Source of the DNA: Undaria pinnatifida
Lineage: Eukaryota > Sar > Phaeophyceae > Laminariales > Alariaceae
Length of the DNA: 64,000 nucleotides
Direction: 5' to 3'
Assembly (NCBI GenBank): GCA_012845835.1
Contig: JABAKD010000005.1
Span: 10,062,823-10,126,822, forward strand
The notes below the pieces were generated by a model. That model made no database searches, was not told the origin of the DNA, and saw nothing but the letters and a program-made list of their open reading frames with translations. Positions within the stretch are counted from its first letter, which is position 1; every line of letters starts with the position of its first letter. The position numbers and the translations under genes are program-made. Positions 1-64,000 of the stretch are shown here, piece after piece.

Positions 1-170
1 GCAGGCCCGGCGAAAGCTGGGGAGCTCGATTCGCGGAGAGAGCGGGCGAAAAAGAAAGTTTTTGGCCCGAGATCGGCGTTCAACGGATCCAGGGAGGCGA
101 GAAGAAAAAGCAAAATTCGAAAAAAGACCAATTTCGAGATTCCCAGTTCGATCTCGGTCATGCGAACGGA

Positions 171-193
171 TATATATATATATATATATATAT
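171..193. repeat. (TA)n microsatellite
   Basis: About 23 bases of uninterrupted TA dinucleotides. No gene is recognised in the surrounding first kilobase. Confidence 0.9.
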
Positions 194-198
194 CTACA

Positions 199-490
199 TG
201 GAGAATTTCCCCATTTTTTTTCCATTCTACGAAGTTGAGAACTGTACGAGTACGTATTATGCTGAATGCGACAGCTACCACGACAGCGAAAGCGACCACG
301 ACTGTCTGCTATATACGGGGAATTCTCCCTTCATTTTCCCGAAAGTTTTCTAGCTTTTACGCAGAATTTTAAAGAGATTTTACCCCATATTTCCCCTGTT
401 CTACGAAGCTGAGAACTCTACGGGTACAAACTGATAGAGTGATACTCGCGTCGACAGGGACAACGACAGCGACTGACTACTGTCCGGTCA
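199..490. repeat. diverged direct duplication, ~185-bp spacing
   Basis: Two segments, about 199-310 and 385-490, share the order: CCCCAT-type pyrimidine stretch, TCTACGAAG, TTGAGAACT or CTGAGAACT, TACGRGTAC, then a CGACAGCG-rich stretch. They look like an old tandem duplication. The intervening sequence and the rest of 1-1070 show no recognisable gene; open frames here are short and lack family motifs. Confidence 0.55.
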
Positions 491-1074
491 CTGGACCCGT
501 ACCTGAACCTTGTGTTGACGCTTCTTTTGTTGTCGTTCCTGCTGCTGCTGGCGTTGCTGGTGTGGTTGGTGATGGCAGTGGTGCTGCTGCGATTTGTCGA
601 TTTCGGCTGATTCTTGGATCCTTTCTCGCCTTCCCCCCGCCCCGATTATTTCTTGCAGCCATTGGACGCTTTTCCTTATTCCAGGTAAAAGTTAGCACAG
701 GATTTGAATACCTGATAAGAAACAGGGAAATAGGAAGGGCGGGCTCTGTTTACACGTAAGAGAGATTCGGGAGTCGTTACGCTGAAGGTTGTGTAGAACA
801 CACCCTTCATCAAATAAGACGTCCATCCAGCGTATAGCCATGCTAAAAACTACGTTTGCTCTACTCGACGAGCCGTTCAAAGCTAACGTTTGAGCATTGG
901 TTTGTGTCGGTCGGCATTTGTTTTCGAGTCAATCCTGAGATTGCAGCAGTCATCGCTACGGTTCGCAACAGCACCAAACAACTGCATTATTTCGCGACAT
1001 GCTACTACTACGATGCTGACATTGCAGCATTTGGCGCTATGTCGGTGACATATATCCATATGCGATGAAAATTT

Positions 1075-2545
1075 CGTCGAACTCACGGCTGACGTCCTTA
1101 AAATATTTTATATGTAATATATTCGTGATACGCTGATTTTCAGGAGCGCGCGCGGTGCCGAAGGCGCCGCGCGGTACGGGATGGGACCGTCTCGCCAGCT
1201 CCAGGCGGATTTGTTTTTAGCCTTCCCGAGGGACGGTATGGGAAATGTTCCCGTTTGTTTTCCCGCGGGATGGGAATGGGACGGGAAGGAGGGAAGCCAT
1301 TTGGTGGACGGGATGGGTGGGATTACACGATTTCTTATTGATTTCTTGTTGGGATATGACGGAACGGGACCGGGTAAGGGGCCGGGAAATCGCTCGGGAA
1401 CATAGTCGGGAAATCGTTCGGGAAAATAATCGAGTAATCGGTCGGGAAGGTGGTCGGGGACGCGGTCGGGGGGGGGGTATGGTCGGGAATGCTTGGCTTC
1501 GTCCTGCTTGAGCCAGCCGCCCAAGCAGATATGCAGGCACCATCCACCTCCACAAGTTCCATGCTTGCCATGTCTTGTGTGTGCATGGGGGGTGTGCGTG
1601 TTTCTGGTTTCTTCCGATAACTCATAGCTGACAGCTAACAGCTGACATGTATTATTGACAATTGACCCCGCGTTTTTTTTGTTTTTTTTTGTAAAATGAT
1701 TTGCAAAAAAACTTATTTATTTATTATTCTTCTTCTTTTTTGGTCCGAAAACAACTTTTTTTCATATTTGATTTCAAAAAGGCCGGGGGGGAAATCATAT
1801 AAAAAAATCGGCAGTGTTCGGCAGTCCAGCGAAATCTTCTCTCCGTCGTTGCATCCAAAGTTGAGTACAATATCTGTCGTGGGTAGGGGGGAAGAAAAAC
1901 CTGCTGAGTGACCCACTACCCGAGCCACGTCTAAGGAGGGAGAAAGAGAAAGAAAAAGGGTGAAGATAACAGATGGGATGAGAGCGAAAAATAAAATAAA
2001 CGAAGCAAAAATAAACATCCACGATGGTCATACGATGGGAAAATGATAAAATCTGGTTGTGAAGGGATTGGGAATAACTGCCCCTGTATAGAGATGCGGG
2101 ACGGGAGAAACTGTCTGAGAACGTCGAGATGGGATGGGAACAAGTGTTCAGGCAATGGGGCAGGAAACAGTCGGGAAGGGAACAGGCAGCGGGATGGCAA
2201 CACATTCGAGACGGGAACAAAACACCTTACGGCGCGACCGGTAGACGGTGGGAACACAAACCAAGGACGGGAACGGTCGGGAAATCGGAATAGAGATCGA
2301 AACACCACACGGTTTCCCGCTCCCGTCCCGACCATATTTTCCCGCTCCGACCTTTACCGCGCGTGCCCCTGCTGATTTTAAGCATTCCATCCTAATGCGC
2401 AACGGTTTGAACGCAGCATTGAACATCCATTCGTTTGTTCATTCTCCATTGTTTGTGATACTGTTGAGAAAAGTGGACTCGACCGATTGACTCATGTTTC
2501 ATATTGTATAAAATTATGATAACAACGTCAGCTGTGAGTTCGACG
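1075..2545. mobile_element. non-coding element with long inverted ends and internal GGGAA/GGGAC arrays
   Basis: The left end reads CGTCGAACTCACGGCTGACG and the right end is its near-exact reverse complement (ACGTCAGCTGTGAGTTCGAC at 2525-2544). The inverted match continues inward for roughly 25 more A/T-rich bases (AATATTTTATATGTAATAT on the left). The 1.47-kb interior has no transposase-like frame. It contains two arrays of short G-rich units (about 1340-1480 and 2060-2340, repeated TCGGGAA/CGGGAAC). Single copies of the same end occur near 12585, 19513 (inverted) and 60182. I could not find a clean target duplication, so it may be a MITE-like DNA element or a pair of end fragments. Confidence 0.5.
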
Positions 2546-4361
2546 GATGTAGGGGTCGATAATCATCTTTGCAATCTGCGCACTGAATCCATCGCCCGGT
2601 TTGAGTAAGTTTCATGAGTCAGAACCTAATATAAGATGGCATTGCATTACAACGCTACTTATCATGCATCACCAAGTGTTAGATTGGTAACGCATCAATC
2701 TGTGTCTAGGTTACATTGTCAGAACTTGTCGGTTTGTTCAAGTGGCTGGTGAATGCTTACCATGGGATGAACAACAACAAAGCTCACCGCACACTCCCAC
2801 GTACCTGTGTTTCTTACAAGGATCGGGCGGGGCCGCCCTCCATAATATTACAGTTGCGCGAAAAGGACGTGACTAAGAGAAGGGGAAGGTAGCGGACCGC
2901 ACCAAGAGGTTGAGGTGCTGCACGTAATTTGAAACACGTGCCATTGAAAAATGTGGGTTTTGCCGGGAGTATTTTTGCGCACTGGCATATGTGAAGGTAG
3001 GTGTTTGTTACGTATGGTGTTCCACTTTGTATTCGCCATCTGTATGAGCAACAGATCAACCGCCCATCCCTGTTGTGTTCCACTTTGTATGCGCCATCTG
3101 TATGAGCAACAGACCCACCGCCCATCCCTGTTGATTAAGGTCTGATTTCTGCTATTCAACTATCGTCGTGTGATTCGGAATCGTCCGTGGGATCGCAATC
3201 GATACTCATAGTGCGATTTACGAATACTGCCGTATGATCTAGGAATAGTATAGCACGACAGTATAGTGGGAATCTGCTCAGTACAAGTACTGTATAACAA
3301 TGGTAGCATCCTGCCTCGAGCCACGCCCCGCGCTGATTGGTCCAGATAACAAAACTGCGCGCCAGAGTTTGTGGGCAGGATGGTTCTTAGAAGAGCACTA
3401 CTGGGACTCGATGTGATTGGCGGTGTTAGGGGTTGGTCTTCACTTCTACTTCAGGCATGCAGCACGTCACGCGCGTGTCCTCGTAGAAGTGCCTTGGACG
3501 ACGCTTTGAATTCCTTGCCAGTACGAGAGCCGGTCCTCGTGGCTTGGCTATTTATGGCCGAGCTACTCCCCCCCCCCCCCCCCCGCTCTCTTTCACTCTT
3601 GTATCCTGACCAAACTAAGCAAGCATTGCTCCTTAATAATAAGAGAAATCTGTCATCCGGGTTTTATGCTGCCGCCAGCTGTGGTCTCGCGATGGACACA
3701 CCTGTGCCCCTTCTGTGGACAGGAAGAAAATAGAAAGAAAACCGCGGTTGAAAGAAAAAAAAAAACTCGGATGAAACGTAATATATGTAAGGAAGTCTCA
3801 ATTGGCAAATGTAGTAGCCAAGCCTTAGCTGAACCCGGAGAAGGATGGCTGAACGGATGGCATGACATGCGCCGAGAGCGCTGAAGGGTGGGGGACGAAT
3901 TCCGGTGGTTTACTAAGTGGAAAAATCCCATCACACAGCTGCAGGAAAAAAACAACAACGTCCATTAGAGCAGTCAGCCCAACTCCTTGACGCTAAGTAC
4001 GCGAAAGATGCTAAACCCACGCCGGAAGTCAGACCACATCTGCTTCCGTGATGGAAAGCACAAGAAGCTACGGACTTGCAACCCCCAAAGTTCACGCTGG
4101 AAAGTGTTGAGTACTGAAGGCCCAAAGTTTACGCTGAAAAGTCTTGAGTACTCAACACGCACAACGCGTAGAGAAGGGAAGAGAAAAAAGCTCGGGAACA
4201 CACACGCACGCAGTACCACCCCCTGCTTTGTACAGTTACGGTCAAAGAAGCGACCCCCTTTTTCTAGTTTCTGGCAAAAATACGCAAGAGAAGATACGAG
4301 TACGTAAACAAATGCGGTGCGAACAAACCGGCATCGACTGACCCGCGGTTTGCTGGGCTAA
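2546..4361. other. no recognised gene; short repeats only
   Basis: Nothing here is identified as a gene. A frame at about 3380-3733 (+) begins with a leucine-rich stretch, but it continues across a C-homopolymer and has no recognisable domain. The only clear structure is the 58-bp tandem duplication at 3018-3133. Confidence 0.6.
3018..3133. repeat. 58-bp tandem duplication (2 copies)
   Basis: Units 3018-3075 and 3076-3133 both begin TGTTCCACTTTGTAT and run through GCCATCTGTATGAGCAACAG to CGCCCATCCCTGT. They differ at only a few positions, which suggests a fairly recent duplication. Confidence 0.9.
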
Positions 4362-5401
4362 TGTTATAAGGCTTAGTTTGGGTAAGCTATTGGTTAACCT
4401 TTCGCAAGTGGTCAAACGGACTAATACCCCACTAATACCTTAACAAATTGCGTCGTCGGCAGGACCATGGTTTTTTTGGGTCGTGGGTTCCAATTCCACC
4501 ATCCACAACAATAAACTTTTGAAGACTTTTCCCGTGTCGAACTTGAAAAATATTCTCCCCGGTATACCCAGGAAATGAAACCGCTTGGATATTGACAGGT
4601 CCGCCCGTATATCCAGCCGACCTGCTATCCCGCCGTTCCAGGGGGGGGAAGAGTGTTATAAGGTTTAGTTTGGGTAAGCTATTATTGGTTAACCTTTTGC
4701 AAGTGGTCAAACGGACTAATACCCCACTAATACTTTAACAAACTTGAACAAGGGGGACGGAGAGGGTGACGTCGCTGTGGGCAGCGGCGGGGCCGGCGCG
4801 TCGGTGGTGGCAGGGGCACCGCGGCGCGTGGCAGGGGCACCGCGGTGCGTGAGAAGGAAGAGGCGTTGTCCCGGAGAGGAATTAGGCGGGTTGCCTCGAT
4901 CGAAGACATTGTCCCGGCAGGTCACCGGCTTACCGCGGACAGGCGAAAGCATTTGGGATCGGGGCTTGCGGCGCGTTTTACGGTGCCGCCGCCTGTGTTC
5001 AGCCCGGTGAAGGGGTCGGGGAAAGGGCCGGCGTACAGTCCCGTGTCGAGGGATCGGGCCGCGGTACTGGGTGAGGATCGCTCATGCCCCCGCCGTCGAC
5101 GACTTGAGGGGGCTCGCGCGCGAAGACTCGACGAGGAGCCTCGCCCGTACCGCGAGCCTCGAACGGATGTCGGCTCTCTCGTCACGCGCCCTCACTCGCT
5201 CGAAAAATACTCTCCCTGGTATCCCCAGGGAATGAAACCGCTTGGATGTCGACAGGTCCGCCCGTATATCCGGCCGACCTGCTATCCCGCCGTTTCAGGT
5301 GGGGAGAGTGTTATAAGGCTTATTTTGGGTAAGCTATTATTGGTTAACCTTTCGCAAGTGCAAGTGGTCAAATGGACTAATACCCCACTAATTCCTTAAC
5401 A
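4362..5401 (+). mobile_element. TRIM-like miniature LTR element, three LTRs
   Basis: Three copies of a short LTR lie at 4362-4445, 4654-4740 and 5309-5401. Each starts TGTTATAAGG and ends TTAACA, giving TG...CA termini with TGTTA/TAACA inverted ends. A purine tract (for example GGGGGGGGAAGAG) immediately precedes the second and third LTRs, as a polypurine tract should. Two bases after the first LTR there is a possible primer-binding site, TGCGTCGTCGGC, seen as TGGCGTCGTCGGC in the 63-kb copies. CTAA flanks both outer ends and may be the target duplication. There are no coding parts, as expected for TRIMs. The second internal region holds a GC-rich foreign segment. The element looks structurally ordered, but LTR divergence suggests it is not recent. 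Confidence 0.7.
4745..5204 (+). other. GC-rich segment carried inside the TRIM, possibly captured host sequence
   Basis: This ~460-bp block is far richer in G+C than its surroundings. It replaces the normal start of the second internal region and is bounded by TRIM sequence (AACTTGAA on the left, GAAAAATACTCTCCC on the right). One + frame stays open throughout, with a charged, proline-containing sequence (for example SIEDIVPAGHRLTADRRKHL). TRIMs are known to carry host gene pieces. I do not recognise the source, and a GC-rich non-coding origin is equally possible. Confidence 0.4.
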
Positions 5402-7190
5402 CTAACCCGTACAGCGTGTAGGACGAAGCATTCCTCTCTAATCATTTATGCTTTTGAAGTGGAAATAAATTTCTAGGAATTTTGAAAAGTACGATAAAAA
5501 AACCAACCGCTTCGATGCGAGATGCGGGTAGACAAAAAAAATACACGCACCAATGTGGCTGCTGCCTAACGACGCCCTGCTGCTGCTGCTGCTTCTGCAT
5601 AAATATGTGCTCTGTGCTCTACGGCAATCGTGCGAAGGTTGCCCAACGACGCCACCGGGGGGGCAATTGCGTGTTGTTCCGCTTCTGCTGCTGCTGCACG
5701 CATACGTCATGTAGGTTTATGCTGGTTTCTTGCCCACGCGATGTTTTCATTCGCCCGCCGGGGCAATTGCGGCTTGTCTTGGCCAACAACATTTCTGCTC
5801 GGCTCGAAACTCGAAAAAACAAACCCAATCCAAAACAAATTAGAAGATCTGGGCCCATTTGAGCCATTTTGGGTCCTGTTTTTTTGGAAGTTGGTCATTT
5901 TTGGGATCGGGGGAATAGCAATAGGCCAAGCCCAACCCAAATTGGAGCAACCCAAACACCGTGCATCCTCTGATTTTGGGCACCCGTAACTCTGCTCGCA
6001 CGCCGAATCTCGTGCCGGGGAAAGGTGTGCGCAGATGGAAAAGCATTGCACTGCGCCGTCAAGCTTTTCAAAGTGTAAAATGTCCAAAGGCCAAGCTGAG
6101 CCGAAGGGAGTTGTGAAGTGTACTCTTTTGAGCGTAGGGCGAATAGTCCCGCTTGCACGGTAGCGTTCACACGTCATATTAGTTAGGCATAATATTAGAC
6201 TACATTTCGTGTGTCAATTTTAACTCAATTGTATTTTCAATCCTGCGCTAGCTGGTGTATGTACCCCTCGGTTCGTGTGGCAGTATGCACGATACAACGA
6301 ATGCTGTCGTACGGCAGTGGTATACGAGATGGCCCCTCTATGGTGCCGGTTGAGTAGTGCCGGTAGCCTGACACCTGTAAAGTGCCTGTATGATCTCTTG
6401 GCCAGCTGGGAACAACCAGTGGTGGCAGTACATGAAAATTAGTAGTAGTGCTATCAATTCTTGGCGTTGTAGGATCGGTATTTCAGGCCGGCACACGCCG
6501 GCAAATCGCCTAGGCTACTTTCATTTTTTTAGAGTTGAAGGCTAACTTTTCTACAAGTCTACTTTCTATCAATTAATTGCTTTCTATGGGCGGGCCGATA
6601 CTACATACTACAGTATTAGTTGCAGCAGTTAGGTCGGATGGAAATTACGTTGTTGATAATTACTAACGCTGCTGAAGAATAAGTGTTGACGTCGCATTCT
6701 GTTTAGTTTGAGTGCCGGCTTCAGCCATCAGCGCAAAGTAGCTATCAGGTACCTAGGTATTAGTTTAGGGCTAACACCACGACCAAGCAACACTTTTGCT
6801 TCGACCGACCCTTCAATTGCCCGATGGTCTTGGAATCACGCTGACTTAGCGTTGCGCATCAGCGCAGAAACCTTGTACTGGTACACAATACCAGTGCGTC
6901 CGGAAATATAATAAACGTTTGAAGATTAATATTTAAATGAAATGTTCATCATATTTTTGGACATTGTGGTACTAGGCATAAAAAGCGTTATCGCTGATTG
7001 AACTGCTCTTGCCGTGTGGTACCTGGTTCCTGTTTGTTCTCAGGAAATCTCAGTAGACGGCCTTCTCCGTCTCGAGCCTTGAAGATCTCTCAGGTCGGGT
7101 CAGGATCCGTCTCAGAAACAAACAACCTCTTGTTCTTCGTTTTGTTATGTTGTTGCGTATTGCGCAGGTGGGTCAGGTGTTTTAGCTGAG
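5402..7190. other. no recognised gene
   Basis: This stretch between the TRIM and the tRNA-like segment holds CTG/CTC-rich short repeats at 5575-5700 and a diverged copy of the CAGCAGTAGTGG inverted-repeat element near 6311-6435. I see no domain, and no splice-consistent exon chain leading into the gene at 7433. Confidence 0.55.
6311..6435 (-). mobile_element. fragment of the CAGCAGTAGTGG inverted-repeat element
   Basis: CCCCTCTATGGTGCCGG, GAGTAGTGCCGGT, TGTAAAGTGCCTGTA and GGGAACAACCAGT occur in the same order as in the reverse complement of the copy at 14023-14203. The ends are eroded. Confidence 0.5.
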
Positions 7191-7191
7191 A

Positions 7192-7270
7192 TCACCATGG
7201 CCAGAGGGTTCTAAACAACAATGACTCCCGAAACCTGTCGTTTTCGGTTCAAATTCCGTCACAGATTCAT
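7192..7270 (+). pseudogene. tRNA-like sequence, degenerate
   Basis: TGGCCAGAGGGTTCTAA resembles a tRNA D-arm (box A), and CGGTTCAAATTCCG resembles a T-arm (box B) with one extra loop base. The intervening part resembles a Leu/Ser-type layout. The D-stem and acceptor stem do not pair well, so this is more likely a tRNA pseudogene or SINE head than a working tRNA. It lies about 165 bp upstream of the start codon of the DUF179 gene. Confidence 0.3.
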
Positions 7271-7432
7271 CATCTCATCATCTCCAGCTGAAATTATCGA
7301 AAAAATGTGTTTGTGATTCCCGAACCAAAACGCTCCATTATCTCTGCAACCCCGGAGCTGTTTGGCGGGTACAACTGCTGCTACACTGCTGTCTCCTGCT
7401 TCGTGTCCTGCGCGACTGGTGTCCACGTTGCC

Positions 7433-7594
7433 ATGGTCGTGGCACGACCATGCCGGGTGCTCGTTCTACTGGCCTTGGTGGTGCCCTGCTCCTCCTTCCA
7501 AGCCGTGGTGAGGCCTGGCTATTCATGGGCTTCGAGGGGTAGATGCGAGAGATGTGCGCACCTCTGGTCAACATCAACGACAGCAACAACTGAC
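7433..7594 (+). CDS. exon 1: signal peptide and start of transit peptide
   Basis: The exon has 54 codons. The ATG is followed by a short basic region, a hydrophobic core (VLVLLALVV) and PCSSF. The expected cleavage before F matches the ASAF/ASF-type motif of ochrophyte plastid preproteins. The rest is Arg/Ser/Thr-rich (ending TSTTATTD), as in transit peptides. The exon ends GAC before a strong donor, GTGAGC, at 7595, in phase 0. This ATG is chosen because upstream in-frame methionines would place non-hydrophobic sequence before the signal peptide. Confidence 0.75.
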
Positions 7595-10500
7595 GTGAGC
7601 AGGGCAGTGTAGGGTTAGAGCATGAGTGGCAACTTTTCACACACGTGCACTCTAAGCTGGCATCACCTCAGCATGACGAGTAATGTCGCATGAGGCTTAT
7701 TTTCCTTATTTTATCGTGCTAGCAAGCCTGCGCGCCCAGCCAACCCGTGCAACGTCGTGCTCCACAGCTGTGTACTTCACTTGTGCTACCTGGCTCAACC
7801 ACGTACGTACGTCTACCCGGCATCTTTCGGTTCTGCGTTTGCTGCCTCTTTGACGAGGTTGCCCGCGAGCACTGCTTTCCAACTCCCCACAGAGTAATTG
7901 CACAGATAATGATCTAGATCACCTAGATCTTATTATGGCGTCATGATATGCCGTGCAGGATCTGTGCAGTACAGATCCAACCCAGGAAACATGTGCTAGG
8001 TCATTCAGATCGTGCGGCTCTCACCTGGCAACATCTACAGGTCATGCGGATATAGACCAGGGATCTGTCGGCCCTGACAGACATAGGTCCTCTATAGATT
8101 GTCAATGGGGATCTGATATGTCTCATGCGTGCAGAGTTGTGACGGAAATTAGAGCAAACAGCCGAAATGCGGTACCTGGTACGAGTGTACAAGCGCAGGT
8201 CCTTTCATAGTGTGGTGAGCTTGAGCTTTTTTTCTCCCCATCCGCCGGTGTATAATAATTAAAAAAAAAAAAAAACTTCCGCATCGTATCGCCTGCCATA
8301 CTGGATCCCGCGGTGCCATGTCAACAACACCACAAGAGGGTATTAATAGCAGTAGAACACCCAGAGCATGCTGAACGTGCTGCACATACAATCTGAACGT
8401 ACTGAAACTGCTGAACCCACTGAACGCGCTGAATGTGCTACACGTACTGGACATACTGACCGTACTGACACCGTACTGCACATTTCGAACACAATGCAGA
8501 TACTGAAGGTACGGGACATAATTAACGTCCTGGACGTACTGAAAAGGTAGTGATTGCACTCAACATACTGCGTATACCGAATGCGTTGCACATACCAAAC
8601 GTGCTGCACATGTCGAACGTTATGAACCTATTGGGTATACTGGACACACCGAACACACCGAGCACACTGAACGCATTGAACCTATTGAAAATTACTAACG
8701 TACTGAACGTATTGGTCGCTACAACCGCCGTTGAGAATGCCACCGTGGATCATGACCCACCCCGACACTCCCCACCACCACCACATCAAACATATCAGGA
8801 GATGGGCGAGGGTCAAGCGGTCAGTCGGACACGGCTGCCTATCAAGGCGTTTCCATCCGTCTAGACGAAATGTCTCCTACTCCCCCGGTAAAAAACCCTT
8901 CCTTTACAATTGTGAAAACCCCTGTTGTATATATTTCAACCATACGATAAGGAATTTGGCGTTTGCCTTGACAGCTTCTGTCTAGGGATGAAAGTGCCTG
9001 TCTCCTGTAGCCGCCAGCCAATCCGCGCCCTCGCCCTAGCAATCATTCCCTTTCGCCGGCCCCAAACCCCAACAACTAACAATTCCTTATCCGTCCGAAA
9101 ACCGCCACAAAACAGCAGGGGGCATCAGTAATTGGAGCTTTTCGAGCTTCTAGCACCACCACCGCCACGACTACTACTACTCGAAGGACGCGGTGTTTCC
9201 CGCTGGTCCTCAAGGCGGGGATAGGGGAACGAGGGGACGGGGAAGGGGATGAAAGCCGCCACAATCCCGCAGAAAACGCCACCTCTGGCGACGAACCAGG
9301 TAACGCTCACGAGGGAGACAGTGAAGGCGCTGGTGAGCGGATGGAGCTGCGGGATTTTCGAGCTCGACTCATGTCGAAGGGTTTGAATGGCTGGGGGGCG
9401 GAGACGGGAGCGGGGGAGGGCGGGGGGGAGGGAAGGGAAGGAACAACTGGCGGAAAGGAGGCGACGCCGAGCAAGGAGAGGTGGGAAATTTAATAGGTGT
9501 GCGTGTGGTGACAGCGGCGGCGGTGGCGGTAGTGGTGGTGGTGGTGGTGGCGGTGTTGATGGTGGTGCTGGTGGTGTGTGTTAGCGGTCTTGGCGTTGTG
9601 TTGATGTTGGTGTTGTTGGTTTTGGTATTGCTGTTGGTAGTGGTGGTCGTATTGGTTTTGGTGTTGATGATGGCTTTGGTGGTATCATATTTATTGTGGT
9701 GATGGTGATGGTGGTGATGGTGGTGTCGGTGTTGATGTTGGTGTTGTCGGTGTCGATGGTGGTGTTGGTGTTGGTGGTGATGGCGGTTTGTTGGTGGTGT
9801 TGGTGATGTTTTGGTGTCGATTTTTTCGGTGATGTTTGTGTGTATGATTTTGATAGTGTTGGCGTCGGTTGTGGTATTAGTGGCGCTAACATCGCCTTTT
9901 GTGGTGGTGTTGGTGGTGTTGGTGGCGGTGTTGGTTCTGATGTTGGTGGCGGTGTTGAATCTGATGTGGGTGGTGCTGGTTTCGGTATTATAAGTGTTAT
10001 TTGCGGGTGAACATAGTAATCAGGACCATATATGGCTAGCATAAATTGGGGAATATGTCGGTGTTTGTTACTATGGTAGGTTCTGATTACTGTGATCACT
10101 CGTAACAGTGGTGTTGTTGGTGGGTTTGGTGGTGGTGGTGGTGCTGGTGGTGGTGCTGGTGGTTGCAGTGTTTGGTGTTTGTTTTGGTGATATTTTAGCG
10201 GCAGCGGTGGTGGGGTTGGTGGCCTTTGGTGGCGTTGATGGTGTCGTTGTTGTTGTTGTTGTTGTTGTTGTGTGTTGGTAGTGGTGGTGGTGTCTGCTCC
10301 GCAGCTGTCGATTGTCTTCACATGAAACTATTAGTTATATCTAGCGGAACCCGGCACATGCGCACTGTTGTTGGGTATCGTATCGAAAGTTTCGATGTAT
10401 CGACTATAAAAATAAATAAATGTGGGACCGAAAAATGTTGCCGAACGCTGCCAAACTTCACCGAACCATACTGAACCTTGCCGAACTTGACCGGATCTTA

Positions 10501-13500
10501 CCGACTCTTGCCGACCCTTGGCGAAGCCTTACCGAACTTGCTAAACATCCCAGCACGTTTCTGAATGCCACCGAACTTGTCCGAACCATTCCGAACGGTA
10601 CCGATCGTTACTAAACAATGTCCAAAATTACCGAACCTTACCAAATTGCACTGAACCTTGCCGAATATTCCCGAGCCTTGCCGAATACCAGATATTACCA
10701 AACGCAACAAAACCAAACACAACCAAACGTTACCGAATACTACCGAACGGTTTTACGAAGATGGGCCCACCCCTTGGTTTAGCCGAGGCTCGAATGTCAG
10801 GTGATCGCAAACTAATTTGACAGAACCTTACCGAATATTCGTGAACCTAGCGCAACCAAACCGAACACAAAATTGCCGAACGTTACCGAATGTCTACCGC
10901 CAACCAAACCTAACCCAAATTTGCCGAACCTTACCGAATGCTTATACCGAACGCGAAATTCAGGTGGGCCCACCCCCTGGTCCGGCCGGAGCTCGGATGT
11001 CTGATAGTCGCGAACGAGAACTTGTTCACGCAGCAGCAGCAGTACTTCTACAGGGCTGTGATTCTGGTGATACAGCACGACCAAGACGGTACGGTGGGGC
11101 TTATTCTTAACCGGCCGACCACTTTCGCGATGGGGGATCTCTGCACGGGGAGCTTGCAGCGTGTTCCGGGCATGGAGGACAACGTGAGCGTTTGCTTATT
11201 AAGGGGTCCATGTACCTGTGTATCTATGCAAATACTATTGAGATGTACGTGTCTGTCTGTCTATCCATCCATCCATTCACCTACCCACCCACCCACCCAC
11301 CCACCCATTCACCTACCCACCCATCCACCCACCCATCCACCCATTCACCTACCCACCCACCCACCCACCCACTCACCCACTTTCAAGATGAGGGATCTCT
11401 ACAAGGGGAGCTTGCAGCGTATCCCAGGCATGAAAGAAAACTTGAGCGCGTGCTTGGTTTAGTTAATAGTACAATCATAGTCAATCCTCACGCGTGCTGC
11501 GATAATAAGTAAAGCTGTGAGCCGGTACGACTTTAGCCACCAGCTAGTTATTGGTCGGACTAACAGTCATTCGTTTCCCCGGAGGTGCGGACTATCAGAC
11601 GTATTGGGTGGGTTTCCATCTTGTAGGAAGGATTGTTTGATGCGGAGTGCGTTTTTTTCTTTTTTGGGCGGGGGGGCTCCGTCGGCCGGGGGAGGCTGAT
11701 TTGGCTTGCTTCACTCGCCCGACTCAAGTGGGCAAGTCGGCTAACCATCAGCCGGTTTCGCCAACCGACTTGACGACCGATGTCGATTTTTTTGGCTACC
11801 GGTACCTACCGATTAGTTTTTAGTCGCGAAACCCTGCGGACTCAACGGCTGTAATAGTATGGGTACAGTACCTTTTTCTGACTGGCGGGGGTGCTGAACT
11901 ACAGCTGCACCTACCGCGAGCCCTTCGGGGGGCCGTGTATTGCGCCCAAAGAAACGGCGATCGCGATAATTTCTAGCGTCTACCAGTAGCGTGAGCACCC
12001 AGCGGTACGAGTAGGACCATGCTGCGCCAGTGTCCCGTAAGAGTATTTGCGCTGTTGTCAGTCGGACACCATTTGTTTTTCATCGCCAAACCTGCGGTGG
12101 CCGATGCCGTAACCGCCAATTTTTCGTCGTCTTTTTTTTTCCCTCTGAAGCCTGAAAGGAGTTACTGCAGCAACTAACGACTACATCAGCTTGCGCTGCC
12201 GGGGTTGTAACGAAGACCACTGATAGGGACAGCTTACGCTATACCTACAATGGGACCCGAAGGGTCCGCCAGCTAGTGTTGGGTTGCGAAATCAGCTGAG
12301 TTAAATCAACACACGACGCGTATGAAAATACGTGGAAGTGTGGTGAGCTAAAGCTTTATTTTTCCCCATCCGCCGGAGGATGAAAAAAAATGGAAAAAAT
12401 CTTTCCAACACTGTCGGAATGCCGTTTTTTATTTTTCAAGTAAAATTGTCCTGCTGGCCCTGGCAGCGCCCGGGAAGAACCATTGACCTACGATGTCTTC
12501 GAAGAGTAACACATCTGTCAAAACGCGCGCGGCCGGAGTATCACCCAGCCTGCAAAGACGAGTGTCGACCCTTCTAAAATTGATCGAACGAACTCACAGC
12601 TGACGCATAGGTTTTGCAATATTTTTTGTGTAATATGAATAGTATTCTCTTTTTTTCCTTCGGGCGCTTAGGCCATGGGGGTTTGCTCAATGGGTTGCGT
12701 TTTTTTATTTTGCTCTCCTCAAGAAGGAAACGTTTGCGACAGTGCAGAGATCCTCAAGGAAGGAGCGCGGCTACGGTAAGGAGCGAAGGGGGGGGGGGGG
12801 GGGGGGGCGTGTTACTCATTTGTTGCTTGCCTTAGTCGTTTGGCCACTGACCACGCATCCCTTTCGAGACGGAGCACCGTTCCTATTCCTAATAAAGACC
12901 ACCTCCAACATTTGGACGCTCTCCTTATGCTTCTTCTGTATACGACATAGGAACCGTTTGCTTACCCTATCCCCGTCCTGTTTCGCTTTGGTCGAGGGGG
13001 GGGCTCGTTTGGCGGTGGCTCGGGGCCACTCGCGCGATTGACTCTCCTTTTTCTTTACGGTCTGCAGCTTTCGTAGACTGATTCTACGATAGCCCCTTCA
13101 ATAACCAGCGATTTCATTTTTTTAACGAACGTTTCACGGCTGCTCGACACAAGGAAATATACCGTTGAACACAAAGTGCCCATATATTTTTCTGTGTGCA
13201 AAGGTCTATCGATCGATGACGTCGGGGGCGTCGAGGGACACCGCATTTCGGGAGATACAACCGGGAGCTGGTTTTGAAACCGCCGATTTTCGTTGAAGAA
13301 GAGTTGGGGGGGCTACCGTAGTAAGACTCCGTAATGTTTTTTTGCTTTGCCGTATGAAACCGCCAATGGGATGGTCAGCTTATATACGCCACGGCAAACA
13401 AACCGCCTAAAGTATTGTTTCATTGAGGTACAGAGTATCTCGGGAGGGCGGCTCCAACCCAGTAATGAACACGCGGGTGCCCCCGTTCCCGTAGCCATGG

Positions 13501-16500
13501 TCACCCACACTAAATCCAAGTAGTTTGTTGAAAAAAAAACGTGGGTGCGGTTCTACGAGGGTTGGGGCACATAGACTTACCTACGGTGGGCACCCCGATT
13601 TGAGAGCACGCGAGACTTAAGCGCGGTTGAATCAGAATGTCGCGCCGTACTAAAAGCCGTACAATGCTCGACTACAGATAAGAACGATGTGTCGTTAAGA
13701 GCAATGTGTAGTTAAGAGCGCCTGCTTCGGGTTGTCACAGGGTGGTATTAAATGGGGGTGCCACTACCTGCTGTATATCGTGCTTATTTTCACTCCTATT
13801 GGCTTTGTCCGTAGCTCCTTGTGTAGTATAGTCTATTGCGGGGAGACAGAAGTAAGGACCCAGTAAGGTTAGTAAAAATTGGGGCATCCGCAGGTTTTGG
13901 TGTTTATCGTAGGTCCTCATTGCTATGTACGGTCTCCCGTAATGGCTCTATTCCATTGAAATATTGAAATTCTCAATTGTTATTTTTCGATTTTGCACAC
14001 CCCACGCGGGCACGTACGAATGCAGCAGTACTGATCTCTCCATAGCGACAGCCGGAAACAATGCCAGCACTATATCGGCCACCGGCACTACGCCGCATAC
14101 TGGCAGTACTGGTTGTTCCCATCCGTGCCAAGCGTTTTTACAGGCACTATAGCGGGCAACCGGCACTACTCAACCGGCACTATAGAGGGATCCCTACTGT
14201 GCGAGGAGTGTTCTTGTTCATTGGGCTTCGTATTTGGTTCGTGGGACAATATGTTCGTCCGTGGACAGGTACCTCCTCCCCTCGTTGGAGGCATGTAGGT
14301 CAAATGTTTTGTCTGTTGCACGAATAGCCTTTCAGAAACATTGGGGCAACTATTCGTCAGTGGACGAACGCGACACCCTCTCAAAAACATGGGGCAAGTA
14401 TTCGACCGTAAGTGAATATACCCGATCAGAATCATTTTTTTTTTTTTTTTTTCGACACTCGCGTCGCATTTTGTCTTGCGGCAAACGCGATAATAATCAT
14501 GTAATACAGTGGGTACACACGACGTGTATGAAAATACGTGGAAGTGTGGTGAGCTTAAGCTTTGTTTTTCCCCATCCGCCTGAGGATTAAGAAGAAAAAA
14601 AAGTAGAGGCATGCTAGGGTAGAAGTAGCACTTTTTGGCTGAATCGTTTTCTGCACGACGAGGGTCCTCAACCCCAAATCGTCGGAATTTCGCGATAACT
14701 GTCGTTATCGTTACCGTTATCGATTTTTTTGGGGTCTTATCGTATCGATGTGTGTTGTCTTTTCGATATCCAACGCTACTACCCGCCCTGTTGAACACGT
14801 GCGTGTATGGTGTAGTGGTATCGGCGTTTTTGTGTTTCTATTAATACACGATACTTATCGTTATCGTTATTGCTGTCTTTTTTGGGGGGGGGCTTATCGT
14901 ACCGACGTGTATGTCGCTTCGGTAACCAACACTACTACCCACCCTACTAAACGCCTCCTTGGGATCGTTTATCGAATTTTTAGTGTTTCTGTTCGATAAC
15001 GATAATTCCCGACGTCGTTGTCGTTATCAAAAGGTTTTTGGCCTTATCGTACTGAAGTGTTTGTCGTTCCGATATCCAACGCTACTGCTCACCTTACTAA
15101 ACACATCCTTGCGTCTTTTTTTTTCCTTCGGTGTCTATTTCGATAACGATGACGACAAACGATAACGATTACTATCGTCATCGTTATCGTTATGGAGTGG
15201 TTTGGGTTTTTATCATACCGAAATGTTTGTCGTTTCGATATCCAACACTGCTGCCCACCCTACTATACACCCTGACAGGTTTTGCGCTGTTTGTTGTTTC
15301 TGTTCGATAACACCAATTATAATTCTCGTTATCGTTAATGCTTGTTGACGTTTTGATGTTTTGCTGTTTCTATTCGATAACTATAGTTATCGTTATCGTT
15401 ATCGTTTATCGATTTTTTTGGTGCTTCTATTTGATAACTATTGTCATCGTTATCGTCATGTCGTTATCGAAAGTTTTTGGGCCTAATCGTAGCACTGGTC
15501 GTTTCAAAACCCAACACTACTACCCGACCTACTCATCACACCCCTCTCAGATTCTGTACATGGGAGGTTACGTGGCAGGCGCTCGAGACGACGGCTTGGA
15601 TGTGGTGAACCTCATGCATGGCAGGGATGATGTTCCTGGAATGGAGGTATGACACATCATTCAACGTGATTGGTGGTTAGTGGTAGTTGGTGATTGGTGA
15701 TTGATGATTGGTGGCTGGTGGTTGGTGGCTGGTGGCTGGTGGGGGGTGGTGCTTGGTGTGACTGGTGATTTTGTGATTGGCGATGGCTGCTTGGTGACTG
15801 GTGTTGGCGATCCTGATTGGTGAGTGATGTTCGGTGATTGGTGGTTGGTGATTGGTGATCGGTGATCGGTGATCGGTGATGGGTGATTGGTGGTCGGTGG
15901 TCGGTGGTCGGTGATTGGTGGTTGGTGATTGGTGGTTCGTGATTGGATCAGTGATTGACGATTGGTTGCCACGCCGCCCCGGGGGAGGAGTGGGGGGTCG
16001 GGATTGGTGGCCACGGCGGGCCGGTCGACCGGTCGGTCGGTCGACCGGTCGGTCGATCTTCTGTTTGTTGCAAAGCCATGTACTTTTTTTTTCCGATTTC
16101 GTGGACAAGAAACAAGAAACGCATAAATAAAAAGCACAAACGGCGCAGAAAACTCAAATAGGTGCATCTATATGAGTTCATGCAGAGTACGCAGCAACAA
16201 CATCAAAGACGTAAATTGAGATTTTACGGTAAGAAACAAGCGGGCTTCCCACTGTTGCACGAAATCTAATCAATATTATTTATTCAAGCTGCAATAGGGC
16301 ACACCCTGCCTCACATGAGAATTTGAGCCTGACTCCCCCAAAGAGTTTTAAGTGGTGTCTTCTAGTGCTTGTGGTTTGCACAGGTACATTTAAGCAACCC
16401 ACGCCTCCGTAATATATGCCGCGGGGTAGTTTTTCCGACGTATGTAGCTCAGTTTCGACGATCTGGTTGATGTTCCACGCTTTTGTTTTTCGTTACATTT

Positions 16501-19500
16501 TTCCTTCCGATAGTTTTGTTCCCAGGCGATCGGCGTTAGGGTTAGGGTTGGAATTTTCAGGTACAGCAGTAGTGGTCCCTCGATAGTGCCGGTATGTACC
16601 TCTATAGTGCCGTTATGTCCCTGTATAGTGCCTTTATGTGCCTCTATAGTGCCGGTATGTGCAGTATAGAGGGAAGTGACGGCGCTATATCGGCAGCCGG
16701 CACTACTCCGCATGCTGCCACTGTTTGTTTTCCCATACATGCCAAACATATTTCACAGGCACTATAGCGGGCAACCGGCACTACAGAGCGACCACTACTG
16801 CTGCAAGAGTATTTTAACCAGGGCTCTTCACGGGTCAGGTCACTTCTCGCGGATCGGATCGTGTCAAGGTGACCCGGCCCGACCCGTTATATATGGAAGC
16901 CTCCTGACCCGACCCGACCCGTTATATATGGAAGCATCCTGACCCGACCCGACCTGACCCGATCCGTACGGCGATATTTCCAACACCTCCTGACCCGATC
17001 CGACTCGACCCGCGGCTTCGTGAAATACCTCCTAACCCGACCCGCGGGCCGGGATATGACCCGTCAAAAGCCTTGATTTTAACCGTCTTTGTGGAAGCTG
17101 GGCCAATATCTGTACGCCCGTGTCCGTTTTTGTTTGTGAGTCGTCCGTCAACCAGCCGACCAAACCGTCGTCCTTCTCGAAAATATTTGGCACATAAGAC
17201 AGATCACGATATTGTTACTGGTAGATCGTCTATATATCCTTTAGCTGTCCTCCGGATCAACGTGTTGTGCGGGATCTGCGTAGTACACGGGTCCAAACCA
17301 GGATACACACACGCTAGATCGTGCGGATGATCCGGCTTTCGCCCGGCAGCATGATCTAGAGGCCACGCAGATCACATAGATCAGGGATTTATCTTGCCCC
17401 GGGAGGCAAATGTTGTTCAGAGGAATCTCATCAGTCTGACGTGTGAAAGGTTTCCCGCTTTTGTTTCCCGCCAAAACCTTCGTGAAAGCTGGGCCAAGGC
17501 CGGTACAGCCGCTGGCTCAAAAATGAGGGCGTGTATTACCACGCAAACTTTAGTGTAGCCGCTGCCTGATTAATCACTTTCCTGTAAAGCTAAGGGTCGA
17601 TTCTGTTGTGGTGGATCTCTTTCTTGTGACAGGATTGATGGGGCTCTTTCTCAACGGAGGGTCGGTACGCAGTAGTACAAGTATTAATGGTACTTCGAAG
17701 TAAAATAACTGAGTTTTCGGTCTTTCCGAAAGAGCGGTTCCTTTTGTTGTTGTTGTTGTTGTTGTTCGGATCCGCCTTGGTTCGGAGTAAGCTGCCCATC
17801 AATCAGACGACCGACCAACCATGATGATGATGATGATGATGTTATCACGTTAGAGCTCAGTTTCCTGAAACGTAAGAGGCTACATATAAGGAAGCGATCC
17901 GATGGAAGACAACAAGCACTACATGGTTGGTACGTGCACCGCATTTCCGCAGGAGTATATAGGGTATATACCAACACGCCAAGAGAAGGACAAAACGCGG
18001 GCAACCATGGGGTTTTCTAGAACGATTGTGCCGCCAACCATCGTCTCTAGTTAGCCGCCCATCAACCAGCCGATCACCCAACCATCGTCCTTTTCAAATG
18101 ATTGTGCCGTTGACCATCGTTTCTACTACGGCAGTAGTCACCCAGTAATCAACCGATTAACCAACCATCGCATTTATCGAATCATGGTGCCGTCAATCAC
18201 GGTCTCTCAAAGTCGCCAGGAGACGGCACATGGATCCTTTGACAGACGCCGCCAAGGAAAACGACTTGACAGACGGCCTTAACGGCCGAAACCCGGGGTC
18301 ACGACAAAACCTCCCCGTTTTTGGTAAACGCCTTAAGATCTGGCCATAGTACTGAAAAGCATGTAAAGCAGAGGTTTCCATACATGAACCGGAGGATTCT
18401 ACCACGGGGATAGGGGACAACCAGTCTAGACGGGTGAAAATGCCTTGCCTGACAGCCTTGACGGACTGCACGCTTGACGCTTGCCCGTCTCCGGACATCT
18501 TTGCCGCCTCTGTTAATATTGCAGGTGGTGAAAGGACTTCGTCTGGGAGGCCTGAAGGAGGCCCTCGCGCTTGTCGCGGAGGGGAAAGCGGACCCCGAGG
18601 AATTCAAGGTGAGCTATTGTTTTGGTTACATTAGGTTCAGGGTGGGAACGTTAATCTCCTGTTCTTGTGATTCATATACAGTACCTGGCTCAGGACATCT
18701 TGTAAAGAACATAAGTACTTGCACATCCTGGGTTTCTTATCTGGGAAAGGGTGCGCTCTACACTAACTTCGGTGTAACGGCTCCCGAATTTCTTATTGTC
18801 AGACCCCTTAAAAATCTGATTCCGATAAAATAAACGGTACGCGAGGAAGAAATGCGGAAAATGCAGGGTCACGGTACTGCCGAAGGAGGACGCATTGTAA
18901 TTTTTCTTCTGACATCTCCCGTCGAATGGTACGGCTTGGGCCCTCTCAACCGGGGGGGGTGGGGCAGTAGAACGACACCCCCTCCCCTCTAGAAGCAGGG
19001 CGTTCTTATCGGATATCGGGACATTTTTTTTTTTTAACGATTTTATCGATGAGATTATCGATACGATTTCCGATTGATCGGAACTTCCGATACGATATGA
19101 AACCCTATTAATTGTGGTGATACTTATTTTCAGGGCTTTTTACGGGTCGGGTCAGGTCTGGGGGCCTGGGTCCGACACGACCTATGGCATTTGCAAAGCC
19201 TCCTGAAATGACCCGACCTGACCCGGCCCGTGAGATTTCGAGCACCTCTTGACCCGACCCCACTCGACCCGCGAGACTTCGAAGCCTCCTGGCCCGGCCC
19301 GCGGGTCGGGTCATGACCCGTGAAAAGCGCTTATCTTGACCACACTCTTGTTTTCGTTTTCGTTTTTGTTTTTGCTCATCCCTTCTATTATCTTCGCACC
19401 TTTCCTTTCTCCTTCTCCCTCCCTAGACCTAACTCAGACCCGGGTCACTAGGCAGGCTCTTCTCTCCCCCTCCCCTCTACGGTACGTGCCTTCGTTTTTA

Positions 19501-21448
19501 TAAAATTATTCTAACGACGTTAGCTGTGAGTTCGACGAATTTAGGGTCGGTATTATCGCGAGAGGATCCCAGCTATTTGGTATTTTCTCCCCTCGTCGAC
19601 TCGCATTGAATTGGCTGTACCTGGGTCCCAATGCTTATGCTTGTACCACCGGGTACTATAGTAGCGTGTTTGCGAGATATCGACCTTGGTGGGGTAGGAG
19701 TTGGGTGTACAGGAAAACATGTAATAATAGTATTGAAACCGTCGAAACGCCTCAATCCAAGGGCAACCCAACCCACGGAAAAAAAAACAGGTTGGAAATG
19801 CATTTTCCTACAATTGTTTTTTGTTTGCTGACCTAGCTTTCTCGCGGGTTTTGGTTCGCCTTCGGTTACATATGACATTCGTCGGTTTTAACACTGCTGT
19901 TACAGGTATACCGGTATGTTTTCCCAACCCAACCATAATTTGGAAACCGAACACGCCCCAGTAATTGTGGTCTAAATCGGGTATTAAATGAAGGAGAAAT
20001 TGTTATGTTAGGCGTCCATGTTCTGATTGTTATCCTCCCCTTTCCGTTATCGAGTTAGATAATATTGTGCGGCGTGGCGAACCCTAACTCCTCGCAGGGG
20101 AAAAATCGCAACACGTAGTGTGAATATGATAAGGCACCCACTAGGCAGTTACATAGTAATACCCATTGCTGTCTCTGGAGTGGCCACACCGGAAAACAAA
20201 GTATAACTCATTGGCGCTGTCATCCATAAGCAAGAAAGTAGGCACAAGGTGCCGAAGTCGGTCTTACGAGCGGTTCTTGGAAGGATGCGGTTCACCCTTC
20301 ATGCGACTCGCCGAACACCTCACGGCGGTTCGCGCTTGGTGCAAGCAATGTCTGCCTGGTTGGTGAAAACCCGACGTACTCCGTCCCGGCATAGTAGGGA
20401 TGCGAGGGTCTATGGTCATACGACTACGGCCATGCACAAACTGAGTACATCCCCCCCCCCCCCCCGCAATAGATGCTTCATAAGACCTCACTCGTCGTTT
20501 TTTTTTAATCGCTGTATTATCAGAAGCGGGGCAGTAATGATATTAGAATCTCCTAGCCCCTGTTTTACGAAAGAGGCAGTATTACAAGGAGGCTGCCTAC
20601 CCTTTTTACAAAATCAATTACTATCAGCTTCACCGAGAATGACAGAGAAGGGGGGAGAAGCTGGGAAGACAGCTCAGGCGTCCAAGCACACCCCGGAACT
20701 TTCGGCCCCGGGAGCTCCTACTTTGGCCTTCAGCAGATTCCGTGCTTTGTTTCCATGCAACCCAAGTCGCACAAGAGAGGGATGATCATATCCACCGAAG
20801 CCGAATAGATGATCACTCGCTCCTTTTTCGCGGCGGGTGGCCCCAGCAGCTCTGCGGGAGGTGGAACCACTTGGTTTATCCCACACTACTGAAGAGAAGA
20901 ATGGAATCTAATTATACTGGTGTATATACACACCAGGTATATATTATATTATACTCCGGAGTATTATATACGTGGCGGTCCCAAAAGGGCGAACTCGTGT
21001 GTTTCTTTCCGTTAATGCTACTGTGTCTACTGTGCTACTGTTAGTATTGCTACATTGTTTTCCTAACAGTACGCCGACTGCTGCTACGATACTACTACTG
21101 CTACTGCTCCTCCTCGTCCTCGTCCTCGTCCTCCTCATGCTACTCCTGCTGCTGCTGCTACTGCTGCTGCTACTGCTGCTGCTACTGCTGCTGCAACAGC
21201 TACTACGACCTATACTGACACTAATCGTTCTCCTATTGCTGCAGTTTTTCTCGAGATACTCGGGGTGGGGGCCAGGACAACTCGAGGCGGAGGTGCTGGC
21301 GGGGAACTGGGTGCTAGCGGCGTGCGACTTGGATAGCGTGTTGAGGTGCCACAACCACCCAGACCAGCCGGGACATTTTTGGAACGAAATAATGTCGCGA
21401 TTGCGTCGCCATGAGCAACGCCAGGAGGAAGCGGAGGAAGGTTTATAG
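7433..21448 (+). CDS. plastid-targeted UPF0301/DUF179 (AlgH/YqgE-like) protein, six exons
   Basis: The model joins 7433-7594, 9119-9480, 10964-11183, 15551-15646, 18525-18608 and 21245-21448, giving about 375 residues. Every intron is GT...AG and the phases agree across all five junctions (0, 2, 0, 0, 0). The mature part has the plant/algal order: a DFRARL segment, WAHP, then the family core GCLIVAN, VILVIQHDQDGTVGLILNRP, LYMGG, LHG-like LMHG, GLRLGG, GKADPEEFK and YSGWGPGQLEAEV. The N-terminus is a signal peptide plus Ser/Thr-rich transit segment, so the protein should act in the plastid stroma. The family's structure is known in bacteria (YqgE, HI0304), but its biochemical role is not settled; the name AlgH comes from Pseudomonas alginate genetics and should not be over-read. 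The total length of 14 kb is almost all repeat-filled intron. Confidence 0.88.
7903..8115 (+). repeat. GATC-rich dispersed repeat, copy 1
   Basis: This contains GATCTGTGCAGTACAGATCC, a CAACCCAGGAAACATGTGCTAG-like stretch, GATCGTGCGG, CTCTCACCTGGCAACAT and AGACCAGGGATCTGTC. The same order recurs at 17190-17420 and 25690-26050, with a related end at 26860-26960. It lies in intron 1. Confidence 0.65.
8180..8277 (+). repeat. short poly(A)-tailed retroposon-like repeat, copy 1
   Basis: TGTGGTGAGCTTGAGCTTTT, then CCCCATCCGCCGG, ending in a run of A. Related copies lie at 12311-12395, 14514-14603 and, on the minus strand, 56807-56872. The A-rich end at the same point in each suggests retroposition of a short RNA. 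Confidence 0.55.
8366..8720. repeat. degenerate ~9-bp array (CTGAACGTA-type)
   Basis: Dozens of imperfect units such as CTGAACGTA, CTGAACGCG and CTGGACATA fill this part of intron 1. Open frames on both strands here (tripeptide-like repeats) are a by-product of the 9-bp period, not genes. Confidence 0.75.
9119..9480 (+). CDS. exon 2: transit region and DFRARL segment
   Basis: The acceptor AACAGCAG at 9111-9118 keeps phase 0 with exon 1; an alternative AG three bases upstream would add one codon. The exon encodes a Ser/Thr/Arg stretch, an acidic Gly/Glu/Asp linker, then MELRDFRARLMSKG at 9341 onward, a segment that precedes the DUF179 core in plant plastid homologues. It ends AGCAAGGAGAG before donor GTGGGA (phase 2). 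Phase 2 is completed exactly by the first G of exon 3. The 5' boundary is the least certain part of the gene model. Confidence 0.7.
9500..10300. repeat. G/T-rich triplet-like tract in intron 2
   Basis: The + strand is dominated by GGTGGTGTTGGTG-type units for about 800 bp. The complementary strand therefore shows a 246-codon His/Thr/Pro frame, which I regard as an artefact of composition. Confidence 0.8.
10430..10960. repeat. ~10-bp TTACCGAACC array adjoining exon 3
   Basis: Imperfect units of about 10-11 bp (TTACCGAACC, TTGCCGAACT, TTACCGAATA) fill the end of intron 2 up to the exon 3 acceptor. A damaged copy of the start of exon 3 lies within the array at 10759-10815. Confidence 0.8.
10759..10815 (+). 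pseudogene. partial duplicate of the 5' part of exon 3
   Basis: GATGGGCCCACCCC, TGGTTTAGCCGAGG, CTCGAATGTC and GATCGCAAAC match the first ~55 bases of the real exon 3 (10964 onward) at roughly 85 percent by eye. The upstream TTACCGAAT...CCGAACG flank also matches. The copy soon hits a stop and has no usable continuation. Confidence 0.75.
10964..11183 (+). CDS. exon 3: DUF179 core, first half
   Basis: The acceptor AAATTCAG is followed by GTGGGCCCAC. Encoded motifs are WAHPL, RPELGCLIVANENLF, YRAVILVIQHDQDGTVGLIL and NRPTTFAMGDLC, the most conserved block of the family. It ends GGACAAC before GTGAGC (phase 0). Partial damaged copies of this exon lie on both sides, at 10759-10815 and 11378-11460. 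Confidence 0.9.
11250..11380. repeat. CCCA/CCAT minisatellite
   Basis: Repeated ACCCACCC and ATCCACCCATTCACCT units lie between exon 3 and its 3' partial copy. They give a meaningless Pro/Thr/His frame. Confidence 0.9.
11378..11460 (+). pseudogene. partial duplicate of the 3' part of exon 3 with dead donor
   Basis: GAGGGATCTCTACAAGGGG, AGCTTGCAGCGTATCCC and AGGCATGAAAG align with the end of exon 3 (about 11115-11183) and on into its donor region. The donor GTGAGC of the real exon is TTGAGC here, so this copy should not be spliced. CCCA-type minisatellite separates it from the real exon. Confidence 0.8.
11655..11845. repeat. dispersed repeat, also at 62030-62200
   Basis: GGCGGG, GCTGATTTGGCT, TTCACTCGCC, GGCAAGTCGG, CCAACCGACTTG and TTTTTAGTCGCGAAACCCTGC occur in the same order near 62030-62200. 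One end, read on the minus strand, begins CAGGGTTTC, reminiscent of hAT-type termini. No matching opposite end was found. Confidence 0.45.
12311..12395 (+). repeat. short poly(A)-tailed retroposon-like repeat, copy 2
   Basis: ACACGACGCGTATGAAAATA, CGTGGAAGTGTGGTGAGC, then CCCCATCCGCCGGAGGATGA and an A-run. It is the closest relative of the copy at 14514-14603. Confidence 0.65.
12788..13036 (-). mobile_element. LINE A, 5'-truncated 3' end with poly(C) tail
   Basis: On the minus strand this encodes the end of the LINE A protein (KQDGDRVSKRFLC, then RNRNGAPSRKGCVVSGQTTK and ASNK with stop). It continues through GTAACACG into a run of 20 C (20 G on the + strand at 12788-12807). It matches the 3' end of the long copy at 31620-31735. 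It lies in intron 3. Confidence 0.8.
13076..13329 (+). mobile_element. 4-bp-TSD MITE, copy 1
   Basis: The left end is GACTGATTCTACGATAGCCC; the right end, read inverted, is GAGTCTTACTACGGTAGCC. CGTA flanks both sides (13072-13075 and 13330-13333). The interior is non-coding and shared with the other copies: GGCTGCTCGACAC, CTATCGATCGATGACGTCGG, GGAGCTGGTTTTGAAAC. Confidence 0.85.
13640..13735 (+). repeat. dispersed repeat shared with 24975-25055
   Basis: ATGTCGCGCCGTACTAAAA and TTAAGAGCGCCTGCTTCGGG match ATGTCGCGCCGTGCTCAAAA and TAAAGAGCGCCTGTTTCGGC near 24980-25045. Function and ends are unknown. Confidence 0.5.
14023..14203 (+). mobile_element. CAGCAGTAGTGG inverted-repeat element, copy 2
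   Basis: It begins CAGCAGTACTGATCTCTCC and ends GGCACTATAGAGGGATCCCT. The interior has GGCACTACGCCGCAT and CAGGCACTATAGCGGGCAAC. It has the same layout as the better preserved copy at 16564-16803. Confidence 0.6.
14514..14603 (+). repeat. short poly(A)-tailed retroposon-like repeat, copy 3
   Basis: ACACACGACGTGTATGAAAA, GTGTGGTGAGCTTAAGC, CCCCATCCGCCTGAGGAT, then an A/G-rich tail. Confidence 0.65.
14695..15540. repeat. TTATCG-type satellite, about five monomers, ending at the exon 4 acceptor
   Basis: Monomers of about 150-200 bp share GTTATCGTTATCG blocks, CTTATCGTACCGA, TTGTCGTTTCGATATCCAAC, CTACTACCCACCCTACT and TGTTTCTGTTCGATAACGAT. The last monomer's CAACACTACTACCCGACCTA runs directly into the polypyrimidine tract and AG of exon 4. 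The array therefore appears to contain copies of this gene's own intron end. Confidence 0.75.
15551..15646 (+). CDS. exon 4: LYMGG/LMHG segment
   Basis: The exon has 32 codons. The acceptor CCCCTCTCAG at 15541-15550 sits at the edge of a TTATCG-type satellite. It encodes ILYMGGYVAG, the counterpart of the family's GGPV loop, then VVNLMHG and DDVPGMEV-like sequence. The donor is GTATGA at 15647, and both ends are phase 0. Confidence 0.88.
15665..16065. repeat. GATTGGTG-rich simple repeat and GACCGGTCGG cluster
   Basis: GGTGATTGGTGATTGG-type units run from 15665 to 15960. A short GACCGGTCGGTCGGTCGACC cluster, containing palindromic GACCGGTC and GGTCGACC units, follows at 16018-16055. Long Pro/Thr/His frames on the minus strand are composition artefacts. 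Confidence 0.85.
16564..16803. mobile_element. CAGCAGTAGTGG inverted-repeat element, best copy
   Basis: The left end is CAGCAGTAGTGGTCCCTCGA; the right end is its reverse complement with a few changes, ending CCACTACTGCTG. The interior repeats TATAGTGCC units. No coding sequence is present. Target duplication is unclear. It stops eight bases before the hAT-type MITE's left target duplication. Confidence 0.75.
16819..17075. mobile_element. hAT-type MITE with perfect 8-bp target duplication
   Basis: The left end is CAGGGCTCTTCACGGGTC; the right end inverted is CAAGGCTTTTGACGGGTC. ATTTTAAC occurs immediately outside both ends (16811-16818 and 17076-17083). An 8-bp duplication and CAGGG-like termini are hAT hallmarks. 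The interior is tandem GACCCGACCC and TATATATGGAAGC units with no transposase. Confidence 0.85.
17190..17420 (+). repeat. GATC-rich dispersed repeat, copy 2
   Basis: Shares GTGCGGGATCTGCGTAGTAC, CACGCTAGATCGTGCGG and CGCCCGGCAGCATGATCTAG with the copies in intron 1 and at 25.7 kb. Confidence 0.6.
17745..17845. repeat. (TTG)n and (ATG)n microsatellites
   Basis: TTGTTG repeats at about 17746-17766 and ATGATG repeats at about 17820-17842, in intron 4. The surrounding part of intron 4 holds no recognised gene. Confidence 0.85.
18525..18608 (+). CDS. exon 5: GLRLGG / GKADPEEFK segment
   Basis: The exon has 28 codons and follows acceptor TAATATTGCAG. VVKGLRLGGLKEALALVAEG and KADPEEFK match the family helix and the stretch preceding the GYSGW motif. 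The donor is GTGAGC at 18609, and both ends are phase 0. Confidence 0.9.
19131..19332. mobile_element. hAT-type MITE, second and older copy
   Basis: The left end CAGGGCTTTTTACGGGTC and the inverted right end AAGCGCTTTTCACGGGTC match the 16.8-kb copy, as does the interior CCTCCTG...GACCCGACC pattern. No clear 8-bp duplication remains, so this copy is likely older. Confidence 0.7.
19690..19785 (+). repeat. dispersed repeat shared with 38705-38785
   Basis: GGAGTTGGGTGT, AACATGTAATAATAGTATTG, AAACCGTCGAA and CAACCCAACCCAC match GGGTTGGGTGGGAACACATT, AATTATAGTATTGAAACCGG and CACCAACCCAACCCACC at 38.7 kb. The ends are inverted relative to each other (GGGTTGGGT and ACCCAACCC), suggesting a small MITE. 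Confidence 0.5.
20040..20455 (-). repeat. family 2 dispersed repeat, inverted copy in intron 5
   Basis: This is the reverse complement of the copy at 23489-23880. Shared blocks include GTCGGGTTTTCACCAACCAG, GGTGTTCGGCGAGTCGCATG, CTTGCTTATGGATGACAGCG and GTGTGGCCACTCCAGAGACA. It provides an uninterrupted version of the sites where MITEs sit in the 22-23-kb copy. Confidence 0.8.
21080..21215. repeat. (CTG/CTA/CTC)n tract upstream of exon 6
   Basis: Pyrimidine-rich triplet repeats lie 30-165 bp before the exon 6 acceptor and could act as part of its polypyrimidine region. The in-frame poly-leucine reading is not considered coding. Confidence 0.8.
21245..21448 (+). CDS. exon 6: GWGPGQLEAEV segment and C-terminus
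   Basis: The exon has 67 codons and a TAG stop. It follows acceptor ATTGCTGCAG, which lies just after a CTG/CTA-rich polypyrimidine region. RYSGWGPGQLEAEVLAGNW and VLAACDLDSVL are diagnostic of DUF179, followed by a FWNEIMSRL helix. The last ~22 codons are Glu/Arg/Gln-rich and belong to a tandemly repeated DNA unit that continues downstream. An upstream in-frame leucine run (21030-21200) reads through the CTG repeat and is not part of the protein in this model. Confidence 0.9.
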   Translation, partial: FFSRYSGWGPGQLEAEVLAGNWVLAACDLDSVLRCHNHPDQPGHFWNEIMSRLRRHEQRQEEAEEGL

Positions 21449-21790
21449 ATGTATGAGAAGGCGTAGTTGGGAGGGGGGGCGGACGAAATATTGTCACGAT
21501 TGCACCCCCCATAAACAACGCCAGGAGGAAGCCGAGGAAGATTTACAGCTTTAAGAGGAGTCCGGGGGGGGGGGGGGGCTACGAAGTTATGTCGCGATTG
21601 CGTCGCCATAAGCAACGCCAAGAGGAAACGGAGGATCGTTTATGGTAAACAGGGGACCATAGCTTTGTGACGACGCGAAGTGGGGGGAGGATACGATACT
21701 ATGTCGCGATTGCGTCGCCATAAGCAAGGCCAGGAGGAAACGGAGGACGGTTTGTGGCTTTTTGACGAGGCGAAGTGTGTGGGGGGTGTA
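21380..21790 (+). repeat. ~100-bp tandem repeat that includes the 3' end of the DUF179 coding region
   Basis: Four units share ATGTCGCGATTGCGTCGCCA and AGCAACGCCAGGAGGAA then GCGGAGGA. Unit 1 is the real end of exon 6 (stop at 21446-21448). Units 2-4 start near 21483, 21584 and 21696 and lie beyond the stop. G-runs separate the units. The last unit abuts a family 2 repeat. Confidence 0.85.
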
Positions 21791-21885
21791 CTCAGTTTGT
21801 GCATGGCCGTAGTCGTAAGATCATAGACCCTCGCATCCCTACTATGCCGGGACGGAGCTCGTCGGGTTTTCACCAGCCAGGAATT
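21779..21885 (+). repeat. family 2 repeat, left part only
   Basis: TGTACTCAGTTTGTGCATGG through GTCGGGTTTTCACCAGCCAG, then interrupted by a LINE A 3' fragment. Confidence 0.75.
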
Positions 21886-21978
21886 GGGGGGGGAGGGGGG
21901 GGGGGCGTACTCATTTGCTGCTTGCCTTGGTCATTTAACCATTGCCCACGGGTCCCTTTCGAGACGGGGGAGGAGGGG
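21886..21978 (-). mobile_element. LINE A, very short 3' end with C-tail
   Basis: The minus strand reads GTCTCGAAAGGGACCCGTGG, GGCAATGGTTAAATGACC, AAGGCAAGCAGCAAATGAGT, then a C-run (G-run at 21886-21905 on the + strand, broken once). It sits inside a family 2 repeat at a place where other family 2 copies have no G or C run, so the run came with the LINE. Confidence 0.75.
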
Positions 21979-22393
21979 CAAATAAGGTAGCAGTAATAGT
22001 TTTTCTCTGCTTTTCTCTCTCTCTGCCGATACGGCGGTGATATCGCTGGTGCCCGATAAATATGCCACCGCCCGCGTGCTTTGCATCGAGCGCATCCCTA
22101 TCTCCTGAGAAACCCTCAAGTGTTGGAGAGGGGGGCGAGTGGGCGGTATTCATTTCATGCAGAGCCGTATGAATAGTCGTATTTGACCATAGACCCTCGC
22201 ATCCCTACAATGTCGCCCCGAGGGACGTGGGCTTTTCACCTACGAGGCAGACGTCGCGTGCAACAAGCGCGAAACTCCGTGAGGTTTTCGGCGAGTCAAA
22301 TCGAGGGTGAGCTGCATCGTACCGCGAATCGTTTCTGAGGCGGACGTCGGCACGTTGTGCTTACTCTCTTGCATATCGACGACAGCTTCCAAT

Positions 22394-22924
22394 GACTGAT
22401 TCTACGATAGCCCCCCCCCAAAAAACCAGCGATTTTCTTTAACGACTGATTCTTACTACGATAGCCCCCCCCCAAAACCGGCGGTTTTCTTTAACGAACG
22501 TTTCATCATCATCAATCATCATGGCTGCTCGACACGAGGAAGGATGCTATGAAAAGAGTATCTGCATACATGATCTTGTTTGCGGAGGACTATCGAACGA
22601 TGACGTCTGGGTGGTAAGGGACACCGTATTTCAGAAGATACGGCCAGGCGCTGGTTTCAAAACCGGCGATTTCGTTAAAGAAAAGTTGGGGGGGCTACCG
22701 TAGAACCACACTAACGAACGCTTCAGGGCTGCTCGACACAAGGAAGGAGGATACTATTGAAAGAAAAGTATCCATATGTTTTTTTTGTGTGCAAAGACCT
22801 ATCGATCGATGACGTCGGGGTATTGAGGGACACCGTATTTCAGAAGACACGGCCGGGAGGAGTTGGTTTCAAAACCGGCGATTTCGTTAAAGAGAAGTTG
22901 GGAGGGCTTACCGTAGAACGATTC
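22394..22924 (+). mobile_element. 4-bp-TSD MITE, composite (tandem) copy 2
   Basis: It starts GACTGATTCTACGATAGCCC. A second left end begins at 22444, and two consecutive interiors follow. The far right end is CTTACCGTAGAACGATTC. CAAT flanks the whole unit (22390-22393 and 22925-22928), so the tandem arrangement either inserted as one piece or formed after insertion. Confidence 0.8.
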
Positions 22925-22976
22925 CAATTAGTTTATTTATTTTGTGGTGTAGTCACTTCCATATACATCAATGGGG

Positions 22977-23226
22977 GACTGATTCTACGATAGCCCCCCC
23001 CCCTAAACCAACGATTTTGTTCAACGAACGTTTCTTGGCTGCTCGTCACGAGGAATGATGCTATGAAACGAAACGTCTTCGTATATTTTCTTGTTTGCAA
23101 AGGACCATCGAACGATGACGCCGGGGCAGCAAGGGGCACCGCATTTCAGGAGATATGGCCGGCAGCTGGTTTCAAAACCGGCGATTTCGTTAAAGGAAAG
23201 TAGGGGGGGCTACCGTAGAACCACTC
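22977..23226 (+). mobile_element. 4-bp-TSD MITE, copy 3 (complete)
   Basis: Ends GACTGATTCTACGATAGCCC and GGCTACCGTAGAACCACTC, flanked by GGGG on both sides (22973-22976 and 23227-23230). The empty site is visible in family 2 at about 23775 (GCAATGGGCAT). It is 250 bp long and non-coding. Confidence 0.85.
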
Positions 23227-23334
23227 GGGGCAGCATATCATGTAACTTGCTCGTGGCTGCCTCACCATATATCTGGTACACATTACGAGATGTATATCCC
23301 CTTGCACGGAGGTAAGGTTCTCCACTCAATAGGG

Positions 23335-23455
23335 ACACCATGGAACTGCCTCGTGGGTGCCTTGCCATCATTCACACTACGTGATATCACCCCCCTTGCG
23401 CGGAGACAGGGTTCTCCACTCCGCACAATACGATCTACGGTAGCTCGGCGGGTTT
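23335..23455 (+). repeat. family 2 repeat, right part only
   Basis: TGCCTCGTGGGTGCCTTGCC, ATTCACACTACGTGAT and CCACTCCGCACAATACGATC repeat the end of the family 2 unit. Confidence 0.65.
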
Positions 23456-23488
23456 TCAATGACCAAGCAGGCATGAGAGGGGGAGGGG

Positions 23489-23882
23489 GGTGTACTCAGT
23501 TTGTGGATGGCCGTAGTCGTATGAGCATAAACCCTCGTATCCCTACCATCCCGGGACGGAGTACGTCGGGTTTTCACCAACCAGGCAGACATTGCTTGCG
23601 CCAAGCGCGAAGCGCCGTGAGGTGTTCGGCGAGTCGCATGAAGGGTGAACTGCATCCTTCCAAGAACCGCTCAAAAGACGGACTTCGGCACCTTGTGCCT
23701 ACCTTCTTGCTTATGGATGACAGCGCCAATGAGCTACCTTGGTTTCTGGTGTGGCCACTCCAGAGACAGCAATGGGCATATTTTTTACTATACTTCGAAG
23801 TATGTAACTGCCTCGTGGGTGCCTTGCCATCATTCACACTACGTGATGCGATAAGATATGATCTAACTCGATAGTCATCATA
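23489..23882 (+). repeat. family 2 repeat, uninterrupted copy
   Basis: It runs from TGTACTCAGTTTGTGGATGG to GATCTAACTCGATAG. It is in inverted orientation to the copy at 20040-20455, so the pair encloses exon 6 and the MITE cluster. Confidence 0.8.
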
Positions 23883-24160
23883 GACTGATTGTACGATAGC
23901 CCCCCCCCAAAAAAAATCCAGCGATTTTCTTTAACGGACGTTTCATGGCTGCTCGACACAAGGAAGGATGATACTATTGAAAGAAAAAAAAAGTCCATAC
24001 ATTTTCTTGTGAGCAAAGGTCTATCGATGGATCTGGCGTCGGGGAGGGTGTCGAGGGACACCGTCTTTCAGAGGAGATACGACCGGGAGCTGGTTTCGAA
24101 ACCCCGGCGATTTCGTCAAAGAAAGGTTGGGAAGGCTACCTCGTAGACGTAGAACGACTC
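23883..24160 (+). mobile_element. 4-bp-TSD MITE, copy 4
   Basis: It starts GACTGATTGTACGATAGCCC and ends GTAGAACGACTC. The flanks are CATA and CATG, a near-match target duplication. The interior contains the family blocks GGCTGCTCGACACAAGGAAG and TCGAGGGACACCG. Confidence 0.75.
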
Positions 24161-25690
24161 CATGGTGACCGCCAAAATGGGAGGGGGCGGGGGGGGGAGG
24201 TAACTACTAAGGGACGCGGAGGGTGCAATAGGAGTGGCACTTTTTTTTGGCCATATACATTTTTTTTTGTGTATTATTCCTTAACCCGAAAATCGCCGGT
24301 CGGTGGAAGTTTAATCAATTTTTTTTTTTTTTTTTTTCCAAATTGAGCATTTTTTTGAACATGTTACGAGCCCATGCGGGTTTGGTCGTCGTCCGTTTTT
24401 TTTTTTTTTCGCGCTTTTTCGGTTTGCTAAGCGCAGAGCCCCGGGTAATATTTTTTGGTGGGGTCATACAGCTCAAGTGAAGAAGAAGAAGAAGAAGAAG
24501 AAGAAGAGGTCCCAGAAATATTTGGCGCGCCTTTGCCCTGGGACGTGCCTTGGGGAGGGCGGGGGGGTGTGGGGTAGGATTGCCGGCGCTCGTTTTGACA
24601 CTACGGTAGGATAGCAGTGTCAAGAGATCCCGGTTCATGGGGGGCGAGGGGCGTGGGGTTAGGGGAAGCGGGGGGGGGAGACTGCAGATCGTTCGCTCGG
24701 ACCATCACACGACGTGCATTGGCAAGGTTGTTGGTGCGCTCGAAGGTTGTTTTCTCGTTCGTATGGCGTTTTTTTCTGTGTTCTTACATTTTGTTTTTGC
24801 GCTTGGCCAGCCGCAAGTCAAGTGTGTAGTTAGTTTTACGCACGTTATATTAATATCAGTATTAGTAGAAATACTTTGCTGGAGTTGTTTCGATGCAGTA
24901 TGGTGGATATACCCCGATTTAAAACCACCCAAGATAATAAGAAGAGTTTTCGGGATTCGAGAAGAGCGGTGAAGTCGGCATGTCGCGCCGTGCTCAAAAC
25001 CACGTATTGCCCACTACAGTTATAAAGAGCGCCTGTTTCGGCTTGCTGCGGAATGCTCTAGTACCAGGATACCCACCGTTACCTCTTGGCCACTTTAAAG
25101 GTGAATCGTATCGAAAAAGCATGATGACGGCTGCAGCATCGGCCACACGAAGCACCCCAAGGAACCACGTCGAGTACTGGTACGCGTTGCACGTACGCTC
25201 GCGTTCGCCAAACAATCCACGCGCCGATTCGCAGCATTTTTTTTTTCCGTTCAACCCAGAATTTTTATAGTAGCCGCCGGTGGTAAGTAAAAATGCCTTC
25301 ATACGTACTGGAAACCAGCAGTTTGTTTTTTTGACATTTGTTTTTGCCGCGGCAGGGAATGAGATTGTTTCATTCCCCTCCCTTATAGCGCCTTTCAAGA
25401 TTTTCGGTTGGCCCTTTTCGTGCGCACGGGCACCGTTCTCGCTTTTTTTTTGTTCCAACTTTTTCGTGAGAACGGGCGCCGTTCTCAGGTTTTCTTCGTA
25501 GCCGCACGTTGTTTTTAGCCGTATGTCAGTTGCACTAGGGGACGTGTCCGAAGTCTAATGGAATGGAGAGATTCGAGACTCACACGCAGCATCATGAGAC
25601 TCGTGGTACCTCGGGCTTTTGCGCGCTCGTCCTGTGCGATATATGGCTGCTGAATTACTCTCAAAATCGCTGCTGAATTACTCTCAAAAT
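24161..25690. other. no recognised gene
   Basis: Homopolymer-rich sequence, a (GAA)n microsatellite at 24479-24506, the repeat shared with 13.65 kb at about 24975-25055, and short open frames without domains. Confidence 0.6.
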
Positions 25691-26050
25691 CGGACAGATG
25701 ATCACGATCTAGATCACCTCCTACGATAGATCATATTATAGCTATCATTACGATGGCACTTGTATGCTGTGCGGGATCTGTGGCGTACATATCAAACCCC
25801 CGGAGATAAATATGTTCCAGCCCACGCAGATCCGATCGTACGGGACTCTCACACCCGGCAGCTTGAGCTAATAATACACCATACAGATATTTCCCTGAAA
25901 GATATCGAGATCGTCATGTGGGGATCGATGGGTTAGCCCGTCCGTCGCGTGTGGAATATCTAAAACATCGGACAGATAGATCATGATCTGGATATTAATC
26001 TAGACACATCTGTCGGAGTGTTGGTATTTCATGCCGCAGGATCTAGATGT
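25690..26050 (+). repeat. GATC-rich dispersed repeat, copy 3
   Basis: GTGCGGGATCTGTGGCGTAC, GATCCGATCGTACGG and CTCTCACACCCGGCAGC match the copies at 7.9 and 17.2 kb. A related end (GGTAGATCATGCGGATCC, CTCTCACGCTGGTAACATGA) lies beyond the minisatellite at 26890-26960. Confidence 0.6.
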
Positions 26051-26055
26051 AGTAA

Positions 26056-26632
26056 GCCATCCGACGGTAGGGGTGCAGGAGATTATAGGAAATTTCTGAG
26101 CCATCCCACGGTAGAGGTGCAGCAGATTCTAGGAAGTTTCTGAGCCATCCCACGGTAGGGGTGCAACAGATTCAAAGAAATTACTGAGCCATCCCACGGT
26201 GGGGGCGCAACAGATTCTAAGCAATTTCTGAGCCATTCCACGGTAGGGGTGCAGCAGGTTCTAAGAATTTTCTGAGCCATCCCACGGTAGGGGTGCCGCA
26301 TATTCTAAGAATTTTTTAAGTCATCCCACGGTAGGGGTGCAGCAGATTCTAAGAAACTTCTGAGCGATCCCACGGTAGGGGTGCAGCAGGTTCTAAGAAA
26401 TTGCTGAGCCATCCCACGGTAGGGGTGCAGCAGGTTCTAAGTAATTTCTGAGCCATCCCACGGTAGGGGTGCAGCAGGTTCTAAGACATTTCTGAGCCAT
26501 CGCATGGTAGGGGTGCGGCAGATTCTAAGAATTTTCTGAGCCATCCCACGGTAGGGGTGCAACAGATTCTAAGAATTGTTCAAGTCATCCCACGGTAGGG
26601 GCGCATCAGGTTCTAAGAAAATTTCTCTGAGC
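26056..26632. repeat. 44-bp minisatellite, about 13 units
   Basis: Each unit is close to CCATCCCACGGTAGGGGTGC, AGCAGATTCTAAGAAATTTC, TGAG. The unit length is constant and there are no unique spacers, so it is not a CRISPR array. It sits between two stretches of the GATC-rich repeat. Confidence 0.95.
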
Positions 26633-26964
26633 TCTTAGCATGAGGTAGGTAGAGATCTAAAATCTCACCCCCGTACAACATGTCTCCGCAGGCATTCGTT
26701 CACGCAAACCCGACCAGCACTTCCATCATGCCCTAATTCTAGAACGAATGACACTCGTTATTTTTTTTCATCAGACTATCCCATAGTTCCTCACTTTTCA
26801 ACCGGTCACACAAACGTCAGGTCCGACAACTGCAACCCCTACCGCGGGATGACTCTAAGCGCAGACCCAATCCGCCATAAATCATGTGCTGCTGGTAGAT
26901 CATGCGGATCCTCCGTCTCTCACGCTGGTAACATGATCTATAGGTGGTACAGCTCATGTATACC

Positions 26965-27810
26965 GGGCTGGGGGGTCAGTCTTCCCAGCAAAAGTCACAG
27001 GTTAGTTATGTCAGACCGTTAACAGGGAGCTGGCTGATCTGTCCGACGCTTGGGAGGCGTCACTGCGCTCAACTTCCGGCGCCCAACCGCCCTTGCTTCT
27101 TTTTGCTCGTCGCCTTCGCACAGAACTTCATACGGCGCGACCGCGGTCCCCATCGGGCGGTACCCAAAGATACCCCCCGTCTGTGGCACACTACTTGTTG
27201 GGCTTATTGCCAAGACATTCCTACCCACAACAACGACTTCCGTCACGGATGTGGGCATCTTCATACACTCCGTCTGCGGTAACCTACCTGTTCGGCTTAT
27301 TTCCTTGCACTTTCGACCCACTTCCGAAGCTGATGCAGTTGCCCAAGCGGCCAGAGCGTCGCCTACCACTTCCCTTGCCGCGCGATTACTGCCTTTCTAC
27401 GCACCCACCGTCTTCGGTTTCCTTCGAAAATTCCTACCCGCCTCCGTTGTTGAGATACAGCTGCCCAAATGGCCACACAGCCGCCCACCAATTTCATCGC
27501 CGCAACTGTTGACCTTTCACGTCCTTATTGGCTCGCCCACCACCCGTAGAACCTTAACACAGCCATCCCCCAAAACGTCCCACGTACCCACCGCACCGCC
27601 CACCGCCCGAGCCAAGACCGCCGTTCTTCTCTGACTACGCCTACATCATCACCAAGATCGGCCGAAGTGGCAGCGACGGAGAAGTTGCCCAGTCATGGCA
27701 GACGCTATCCTATCCGTGGCGGCCGCGACAACGGTAACGACCGCACCGAATTGTGACGCCCACGGCGCCTGCGTTTGTCTCCCGTAGCATTGCAACTTTG
27801 TAGTGGCCAC
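26965..27810. other. pyrimidine-rich stretch with ~95-bp internal repeats, no recognised gene
   Basis: A 194-codon + frame (27050-27634) is open, but reads as a low-complexity Pro/Thr/Ser sequence. The DNA shows loose repeats of GTCTGYGGYA, CCTACCTGTTCGGCTTATT and CGACCCACTTCCG around 27180, 27270 and 27400. I do not assign a function. Confidence 0.5.
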
Positions 27811-27834
27811 AACGGACTGATTCTACGATAGCCC

Positions 27835-30800
27835 TTCTGTCACAGAAAGAAAGTTAAAGAGATGGTAGAGAAGAAGAAGGGATTATGGAAACACGTAGTT
27901 GTTTAAAGAAACGAACAAAGACTGTGATGGCGGGATGAAGCAGATGTGGGTAGGGATAAAAGGGATACTGGGTCAACAAGCAGGCGAGGCAGACACTGCA
28001 ATAGCGAGCAGAACAGTAAAATGGTTGGTAGCTTGGAGGGGAAGAGGGAAACACTTGTAGAACATTACCACAAGCTAGGAACGCCCGCAGCCAACGAAAG
28101 GTTCGACGCAGAATTCGAGGAGGAAATCAGCGCGTGGGCACAGGCAAACATAGGTGCGTCAGAAAAGGAAGACAGTGGTTCAGACGGATTATAGTGAGAG
28201 TTCACAAGATGAGACGTAAAGAAGTATGTACCTAAGCTTAAGGATAGAAAAGCAGCAGGGGCAGATGAAATAGTGAATGAATTTATGAAGTACGGGGGAG
28301 AAGGTATCCTTACTATGATGGTTATGTTGTATAACTAGATACGGAAAAACGAGTACGCGCCTAAGAGGTGGAGAGGAGTAGCAGTAAACTTGTTCAAGAA
28401 AGGAGATAAGGCTGACGCCATTAAACTACCGAGAGATAACGCTATTAAGCACCATAAGCGCCGTAGGCAAAACATTCTGTAAGATCTTGAACGATAGAAT
28501 AGGAACAAAGTTGGAGAAGGACGAAAAAATAAGCGAAGGGCAAGCAGGATTTAGGCCAAATCGTAGTTGCGTGGACCATGTGTACACATTAGGTAGGATA
28601 ATTCAAGGTAGGAAAGACGCTGGGCTAACGACGCACTGTTTCTTCCTAAATGTACAGAAGGCCTATCTATGGCAGTGTTGTTGCTGTTCTCACATTAACT
28701 CGCATAATCAAGTCCGTAGTCACAGGACAGGCTCCAGTCACTCTGGAGCTGAGAAATACCCCAGGGAAAAACACACAAAACAAAAACAAAGGTGGTACAC
28801 GCATATATCACAGCTGACGCAATTCATGCCTCCACCAGAAACATATAAAAGTGAAATCGGGAGTCAGCCTACGATGTGCTTGGTCCACACTGGTACATAC
28901 GTCGCACTACTCGCGACTGGAAAACCCGACTACATCGCTTGCCACCCAGAAAACACTACCACACATGTGTTACACGTGGTACCTATCACTACGCATACAC
29001 ACAACTCAAGTCAATTGGAAGGAATAAAATAAAATAAAATACGGAAAATAAAAGAAAAGAAAAGAAAAAGAAAGCGAATAAAGGAAAGGAAAGGAAAAAA
29101 GAAAAGAAAAGAAAAGACAAGAAGACGAAGCAAGGAAAGGAAAGGGAAAGAAAAACACCATATAAGCAGACCCTATGAACTGACTAAAGACGGCATTGGG
29201 CTCATAGAGGGTATCCAGTGCATCAATGGCACTGGGAGTAGAACGCAACAAGGCGAAGAAGTCAGGGCGGCGTTACGCTATCTTGTGACGGCCATTGGAA
29301 GGCCCACAAATTTCAAGACGATAATGGTCAGACCCAGACTTCAGTCTCTTGGGCAGGACCCCTCCCCTTCCGCCCCCCATTCTTCCCCCCTTCCCCTCTC
29401 CACCCTCCCCCCCTCTCCCCTCCCCCCCTCCCCCCTCCCCGCCTCCCCCCCCCCCCCCCCTCCTCCTCTCCCCCCTCCCTCCCTCCCCCCCCCCCCCGGC
29501 AGCTTAAAGGTGCTGATTGCCCAAGTACACAAACTCGATCGTTTGTTTGCATACCTGGCCGGGTGCCTTGATGGCGAACGACACCTTTCCGCCATCCTTA
29601 GTCTGCAGGCACATCATCTCCGTTTTGGCCTCGGACACCGTAAACTCTAAAGCCGAGCACGCAGTCACGATCGCCGTCATCATCCTCTCCAACCTTTCTA
29701 ATGGTCGCGATACGATGCCCGCATCGTCAGCGAACAGCATACCCCACAACCTCTGCACCTCCTTCTCCTTCCCCCCACGCCCGTCGACTTTGCCTGTGCG
29801 TGGGGTGCCCTTCTTCTCCCCGTTCTCATCCTTTCGTTGGAGCTGCACCATGTTGTCTGTGATGGCTGCACCAGAGAAGAAGCGTTTCTCGGCCACACGC
29901 AGTACCGCCGTGAAAAACATGTTGAAAAGCAGTGGCGCGAGCACGCATCCTTGCCTGAGACCTTGCCCCACGTCGAACTTGTCCGAGCACTCTCCACCAT
30001 CCAACCTCACCCATGCTTGCATGCCGTCGTGGAATTGGTGGATGCGAGCGTTCTCGGTGGCACGCCAAAACGAGCAAGGACGTCCTAGTATGGAGGAATG
30101 GGTTTTGGAAAATGATGTGGGCAAATGGGATCAGAGGAAAGATGTGGAGAATTATGAAAAATACGACGAAATGTGCGAGAAGTGCTGTGATGCTGGACGG
30201 GCAATATTGAAGTATGTTGATATTTTAAAAGGAGTTGCACAGGGATGTACACTATCGCCCAATCTATTCAAGGTATATATGATATGATAGTAGCGGTCAA
30301 AGCAGCAAGGCAAGGCGTCACGTTGGGGGAAGATACGGTGTCGGGGTTGATGTTTGCGGATGGTTTCGCGAAAATATCAGAAACACCCGAAGGATTGCAG
30401 AAACAGATATTAGTAGAGAAAGCACTAGCGTACACTAGGAAATGGAGTGTGACAGCGAACGTGAAAAGATGCGCAGTAGTTGTATGTAACGAAGGTAAGG
30501 TGAATCCGGTAAATTTTCAAATGGAAGTGGGGAGAAGGTGAACTACCGATCGTAGACCAGTATACGTGCCTTGGCGTAGAAATATCAAAGGATTGCTCTT
30601 GGGATGTACACATCATAGCGAAAGTAATAGGAAAGGCTATATGACAAGTGGGCAAGATGGACGCGATTCTAACAGACTCGCACGTTCACACTAGGATTCA
30701 TATATGCATTCTGATGAATGTGATTCACCAAAGTTAGAGTATGCAGGAGAAATAAGGGAAGGGAACGCGAAATTCGTAAAACAACCGGAAACAGTGCAGG

Positions 30801-31735
30801 TGGCAGCAGCTAAAAACATGCTAGGATGCTCAAGTACGACGAGTAATACACAATTAAGAGCTGAACTAGGCATGCACCCACTTAAAACAAATACCAGGTA
30901 GATACGTGTGAAAGTTGAAATGGCAATATAAAGTTAGGAATATGCCAGAGAAGAGGTTGCCAGCCATAGCTGATAGGGCTGTATGGGAGAAAATAACGAA
31001 AGGATGAACTGGAAAAATATGGGATAACGCAGTCGAGAAAATATGGAAGGAGTTAGGGAGAGACTGAGAAGAGGTACTGTCTATAGAGAAGTTTGGCGGG
31101 TACAAGACAGAAGTACAAGAAATAAAAGAAGAAAAGGGAAAGGCAAGCGCTATTAAATAAGGTGAAATAGGAGAGGCACTTAAGAGATATACGGGGGGTT
31201 GAGTGAAGATATTGGAATGAAAACGTATCTGCACGGCCCAATGGACTACACGAAAAAGTTGAAACTGCGATTTCGTGTAGGGGACCTGGACCTACCTGAA
31301 AGAAGAATGAGATATACCAGCGGTCGGGAGGAGGAGGACGTGGCTATACGCATGTGCCCGTGTTGTACAACAATAGAGAGTAGGACTCACATAGTAGGAC
31401 AATGTGAAATATGCAAGGAGGAATGGGGTGCGTGAGAGGAGATGAGGAAATTAGACGTATATGACATGGAAGAGTTTGGAAGATTAGAGAGTAGCAATAA
31501 AGCGATCGCTATCCTAGGAGATAATTGGTGGCCGCAGACGGCGAAACAGGACGGGGATAGGACAATCAAACACTTTCCACATGTAATAAACGGAAGAAGC
31601 GTGATGAGCGGCCCAAATGTTGGAGGTGTCTATTGGGAGTAGGAACGGTGCTCCGTCTCGAACGGGATGCGTGGTCAATGGTCAAATGACTAAGGCAAGC
31701 AATAAATGAGTAACACGCCCCCCCCCCCCCCCCCC
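27835..31735 (+). mobile_element. LINE A: non-LTR retrotransposon, nested and decayed
   Basis: Translated pieces in order: a pre-RT segment (KVKEMVEKKKGLWKHVV; LVEHYHKLGTPAANERFD), RT start (KLKDRKAAGADEIVNEFMKY, NLFKKGDKAD), GQAGFRPNRSCVDHVYTLG, GIRGKMWRIMKN, GVAQGCTLSPNLFKVY, SGLMFADGF (usual FADD, second Asp changed), then a C-terminal CCHC-type stretch (CPCCTTIESRTHIVGQC) and GDNWWPQTAKQDGDR. Stops interrupt nearly every piece (for example near 28337, 28480, 30210 and 31064), so it is dead. It is 5'-truncated inside the coding region. Its 3' end reads TGAGTAACACG followed by 18 C. A 1.4-kb LINE B insertion splits the RT at 28676-30085. Clade is uncertain (jockey/CR1/L1-like). Confidence 0.85.
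28677..30085 (-). mobile_element. LINE B: second non-LTR retrotransposon inserted in LINE A
   Basis: On the minus strand it encodes half an RT (HQFHDGMQAWVRLDGGECSD, GQGLRQGCVLAPLLFNMFF, MLFADDAGIVSRPLERLERM, VSEAKTEMMCL, IEFVYLG). A G/GGA-rich block (29380-29505 on the + strand) follows, then a pyrimidine-rich 3' region, and it ends ATGTGAGAACAGCAACAACA. The (AAC)-type tail is characteristic and recurs at 45.2, 50.5 and 55.8 kb. TATGGCAG before and TATGGAGG after may be a diverged target duplication. The copy is 5'-truncated and probably internally deleted. It belongs to a different family from LINE A, as its RT motifs differ. Confidence 0.75.
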
Positions 31736-31961
31736 TAACCAGCAATCTTCTTTAACGAGCGCTCCATGGCTGCTCGATACGAGGAACGATGCTATGAAAC
31801 AATTATTTGGAAATGTTTTCTTGTATGCAAAGGGCTATCGAACGATGACGTCGGGGTGGCAAGTGGCACCCTATTCCAGCAGATACGGCCGCGAGCTGGT
31901 TTAAAGAACCTGCGATTTCGTTGAAAAAAAGTTGGTGGGACCACCGTAGAACCACTCAACG

Positions 31962-34094
31962 ACGGCCGCAACCGCGTCATTACGGTCAGGGGCCACAGCC
32001 TTCGACTTGCATCATTCTCAACCACCTGGCCATCGAGTACCCCCGCTGGCTCTCGGACGTTTTCCTGAAGTTTGCGTCGTGCCCGCGACATTGTCTCACC
32101 GTAGCAACGCCTCTGGTGAGCTCCATCCAGAGGTGGACGTACTTCAAGATGTTTGCTTCCCTTTGAGGTAACGTGCTTACCGAAATCCGGCGCCATCACC
32201 CGGCGTAACTCGCGACAACCAGCGCCGCTGCGGTGGCAGTTATTTGTGGGTCGACACGCCTTTCTTCCTCGGACAACAGCTGCGATAACGACCACAGCAT
32301 TGACAGCGACAGCGTGGCCGGCCGGCCACAACTTTGGCACAACAACCTTGGACTCTGCACGCTGCTACACCGATAAAGCATCGCCAGCGACAAGGCATCT
32401 CTTTACGGACGACGTTCCATCTTCACCTTCAAGGGGACTAGCTTTAACCCCGCCCCCCAACTATCCACCCCCCCAGCAAGCCCCATACAAATGAATCGCT
32501 TGCTCAAGATTGACCCCCTTGTGCTGGCGATTGCCTTGAGTTGTGGGTGGGAGGAGGTCAAGACGCCGAGCCCAACCGGGATGCTCTACTCAACGTCTTC
32601 TACTGATGAACAGCGCTTCTTGCCCAAGATTACGGCTACCAGCGGTTCCGGATTACAGCACGAAACTACTGGGTCACATTCCGGTCCATCGCACCCTGGG
32701 CCCGCCTCGACTACGTATTTGTGGCTCCTACGTCATTTATATGACGGGTGCTGCGGGTGTGATACCTTCCGCCGCATTTCTGTGAGACAGGGCATGAAAA
32801 ATGCTACTGATCTAGCGTTTTTGAGTGTTGCGGTATGGACTCCGAGATACTCTTACGCTATAGACAGTATTTCACGGTGTTTGGCTGCTGGTGGCGCCTC
32901 GTTGTCCTCTTAAGGGCACAAAGGGCGCCCTCAAGAATGCCACTTATTATAATTCATCGTTGGCTTTAACACCTCCGGCCTTGCTTAAGTGTTGTGTGCG
33001 GGGTGGTAATGTCTGATAACGGTGTTCTAAAACCCCCCACTAAATTAGGAAACCCCACTAAAGCGAAGGAATCCCCAAGAAATTCAGCAGCAGGGGGAGG
33101 GAGGCGGAGGGAATGGAATGGTTATTTCGACGATGGTCGTTTCAAACACCCCACTGAAGTCAAGAAGCCCCAGTAAAGAAGTTAGAAACTCCCACGGGCA
33201 TTAGGGAGGAGGATGCACGGCTGCATGTGGGGAAGTGGGTGAAAAACGCGGGTGTATGGGCGTCAAGCTCAAACAGGGGGCAATGTGCCCGCTTTTGAGT
33301 TCTAGCGATTGTTTGTTGACACAACCTACGTTGTTTACTTGTTCTGTAAGGGGTAGACATTTCCGACAACGGTCGCTCCAAAACTCTGACACAGTTAAGA
33401 AGAAAGCGGGGAGAATTTCGCGGCTGCAGGTGGACAACGGGCAGTAAACGTTGGTACGCGGGTGTCAAGCTCAAAGAGAGAGCAATGCCCACCCCCCTGT
33501 GCAGCGGCGGTTGTTTGTTGACAGCCTCTACATCGTTTATTAGGCGTATGCCATGGAGTGGTACCTATTGCCCAGTTTCAGATATTATGAGGTAAGACGT
33601 GAAAGTACGAATACGTTGGCGTTTCTACGCACGATGTTTCGCGTGTGAAAGTGCAAAGACGTTAGACTTTTCTGTGTACTGTATTTTTAATGCGGTGGCG
33701 TCGATTCCGAAGTACCTCGCGCGCCGCATACTGCAGTATGGCCAGAAAGGAAGCCACCTGCTCCAGTTTTCAAATCTGTGCACCCGTGATGCGATCGAGG
33801 TGTAGCAGTTTTTGGCAATTTGTTTTTCAGATTGGTGGACCTCCTCAACTGAGGAACTACAATAATACCTGTGGTACTCTTTGGGTGATTGTGTCAGAGA
33901 TATAATTAATGTACCCTGTCCGCATCATGCGCGTGTGCATTGTAGCGCCTGTCCTATGTCGTACAGCGGGGACATCGGTTGCGTTGCCCTGTGACATATG
34001 TTCTAGCGATGATCGTCCGTCTAGAACGCCGACATGTGTCCTTTGCTTGCATACGGTGTGCGTTTATGTGTTGGATGAGGTGATTAGGCCAAGT
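31962..34094. other. no recognised gene; local duplication at 33.2-33.55 kb
   Basis: Open frames around 32150-32910 (+) have no recognisable domain. At 33240-33340 and 33455-33545 the blocks CGCGGGTGT...GTCAAGCTCAAA and TTGTTTGTTGACA...CGTTTA are repeated, indicating a diverged ~205-bp duplication. Confidence 0.5.
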
Positions 34095-34098
34095 ATTC

Positions 34099-34350
34099 AA
34101 GTCGTTCTGCGGTAGCCCCCCAACTTTTCTTTAACGGGATCGCTGGTTTTGAAACCAACTCCTCCCGGCCGTGTCTTCTGAAAAACGGTGCCCTTTGCCA
34201 CCCCGACGCCATCGTTCGATAGTCCTTCGAAAACGAGAAAATACGTGGGAGATACGCGTTTCAGAGTATCCTTCCTCGTGTCGAGCAGCCATGAAACGTC
34301 GGTTAAAGAAAACCGCTGGCGTTGGGGGGGGGGCTATCGTAGAATCAGTC
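34099..34350 (-). mobile_element. 4-bp-TSD MITE, copy 6 (inverted)
   Basis: Ends AAGTCGTTCTGCGGTAGCCC and GCTATCGTAGAATCAGTC, flanked by ATTC on both sides (34095-34098 and 34351-34354). It is 252 bp and lies in the opposite orientation to the other copies. Interior blocks GTCGAGCAGCCATGAAACG and TTGAAACCAACTCC are shared. Confidence 0.85.
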
Positions 34351-34354
34351 ATTC

Positions 34355-35135
34355 ATTGGGGGTATTGAATGCGGTATTTAATCGTTTGGTGGAGTGGAGC
34401 GGTCAACCATTCCTCCTGGGGCTTTGTTTGCGTCAAATGAGTATTATACCTTTGAAACACGTGGTTTGCACGCGGGATTTCCAAACATCGGAAGGCGAGA
34501 GACGATGTGTGCTATGACAAGGGTAGCGCATTTTATCCAAAAGCACTTTAAGGTAGGCAGGGTTCCTCAACTGATGAACGCCGATCGGTACCGTCTGAAC
34601 CCTAATTCCGTCTAGAAATATACTCACTCGGTAGCTTCCTATTCCATGGGATTGTTTATGATATTTTCAATATAGACTATATATTTTCAAAGTCCGCTTT
34701 GGGGTCAGGTGCAGAGTCCCTCAAATGAGGGGCCTCATAAAAAATTGGTGTTGCCCCTGCTGTAGGCAGTACGATACGTACTGACATGGGGCCTGGGCGG
34801 TACCATATACTGTGAGTACATTTCTTCTTCAGCTGCAGGCGTAAAAAAAGCCAAAAGACGACCGCTCACCGCCTAGAATACATCTTCGCGGGCGTAAAAT
34901 CGGTGTGTGTGTCATGCATCTCAACACGATTGTACTACCTGGTGCGGAAAAGAATCCCTTTAGAGGATTGGCTGCGCCGTTCGTTACTGCAGGAAACATC
35001 AGAAAATGGTGCGGCGGTTACGTCCACGTCGAAACTCAATCCCTTAATAGTTGCACCCACGTTTATGAGGGCAACTTCCTGGGGACTGACGGCATCTTTA
35101 CTCCTGAACAGACAGAAGTCAAGGAACAACAAAAC
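34355..35135. other. no recognised gene
   Basis: Short frames only; nothing with a recognisable motif and no strong repeat. Confidence 0.5.
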
Positions 35136-35137
35136 TA

Positions 35138-35365
35138 GACCGGCCGTCAAGGAACATCCCATACCAAAACTAGCATACTAAGTCCAAATAAGCCTTGACG
35201 GAACAGAGCTAGACCACCGTGAAGAAACGTCCCATGCTATAACAGGCATACTAAGTCAAATTAGGCATTGACGGGACAAATCTGGACCGCCGTTAAGGAA
35301 CGCCCCACACTAAAACTAGTATACTAAGTCAACATGAGTTGGGCGAGACAATACTAGACCATCAA
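35138..35365. repeat. ~73-bp tandem repeat, three units
   Basis: Units share CGTCAAGGAACATCCCATAC, AAAACTAGCATACTAAGTC, TTGACGGGACAA and CTAGACC. They are diverged but collinear. Confidence 0.8.
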
Positions 35366-35699
35366 CCGACATCTTTTGCACCGCACGCAACCGCGGTCAA
35401 CTCGATATGGACCCCCAACGACCCCCTAGAACAGCAAGAAATGCAAGTGTTGAATACGGAAATACCCCCATGGCCTTCCCACGAACTTCGCACCATCCTC
35501 AATCAACTAAAATTGAACCCCCACTGCTGGTGTATGAAGAACGCAGCAACCCGTGTTCGCCAGGGGACATTCCAGGTACATCCCCGGTTTCCTAGATGAA
35601 TAGATGCATATCTGGGATAAACCATACCAACAAGGAAACCCGGATGTGTATCCGGGGTGTAGGAAACCCGGGGACGTAACGCAGAATGAGCCCTGACGA

Positions 35700-36460
35700 G
35701 CCTGAATGACCACAAATCTCATTCAACATCGAGGAGATGACTCCACGCAAACACACCAGCATACGTACCTGGCATATATGTGCGTCGGGAGTAGTACTCA
35801 AACCATTCCCAATAGGCAAGCATCGGCGAATATTCTGCGCTCGCAAGCAAAACTATAGGGATAATCGCCTTGGCGGGTGCCAAACCACCAGGTGTTACAG
35901 TGAATAACTCGGGTTCTACACCCCTTGACCGGTGTACGCCTTTCGTCGACGGACATGGCTCCTGACACCATTGCTCACATGTAGCCTCAATTTAAGGAAC
36001 TACCCGCCAGTTTGAACAATTTGATACGCCCTCTGCACCAACAAGCAGCCTCGATTCGAGGACCTGCACCCTAATTTAGACAAGTGATACGAACGTCGCG
36101 TTACGCACCCACAAATAGCCTCAATTCTAAGACCGACACGCTACTTTCGACAACTTGATACGAATTGTGCGCCCACAAGCACCTCCAGTCTTTGGACCTA
36201 CGCGCCGACTTCGACGGTTTTCGCCTCGTAGGGACCGCGGCTGGTCCTTGCTCCCCACTCTCCATTTCTCCCCGTGAATAACGCAACAACCTCAATCAAC
36301 ATCGAACGGGTACACCCCACACGAACGCAGAAGTACACCTGGCACATAATACACATTTCGCACCAGCAAAAAAAACTCAATTCTTGGACCTACGCGCCAA
36401 TTTCGAGGGCTTGCGCCTCTTAGCGACCGCGGCTGAACTTTTCTCTCCACTTCTCAATTC
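35700..36460. repeat. complex diverged repeats (~60-bp units and a ~195-bp duplication)
   Basis: GCCTCAATT...GACAACTTGATACGA-type units repeat between 35985 and 36180. GGACCTACGCGCC...CGACCGCGGCTG is present at 36195-36245 and again at 36388-36435. CTCATTCAACATCGAGGAGA and CTCAATCAACATCGAACGGG, each followed by a CACCTGGCA or ACCTGGCAT block, occur at 35718 and 36290. No gene is recognised in 35366-36940. Confidence 0.6.
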
Positions 36461-36943
36461 TCATTCGCGAGCACGAATAATGCCATGGCGCACGGAGAGG
36501 TTCGATCCTGATACAACACGCGGCATGCGCCTTACAGGTTCTTGGTTCGCGCTAATTTCGCAGCTGCTACCGGCCTGAGTTCCAGCCTTGCTATTTTTCC
36601 CGATAACTCGGGCAGCCTCCTGGAATGCGAGTAAAGAAAACGCCGAAATTTTTGCGCTTCGTTGGTGCGCTACATATCTTATCCCTTGTAAGGTGGAACT
36701 TAGTGAGTCAGGAGTGGGGTAGGGGGCGTTCATCCGCAATAAACGTACTCACAAGGGTTCACTCGAAGCATGGTTTAACTGAAACTGTAGGCGGTGTATT
36801 GTAAGTTTGTGCATACATACATCAACCTACAGCGGTGTACGTAGTGTTTTGTATTCGGCACTTGTTTTGCTTCCATCGAGATTCTTTTTATATACCTGGT
36901 ATATATTTTGTGACCGCGGGCTAGATTTCGGGGAAATGAGCTT

Positions 36944-37052
36944 ATGTTAGAACATCATCCTCATCATCATCACCATCACCATCATCATCATTATCGTTAT
37001 CATCATCATCATCATCATCATCATCGTCATCATCACCATCATCATCATCACA
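36944..37052. repeat. (CAT)n microsatellite with shared flank
   Basis: CATCATCATCAC repeats. The preceding 40 bases (GCGGGCTAGATTTCGGGGAA, ATGAGCTTATG) recur at 56070-56100 next to ATCATGATCATCAC, so the microsatellite travels with a dispersed repeat. Confidence 0.75.
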
Positions 37053-39660
37053 GCCAACTGATTGAGGTTGATTGTGAAGGACGCAACGAGCGACGGCAAT
37101 TGTGCCGGAGGAACAAATATTCACTCCATATAGGGCGATTACAACAGGAGGCGCAAGTTCAAGCTTGCGACGGGCGGCCGTCAAGACGTAACATACCATT
37201 TTCCGTGTGGGATTTCCAAAAGATGCGACTGATTGCGTCCAAAACGTGCCGTTTCTTGGCATTGGTGAAATAGTGTGCATTAAGTTTGTCAGCTACGCTT
37301 CAGATTGCGTTGCCAAGCCAAATAACTTACACCAACAGACGCGGGAAGAGGAAGTAACAACCAGGGAGAGGAACAAGTCGGAATCGATGTTAGCAAATAT
37401 CGCGACATGTCCCGCAATATCACCACAAATCTGTCCAGAAGCATACACATAGCACATATGAAGGGAATTTATAGGTAGTGTGGATTTGAAATAATTAATC
37501 AACTTCCAAATTCGAGGTAGACGATGTGGAAGGACGAGGAAAAATTTGCCTCCATGGTTCGTGAACGCATTACATCTGAGCCTGTACCGCACGACACACG
37601 AACCAAAGACGTAATGCCTGTCGAAGAAATTATGTTGGTATAGCGATAACGAAAGCTCTCTGATCTACCTGGTACATCTAAACCCTCGGAATCTTAGAAC
37701 TACCGTGCGTATTACTGCCCATTCCATGCACGCTCGGCATGCAACTTCACAAAAAGCAGTGTCCTCGGAAGCTCGCACTGTGATGCCCCCGGTCGATCAG
37801 AATGGGCTCCCTCCCCCCTCCGCCCCCCCCTCCCCCCCCCCCCCCTCCAACCAAACAAAGTACCTGCTCTGTTTTTCGAATGCTTGGTAGACTTTTACCT
37901 TAAGGTCTGTCATCGAACGAATTACAAAACAAACAGCGTAATAAAACGCACACTCTTCACTAAAACTAAACACTCTAGAACCTCAACGCCTACATCAGCG
38001 AAAACAAGCGCCGATTCTCTGCGACCACCCTGTTTCAACGCGACGACTTTCGCCACACGAGCTCCTTTCACCGTGATCGTCTGCGTCTTAGATCTCATTT
38101 CGCGGAGGCTGTTTTCAGTCAGAGATTGGTGTGACATCGGCCTTACTGGAAGTTAGGGGTAGGTGCGCAACAGCGGAAAGGTAGGGGCAGTGCGAAGCGA
38201 GGGGTCGGCTAAGTACGGGTTGAATATCTCGTTGAGTACCGTAGTGGCTAGGTTCGAAGATCGATGTAGACTCACGGTGAACGATGCATATCCGGCGAAT
38301 ATTTACGCGAAAACACCACCCCCTGGAGAAGCGTCCCCCCACCCGACCGACATTAGGTCTTGAAAGCGCAGAACAGCATTAAACCTTGTAACACCGCAAT
38401 AATATGTGAAGTTTGAAGCAGTCTGCCCCCAAAACAGAGGTGCAGTTTTTACGGGGAAAATATGACAAGGCAAGGATTCGGTTGGATCTACCAGCAATGG
38501 AGGGTGCAAGTTGAAGAGCATTGCCTACACATTGGCAGGCGTTGTGAGGGAATATTAGCTAGCAGCAGAGATTGAGCATCGAGGCTCACTTTCCCACGTT
38601 CTGTCCTCTAGCACAACGAAGTATAGATCATCTCATCCGACCGCGGGGAGGTCAGACCATCCGGACTTGGGACTCACAAATAGTCGGGTAGTTGAGGGAT
38701 ACCAAATAGGGTTGGGTGGGAACACATTCAATTATAGTATTGAAACCGGCGAACGTCATAACACCAACCCAACCCACCAAAAAGTAGGTTAGAAGTGCCA
38801 TTTTGGCCCGCTTTCTCTAATTTATCGTGGGTTAGGCTGGCTGTTATTGCATATTTTCTACCTAACTGGATTTGGTGCCCCGTAAACACCATAATAAGCT
38901 CAGCCTTGGTGGTGAGTTCTTGTTGAGCGTAGAATCAGCTACCCCTGTTAACTATTCGACCCATGTATATCGACCACAAAATCGACGAACGCGATTCAAC
39001 CAAACATACAGGAAGAGATTGCGCCATTTCGAGTATCGTCATGTTGTACGCGTGCTTTACATCTACCTATACTGAAGCGCAGACACAGCTCCTACCTCAG
39101 CAGCTCGAATAGCACCGTGTCCGATGCTGCCGCCGTCAGTTAGTTTCGGCGTGTCTTTCCCCGAAATTCCCAAGGCGTAGGTCTGACGATTTGGGGATGA
39201 TTATTGCGTGATTCTTAAAAACAAAAGGATTCCACTCCCCTTGAAGAGTGGAAAACCGAAATTAGCTGTATCCCTAAGTCGCGCTGACGAATAGAACGGT
39301 TGGTGGAATCAGTTACCCAGCCAATTCCACAATTTCGGGAATAAAACGACTGTTTGCAGAGAAAAACCGCTTGTGGATATTCTCGCAGCCACAAGTCGAA
39401 AATAACGCCAAAAATGGCCACGAAAAACGCGCTCGTAATTATTTTCGCTCGAACAAAACATTTCCTCGTGAAAAAATATCACATCAGTCATAGGTCGTAC
39501 GATATATAAGGTCTAGAGTACTACGCGCATTTAAGGTAGCTTGACATGTTGTTTGGGCTCTTTGGGGTAATTATACGAATTTCGCAAGACTCGCAGGATA
39601 CGCACGTCGAAGTATTAAAACTACGTACCTGCAGTTAAAGAGCTTGCAGTTATGATCGGT
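37053..39660. other. no recognised gene
   Basis: A C-rich run at 37808-37848 and the 38.7-kb repeat shared with 19.7 kb. Short open frames have no family motifs. Confidence 0.55.
38705..38785 (+). repeat. dispersed repeat shared with 19690-19785
   Basis: GGGTTGGGTGGGAACACATT, AATTATAGTATTGAAACCGG and CACCAACCCAACCCACC, with inverted outer blocks. Confidence 0.5.
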
Positions 39661-39699
39661 CAACCTTGTGGTGTCCGTGCCACCGATCATTTCAATCTC

Positions 39700-40128
39700 T
39701 CCCGTTCCGTGTCCTTCGGATCCAAGATGAGGCCAAGGTGCATTTATTCACCCTACTAATACATCTGAGGTTTATATTAACATTATACCGCCAATTGATA
39801 TATCTGAGGGTTAATATAAACCTGTCTACATTGTTAGTGTTACGAAAATTAAAAATAATCCAGATAGTTGAGCTCACCTACAAAACAAACATCAGTTTTT
39901 CGGTGTAATCTGAACCTCTCATGCTCTGAGACTTTCTGGGCCATGACGCGGCCGATGTCTTCATTTTCTGCTGCTTCGGTTTTGTTACTCAGTGACACTC
40001 ACGCTGTACATTATCAGATGAGAAAACTGTGTTGAAAAACAAAGTATCCATGAAAGCTATCCCTTTTTAAGTGTCATCTGAAACGCTTACGTTCCGTGTC
40101 CTTCGGAGCCAATATGAGACCAAGGTGC
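39700..40128 (-). repeat. duplicated possible exon piece on the minus strand
   Basis: CGTTCCGTGTCCTTCGGATC at 39703 and CGTTCCGTGTCCTTCGGAGC at 40090 both continue CAA.ATGAG.CCAAGGTGC. On the minus strand they read HLGLILDPKDTERERLK and HLGLILAPKDTERKRFR. The 40.1-kb copy extends upstream to about 40255 as a plausible protein stretch (KVCVEAWGTVYRTTADGG, AFILLDSDS). I do not recognise the protein; it could be a host exon duplicated in tandem, or part of an old element. Confidence 0.35.
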
Positions 40129-40299
40129 GAGTCCGAGTCCAACAAGATGAAGGCCCCGCCATCCGCCGTTGTCCGGTACACCGTCCCCCACGCTTCCACG
40201 CACACTTTTGATCCCTCCATCAGGGTTGCTCTCGGGCGCTTGGCTCGCATTTCCTTTTCACGCTTGTTTTTTACAAAACATAAGTGTTTTCACACGACA

Positions 40300-43200
40300 A
40301 AAATGTTGTACGGGTGTGAGAGGGCGGCGGAGGGACAGAACACATGTGTTGGAGTCACGAAATGCTCTATAAGTCAAGAAAGATGGCAGGGAGGTGTGAA
40401 ATCTGATGCTTGAAGGGCTGTCGGACGAGTACAAGACTTTGCGTGAGACTCTTGTGGTGTTCTGTCCGAATGACCCATCGTTCATCGAGACTAAAGTGCG
40501 TGAGCGGTACCTAGACTTGCAGGCACAGGGCGGTTCGAAGAAGCACAGTAGTGTTGCTCTGGTGTCTAGGACTGAGAGGAAAAGCAGCAAGAAGCACAAC
40601 AGCAAGCCGAAGTCTAATTCCGAGTCTGATTCATCCAAGAAAAATACTTTTCAGGGGAAGTGGATCAAGTGTGGGGAAAAGGGTCACTTGAGGAAGGACT
40701 GCCTGGCTCGCATCATCGCTCATCCTACACAGACTGGGAAATCCGAGGCCGACAGGATGAGAGCGGCAAGAAGTCTGACGTTTTTTATTTGGAGTGTCTG
40801 CTAGCACGCCGGAATGATGTGATTGTGCAGGCATGTGAGCAGTTGGGCAGTATGATGTACGATGTTTCTGGTTTGAAGTATCTGCTAACATCACGAGATG
40901 ATCTGATTTTGAGCGATGTCAATAAGGATATGATTATGAACGCTGTTAACAAGTCTAAGTATTTCGAGGATTGGTATGCGGACACGAGCACTGCTTTTCA
41001 CATGTCAGATTCTCTCGCTTGCATGAAGGATTTGAAGCCTTGCCAGAAGAACGTTAACGGGATTGGTGGCAGGTTGAATTCTCTAGAACACTGGGTTTGG
41101 TGTTTGTGACTGCTGACAGCGAGTCTTCAGTAGAGCTGAAGAACGTGTTGGCTCCCCCAACTTGGGATACAACCTCTTTTCCACGAGCGCAGAGTTTGAT
41201 GGCGAGTCATGGAATGGTCTTGGTGGTCCTGATGGTATTATGACTGCTTTTCAAGGACAAGTCACTTTTCAGAACTTCGATGGCATGCTGATTGCGACTG
41301 CGTATCGTCCAGGAGAAGACTCTATTGGTACGGTGTTGGCTGCCCTTACTCCTTTAAACCCCAGGCATGAAACGACGATGGATGTGAACGAGCTCCACAA
41401 CATTTATGCTCATTCGCACAAGGGATTGCTTTGTACTACTGCAAAGCCACTAGGTACCGAGTTGGTTGGTGACATGCATGCTTGTACGGGGTGTTCAATG
41501 TCGAAGGCTATTAGGAAAGAAATTTCTCATGAAACTAAACGTAGATCAGATAAAAAGTTGGGCAGAGTTTTTGTTGACCTGGGAGGGAGGAAGCACGTTG
41601 CGTCCGTAGGGGGCAAACATTTCCCCATGATTGTGAAGGATGCTTTCACAAGGCGTGCATGGATGTATTTCCTGAGAAATAAATCAGACGCTGGCAGTGC
41701 TTTCCGAAGTTTTCTTCGAGTGTGCGTGCTGATGGGATCCCATCATTGGTTGAGATTGTTAGATCTGACAATGGAGGGGAGTTTTTCGGGGGGGAATTCG
41801 CATCTGTGTGCTTTGAGCTTTTGATCAAGCAAGAGTTCACTCCGGCTTATAGTCCGCAAAATAATGGTGTTGCAGAGCGTGGGTTGGGATTGCTTGAGGA
41901 GGCCGCGATGGCGGCTCGTATTCAGGCGAAAGTTCTTTTTAGGCATGTGCAGTTACCTAAGGCTGACAAACTTTGGGCTGAAGCTATGCATTGGGCTTGC
42001 GAAGCAATGAACCGCACCGCATGTTCTGCTAACCCTGACTCTAAGTCACCGTATGAAATGTGGTATAGAGAACCTCGTCCTGCTAGACCGTACCCGTTTT
42101 TGAAACCGGCGTACTGCAGGTGGCAGCGACCGTCGAAGCTGTTGCCGAAGGGTGAAAGTTGCTTTTATGCTGGTCCTTTGAGAGACCACCCCCGTGAACA
42201 TCATAGAGTACTTACGAGGGCTGGGACTATTCAGGAAACAAGAGATGTGACGTGGCAGGTGTTGCCGTCACAGCTCCCTCCACTGCAACCTTCATTGCCG
42301 ATAGAGGTCGCAGAGGAGGGAGGGGAGGAAAGTGACGATGATGTAGAAGCCGAGGTATGGCCGATTGTTGAGAGAGGAGTTGCCCACACACTATTAAGAC
42401 GTGATGTAAGGGCTTCTAGTGGAGAAATCGATGAGCTTGTCAGTGTTGATGCAGGCAGTGTAGGCCAATCCCCCTCTGTTCCATCTTCCCCCTCTGAACC
42501 GTCTTCACCCGTGAACAATTCCTCTGATAGAGCAGCTCCCTCTGTGTCTTCTTCAGCGCCTGAGACTGATGGAGAGGGTCAGGGAGGGCAGGAGGCAGGG
42601 GAGGTAGAGATGGAGAATCCGGGAGGGGATGATGAGGTAGAGTCGATTGGGCCGGGAGAGCATGATGATGTAGAGTCGATTGGGTCAGGAGGGCCGGTAT
42701 ACCTCCAGCCGCTCGTCATCCGCGGCATGTCGCTGAGCTTGCTGACTTTAATACTCCTGCGCGTGAGAATGATGAAATAAGAGACGGTAGAACTCGCGCG
42801 CGAACCCGTGCAGTTAACCAGCAGAGCGTACCCGGCCTTGTGGCCACCCTATGACCCATCTCTGCATCAGAGACAGTATATGCACTTGTAGCGGAGCAGA
42901 AAGCAGGTGAAGAAATCGAATATCCGAAATAACTGGTTCAGGATGTTGATTCAGAGCCTGGTAGCTATCAAGAAGCACAGCAATCAAAGCACGCCAAGAT
43001 TTGGGAGGTAACCAGGTCTGCCGAAACTGAAGGCTTGATAAGCGCAGGAACGTTCACGTTAGCAGCAAAGGTCCCAGTAGGCTGTAATGTGATTGATGCT
43101 AAATGGGTTTTCAAATGAAAAGCAGACGAAACAGGGAAGATAGTAAAGGCCAAGGCTAGGCTTGTAGCGAAGGGCTTCAAGCAGAAATATGGTGTGGATT

Positions 43201-44720
43201 ATCTTGAGATTTTCTTGCTTACCGCAAATGCTGCATCTCAGCAATTGTTAGTAGCGTTGGCGTGCAAGTACAACTTGGAAATACTCCACTGGGATATTGA
43301 GCAAGCGTTTGTTCAGGCGGCATCGGATCACGAGGTGTTCATGAATTTGCCTCCTGGCTGCGGTTCGGTGTCAGGAAAGGTTGCCCGTTTGAACAAGAGT
43401 TTGTACGGATTGAAGCAGACATCTAAACCATTCTACAAGAGGCTATTTAAATAGTGTCGGACCTGAAGAGGATTGGTTTCGAGCAGTCTATGTCTGACCC
43501 CTGTGTCCTGCGTTTCATTATGGGAGACGAGGTGGTGGGGATGATAGCGATTCACGTGGATGATATTCTGTATGGCGGAACTAAGAGTCTGGCTAAGGTG
43601 GTTGTGGAAGCACTAGATGACTCTCTTCCTACGAAGAATTTGGGTGAGGTCAAGTTCTTTCTTGGTTGCGAATTTATTCGCCACTGCAAGGCTGGCACGA
43701 TTGAGATTTCTCAAGAGAGCTACATTAGGAGTGTTCTCGAGAGATTCAATATTTGTTGCACCAGCTCGGTCCCTGATTCCCTTGCCAACGACAACAGGTC
43801 CTTGAAGGAGGATGAGGGGGCAGGAGATGTGCCGTTCCGAGAGGTGGTGGGGAACCTGATGTGGATCGCCAGCCTGACGAGGCCCGACGTCTCAATTGCT
43901 GTTCGGGCTGTGGCGAGGCACTCTCACGATCCAAAGAGAAGCCACTGGAAGGCAGCCCAGAAGATCCTGAATTATCTTCTGGAAACGGCGCATCTAACTC
44001 TGAAGTTCAAGCAGGACAGTTCGGTAGACGTAGGCACGTTGGCACACGTAGATGCCGACTTTGCAAGCAAGGCCACTGACCGTAGAACAGTTTCGGGAGC
44101 GATGGTGTTTGTGGCTGCGATGCTTGTGGTTTGGATTTCTAGGACGCAGAAATGCGTTTCACAGTCGACTTCTGAAGCAGAGCATCTTGCGATGGGCGAT
44201 GGTGTGAAGGAGGCTCTGTTTGTGAACGGAATGCTTCAGTTCCTGAGGCCTAGTAGGAAGCCCGGTAAGATCGACGTCCTTGAGGACAACGAAGGAGCGA
44301 TTGGGCTTGCAGAGAATCCGCTTAGCTCGAGTAGGAGTAATCACACCAACGTGAGGCACCACGTTCTTAGGAATTTGACCGAGGAGGGTGTGATCGAGGT
44401 CACGCATGTTCCCAGCGAAAAAGAGCATGCGGACATCCTTACGAAGGCTCTGCCGAGAGATCTTTTTGAAGTTCACCGCGACTTTGCACTTGGCTCGAGG
44501 ATGAGAAGTAGAAGTCTGAGTCAATTTTTTTGTTTGTTTGTTCCCTTTGATATATATATATTTGGTCTGGTAGATACAACAGCCCCTAGGGAGGGTGTTC
44601 GTGATAGCGGCCGTGTGTATCGACTGAGTTGCTGTCGAACATCTGATTGGATGATTCCAATATCGGAACTGTTGATCTGGGGTTGCCGAGCTAGCACATA
44701 GGAATAATCATGGTGGTGCT
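40300..44720 (+). mobile_element. Ty1/copia-type LTR retrotransposon, broken
   Basis: The parts lie in copia order: a gag remnant with a CCHC zinc knuckle (about 40.4-40.8 kb), the protease/GAG-pre-integrase region (about 40.9-41.5 kb), integrase core (about 41.5-42.1 kb), an acidic linker, reverse transcriptase (about 43.0-43.9 kb) and RNase H (about 43.9-44.5 kb). Integrase before RT identifies Ty1/copia. A purine tract followed by TGTTCG near 44.6 kb may mark the start of the 3' LTR, but no paired 5' LTR was found by eye. The element is broken, with roughly five to eight interruptions over gag-pol. It is of moderate age because the motifs remain easy to read. Confidence 0.9.
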
Positions 44721-44849
44721 GCGGTAGTTCGGTAGATTGTACACACCTAAGGGTTATACATTGGACCGTAGGAGTATGTATGGTACATCGGACAATTGCC
44801 AGGTAAAATACTCCCGTGTTGTTGCTAGAGGTCGGATTAACGGCTTATT

Positions 44850-47760
44850 GCCGTGATCGGTACGTTGCATTGGTCCGATTGTGTGCATCTTTCCGAAGCG
44901 GCGTGGGAGCTCGAAGCCTTTGTGCTCACCCCACTCGTTCACTCCACTTCTCGACCTGTTTCTCCAGACCAAGGTCTCATTAATACAATATCTCTTTCTC
45001 CAGAAGTCACGGATTTACCAACAGATTCCGTGGAGGAGGAAACGGACGTTCGTGGTAGGAATCAAGGGAGGCCTTGCCACGAAGGGGAAGTAAGCCGTTT
45101 GGAAGCGGAGGTTGGAGAAGGTAAAGCAACCAGTTCAGGAATTGGGGGAATTTCTGGGACGAAGAGGCGCATTCCTGAAGGGAGGTAACGGAGAACGAGC
45201 GATTTATTCGTTCAACGAACCCACCATCTCTTTGATTGTTGTTGTTGTTGTTCTCACATTAACTCGCATAATCAAGTCCGTGGTCACAGGACAGGCTCCA
45301 GTCATTCTGGAGCTGAGGAATACCCTAGGGAAAAAAACAAACAACCCAAGGTGGTACACGCATATATCTTGTTGAACCGTGCTCACATCATGGGGGAAAA
45401 GCCAACCGAAGGGTATATCGCACACCCAGCGGATGCGACACGCCTTGAAGAAGCTGAAGAGTTGCACTTCAACGAGTATGCCAAGATAACCACAGGGCAG
45501 GAACACTACGTGATCCCGCAGACGGCCAGCAAAAGCGCAGTGGCGAACGTCATCGCATATTTCACGTATCTTCCAATGCTACGAGCAGTATTAGTTGAAC
45601 TAGTTGTTCAAGGTTTACTGGGAAAAATGGTAACAGAGGTCGTGGAACTGGAAGGATTGGCCTGCATGGTGTTTGAGGATTATCTCGCAGCAGCAAAAGC
45701 CTTTGAGGTGACAAGAGCGGTCACGAGATCGCAGGCAAAGGTCACTTCCCAGGAACCGGAGGTTGTCTGGGAGGCAGAACCGCCGTTGCCTGAGGAGGAG
45801 GAGATGGAGAATGCACCGGCGCAGACAATCACTACTACTGAGCTACCAGTGGACGCTGATCGCCCACGCAAACGCAGGGGACAGCTAGAGAGCCCATCCC
45901 GAAACGGAAACGGCAACGTGATCCGTTGGAGGAACTACCGAAGGACACCAGCAGCCGTTCGACCGGAGCCATCCATGCTGGAAAAGACATGAAGACAGAC
46001 AAAAAAGTCGTGAGAGTCGGAATGCTGAAATCGGTCGGACCTCGGTGGGAACCCGTGTTGTTGTCGGAGGCAAGGTGCTGGTGAAGGAGGCGGAGTCTGT
46101 GATGGCAAGGGAGGGGATACATAATAAACTAGCCCACGAGGACTGGACCGGACTTTGGGAGGTGACTGAAGTTGTCTTACCAGGACTCAGCTACACCGTC
46201 ATGATGAATGGGCGAGGGATTCGCCGATAACGGGCGTCAGCAGCGAGGGATTCGCCGACAACGGGCGTCAGCAGCGAATATCAAGATGTTCCACTTACGT
46301 CCGGACGACCTCCGTCTCGACTTCGAAAACGAATTTGCTCACCCGGCATGGGGAGTTGACGTAGGACTTGCGGAGCCATCAATTGTAGCGTCGCCTATGT
46401 ATACCCTAATAGACAGAAAGGCTGTGATGGGTCAGGGCAACGCTTGGAAGTGGCGATAAGAGGAACGATTTGCGGATGGCACGTAGTCGCAATGGCTGTC
46501 CGAAAAGGAGGCGTGAGACAGTTTCACCCCTTTACAGCTGGACGTTTTCCATGCACTGTGGGAAACGTATCATGGAGCGGAATACCAGGCAAGGCCGACT
46601 TTGACGCTAACGCGGAAGGAAAGAGATGGGATCGACCGCGAACACGCGTCGAAACAACACCCCGTGGGGACCGTGGTCTGGAGGGAATGCGGGGACGCTG
46701 AAGGAAACAAGAAACGTCACCTTTCAAAGGTCTTCGACCACAAGTCACCATACTGGCGGGTTTGGTACGCAGACAGAGATTGGAAGGAGCGCAACGAACG
46801 TGAGATCCTGAAAGCTAGGAGGACCGGAAATTTGCAATCCGGTTTCCCGTAAACACGAGGAACGTGAAGTGGAGTTCGATGAAGAATGGGAGAAGGTGTC
46901 AGCCGAAGATCGACTAGCGAGCAAGATCAAGGCCTCGGCCTACCCAGGTTAACGGGAAAAGCCGGGGAGTTGTGGATAAGAGGCTTTCGGCTGGTGCCCT
47001 TGATGAGAAATTTGAGCAAGTCCAGCAGTACCGATCTGGGCCCTAATGCGGAAAAGCGCGAGGCCCAGGGTCCCTACCCCCGGAGAGACGCATTTCCCTG
47101 AATATGGTAGACGCCAATCATTCGAGCCTTAGGGTAATCGAAACACGACTAAGTGTGGAAAAAGCCCCTCACTTCTACTCCAGTGTATCCGCAGCCCGGT
47201 TAGCACGGGATTCTTAGGAAGCCGTGCCGGGGGGGCGTTGCGGCGGATTGACATGATGTCACGTAATATACGTAGCGGAATGCTGCCTAGGTATGTACAA
47301 CTCCAGTCAGTCTGGAAAGCGCATCGCTCACGGTCTTAGTCCAAAAATACACACGAAACCACACGAGGGAAAAAGGAACCTGAACTTGATCTGACACGAG
47401 CGTGAGTAACTGCGAACCGAGCCTGAGTACAGCGATCGTTACCGTAAGGTATTGTTGGAGGTTTCATGCGGAGATCTGTTATATCGCACTAGCGCTTGCA
47501 AGAGGACTGCGTGAGGAAGACTGGTGTTTGCAGGCAGCTGTTGCAACAAGCAGACGGGAGGAATCACCCTGAAGGCATACACGGAGGAAACGAACTAAAA
47601 GCGGTGAGAGTCTAGGGACAAGGAGTTGGAGACCTGGGTGCGTGTGTCTAAAATACTCCGGGGTAGCTCTTATCCTTCGTTACAATATTTATCCCTGAAC
47701 ATAAACATGCAATAATCAACTTGATTGACAACGACGGGTTGTAGCGGTATCATAACACAC
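44850..47760 (+). mobile_element. Ty3/gypsy-type LTR retrotransposon remnant, broken
   Basis: The recognisable part is the end of pol: the integrase C-terminal GPY/F-like region and following tail (about 46.0-46.95 kb), of a type common in stramenopile Ty3 elements. It is preceded by a less clear acidic segment (about 45.4-46.0 kb). A G-run followed by a TTGCGGCGG start near 47.235 kb and an AACA end near 47.76 kb outline a possible 3' LTR. The element is incomplete and broken at many places (at least six), and a LINE B 3' fragment has inserted at 45236-45369. It lies directly downstream of the copia element and appears older. Confidence 0.75.
45236..45369 (-). mobile_element. LINE B, short 3' end
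   Basis: The minus strand ends CGGACTTGATTATGCGAGTT, AATGTGAGAACAACAACAAC. It is 5'-truncated to about 134 bp and inserted in the gypsy remnant. Confidence 0.8.
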
Positions 47761-49060
47761 TTATAATACCGTTACTGTACATAGGTTGACCAGTCTGTGT
47801 GTATAAATTATTTTGCTAAACGGTATGGAGTATGACATATGCACGTATTGCTGTGTACACTGGCAGCTTTGGGCAGTTTGGCAGACAGAGTAGACCAGGT
47901 CCGCATGTTTTCATCTTGCTATTATTAAAGGTAATATAGACTAGGGAGTTATCAAAGTGTCAACGCAAGGAAGAGGCAGATATCAATATTTCCCAACTTG
48001 CGTTTTATTTTTATTTTTGTCAGGCCCGAGGCCGGAAAGCAGCGAGCGGGCCGCTCATCACCCAACGTCTTCCATATCACCCCCGCGAACTAACCGCATG
48101 CTTACCCTTGCAAGCTCTTTGCATATCCGCGGCTGCTCTTACGAATAGCGACGTGCGCGCGAGCAACAGCAGCAGCAGCAGCAGCAGCGGTTTAGGTTCT
48201 TCACCAACGGTTGGTATGGTCTCTACGAATATCTACAGGGGAGTCAAAGCCAAAGCCAAGCCTGAGGGTAGGCGACTCAATCCTTCTCATACATCAAGAA
48301 ACCCGCGAATTGCGTTTCGCCCTCACGGGCATCCCCGCGTCGCCTCCTTGCAACGCCGAGATCCACAGCAGTTCTCCTTTGCCAAGGGTCGATACCGGAC
48401 GGGACGGGACGGCTGCGCTGTGCTCCTCCTGCCCATGACAATCGATATATTCCTGGTACCTGGTGCGTATTAGCGGCAACCACTCGCGACGAAAAACGAG
48501 TTTCCTTGCTAAATACCATACACTAAAAAATTACACTAATTACGGGCCCATTTCCACCGGCCTCATGCCGGTATCTTCTTCCTCTTCTTCGTGTTACTGT
48601 CCGTAAACAGTTATCTTCGTCGTGTTGTTTTGTCCGTACAACAGCAGTTATCTTCTTCGTGTTGTTTTGCCCGTGCAACAGGTATCTGTCCCTCTTCAGC
48701 GCGTATGCATGGTGTTCCTCTGGCGATTGCAGCCTTCCCTTTCCTTCCCGATCTCTTGCATCACATCCTTCAGAACACCTTTGATTTGTTTCGCTTTTTT
48801 TTTTTTTTTCTTTTTTCTTTTTTTTTCTTTCTTTTGTTTTCTTGTTTTTGTTTTCTTTGTTTTCTCTTTCTTTATGGTCTGGTTTGTTTTGTGGTATTAT
48901 CGTACCCGGTACGCTAGCACTTCACTCGCTTTACCTTGATGGATTGCGACTGTTTGGTTTACTCTGTTTCACAGTCTTCCGTGAACATACAATTTGTACC
49001 AGGTATCTCTCTAGGATGAATCAGCACGGACTCTGGGTACATTGATGTCGTTGGATAGAA
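47761..49060. other. no recognised gene; T/C-rich tract at 48.79-48.89 kb
   Basis: A + frame at 48108-48473 (121 codons, starting in a (CAG)n-encoded Ser run) and an overlapping frame with LRVGDSILLIHQETRELRFA near 48250 look protein-like but match no family I know. If real, they would be exon pieces. The T-rich tract at 48797-48870 yields a meaningless Phe-rich frame. Confidence 0.4.
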
Positions 49061-49066
49061 AGAACG

Positions 49067-49336
49067 GTTTATTGTGAACACAACACACACAATGCTGGAT
49101 TCATCGGCAGTGCTGACTTTTCTTGTGAAGGCGCCCTTTTGGCAACATGCGTTAGCGGGCGGCCTCACCTGTGATCTGCTCGGAGATCTAGGGCATCCAC
49201 AGTTTATTGTGAACACAACACACACAATGCTGGATCCATCGGCAGTGCTGACTTTTCTTGTGAAGGCGCCATTTTGGCAACATGCGTTAGCGGGCGGCCT
49301 CACCTGCGGTCTGCTCGGAGATCTAGGGCATCCACA
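49067..49336. repeat. 135-bp tandem duplication (2 units, open on both strands)
   Basis: Units 49067-49201 and 49202-49336 differ at only a handful of sites. The period is a multiple of three, so frames stay open through both units on each strand (for example NTTHTMLDSSAVLTFLVKAP on +, VRPPANACCQKGAFTRKVS on -). Read on the minus strand, each unit begins TGTGGATGCC and contains CACAATAAA near its end, so a fragment of an LTR or 3' region is possible. Coding status is unknown. Confidence 0.8.
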
Positions 49337-50119
49337 GAACCCTACGTGATGAATGCTCCTTGGGGCGTTGCGTAACTTTGCAAGCGCTGCTTGGCGTAGG
49401 ATCTTGCGATGCTGGCGTAAACGTGTGAGCGCGTGAACACCGAAAAAACTGGAAAAAACATCGCCCTACGCAAAGACAAACGATGGACCCCCGGCATCAA
49501 TTTCTGGAACCACAACCTCAAGCATTTTTGGAGCTTCGACCCCAACAAATTTTCCAAATTTTCGTGTTGGCGGGGGGGGCACACGTGCACACGCGCGCAC
49601 GAGAAAGGAAGGGCATCAGAAGGCACAAACATAAGTATGGCTGCGATTAGGGCTGCTTGAAGAGCGACTTTGTCGGGTGCATCCCAAGGCTGCGGCGGTG
49701 AGAATGTGAGTTTGTGCACACCACCGCGCGAAACGGAAAGTCAAACAGATCTTTTTCGGTGCTCTGTTGAGCGGACATACACTTTCCGCAACACCAGCAG
49801 CAGCAACGTCCAACAACGACAGCAGCATGCTGCAAAATCAGTTCCTCGCCGGAGCAGGTTGGTCCACTTACCACAAACGGGGTTGGACTTTGACGTTATC
49901 CCCCACACAGGCTCTCGTAGCGCAACACCTTGTATGTTGTGCGGTCCTAGGAAGGTTGGTGCACAGGCCGCTGCTACTGCTGTTCGCAATCTCCTCAGCA
50001 AAAATCCAATGTGAAACGGTTTCTATTTTCCTCGTCGGGGTACATACTATAATAGTTTCAAGTGTTTTTCGAACTCACTTCGCTGGGACGGTTTTCTGGG
50101 CATTAACTTCAAGTGTTTT

Positions 50120-50410
50120 TTAGTGCCGTCTTGTTGGGACGTACACACCACTCCGCCCCGAAAATTAAGGACCGTGCAATCTTGATACTTACATTTAAAC
50201 GTACATTATATCTACGGACGAAATGCTACAGCAATGTACGAGTACGTGCAGTAGCAGTACATGCCAGGCTCGAGAGCTCGAAGGCACCCACAAATCAGTG
50301 CTCTCTGCTAATCACTGCAGCAGTGGATCCTCGACCAGAGGGGTGCTGTGTTATCGGGCGCAGGTAGAATCCAGAAAAGTCAACAAGGGGAAATGCAGGA
50401 AGAGAAAAGA
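50120..50410 (+). repeat. diverged duplicated block, also at 51110-51350 and 51600-51880
   Basis: TTAAGGACCGT, GCAGCAGTGGATCCTCGACC, GAGGGGTGCTGTGTTATCGG, GCGCAGGTAGAATCCAGAAA and GTCAACAAGG recur downstream with changes. The three blocks may be old copies of one transcribed or coding unit; no domain is recognised. Confidence 0.5.
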
Positions 50411-50531
50411 GCAGATTCCCCTCCATACGGACGGTGGACGAATCTTACCCAGGGTACAAGATTGCGGGATACACTATTAACAGTATAGTTGGTACAACGG
50501 ACAGCATATGGCATATTACATGCACTTTCTA

Positions 50532-50619
<88 letters not shown>

Positions 50620-51012
50620 ATCACATCAACTCGCATAATCAAGTCCGTGGTCACAGGACAGGCTCCAGTCACTCTGGAGCTGGGGAATGCCCCAGGGAGA
50701 AAACACAAACAACCCAAGGTGGTATACGCATAGTCTATATCACAGCTGACGCAATTCATGCCTCCACCAGAAACATATAAAAGTGAAATCGGGAGGCAGT
50801 CTACGATGTGCCGGTGCATACGTCTCATTACTCGCGCCTGTAAAAAACCGACTATACCGCTTGCCACCCAAGAAAGACTACCACGTATATATTACACGTA
50901 GTATCTATCGCTACGCATACGCACGACAGGCGCAAGTCAACTGGAAGAAAGAAACAAAGAAAAGAAAGGAAGATGAAGGAAAGGAAAGAAAAGAGAAGAA
51001 AGCGAAAAAAAT
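50532..51012 (-). mobile_element. LINE B, longer 3' end with (AAC)n tail of about 29 triplets
   Basis: The (TTG)n at 50533-50619 is the reverse of an AAC tail. Upstream on the minus strand come the family blocks CGGACTTGATTATGCGAGTT, GGCATGAATTGCGTCAGCTG and a CTTTC-rich region also seen in the 28.7-29.15-kb copy. The long perfect tail suggests a recent insertion or tail expansion. Confidence 0.8.
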
Positions 51013-51589
51013 CCGAAAAAATGTGTACCACGCTTGGTTCTATGGGTTTTTCGTAGGTCGACTGGCCCTGCTGTAGAGTGTTTTTCGGGTTCAATTTCTA
51101 CGTCATCTGCAAGCATCACACACCAATATGTCTGGAAATTTAAGGACCGTTTTACATTCTTATCGATTATCATACGGTTATTATAGGTCTGTCTGTGGTG
51201 GTATCACACTACTACAAACCGGTACGAGTAAGTGGACTATCGCAGTAGTTTTTCGCAGCAGCATTGGATTCTCGGCCAAGAGACTGTGCTATAGGGCGTA
51301 GGTAGATGCCACCCAGAAAGCCAAGGCAAAGAAAAATGCTGGATGAGAAACCCTGAAGATTCCCCTTCCTTGTGGCTCGGATAAAGCATCTTTGAGTTTC
51401 TGGAATGCGGCATCTTGTGCCGGACCCCAGGCCTTTTTAAAACTCGGGCGTTTGACAAAGCTCTAATGGCGGAGGTAAGCGCTCCAAAAAAGCCCCTGCC
51501 CCAGACGACGACGACGACAACTAGGGGTGCCCTGCTGTTGTAGCGCTTGAAACAGTACCTCGTGGGGAGGGTGTGGACGAAACATTACC

Positions 51590-51880
51590 CGCCGCTTGGC
51601 GACGATTTTAGGACTCGCTGTACCAGTTAAATTGTACAACAAAATAGATAAAAATACACCTGCTTATGGTCGCCCTGCAGCGCCCTCTGGTAGAAACGAC
51701 AGCAGCAGTCAGTCTTCTCCAGAACAGAGGGGCGGGGTATAAAGGGCGTAGACTCAGAAAAGTCAAGGCGAGAAAAACACCGGGCGAGAAAGTAGATGGT
51801 GTGAGTTATCCTTGTGTGGGTGGGAAATCTTACCCGTCGCTAAACGACGATTCTGGGTTAAATTTTCCATAGTATAGTAT
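51590..51880 (+). repeat. ~245-bp duplication, end blocks
   Basis: GGCGACGATTTTAGGACTCG at 51594 and AACGACGATTCTGGGTTAAA at 51843 bracket the third copy of the 50.1-kb block. Confidence 0.45.
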
Positions 51881-54445
51881 CAACATGGAGAACGAAAGCA
51901 ACATGCCTGGTACCTAGTATATGACAAAACATGCATCTATTGCAGTGTGGGTTACCGAATCGTACCTAGACTGAACTACATGGTTCTTTGGACCCCAGCC
52001 TCGGATGCGTTTTGTCCTCGTACATGCATCGCGTGGGTCTTTGACGCTATTGGATGCTAGGACAACGCCTGGATTGTTTTCGCCATTGACACACGGTGCA
52101 CATTGTCGGATCGCAAATACAACAATATTTGGAACCGAGTGAAGTGTGGCGAAGGACGGAAATAACCAACATTAGACACATCCGTACTCTAATAATGGTA
52201 CGTACCACGGTAGGATTACACCTGATTTTCTGAGGCTTCTGACTTGGGGAGCTCTTTACCCCGACCCATCACAGATCACCAAAAATCGAGCTAAAATGGA
52301 ACTGCAACCCGTTAAACAATACCATGGTCTAGGCACACAGCGGATCGTGTTGCAAAACATGAACGACATTCCGATGATGCCAGGTCAAGGAGCCCCGTCA
52401 TTCAGAAAATATTTCAGCCCCAAACTGCTTCCGTTTATAAAAACTGATGGATGCCTCACATGTACGGCTCTGGACATATATGTAAGGACCGCTGGGGTTG
52501 CATGTACGTCCAAACTGGTCTATCATACACTCTCACGCCAAAAGGTTTTGTGGTAACCGTTGCATTCCCGCACCATGCCCCCCCCCCACTTTTGTATTTC
52601 CACCCCACCCAACAGGTACTGCGTTTCCTCTGCAGCTTTTCTCCAGTTCCCTCGCATTTCGCAACTCAATATCCGGGGTTGTATAGCAGACGCCCCCCCC
52701 CCCGCACTCCCTAGGTGCACGCCTTCATTTTTATCGTGAGACGTTCAGCATTCTCCTCCCTAGTCTACCCGCGTCAAATTGTGCATACAGAGACGTGGTC
52801 CCTCATTAGTGCGTTACCATGCCAGACGACGATACCCGCACGAAAGTGGGACCCCGTGCTAACTCGCGATGTTGAGTGTACTACTCTATTGGGCAAGCAT
52901 GTGACAAGCGATTCTCACGGCACTAAACAGGGGCACCGCACTAAAGGGTACTGCCCTAACGCGGGACAACGCCTGGACACATATCGGGCGTTAGTTCTTA
53001 CTTGCACGGGGAAAACGGAAGGTATATCGTGCCCCTCGAACGTGAAAGTTCGTTAACGTCTTGAATCATCATGGGTAAACTAGTCGCTCCACCTAAATGA
53101 ATCTCCCCCCCTCCCTCTGCCCTCCCACCCCTGCGCTTTGCAAAGGAGGTGAGGGTCTATGGTCGTACGAGACTACGGCCAATCATGATATGAGTGTACC
53201 GCTAATGACCTGGAGATGGAACGTTGATGAGGAATATAGGATACCTTATAGCTTTAAATGAAACAGTGTCGGGAAGAGGGACTTTAGGAATGTTTGGCTG
53301 AGAGTCATAGAAGATAGCAGGGTACTGCTTCACGGAAGGGTGCTTGATTTATATCAATACGGCATCTACGTTAGATTGCCGTAGGAAAAACAAACAGTTG
53401 TAATAAATACGAGCCCCTTCGTTCTTCTTTTGATTTCATGTAGACTTTCTTCCAGCGTATCCCGGACTGGTTCATCATGCATGCGATTGACGTAGCTAAC
53501 TGTGGGTGGCAGGGGCCGGGGTTTCGGCAGCGGAGGCGGTATCAACCGCGGGAGCGGCGGGGGGAGGGAGCCGGAAAGGGCAAGCAAAATGATCCGGCTT
53601 TTTGGCCAAGATTTCGTCCAACTAGGTGCGCGAACGTGTGCTGTTCTATACCAGGTACTGGTATCTTCCTTAGAGATACACCCATGTTTGTTTTTTTTGG
53701 TAGGATGACTGATATTTTGTAGCTCAACTCATAGACCACGGTAGTGGCGGCGGGGGAAGAAACCGGGAGCGGCAAGCGGATGGAGGCTATTCTATACGAT
53801 AGGGAAGTCAATTTAAGGGGACATTTTTTCAGCCCTTGCGTGGTTATCTACTGTATACCGGTATATATTTAATCGTCACCTTTTACTTTCCAGCTTAACT
53901 CGTAAGGGGTTTTACCCTCAGCAACCTTTCGGACAAGCCGTGGTCACAGGTGCCTCCCCTTATCCCCCCCAGTAGGCGCTTTCATTTTTATCGCGCACAG
54001 GGTTCAGCATCACCACTTTTCTGTTTTCTAGGTTGTCATTGTGCATCGAATTTCGCCAGCTTGCGATCTCGCGCTTTCGGCCTGTCAATGATTGATATCA
54101 AGAAAGAGTCTCTTGCTAGACTCGAAACTACGACGTCGACCCCACTAGTTACGCGGCTTACTACTGAACCGTCGGGGACGCCGGCTCTCTATGGGTGTTT
54201 CGACTTTGCGACATACACCGTCATTAAAGTGTTTTTTCGCTAAACAACGCAACATCATTTTTGAGTCTATGTTTGAGCGAGGCATTGAGCCACACGCGCG
54301 AATGACTTGGACTCCGTAGTGAAATGAGGCTTCTCCCCCTATCCTAGCCTCCGTCAGCGAAGGGATGCGGCTCCTGCTCAATACATCGCCTAGCTAGGTG
54401 CGCGACGCTTGACCTTCGGTGCGGTGTGTTTAGTAGGGTATGTTA
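51881..54445. other. no recognised gene
   Basis: It contains a short fragment of family 2 (about 53150-53205), a repeated CGCCTTCATTTTTATCG-like block (52725 and 53975), and a Gly/Arg-rich frame at 53500-53600. Nothing is assignable. Confidence 0.5.
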
Positions 54446-54449
54446 TCCA

Positions 54450-55375
54450 GGTGCACCCGGGTACATACCCGAGTATTTCCTGAACCTACCCGATTGCTAT
54501 TGTAGTATTAGCGTGGAAGGCCGGTGATCAACTGCAGGTATCGGAAAATAACATGCAAAGAGGTAACTGGAACGTTTCCATACAAGCAGGAAGGCGTATG
54601 TTTTGAGGGGGATAGCAGGTGGGCGTTTGATATTTCAGCTGGTCTTCCTTGAGGTGTGGAAATGGAAAACGCTTCCGTGTTCTACCTGTAGAGTCTAAGG
54701 AACGAACACTTCGTGCACAACCACAAGGACTGAACAATAGGCTGGCCTGTCAGGAGATATTCTGTGTACCATACCTAGTCTTGCTATTCTTGGCGTGGAT
54801 TGGCGCTGGCGGCAGGATGAAACAAGAGTTTTGTCCTAAAATGTATACCCTTTCAAGCTTTTTTATAGCAGGGTATATGCTCTGGGGGCACCCGGTTACA
54901 TACCCGAGTATTTTCTAGACAACCAGGGTGGGTACCCGGTTCCCTATATATCCACCCTACTAAACGTATAGTAGATTATATCTATATCTATATCTATGAG
55001 GGCACCCGGATACACATCCGAGTAGTTCCTAAACAGCCTACCTGGTTACCCCAAAATATATACCCTACCGAACGTGTAACATGGTGCAAGCTTCTCCGTC
55101 GGGACGTGGTTTGCTTGAAATCCCGGGTGTGTCGCAAGCCAAAAGGCCGTCCCTATGAGCGATGCAAAGCGCGATAACAGCATAAAAAACTCTTGACTAA
55201 ACAAGTAATATGGTAGTCGCTAGCACCGCGCAAGTAACCGGGCAAGTAACATCGACCAGCCCGACCAAGTTCATAGCTTAGTTTTATGGCTCTGGGGGTA
55301 CCCGTGTATATACTCGAGTATTTTCTTCATATCCAGACTGGGTAGCCGGTAACCCCACGGTATATACCTTACTAA
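54450..55375 (+). repeat. four dispersed copies of a ~90-bp GGGCACCCGG repeat
   Basis: Copies near 54450-54505, 54877-54970, 54997-55080 and 55287-55375 share GGCACCCGGNTACATACCCG, AGTATTTTCT, and (except the first) GGTTACCCCA-type and TATATACCCTACTAAACG blocks. The unit contains the palindromic core CGGGTACATACCCG. Confidence 0.7.
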
Positions 55376-55738
55376 GCAAACCTTTGGTCGCTTCGTATTG
55401 TACCTGTTTTACGACTTGCTTTGGTTGTGTTCATCGTTTGGGTTTGTTTCATTTTTTCCTGAGGTGTAGCCAGCACCAGTGCGTGTGCTGCCAGACGGGG
55501 CAGGTGAGCAACTGGTCACAGTGCTGAATCCACGTTATGGCCACCCTGTGACAACGCCAATTTTGGGTGATCTTATCTCTACTGTGGTCCACCAGTTATC
55601 TTACGTTTCTGCAAGAATTGTTCCATAATAATTCCAATTAATTTTTTTCGTGAGAAGCCGATTCACCTGGTACTATCTCCCAAAAAGTCTTAAAAATCGG
55701 ACGGTCTTGAAATGGGTGCACCACTGTTGCCTTGTACC

Positions 55739-55845
55739 AGTAGCTCAGTGGATTAAACCCACACTGAGAGATTGGAGTCTGTCCTGTGGACACGGACTAG
55801 ATTTTGGAGAGGAATTCACGTGAGAACAACAGCAACAGCAGTGTC
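55739..55845 (+). mobile_element. tRNA-headed SINE sharing the LINE B 3' tail
   Basis: TAGCTCAGTGG at the start is a perfect tRNA box A, and GATTGGAGTCT is a weak box B. The rest (GTCTGTCCTGTGGACACGGA, CTAGATTTTGGAGAGGAATT, ACGTGAGAACAACAGCAAC) matches the end of LINE B. A tRNA head joined to a LINE tail is the standard SINE plan, with LINE B as the likely partner. Confidence 0.6.
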
Positions 55846-56063
55846 CTTTTAGGACTGCGCCCATATTGTAATGGGAAAAGTCAACTAGGTTTGGTGTAGG
55901 ATCACTTGTGGAGTAGTATTCGGGAATTTTGAGCTCGTTTTTTTCAACTTTACGCCAACAAGGGATAATCTCCTGCCTGATAATATAGCAGCTCGGCACT
56001 TTCCGAATAGCCTTGGACTTGTTTTTTCTTCCGCCGTGATGCTTTTTTAGCCATTTTTCTTGT

Positions 56064-56125
56064 GAGCGCGGGCTAGATTTCACGGGAATGAGCTATGGTG
56101 AGATCAAAATCATGATCATCACCTT
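56064..56125 (+). repeat. dispersed repeat shared with 36911-36960
   Basis: GCGCGGGCTAGATTTCACGG, GAATGAGCTATG, then ATCATGATCATCAC. Confidence 0.6.
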
Positions 56126-56349
56126 TACGCCGGGGGTTAGCTGTGACATGCAGAGATGGGTACGGTGTTGATGAGATGTGGCGGGTCAATGCCGTCTTTT
56201 CACACATTTTTTGGGTTGTTTTGACTGATGCAACCCTCCCCGTTAGCATTCATCGATACGAGAATGGACGGGTCTCTGGTGGGCACGGGCGCCGTTATAG
56301 AAATGTGGACTTTGAAGTCCATAAATTCCTACTTGATTTGCAAAAATAT

Positions 56350-56795
56350 GGCTATTGAATGTCAATAGGTTGGGGTGTTGCATATCGATACCTATTGACG
56401 CGTTCGATAGGTATGCAAATTTGTCGATCGATACCCATTGCTTGGACCAATAGGTCCAGAGAAATTGGCACAATAGGCTATTGTTCTTGATATAGGTGTG
56501 TGGAGATGTCTATCGATACCCATCTCTTCGCCCAATAGGTTCTGATAAATCGGCACAATAGGCTATTGTTCGTACAATAGTTATGTAACACTGTCGATCG
56601 ATGCCTACTTTGGTCAATAGGTACGTGAAAGCGCTGATCGATACCTAGTGTTTGACCTATAGATATGTGAAATGGTCGATCGATATCTATTGCTATGAGA
56701 AGTAGGTATAAAGCTCTGCACAGTTGTCTACCACGTATTGAGTACGCCTGTTGGTCTGTCCGCAGGTTGGTGTATCGAATATCGATTAATTGAGT
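56350..56795. repeat. GGTATCGATCGATACC palindrome cluster, part 1
   Basis: Many diverged units of 40-60 bp contain CAATAGGT, ATCGATCGATACC and TTGACC-like spacers in both orientations. GGTATCGATCGATACC is a perfect 16-bp palindrome, and most units keep its centre. Confidence 0.75.
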
Positions 56796-56806
56796 ATCGA
56801 TACGTT

Positions 56807-56872
56807 TTTTTTTTTTTTTTCATCCTCCTGGAGGTCCGGGTAAAATAAGCTCAAGCTTCATACACTTTCGTT
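56807..56872 (-). repeat. short poly(A)-tailed retroposon-like repeat, copy 4
   Basis: On the minus strand: AGTGTATGAAGCTTGAGC, TTATTTTACCCGGACC, GGAGGATG, then A(15). Confidence 0.55.
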
Positions 56873-57290
56873 TGTGTACCAGTTTTCGTCCATCTGCAGA
56901 ACGCAGATTTGGTGTTTGCCTCGCCTCTTCGGTTTAGTGAACACCTTGGACTTGCCGGCCTTCTTCGGTCGAACCTTACTAAGGTTCGGCCAAGAAGGTG
57001 AGATAGCCACCCAAGAATCGACAGCTCTTTTTGCTCTGTCTTTGCCCTGGGTAGTGCGGGATTTGCCTGCGCCTGTTCATTTTTGACTCCTTCGACGGTG
57101 GGTCTCCACCTGCCGTTAGAGAAAGGCGCACCCGCTAAACGAACCCGTTTGCCTAACTAGGGTCACACTCAGGCTATGTCTTACCTCTCCATCTCAGCTT
57201 CTCCAAGACTTTGGGGTCGTGTTGTCCTTACACGATTATACCCCTAGCCTACTAATTCTAGGGTTGCCTCTCCCACGTATTACTATTATT
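56873..57290. other. no recognised gene
   Basis: A short minus-strand frame reads KKAGKSKVFTKPKRRGKHQI and CVLQMDENWYTNE between about 56990 and 56870. It is basic and protein-like but unplaced. Nothing else is seen. Confidence 0.35.
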
Positions 57291-57292
57291 TT

Positions 57293-58285
57293 TTTGCCCT
57301 CCGACAACATGCGTTTCGATGTAAATCGAGTATCCTTCCGTAAAGCAGTAGTATCTATGAAGTCGAATAATCCCTCCAAAAACCAGCGGTATCTTCTGCC
57401 AACCATTTCCCCATTTCCTTTCCCAACATATTTTTAAATCTGCTGCTTCCTTTCCTTACATATCGGTTGAAATCCTCACAAGCTTATCGATTAATTAAAA
57501 CATATTTTAATACCAGGTATTATCGTAATGCCGCTGTTTTGGAACAAAAGGCAAGAAGTAGGTCAAGGTACATATTATTGCTATCATCCAAGGTATTCAT
57601 TCAAACAATAGCCTGGGGTACACGGCACGTATAGGTATCTTCTAAGCAGTACGAGGGTATACGTTTACAAGCAGTAGGTATCGATCGAAATCCTTGCAAT
57701 GATATATATTAATTTGTCAGTAGGTATCGATCGATACTCTTGAGAACCTATTAAATCGGGCAATAGACATCGATCGATACCCTTGCAAACCTATTACATC
57801 GAACAATAGGTATCGATCAATATAATCGCACGCCTATCGCTTTAACCAATAGGTATCGGTCGGTGGCGATAAAAAGGTATTGTTCGCACGATAGCCTGTT
57901 GGGAGTCATTTTCAAACTATGTTGGTGCCCGAGATACCTATCGATATACACCTTCGCAAGAATATCGGCCGCACAAAATTGCTATTGTGGCCACTTCCCT
58001 AACCCTATTGTTGCCTACAATACCTATCGATAGACCCCGTAGCCGAGCTATTGTACCCTGCCATAGGTATCGATCCAATAGCCTATTATTATTATTTTTG
58101 CCCTCCGACAATGTAGCGTAGATGCCTTTCCGATATAAATCGAATATCCTTCCATAAAGCAGCAGTAGCACTTAATATGAAGTCGAATGATCGCACCATA
58201 ATGCAGTGGTATCTTCCGCCAACCATATGCCCATTTCCTTTCCCCACATCATCTCATTTTATCTACTATTTCCTTTCCCTGTATA
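57293..58285 (+). repeat. ~180-bp direct duplication flanking palindrome cluster part 2
   Basis: Copies at 57293-57460 and 58096-58285 share TTTTGCCCTCCGACAA, ATCCTTCCRTAAAGCAG, TATGAAGTCGAAT, GGTATCTTC.GCCAACCAT and CCCATTTCCTTTCCC. Between them (57650-58090) lie more GGTATCGATCGATACC-type units. Confidence 0.8.
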
Positions 58286-58614
58286 TACCTGGTATGTTAT
58301 AGCTGAGAGTCTACCTATTCGATAGGGTATTATCCAGGGTATAAGAAGGGGCTCGACGTCTCACAAACAGGTCGATCTAAAGCACTGCAGGCTTGAGCTT
58401 CGCATCGACCACACATGAGTAGCAATCACCACCTTTTTGTCGTAACCACCCACCTTGAGCTTCTTACGGCACAACACGAACAGACAGCGCCGTTTTCGGG
58501 GATTCTCCGCTGGGTTGGAGGAGCGTGCGGCGTGGATGATGAATGGCGAACTAGCGTTGGTTGTACCTTGACGGGCTGTCTTCTAGCGTCTTTGCTCTCC
58601 AACACTAAAACCAT

Positions 58615-58995
58615 AAAATGGTGAAAGCGATACCTATCACCCGAAAAAATAGAATGGTGAAAGGTCTGTCAGTACCTATTGTCTCAAACAATATAATTGT
58701 GAATGGTGTATCGATACCTATCTTCCGAAGCAATAGTTTTGGTGAAAGGTATATCGATACGTTTCGGACAAATCCATAGGTTCCGTCTCTCAGTGCCAAT
58801 ATCCTATCGCCCAAACAATACCGTCCAGCAAATAAATGTTTATCGATACCTACTTGTACCAATATGTTCAGATAAATAGGTACAATAGGCTGTTGGCCAA
58901 ACATTATATTATTGAACACGCCAATCGATACCCATTGTCGGCCCGAATAGGCTACGAAAAATACCCATCGATACCTATCGCGGGCAACAATAGGT
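58615..58995. repeat. GGTATCGATCGATACC palindrome cluster, part 3
   Basis: Further diverged units (ATCGATACCTATC, CAATAGG, GGTGAAAGGT) end shortly before a G-homopolymer at 59020. Confidence 0.7.
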
Positions 58996-59169
58996 TTCAT
59001 ATTTGAACAAGAGGGAGCAGGGGGGGGGGGGGGGGGGGGGGCAGGGCAACTCAATCTGTGCGCGTAAACTGTAAATCCTTTAAGAGGATAAATCTGACGG
59101 TTTTGGAATGAATGCAAAAGTATAATATGTACATCCTGTGAGTCGTACAACCAGTGAGGAAAGGGCGGA

Positions 59170-59620
59170 GTGTTCGAGGGGGTGAGGGGGGGGGGGGGGG
59201 GGGGCAAAAGTTTTTTAACAGCTTTAGGGCCCATAGATGTAGGGGTTTGCTGTTGCTGTACGCGTGGTGCTAGGTCTAGGCGATGGTGCGGGTGGTGGGG
59301 AAGGAGGGGGCGTTGGGGGGGGAGGGGGGGGAGAGAAGAATTCGAGCAGCGGCATGGATGGCTCTAGAAAGGAAATGAGGTAATTTCGATGTTAGGTGGG
59401 GCGTTTGAGCAAGAGGGAGCGGGCAAAACAAAAACAAAGGGGCGGGGGGGGAGGGGAGGGGGTTTGGGGGTTTTGCGGGGGGGAAGGATTTTTAACAGGT
59501 TTAGGTCGCAGATATGTAGGGGCTTGCTGTACGTGTGGTGCTAGGTCTAGGCGATCGTGCGGGTGGTGAGGAAGGAGGGGGGGGGGGGGGGGGGGTGAAT
59601 TAAAGCTACGTCATGGACGG
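59170..59620 (+). repeat. ~280-bp spaced duplication rich in G-runs
   Basis: TTTTTAACAGCTTTAGG...ATGTAGGGG.TTGCTG, ACG.GTGGTGCTAGGTCTAGG and GGTGCGGGTGGT occur at about 59208-59310 and 59489-59580, each followed by long G-tracts. Confidence 0.75.
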
Positions 59621-59639
59621 CTAGAAAGATAATGACAGA

Positions 59640-61017
59640 TACATCCGTTTATATCACCTGCCTGGTATTGTTTATTATGCTAGCAGATTAAAGCTACGTC
59701 ATGGATGGGGTGGTGTTGCTGCTGAAGATAGATACAGGAGTTACTACGTATTGATAATACTACTATTAATACTGTGTTGTTATGATCACATTTCGTGGCG
59801 AGAGACATGAGGTAGTATGTAATCGCCTTTTTTTTTCTTTGTGAAATGGTGTTACCGTGCTATCTAGGGTTCTCCTATCTGTGATGTTATCTGCAGTACT
59901 GATGATAATGTTACCCTTCATTTCAGCTTTGATATTTTCTATCGTGTGGCGATGTACGTATGGTTTCTGTACCACCACTGTTGATAGTGTTTTGTTGTAT
60001 TACGTATGTTGTATGTTGTTGCGTAATAGTGATATCTTATTAATGACAGGAACTGGCTAATTTGGGATGATATATGTAACGTTGCTGCCAACGGTTGCCG
60101 ATTTGCTGGAAATCATTTGTCATTGCATGTATTTGGTGTGATCGTAAACTAATACCGACGATGAGTATCGACCTATAAATTGATCGACCTCACAGCTGAT
60201 GTATTTGAATAATTTCTTGAAAATATGTACATGCGATTTCTTCCAACTACGGTGCGCATCTTCGTCCGGCAGAGAGTCTATCAGGTTTTCAAGTACGATT
60301 GGTTGAATTAGTTGTATGAGTAATGTAAAGCGTTTGTCTCTGGATCATTTATCGCTGTTATCTTCAGGTGACCCATCACCGCGTTTCACGTAAGGATTCG
60401 GGGTGTGGTACGTAGGAACATCAGATTGATTCTCCTTGCGGAATTGCACGTGCCTGAGTCAGTGGCACCAAAATATCGATACAGCCTCAAAGCTGAGTAG
60501 CGAGTTGGGGGCCTACATGTAGAGGTTTTGCATGTTCAAAGTGAGATGTTTATTGTTCTGCTTGACTTGTGTTGCTATGTTAGCGTATACAAGGGAAGTA
60601 TCGAATGGGGGAGTTTTTGTTTTGAGGTAGACGGTAAACCATCTCGTTTGCCTTCTGAATAGCAGTCATATCACAACGGGTGATTTTAACGAGCCCTTGG
60701 TGCGTTTCGATCGATGTTTTGTGATTCAGAGTAACTTTGTGGAATGCACATGCATTCTAATGCATTAGCAAGTTTACCAGTGAAAGAGGACACCGGTTTC
60801 AACGACGTTTCGCTGCAGAAGCTATGATTTAAGAGTTACCTCCACGGTCGAAGATTTGGGTTACGAGAGAACTTGTTTGCGGCATTGCAGCTGTACTTTT
60901 GAATACGCAACATCCATTGAGGGAGAGTGTTGAGAAATAGGTGACATCAGCCTATTGCCATTATCAATGTTCAGTAGCGAATGTGCAACTCCATGTTAGT
61001 ACTTGCTGCAGGCAGTG
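59640..61017. other. no recognised gene
   Basis: A/T-rich sequence with one copy of the CACAGCTGATG end motif (about 60182-60205) shared with the 1.1-2.5-kb element. No motif-bearing frame. Confidence 0.5.
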
Positions 61018-61421
61018 TCATATCAGTAGCACGTAGCCTACAGAGTTGCTCGTCGGTGTGGCAATGCCATCTACTATTCGTAGCGTACTCGTAGTTTGGG
61101 TTCTAGAATGAGGGTTTTCGGTAGATCGTGTTTTGGGACTATTCGAGGATTTTCTGACAGTTCCGTAACTGTCTACAGGCTTCTGGAGCATGGCTGACAT
61201 CTAGACGTCGGTCGAATAGGGTTTTGGAACCTAGTGGCTCTTCGACGTCGAGAAAGCAGGTGGAGCACCCCCTCTCCTGCTCACTCTTCTCAACCGCATC
61301 TGAGCGTCTTCCCGTTCATCCGTCACACTAAGCTTTAGTTGGGCCATCGAGCGCTCCTGTTGAACCGGAAATATGTATCTTCTACACCATATGTAATGCT
61401 CGAGTTCGTCTCGCAACGACT
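61018..61421 (-). CDS. candidate two-exon 3' end of an unrecognised minus-strand gene
   Basis: The proposed exons are 61285-61421 and 61018-61200, separated by an 84-bp intron (GTGAGC ... GTCTAG). The phases agree. The first encodes a charged, helix-prone stretch (LRDELEHYIWCRRYIFPVQQ; RSMAQLKLSVTDERED; QMRLRR); the second is Ser/Thr-rich and ends GYVLLI and a TGA stop. The upstream acceptor is GACCGCAG. No further upstream exon is identified and no family is recognised. The support is codon-like composition and splice consistency only. Confidence 0.35.
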
Positions 61422-61627
61422 CTGCGGTCAACCCCCGAAGACCGTCGCCGGTAGGCCACCTGAGAGTGTCCTAGTTTCTCAATACCGTGGCCACATTCTT
61501 CGTGGTAGTTTGGAAATCTATCGTATCTAATAGCTCTTGCTACCTTTCTGTTTTTAGAGGAACTCGAGCAGGGGGATATTTGGAACTGTCATCAAGTATG
61601 TGCGTTGTTGAGAAATGTTCCCATGGG

Positions 61628-61690
61628 ACCTGCTGCTGCTGCTGCCGCTGCTGCTGCTTGCTGCTGCTGGTGCAGACTAAACCTGCTGCT
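61628..61690. repeat. (CTG)n tract
   Basis: CTGCTGCTGCTGCCGCTGCTG-like triplets, slightly interrupted. Confidence 0.85.
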
Positions 61691-62029
61691 TGGTGTTGTT
61701 CCCGAGGATGGTGCGTGCTTGGAAAAAAAGAAAAACCCGACCGTTTTTGGGCTTGTTCTTTTTTTCGCCTGAAGAAGTTGGAAGAAAACTACACTACGTA
61801 TGTACCAATACTATTTAATAGTGCTACGGCTGTGAGGTCGAGGATTTCGTCGAAGCTCTTATTTGCGAGCTGTGTATGTGTGATACTCCGACTGCTAGAG
61901 CGGTGAGTCAGCACGGCATCACCAGCTAGATATTAGTCTAACTTATCGCTCGTCGTTTGCCGTAGGTGCCGACTATTCGACTTATGGCTTTCCAAACTTG
62001 CTGGAAGGGTAATTTAATAATTTTTGTTT

Positions 62030-62200
62030 TTCGGCGGGCCACCCTTGGCCGACGCGCGCTGATTTGGCTCTCTTCGCTCGCCTTTTTAAGCCGGCAAGTC
62101 GGTTGGCCACCACCTGGCTTGGCCAGTCGACTCGCCGACTTGAACCCGTTAGTTTGCACTCACCGACTCATTATTAGTCTTGAAATCCTGCCGACTGACA
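62030..62200. repeat. dispersed repeat shared with 11655-11845
   Basis: GCTGATTTGGCTCTCTTCGC, GGCAAGTCGGTTGGCCACC and TTAGTCTTGAAATCCTGCCG match the intron 3 copy in order. Confidence 0.45.
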
Positions 62201-62816
62201 GCTCCTACCGATCGCGCTTGTCCCGGAGTGTGTATGTCCGCATCATGAAAAATTTAGGTCGGCGACTGCCCTAAGTACTAGCTGCTATATACCAGGGTCA
62301 ACAGGGCGATGCGAAGACGTTCGCTATTTAATCATTTAGTCGATCTGCGCACGGAAACTACTAAAAACAAGAACGTGAAACTACTAAAATAAAATGTTTG
62401 ACTTGAATTTTGAGGGGGACAAAATCTGACGGCGGTGGAACGCTTTTTGGGGGGATTCCGGGGGTGGTCGGACGGAACACGTGTGGGGACCGTTCTTCAC
62501 GAACAAAGAGCATGTCAGGAATCGTGACAAAAAAAAATGTAACTTTGTCGCCAATCGTGATACTTGTCAGGAATGCGGACTTTGAATCGACACTTTCCGT
62601 GAGAAATTGAAATTCAGGATTCCTTCCTGACAAAACAAAAACACGTGATTTTCTGTTTCTGAAAACCTGACTTTTCAGATATTCAATTTCAGATATATAT
62701 TTCAAATGTCAGGAATCTTGTGGCATTTTGTGAAGAGTCTTGATTTCTTTGGCGTTCATTCACGTGACTACTAAGCGGTCTAGTTGATATTAAAGACCGT
62801 CGGCTTCTGACCCCGG

Positions 62817-63459
62817 TGTTATAAGGCTTAGTTTGGGTAAGCTATGGGTCAGCCTTTTGCAAGTGGTCAAAGGGACTAATGCCCCACTAATAACCTTAAC
62901 AAATGGCGTCGTCGACAGACCATGGCTTTTTGGGGCGTGGGTTCAAATCCCACATCCACCATCATAATTTTTGCAGATTTCCCCCATGTCGAACTTGATA
63001 AATATTCTCCCCGGTATACCCAGGAAATAAAACGGCTTGGATATATCGACGGGTCCGCCCGTACATCCGGCCGACCTGCTATCCCGCCGTTTCAAGGGGG
63101 GTGGAGTGTTGTAGGGCTTAGTTTGGTTAACCTTTTGCAATTGGTCAAACGGACTAATACCCCTCTAATACCAAATGGCGTCGTCGGCAGACCATGGGTT
63201 TTTGGGTCGTGGGTTCAAGTTCCACATTCACCACAATAGAAGTATCAGACTTTCCCCATGCCGAACTTGAAAAATACTATCCCCGGTATACCCAGGAAAT
63301 GAAACGGCTTGGATATGTTGACAGGTCCGCCCGTATATCCGGCCGACCTGCTATCCCGCGTTTCACGGGGGAGAGTGTTATGAGGCTTAGTTTGGGTAAG
63401 CTATTGGTTAACCTTTTGCAAGTGGTCAAACGGACTAATACCCCACTAATTCCTTAACA
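62817..63459 (+). mobile_element. TRIM-like miniature LTR array, three LTRs
   Basis: LTRs lie at 62817-62901, about 63107-63172, and 63376-63459, with two internal regions of about 205 bp. Purine tracts (GGGGGGTGGAG, GGGGGAGAG) precede the second and third LTRs. TGGCGTCGTCGRC follows the first two LTRs as a possible primer-binding site. Each internal region also contains a tRNA T-arm-like GGGTTCAAATCCC or GGGTTCAAGTTCC. No coding capacity. Same family as 4362-5401; it looks ordered but without a clear target duplication. Confidence 0.75.
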
Positions 63460-63554
63460 TAAACATGCGTGTCGCTTTTCTTCTCAATAAAGTGTACTGC
63501 TTTCAGCCAGCTGTGATGGTCGGTGCACTCCGCCATCTGAACACATCCCATTAC

Positions 63555-63650
63555 CGTGTCGTTGCTGGTCCTAGTAGGTCAGCACTCACCCACCGACCAC
63601 AACAACAGCAGCGCACGGGTTCAAATCCCGGTATCATCGAGGAAAAAACA
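63555..63650 (+). pseudogene. tRNA-like SINE head
   Basis: TGGTCCTAGTAGGTCAGCAC (box A) and GGGTTCAAATCCC (box B at 63617-63629) are about 50 bp apart, as in a tRNA with a long variable arm. The acceptor strands do not pair. An A-rich stretch follows. Likely a SINE or tRNA pseudogene. Confidence 0.45.
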
Positions 63651-63719
63651 AACGAAGGCTTGAAGGCTTTTTTTGGCCAGTGCCTAAAGGGGAGAGCTCC
63701 CGGAGATCCTTGTTTACGA

Positions 63720-63803
63720 GTATATCGGCAGGATTCAATCAACGAACTCGAAAACATCTGTTGTGTTGATTGTGTATGGCACTACCCGCTGAGCTACTCT
63801 TGA
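63720..63803 (-). pseudogene. tRNA-like SINE head, minus-strand copy
   Basis: On the minus strand: GTAGCTCAGCGGGTAGTGCC, then ATACACAATCAACACAACAG and TGATTGAATCCTG. Box A is good and box B is weak. It is arranged head to head with the next feature. Confidence 0.45.
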
Positions 63804-63810
63804 ATCGCGT

Positions 63811-63890
63811 GACTTGGTAGCTCGGTGAGTAGTGCTATAAAACCAACAACACAACGCGTAACAGAGCCTCGGTCACTCAAGGGTGGAAAA
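63811..63890 (+). pseudogene. tRNA-like SINE head, plus-strand copy
   Basis: GGTAGCTCGGTGAGTAGTGC, then TATAAAACCAACAACACAAC. It is clearly related to the minus-strand copy immediately to its left. The TATAAAA is part of the repeat and should not be taken as a promoter. Confidence 0.45.
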
Positions 63891-64000
63891 AGGAACCCCT
63901 GTTTTGTTTGGTCGCCTTCGTAAAGATCGAAACGCTACATAGCCGTCGCTGGGAACTCGGGCCTGGCCCATTAGGTGGGCATAGTTTTCGCCATCATTGG

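Follow-up and report, generated by a model that had tools for sequence, protein, structure and literature searches.

Positions 27811-31961 of a 64,000-nucleotide stretch of the Undaria pinnatifida genome (hereafter the window) hold a MITE that is split by a LINE (LINE A), which is itself split by a second LINE (LINE B). In what order did these elements arrive, and what brought LINE A to its place in the MITE? Nested transposons are ordinary, and so, in itself, is this nest; the part worth following is an apparent preference of LINE A for runs of C. The C-run at the LINE A insertion site was absent from an earlier sequence-only reading of the locus, which had described the three elements and their order. 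We compared each of them with their relatives in the genome (511 Mb in 68 contigs); L labels denote loci fetched from it.

Architecture of the nest and order of insertion

The outermost element belongs to a family of non-coding MITEs of about 250 bp with inverted repeats, whose left end reads GACTGATTCTACG... and which has at least 2,468 first-look candidate copies in the genome (40 were scored and listed). Its left part (27815-27834, plus strand) consists of the terminal inverted repeat GACTGATTCTACGATAG and the CCC of a C-run, and matches all 14 compared copies at 18-20 of 20 nt. The right part (31736-31957, plus strand) runs to the end GAACCACTC, as in the family copies, and is preceded by a run of 18 Cs (31718-31735, plus strand) that comprises the LINE A tail and the MITE C-run; the 14 copies have C-runs of 4-15 at this point. 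Rejoined from 27815-27834 and 31718-31957, the MITE (260 nt) aligns end to end with every one of these copies (247-277 nt), with 190-214 matches over 237-252 aligned positions, and its excess length over the 247-248-nt copies consists of Cs. The comparison covered 14 of 16 complete copies, leaving out L004 733-984 and a composite at 22394-22711 of the window. The left terminal inverted repeat GACTGATTCTACGA is present in 13 of the 14, while the complemented right end reads GWGTGGTTCTACGG in seven and is a variant of this in the rest.

The AACG target duplications that the sequence-only reading placed around the rejoined halves are found at 27811-27814 and 31958-31961, in keeping with the identical 4-bp flanks of 13 of the 16 complete copies (each of which matched on both strands). 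The family thus resembles MITEs with 4-bp target duplications in being short and non-coding, with inverted repeats and duplications of this length. It differs from them in a C-run that directly follows the left inverted repeat on its inner side; several copies have a G-run inside the right repeat as well. Elsewhere in the window, several MITE copies cluster at 22394-24147, one of them a 318-bp composite with a doubled left end.

LINE A enters at the MITE C-run. Its 5' part (27843-28672, plus strand) extends through the first reverse transcriptase (RT) motifs to QKAY; its 3' part (30084-31717, plus strand), recognised by similarity to genome copies, holds the rest of the RT and the C-terminal region, with a TGA stop codon at 31707-31709 and the 3' end GTAACACG. 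The RT motifs were read by eye, and the Pfam RVT_1 match, in one nest piece only (the 5' part), lies below the curated cut-off (E 0.0017). LINE A classes as a non-LTR retrotransposon bearing an RT. Its copies share a constant 3' end and a variable 5' truncation, with clear target duplications in a minority only. A genome-wide search for exact 19-mer 3' ends gave 1,624 hits, against 0 for the reversed control. For the 3' part, 43 matches were listed (40 scored of 3,975 candidates); 12 of the other listed matches begin no more than 19 nt from the start of the query and are 82-86% identical. The nest copy is 5'-truncated: L055, L058 and L060 continue upstream of 27843 and share 82-86% identity with one another over 403-452 nt there, and the other six of the nine relatives that we fetched are truncated further in. 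A further relative, L061, has what we take to be apurinic-type endonuclease motifs, seen by eye over three frames; a Pfam scan of its pieces at E 1 gave no match. Next to LINE A copies in the window, 20397-20465 and the tail just after the copy at 21967-21888 hold a divergent sequence related to the 3' end of LINE A, ..CACAAACTGAGTACA followed by a C-rich run.

The RT of LINE A breaks off after QKAY and resumes at VWRNG, as had been proposed from the letters alone. The nine fetched relatives, of 12 listed that reach this point, are all uninterrupted; the sequence there is exactly GGCCTATGACACAGTATGG in three, and the other six carry at least one base change at the same length. As the insert is missing from all nine, we reject the idea that LINE B belongs naturally to LINE A. 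LINE B itself occupies 28673-30083 on the minus strand, a correction of a few nucleotides to the approximate junctions given previously (28668/30088). It is 5'-truncated, and shares its 3' end and CAA-type tail with other copies: the end, near GTTAATGTGAGAAC, followed by such a tail, recurs at 50607-51010, 45240-45368 and 55837-55766 and is also present in L020, L023 and L026. In the nest the tail is a degenerate (CAA)n (28673-28688, minus strand). An RT fragment at 29507-30083 (minus strand) was the only one of eight nest pieces above the curated cut-off in a Pfam scan (RVT_1, E 8.8e-12). We also rejected the idea that LINE B is no more than this fragment; from its 3' end through a C-rich tract to the RT it is colinear with L023, which retains more of the RT C-terminal region, apart from about 700 bp lost from the nested copy after VYLG, at a G-rich tract. 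The flanks CCTATCTATGG (28662-28672, the last 11 nt of the LINE A 5' part) and CCTAGTATGG (30084-30093, the start of the 3' part) are best read as an imperfect target duplication of about 11 bp, and the LINE A target seems to have already lost 6 nt, or two codons, when LINE B arrived. With its RT, (CAA)n tail and this duplication, LINE B is a non-LTR retrotransposon.

Could the three pieces instead be one composite element, or an assembly artefact, with no successive insertions? The sole feature in favour is an 8-nt junction, TTCTGTCA (27835-27842, plus strand), that fits into neither the MITE copies nor the three LINE A relatives that reach further upstream. However, the MITE, LINE A without the insert (in 9/9 examined) and LINE B without LINE A each occur separately elsewhere, and we consider this explanation scarcely credible. 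The three-level nest is real, and the coordinates first given for it were nearly exact. Because of the nesting, the order of insertion is MITE, then LINE A, then LINE B. Neither of the two conditions set to refute the sequence-only reading was borne out: the insert occurs in none of the nine LINE A relatives examined, and all 14 compared MITE copies fit the rejoined MITE.

The sequence-only reading went further, taking the nest to fix the order of activity of the three families, and this part does not hold. The MITE has a divergence from the family majority (K) of 0.132, the two parts of LINE A have 0.087 and 0.075, and LINE B has 0.094; the copies behind these values were in part selected for their likeness to the nest. 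The underlying differences number 26/215 for the MITE, 90/1,101 for the LINE A 3' part, 57/800 for its 5' part and 33/374 for LINE B. These values agree with the MITE as the probable oldest element; those of LINE A and LINE B overlap, and hence the nest does not fix when the families were active. In broader searches, Rfam gave no match across the window at the gathering threshold, and solved-structure searches gave weak matches only.

C-runs at the ends of LINE A copies

The MITE C-run is one of many that adjoin LINE A. Of 31 LINE A 3' flanks, the nest among them, 26 have a run of at least six Cs (C6) no more than about 40 nt away, as do 21 of 37 5' flanks on the same strand. By comparison, C6 occurs in 2.8% of random 43-nt windows from 20 systematic samples (L011-L030, 20 x 10 kb = 200 kb), and G6 is present in none of the same flanks (0/37 on the 5' side, 0/31 on the 3' side). 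A second set of copies was taken not by likeness to the nest but as every fifth of 100 listed of the 1,624 exact 3' ends, on contigs C1 and C2: 19 of 20 3' flanks contained C6, as did 3 of the 10 5' flanks whose 5' end lay within the fetched stretch (binomial 0.002).

These counts suggest a preference for C-runs rather than a strict choice. C6 is missing from 16 of the 37 5' flanks, including that of the nest, which has CCC alone on the left. Some of the 5' ends are weak (L012 was mis-set by local alignment, and the flanks of L067, L072 and L075 are shorter than 25 nt), and others appear free of Cs (L032, L047, L048, L073 and L081), with L048 having no C-run on either side. A 5' C6 is present in 17/28 of the copies selected for resembling the nest and in 7/19 (4/9 and 3/10) of the others, a lower share to which decay and short flanks may have contributed in part.

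It is possible that LINE A carries a poly(C) tail of its own and inserts regardless of sequence, so that its position at the MITE C-run is luck. The 12 of 19 unpicked copies without a 5' C6 fit this, as do the run lengths (n=30), which average 10.5 on the 3' side and 7.1 on the 5' side; as the 3' run is the longer, part of it may be tail and not target. Likewise, the 3' end carries 13 consecutive Cs in L031 and an extended C-rich tract in L042, yet the duplicated target contains only about four Cs. A tail alone, however, gives no C-run at the 5' end, where C6 was seen in 21/37 and 3/10 flanks against the 2.8% background, with no G-runs in 37. In addition, two copies (the nest and L035) occupy one and the same C-run within a single MITE family. 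We therefore regard insertion regardless of sequence as rather unlikely. On the 3' side, tail and target are not told apart.

Target duplications provide a further view of these flanks. In 6 of 30 copies (L025, L031, L040, L041, L042 and L049), the match between a copy's own 5' and 3' flanks beats that to the 3' flanks of the other 29. For L031 and L040 the match lies in repetitive C-rich flanks, while in the other four the shared flank is a C-rich target plus about 7-12 further nt. A target duplication was also seen by eye in L082. With the C-runs collapsed, the similarity of own flanks exceeded that of permuted pairs at only p = 0.03.

Alternatively, LINE A copies might simply survive better in C-rich surroundings, through selection or recombination, without any insertion preference. 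C- or G-runs are indeed common in this genome (192 of at least 7 nt in the 200-kb sample), and the flanks of L034 and L051 are broadly C-rich. Such survival would be a poor match to runs that abut the LINE A end and are strand-specific (G-runs in 0/37), and that are duplicated together with flanking bases in L025, L041, L042 and L049, making this a very improbable account.

We consider it likely that LINE A carries a C-tail and favours C-runs as targets, and that the nest formed in that way. A C-tail on the RNA probably acts jointly with the preference, given the 5' flanks without C6, the lower share in unpicked copies, the p-value of 0.03 and the longer 3' run.

A proposed route into the MITE and C-runs in other repeats

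The MITE, with its 4-bp duplication and an inverted repeat running into Cs, inserted first. Under this preference for C-runs, LINE A would then have entered the C-run of the MITE by target-primed reverse transcription. The G-strand would be nicked at or within the C-run, and we infer that the choice of the run is made by the LINE A endonuclease itself. The G-rich 3' end of the target could then pair with the presumed C-rich 3' tail of the LINE A RNA. Early termination of cDNA synthesis would leave the 5' truncation, and repair would duplicate the C-run together with as many as about 12 nt of adjoining sequence. The (CAA)n-tailed LINE B entered the LINE A RT gene afterwards, at a site with no C-run, with its duplication of about 11 bp.

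Long C/G runs are commoner than A/T runs in this genome; runs of at least 10 in the 200-kb sample number 81 for C/G and 44 for A/T, at 49% G+C. That LINE A makes most of the genome's C-runs is a possibility that we rejected, as its 3' signature lies upstream of only 3 of 191 sampled runs of seven Cs. We also rejected the idea that this MITE attracts LINE A in particular. Two of 51 LINE A 3' flanks (40 loci by BLAST, the rest by eye) lie in the MITE, one of them being the nest itself. A MITE match lies no more than 25 nt from 5 of the 192 C/G runs of at least 7 in the 200-kb sample, and from 9 of 49 in the MITE-rich window. The rate of LINE A in the MITE is thus close to the MITE's share of sampled C-runs (p ~0.39, computed with 52 flanks), and no special affinity is needed.

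In the second of these two flanks, L035, the LINE A 3' end adjoins the C-run of a copy from this MITE family (80% over 179 nt); inspection by eye of about 1 kb upstream did not show the left half of that MITE. In L033 and L044, one LINE A copy lies next to or within the C-run of a second. By eye, the LINE A copies of L044, L050 and L056 appear to lie in C-runs that belong to a single further repeat family (..TTATGCGACCTAA..).

A broader reading, which we put forward tentatively and at slightly less than even chances, is that by targeting C-runs LINE A multiplies its own landing places, because each insertion would duplicate the run, and that C-runs within transposons seed nests across the kelp genome. 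The platforms would be this MITE, the second repeat family in L044, L050 and L056, and LINE A itself. The preference for C-runs would also supply a mechanistic reason for the nesting of one transposon family in another.

Comparison with known elements and other features of the window

The closest known mechanism is L1-type target-primed reverse transcription at A-runs, which gives a homopolymer tail, a duplication starting with the same homopolymer, and 5' truncation. LINE A would follow this L1-like scheme with A replaced by C; unlike in L1, an A-tail was not seen at the LINE A 3' ends examined. As a C/G pair between tail and primer is stronger than A/T, LINE A would give a simple test of tail and target pairing in the choice of insertion site.

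Known targets of non-LTR elements include rRNA, tRNA and snRNA genes, spliced-leader exons, transposons, microsatellites and telomere repeats (PMC4640811). The same paper describes microsatellite-specific elements, namely Togen in (TG)n and some HERO families (PMC4640811). LINE A resembles these in being an RT-bearing non-LTR element with a constant 3' end against a multi-copy simple repeat, but its target would be a mononucleotide C-run and its preference is not absolute. That paper also attributes restriction-like endonucleases to HERO, and to Togen by its kinship with NeSL (PMC4640811), whereas the LINE A relative has apurinic-type motifs, recognised by eye only. A literature search of limited depth and journal coverage found no description of a C-run-targeting LINE. 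A LINE with such a target would add to the kinds of target known for non-LTR elements (PMC4640811). It would also bear on the U. pinnatifida genome, 36.1% of which is assigned to repeats of unknown class (PMC7058681).

The window contains several other features. Positions 41117-44701 hold Ty1/copia-like LTR remains, with an RVT_2 match and a weak match to an integrase core that falls below the curated cut-off. A frame at 10914-11462 has a DUF179/AlgH-like domain (E 1.7e-09) and is probably a fragment of a host gene. Finally, a minisatellite of 44-bp units like TCCCACGGTAGGGGTGCAACAGATTCTAAGAATT occupies 26054-26631.
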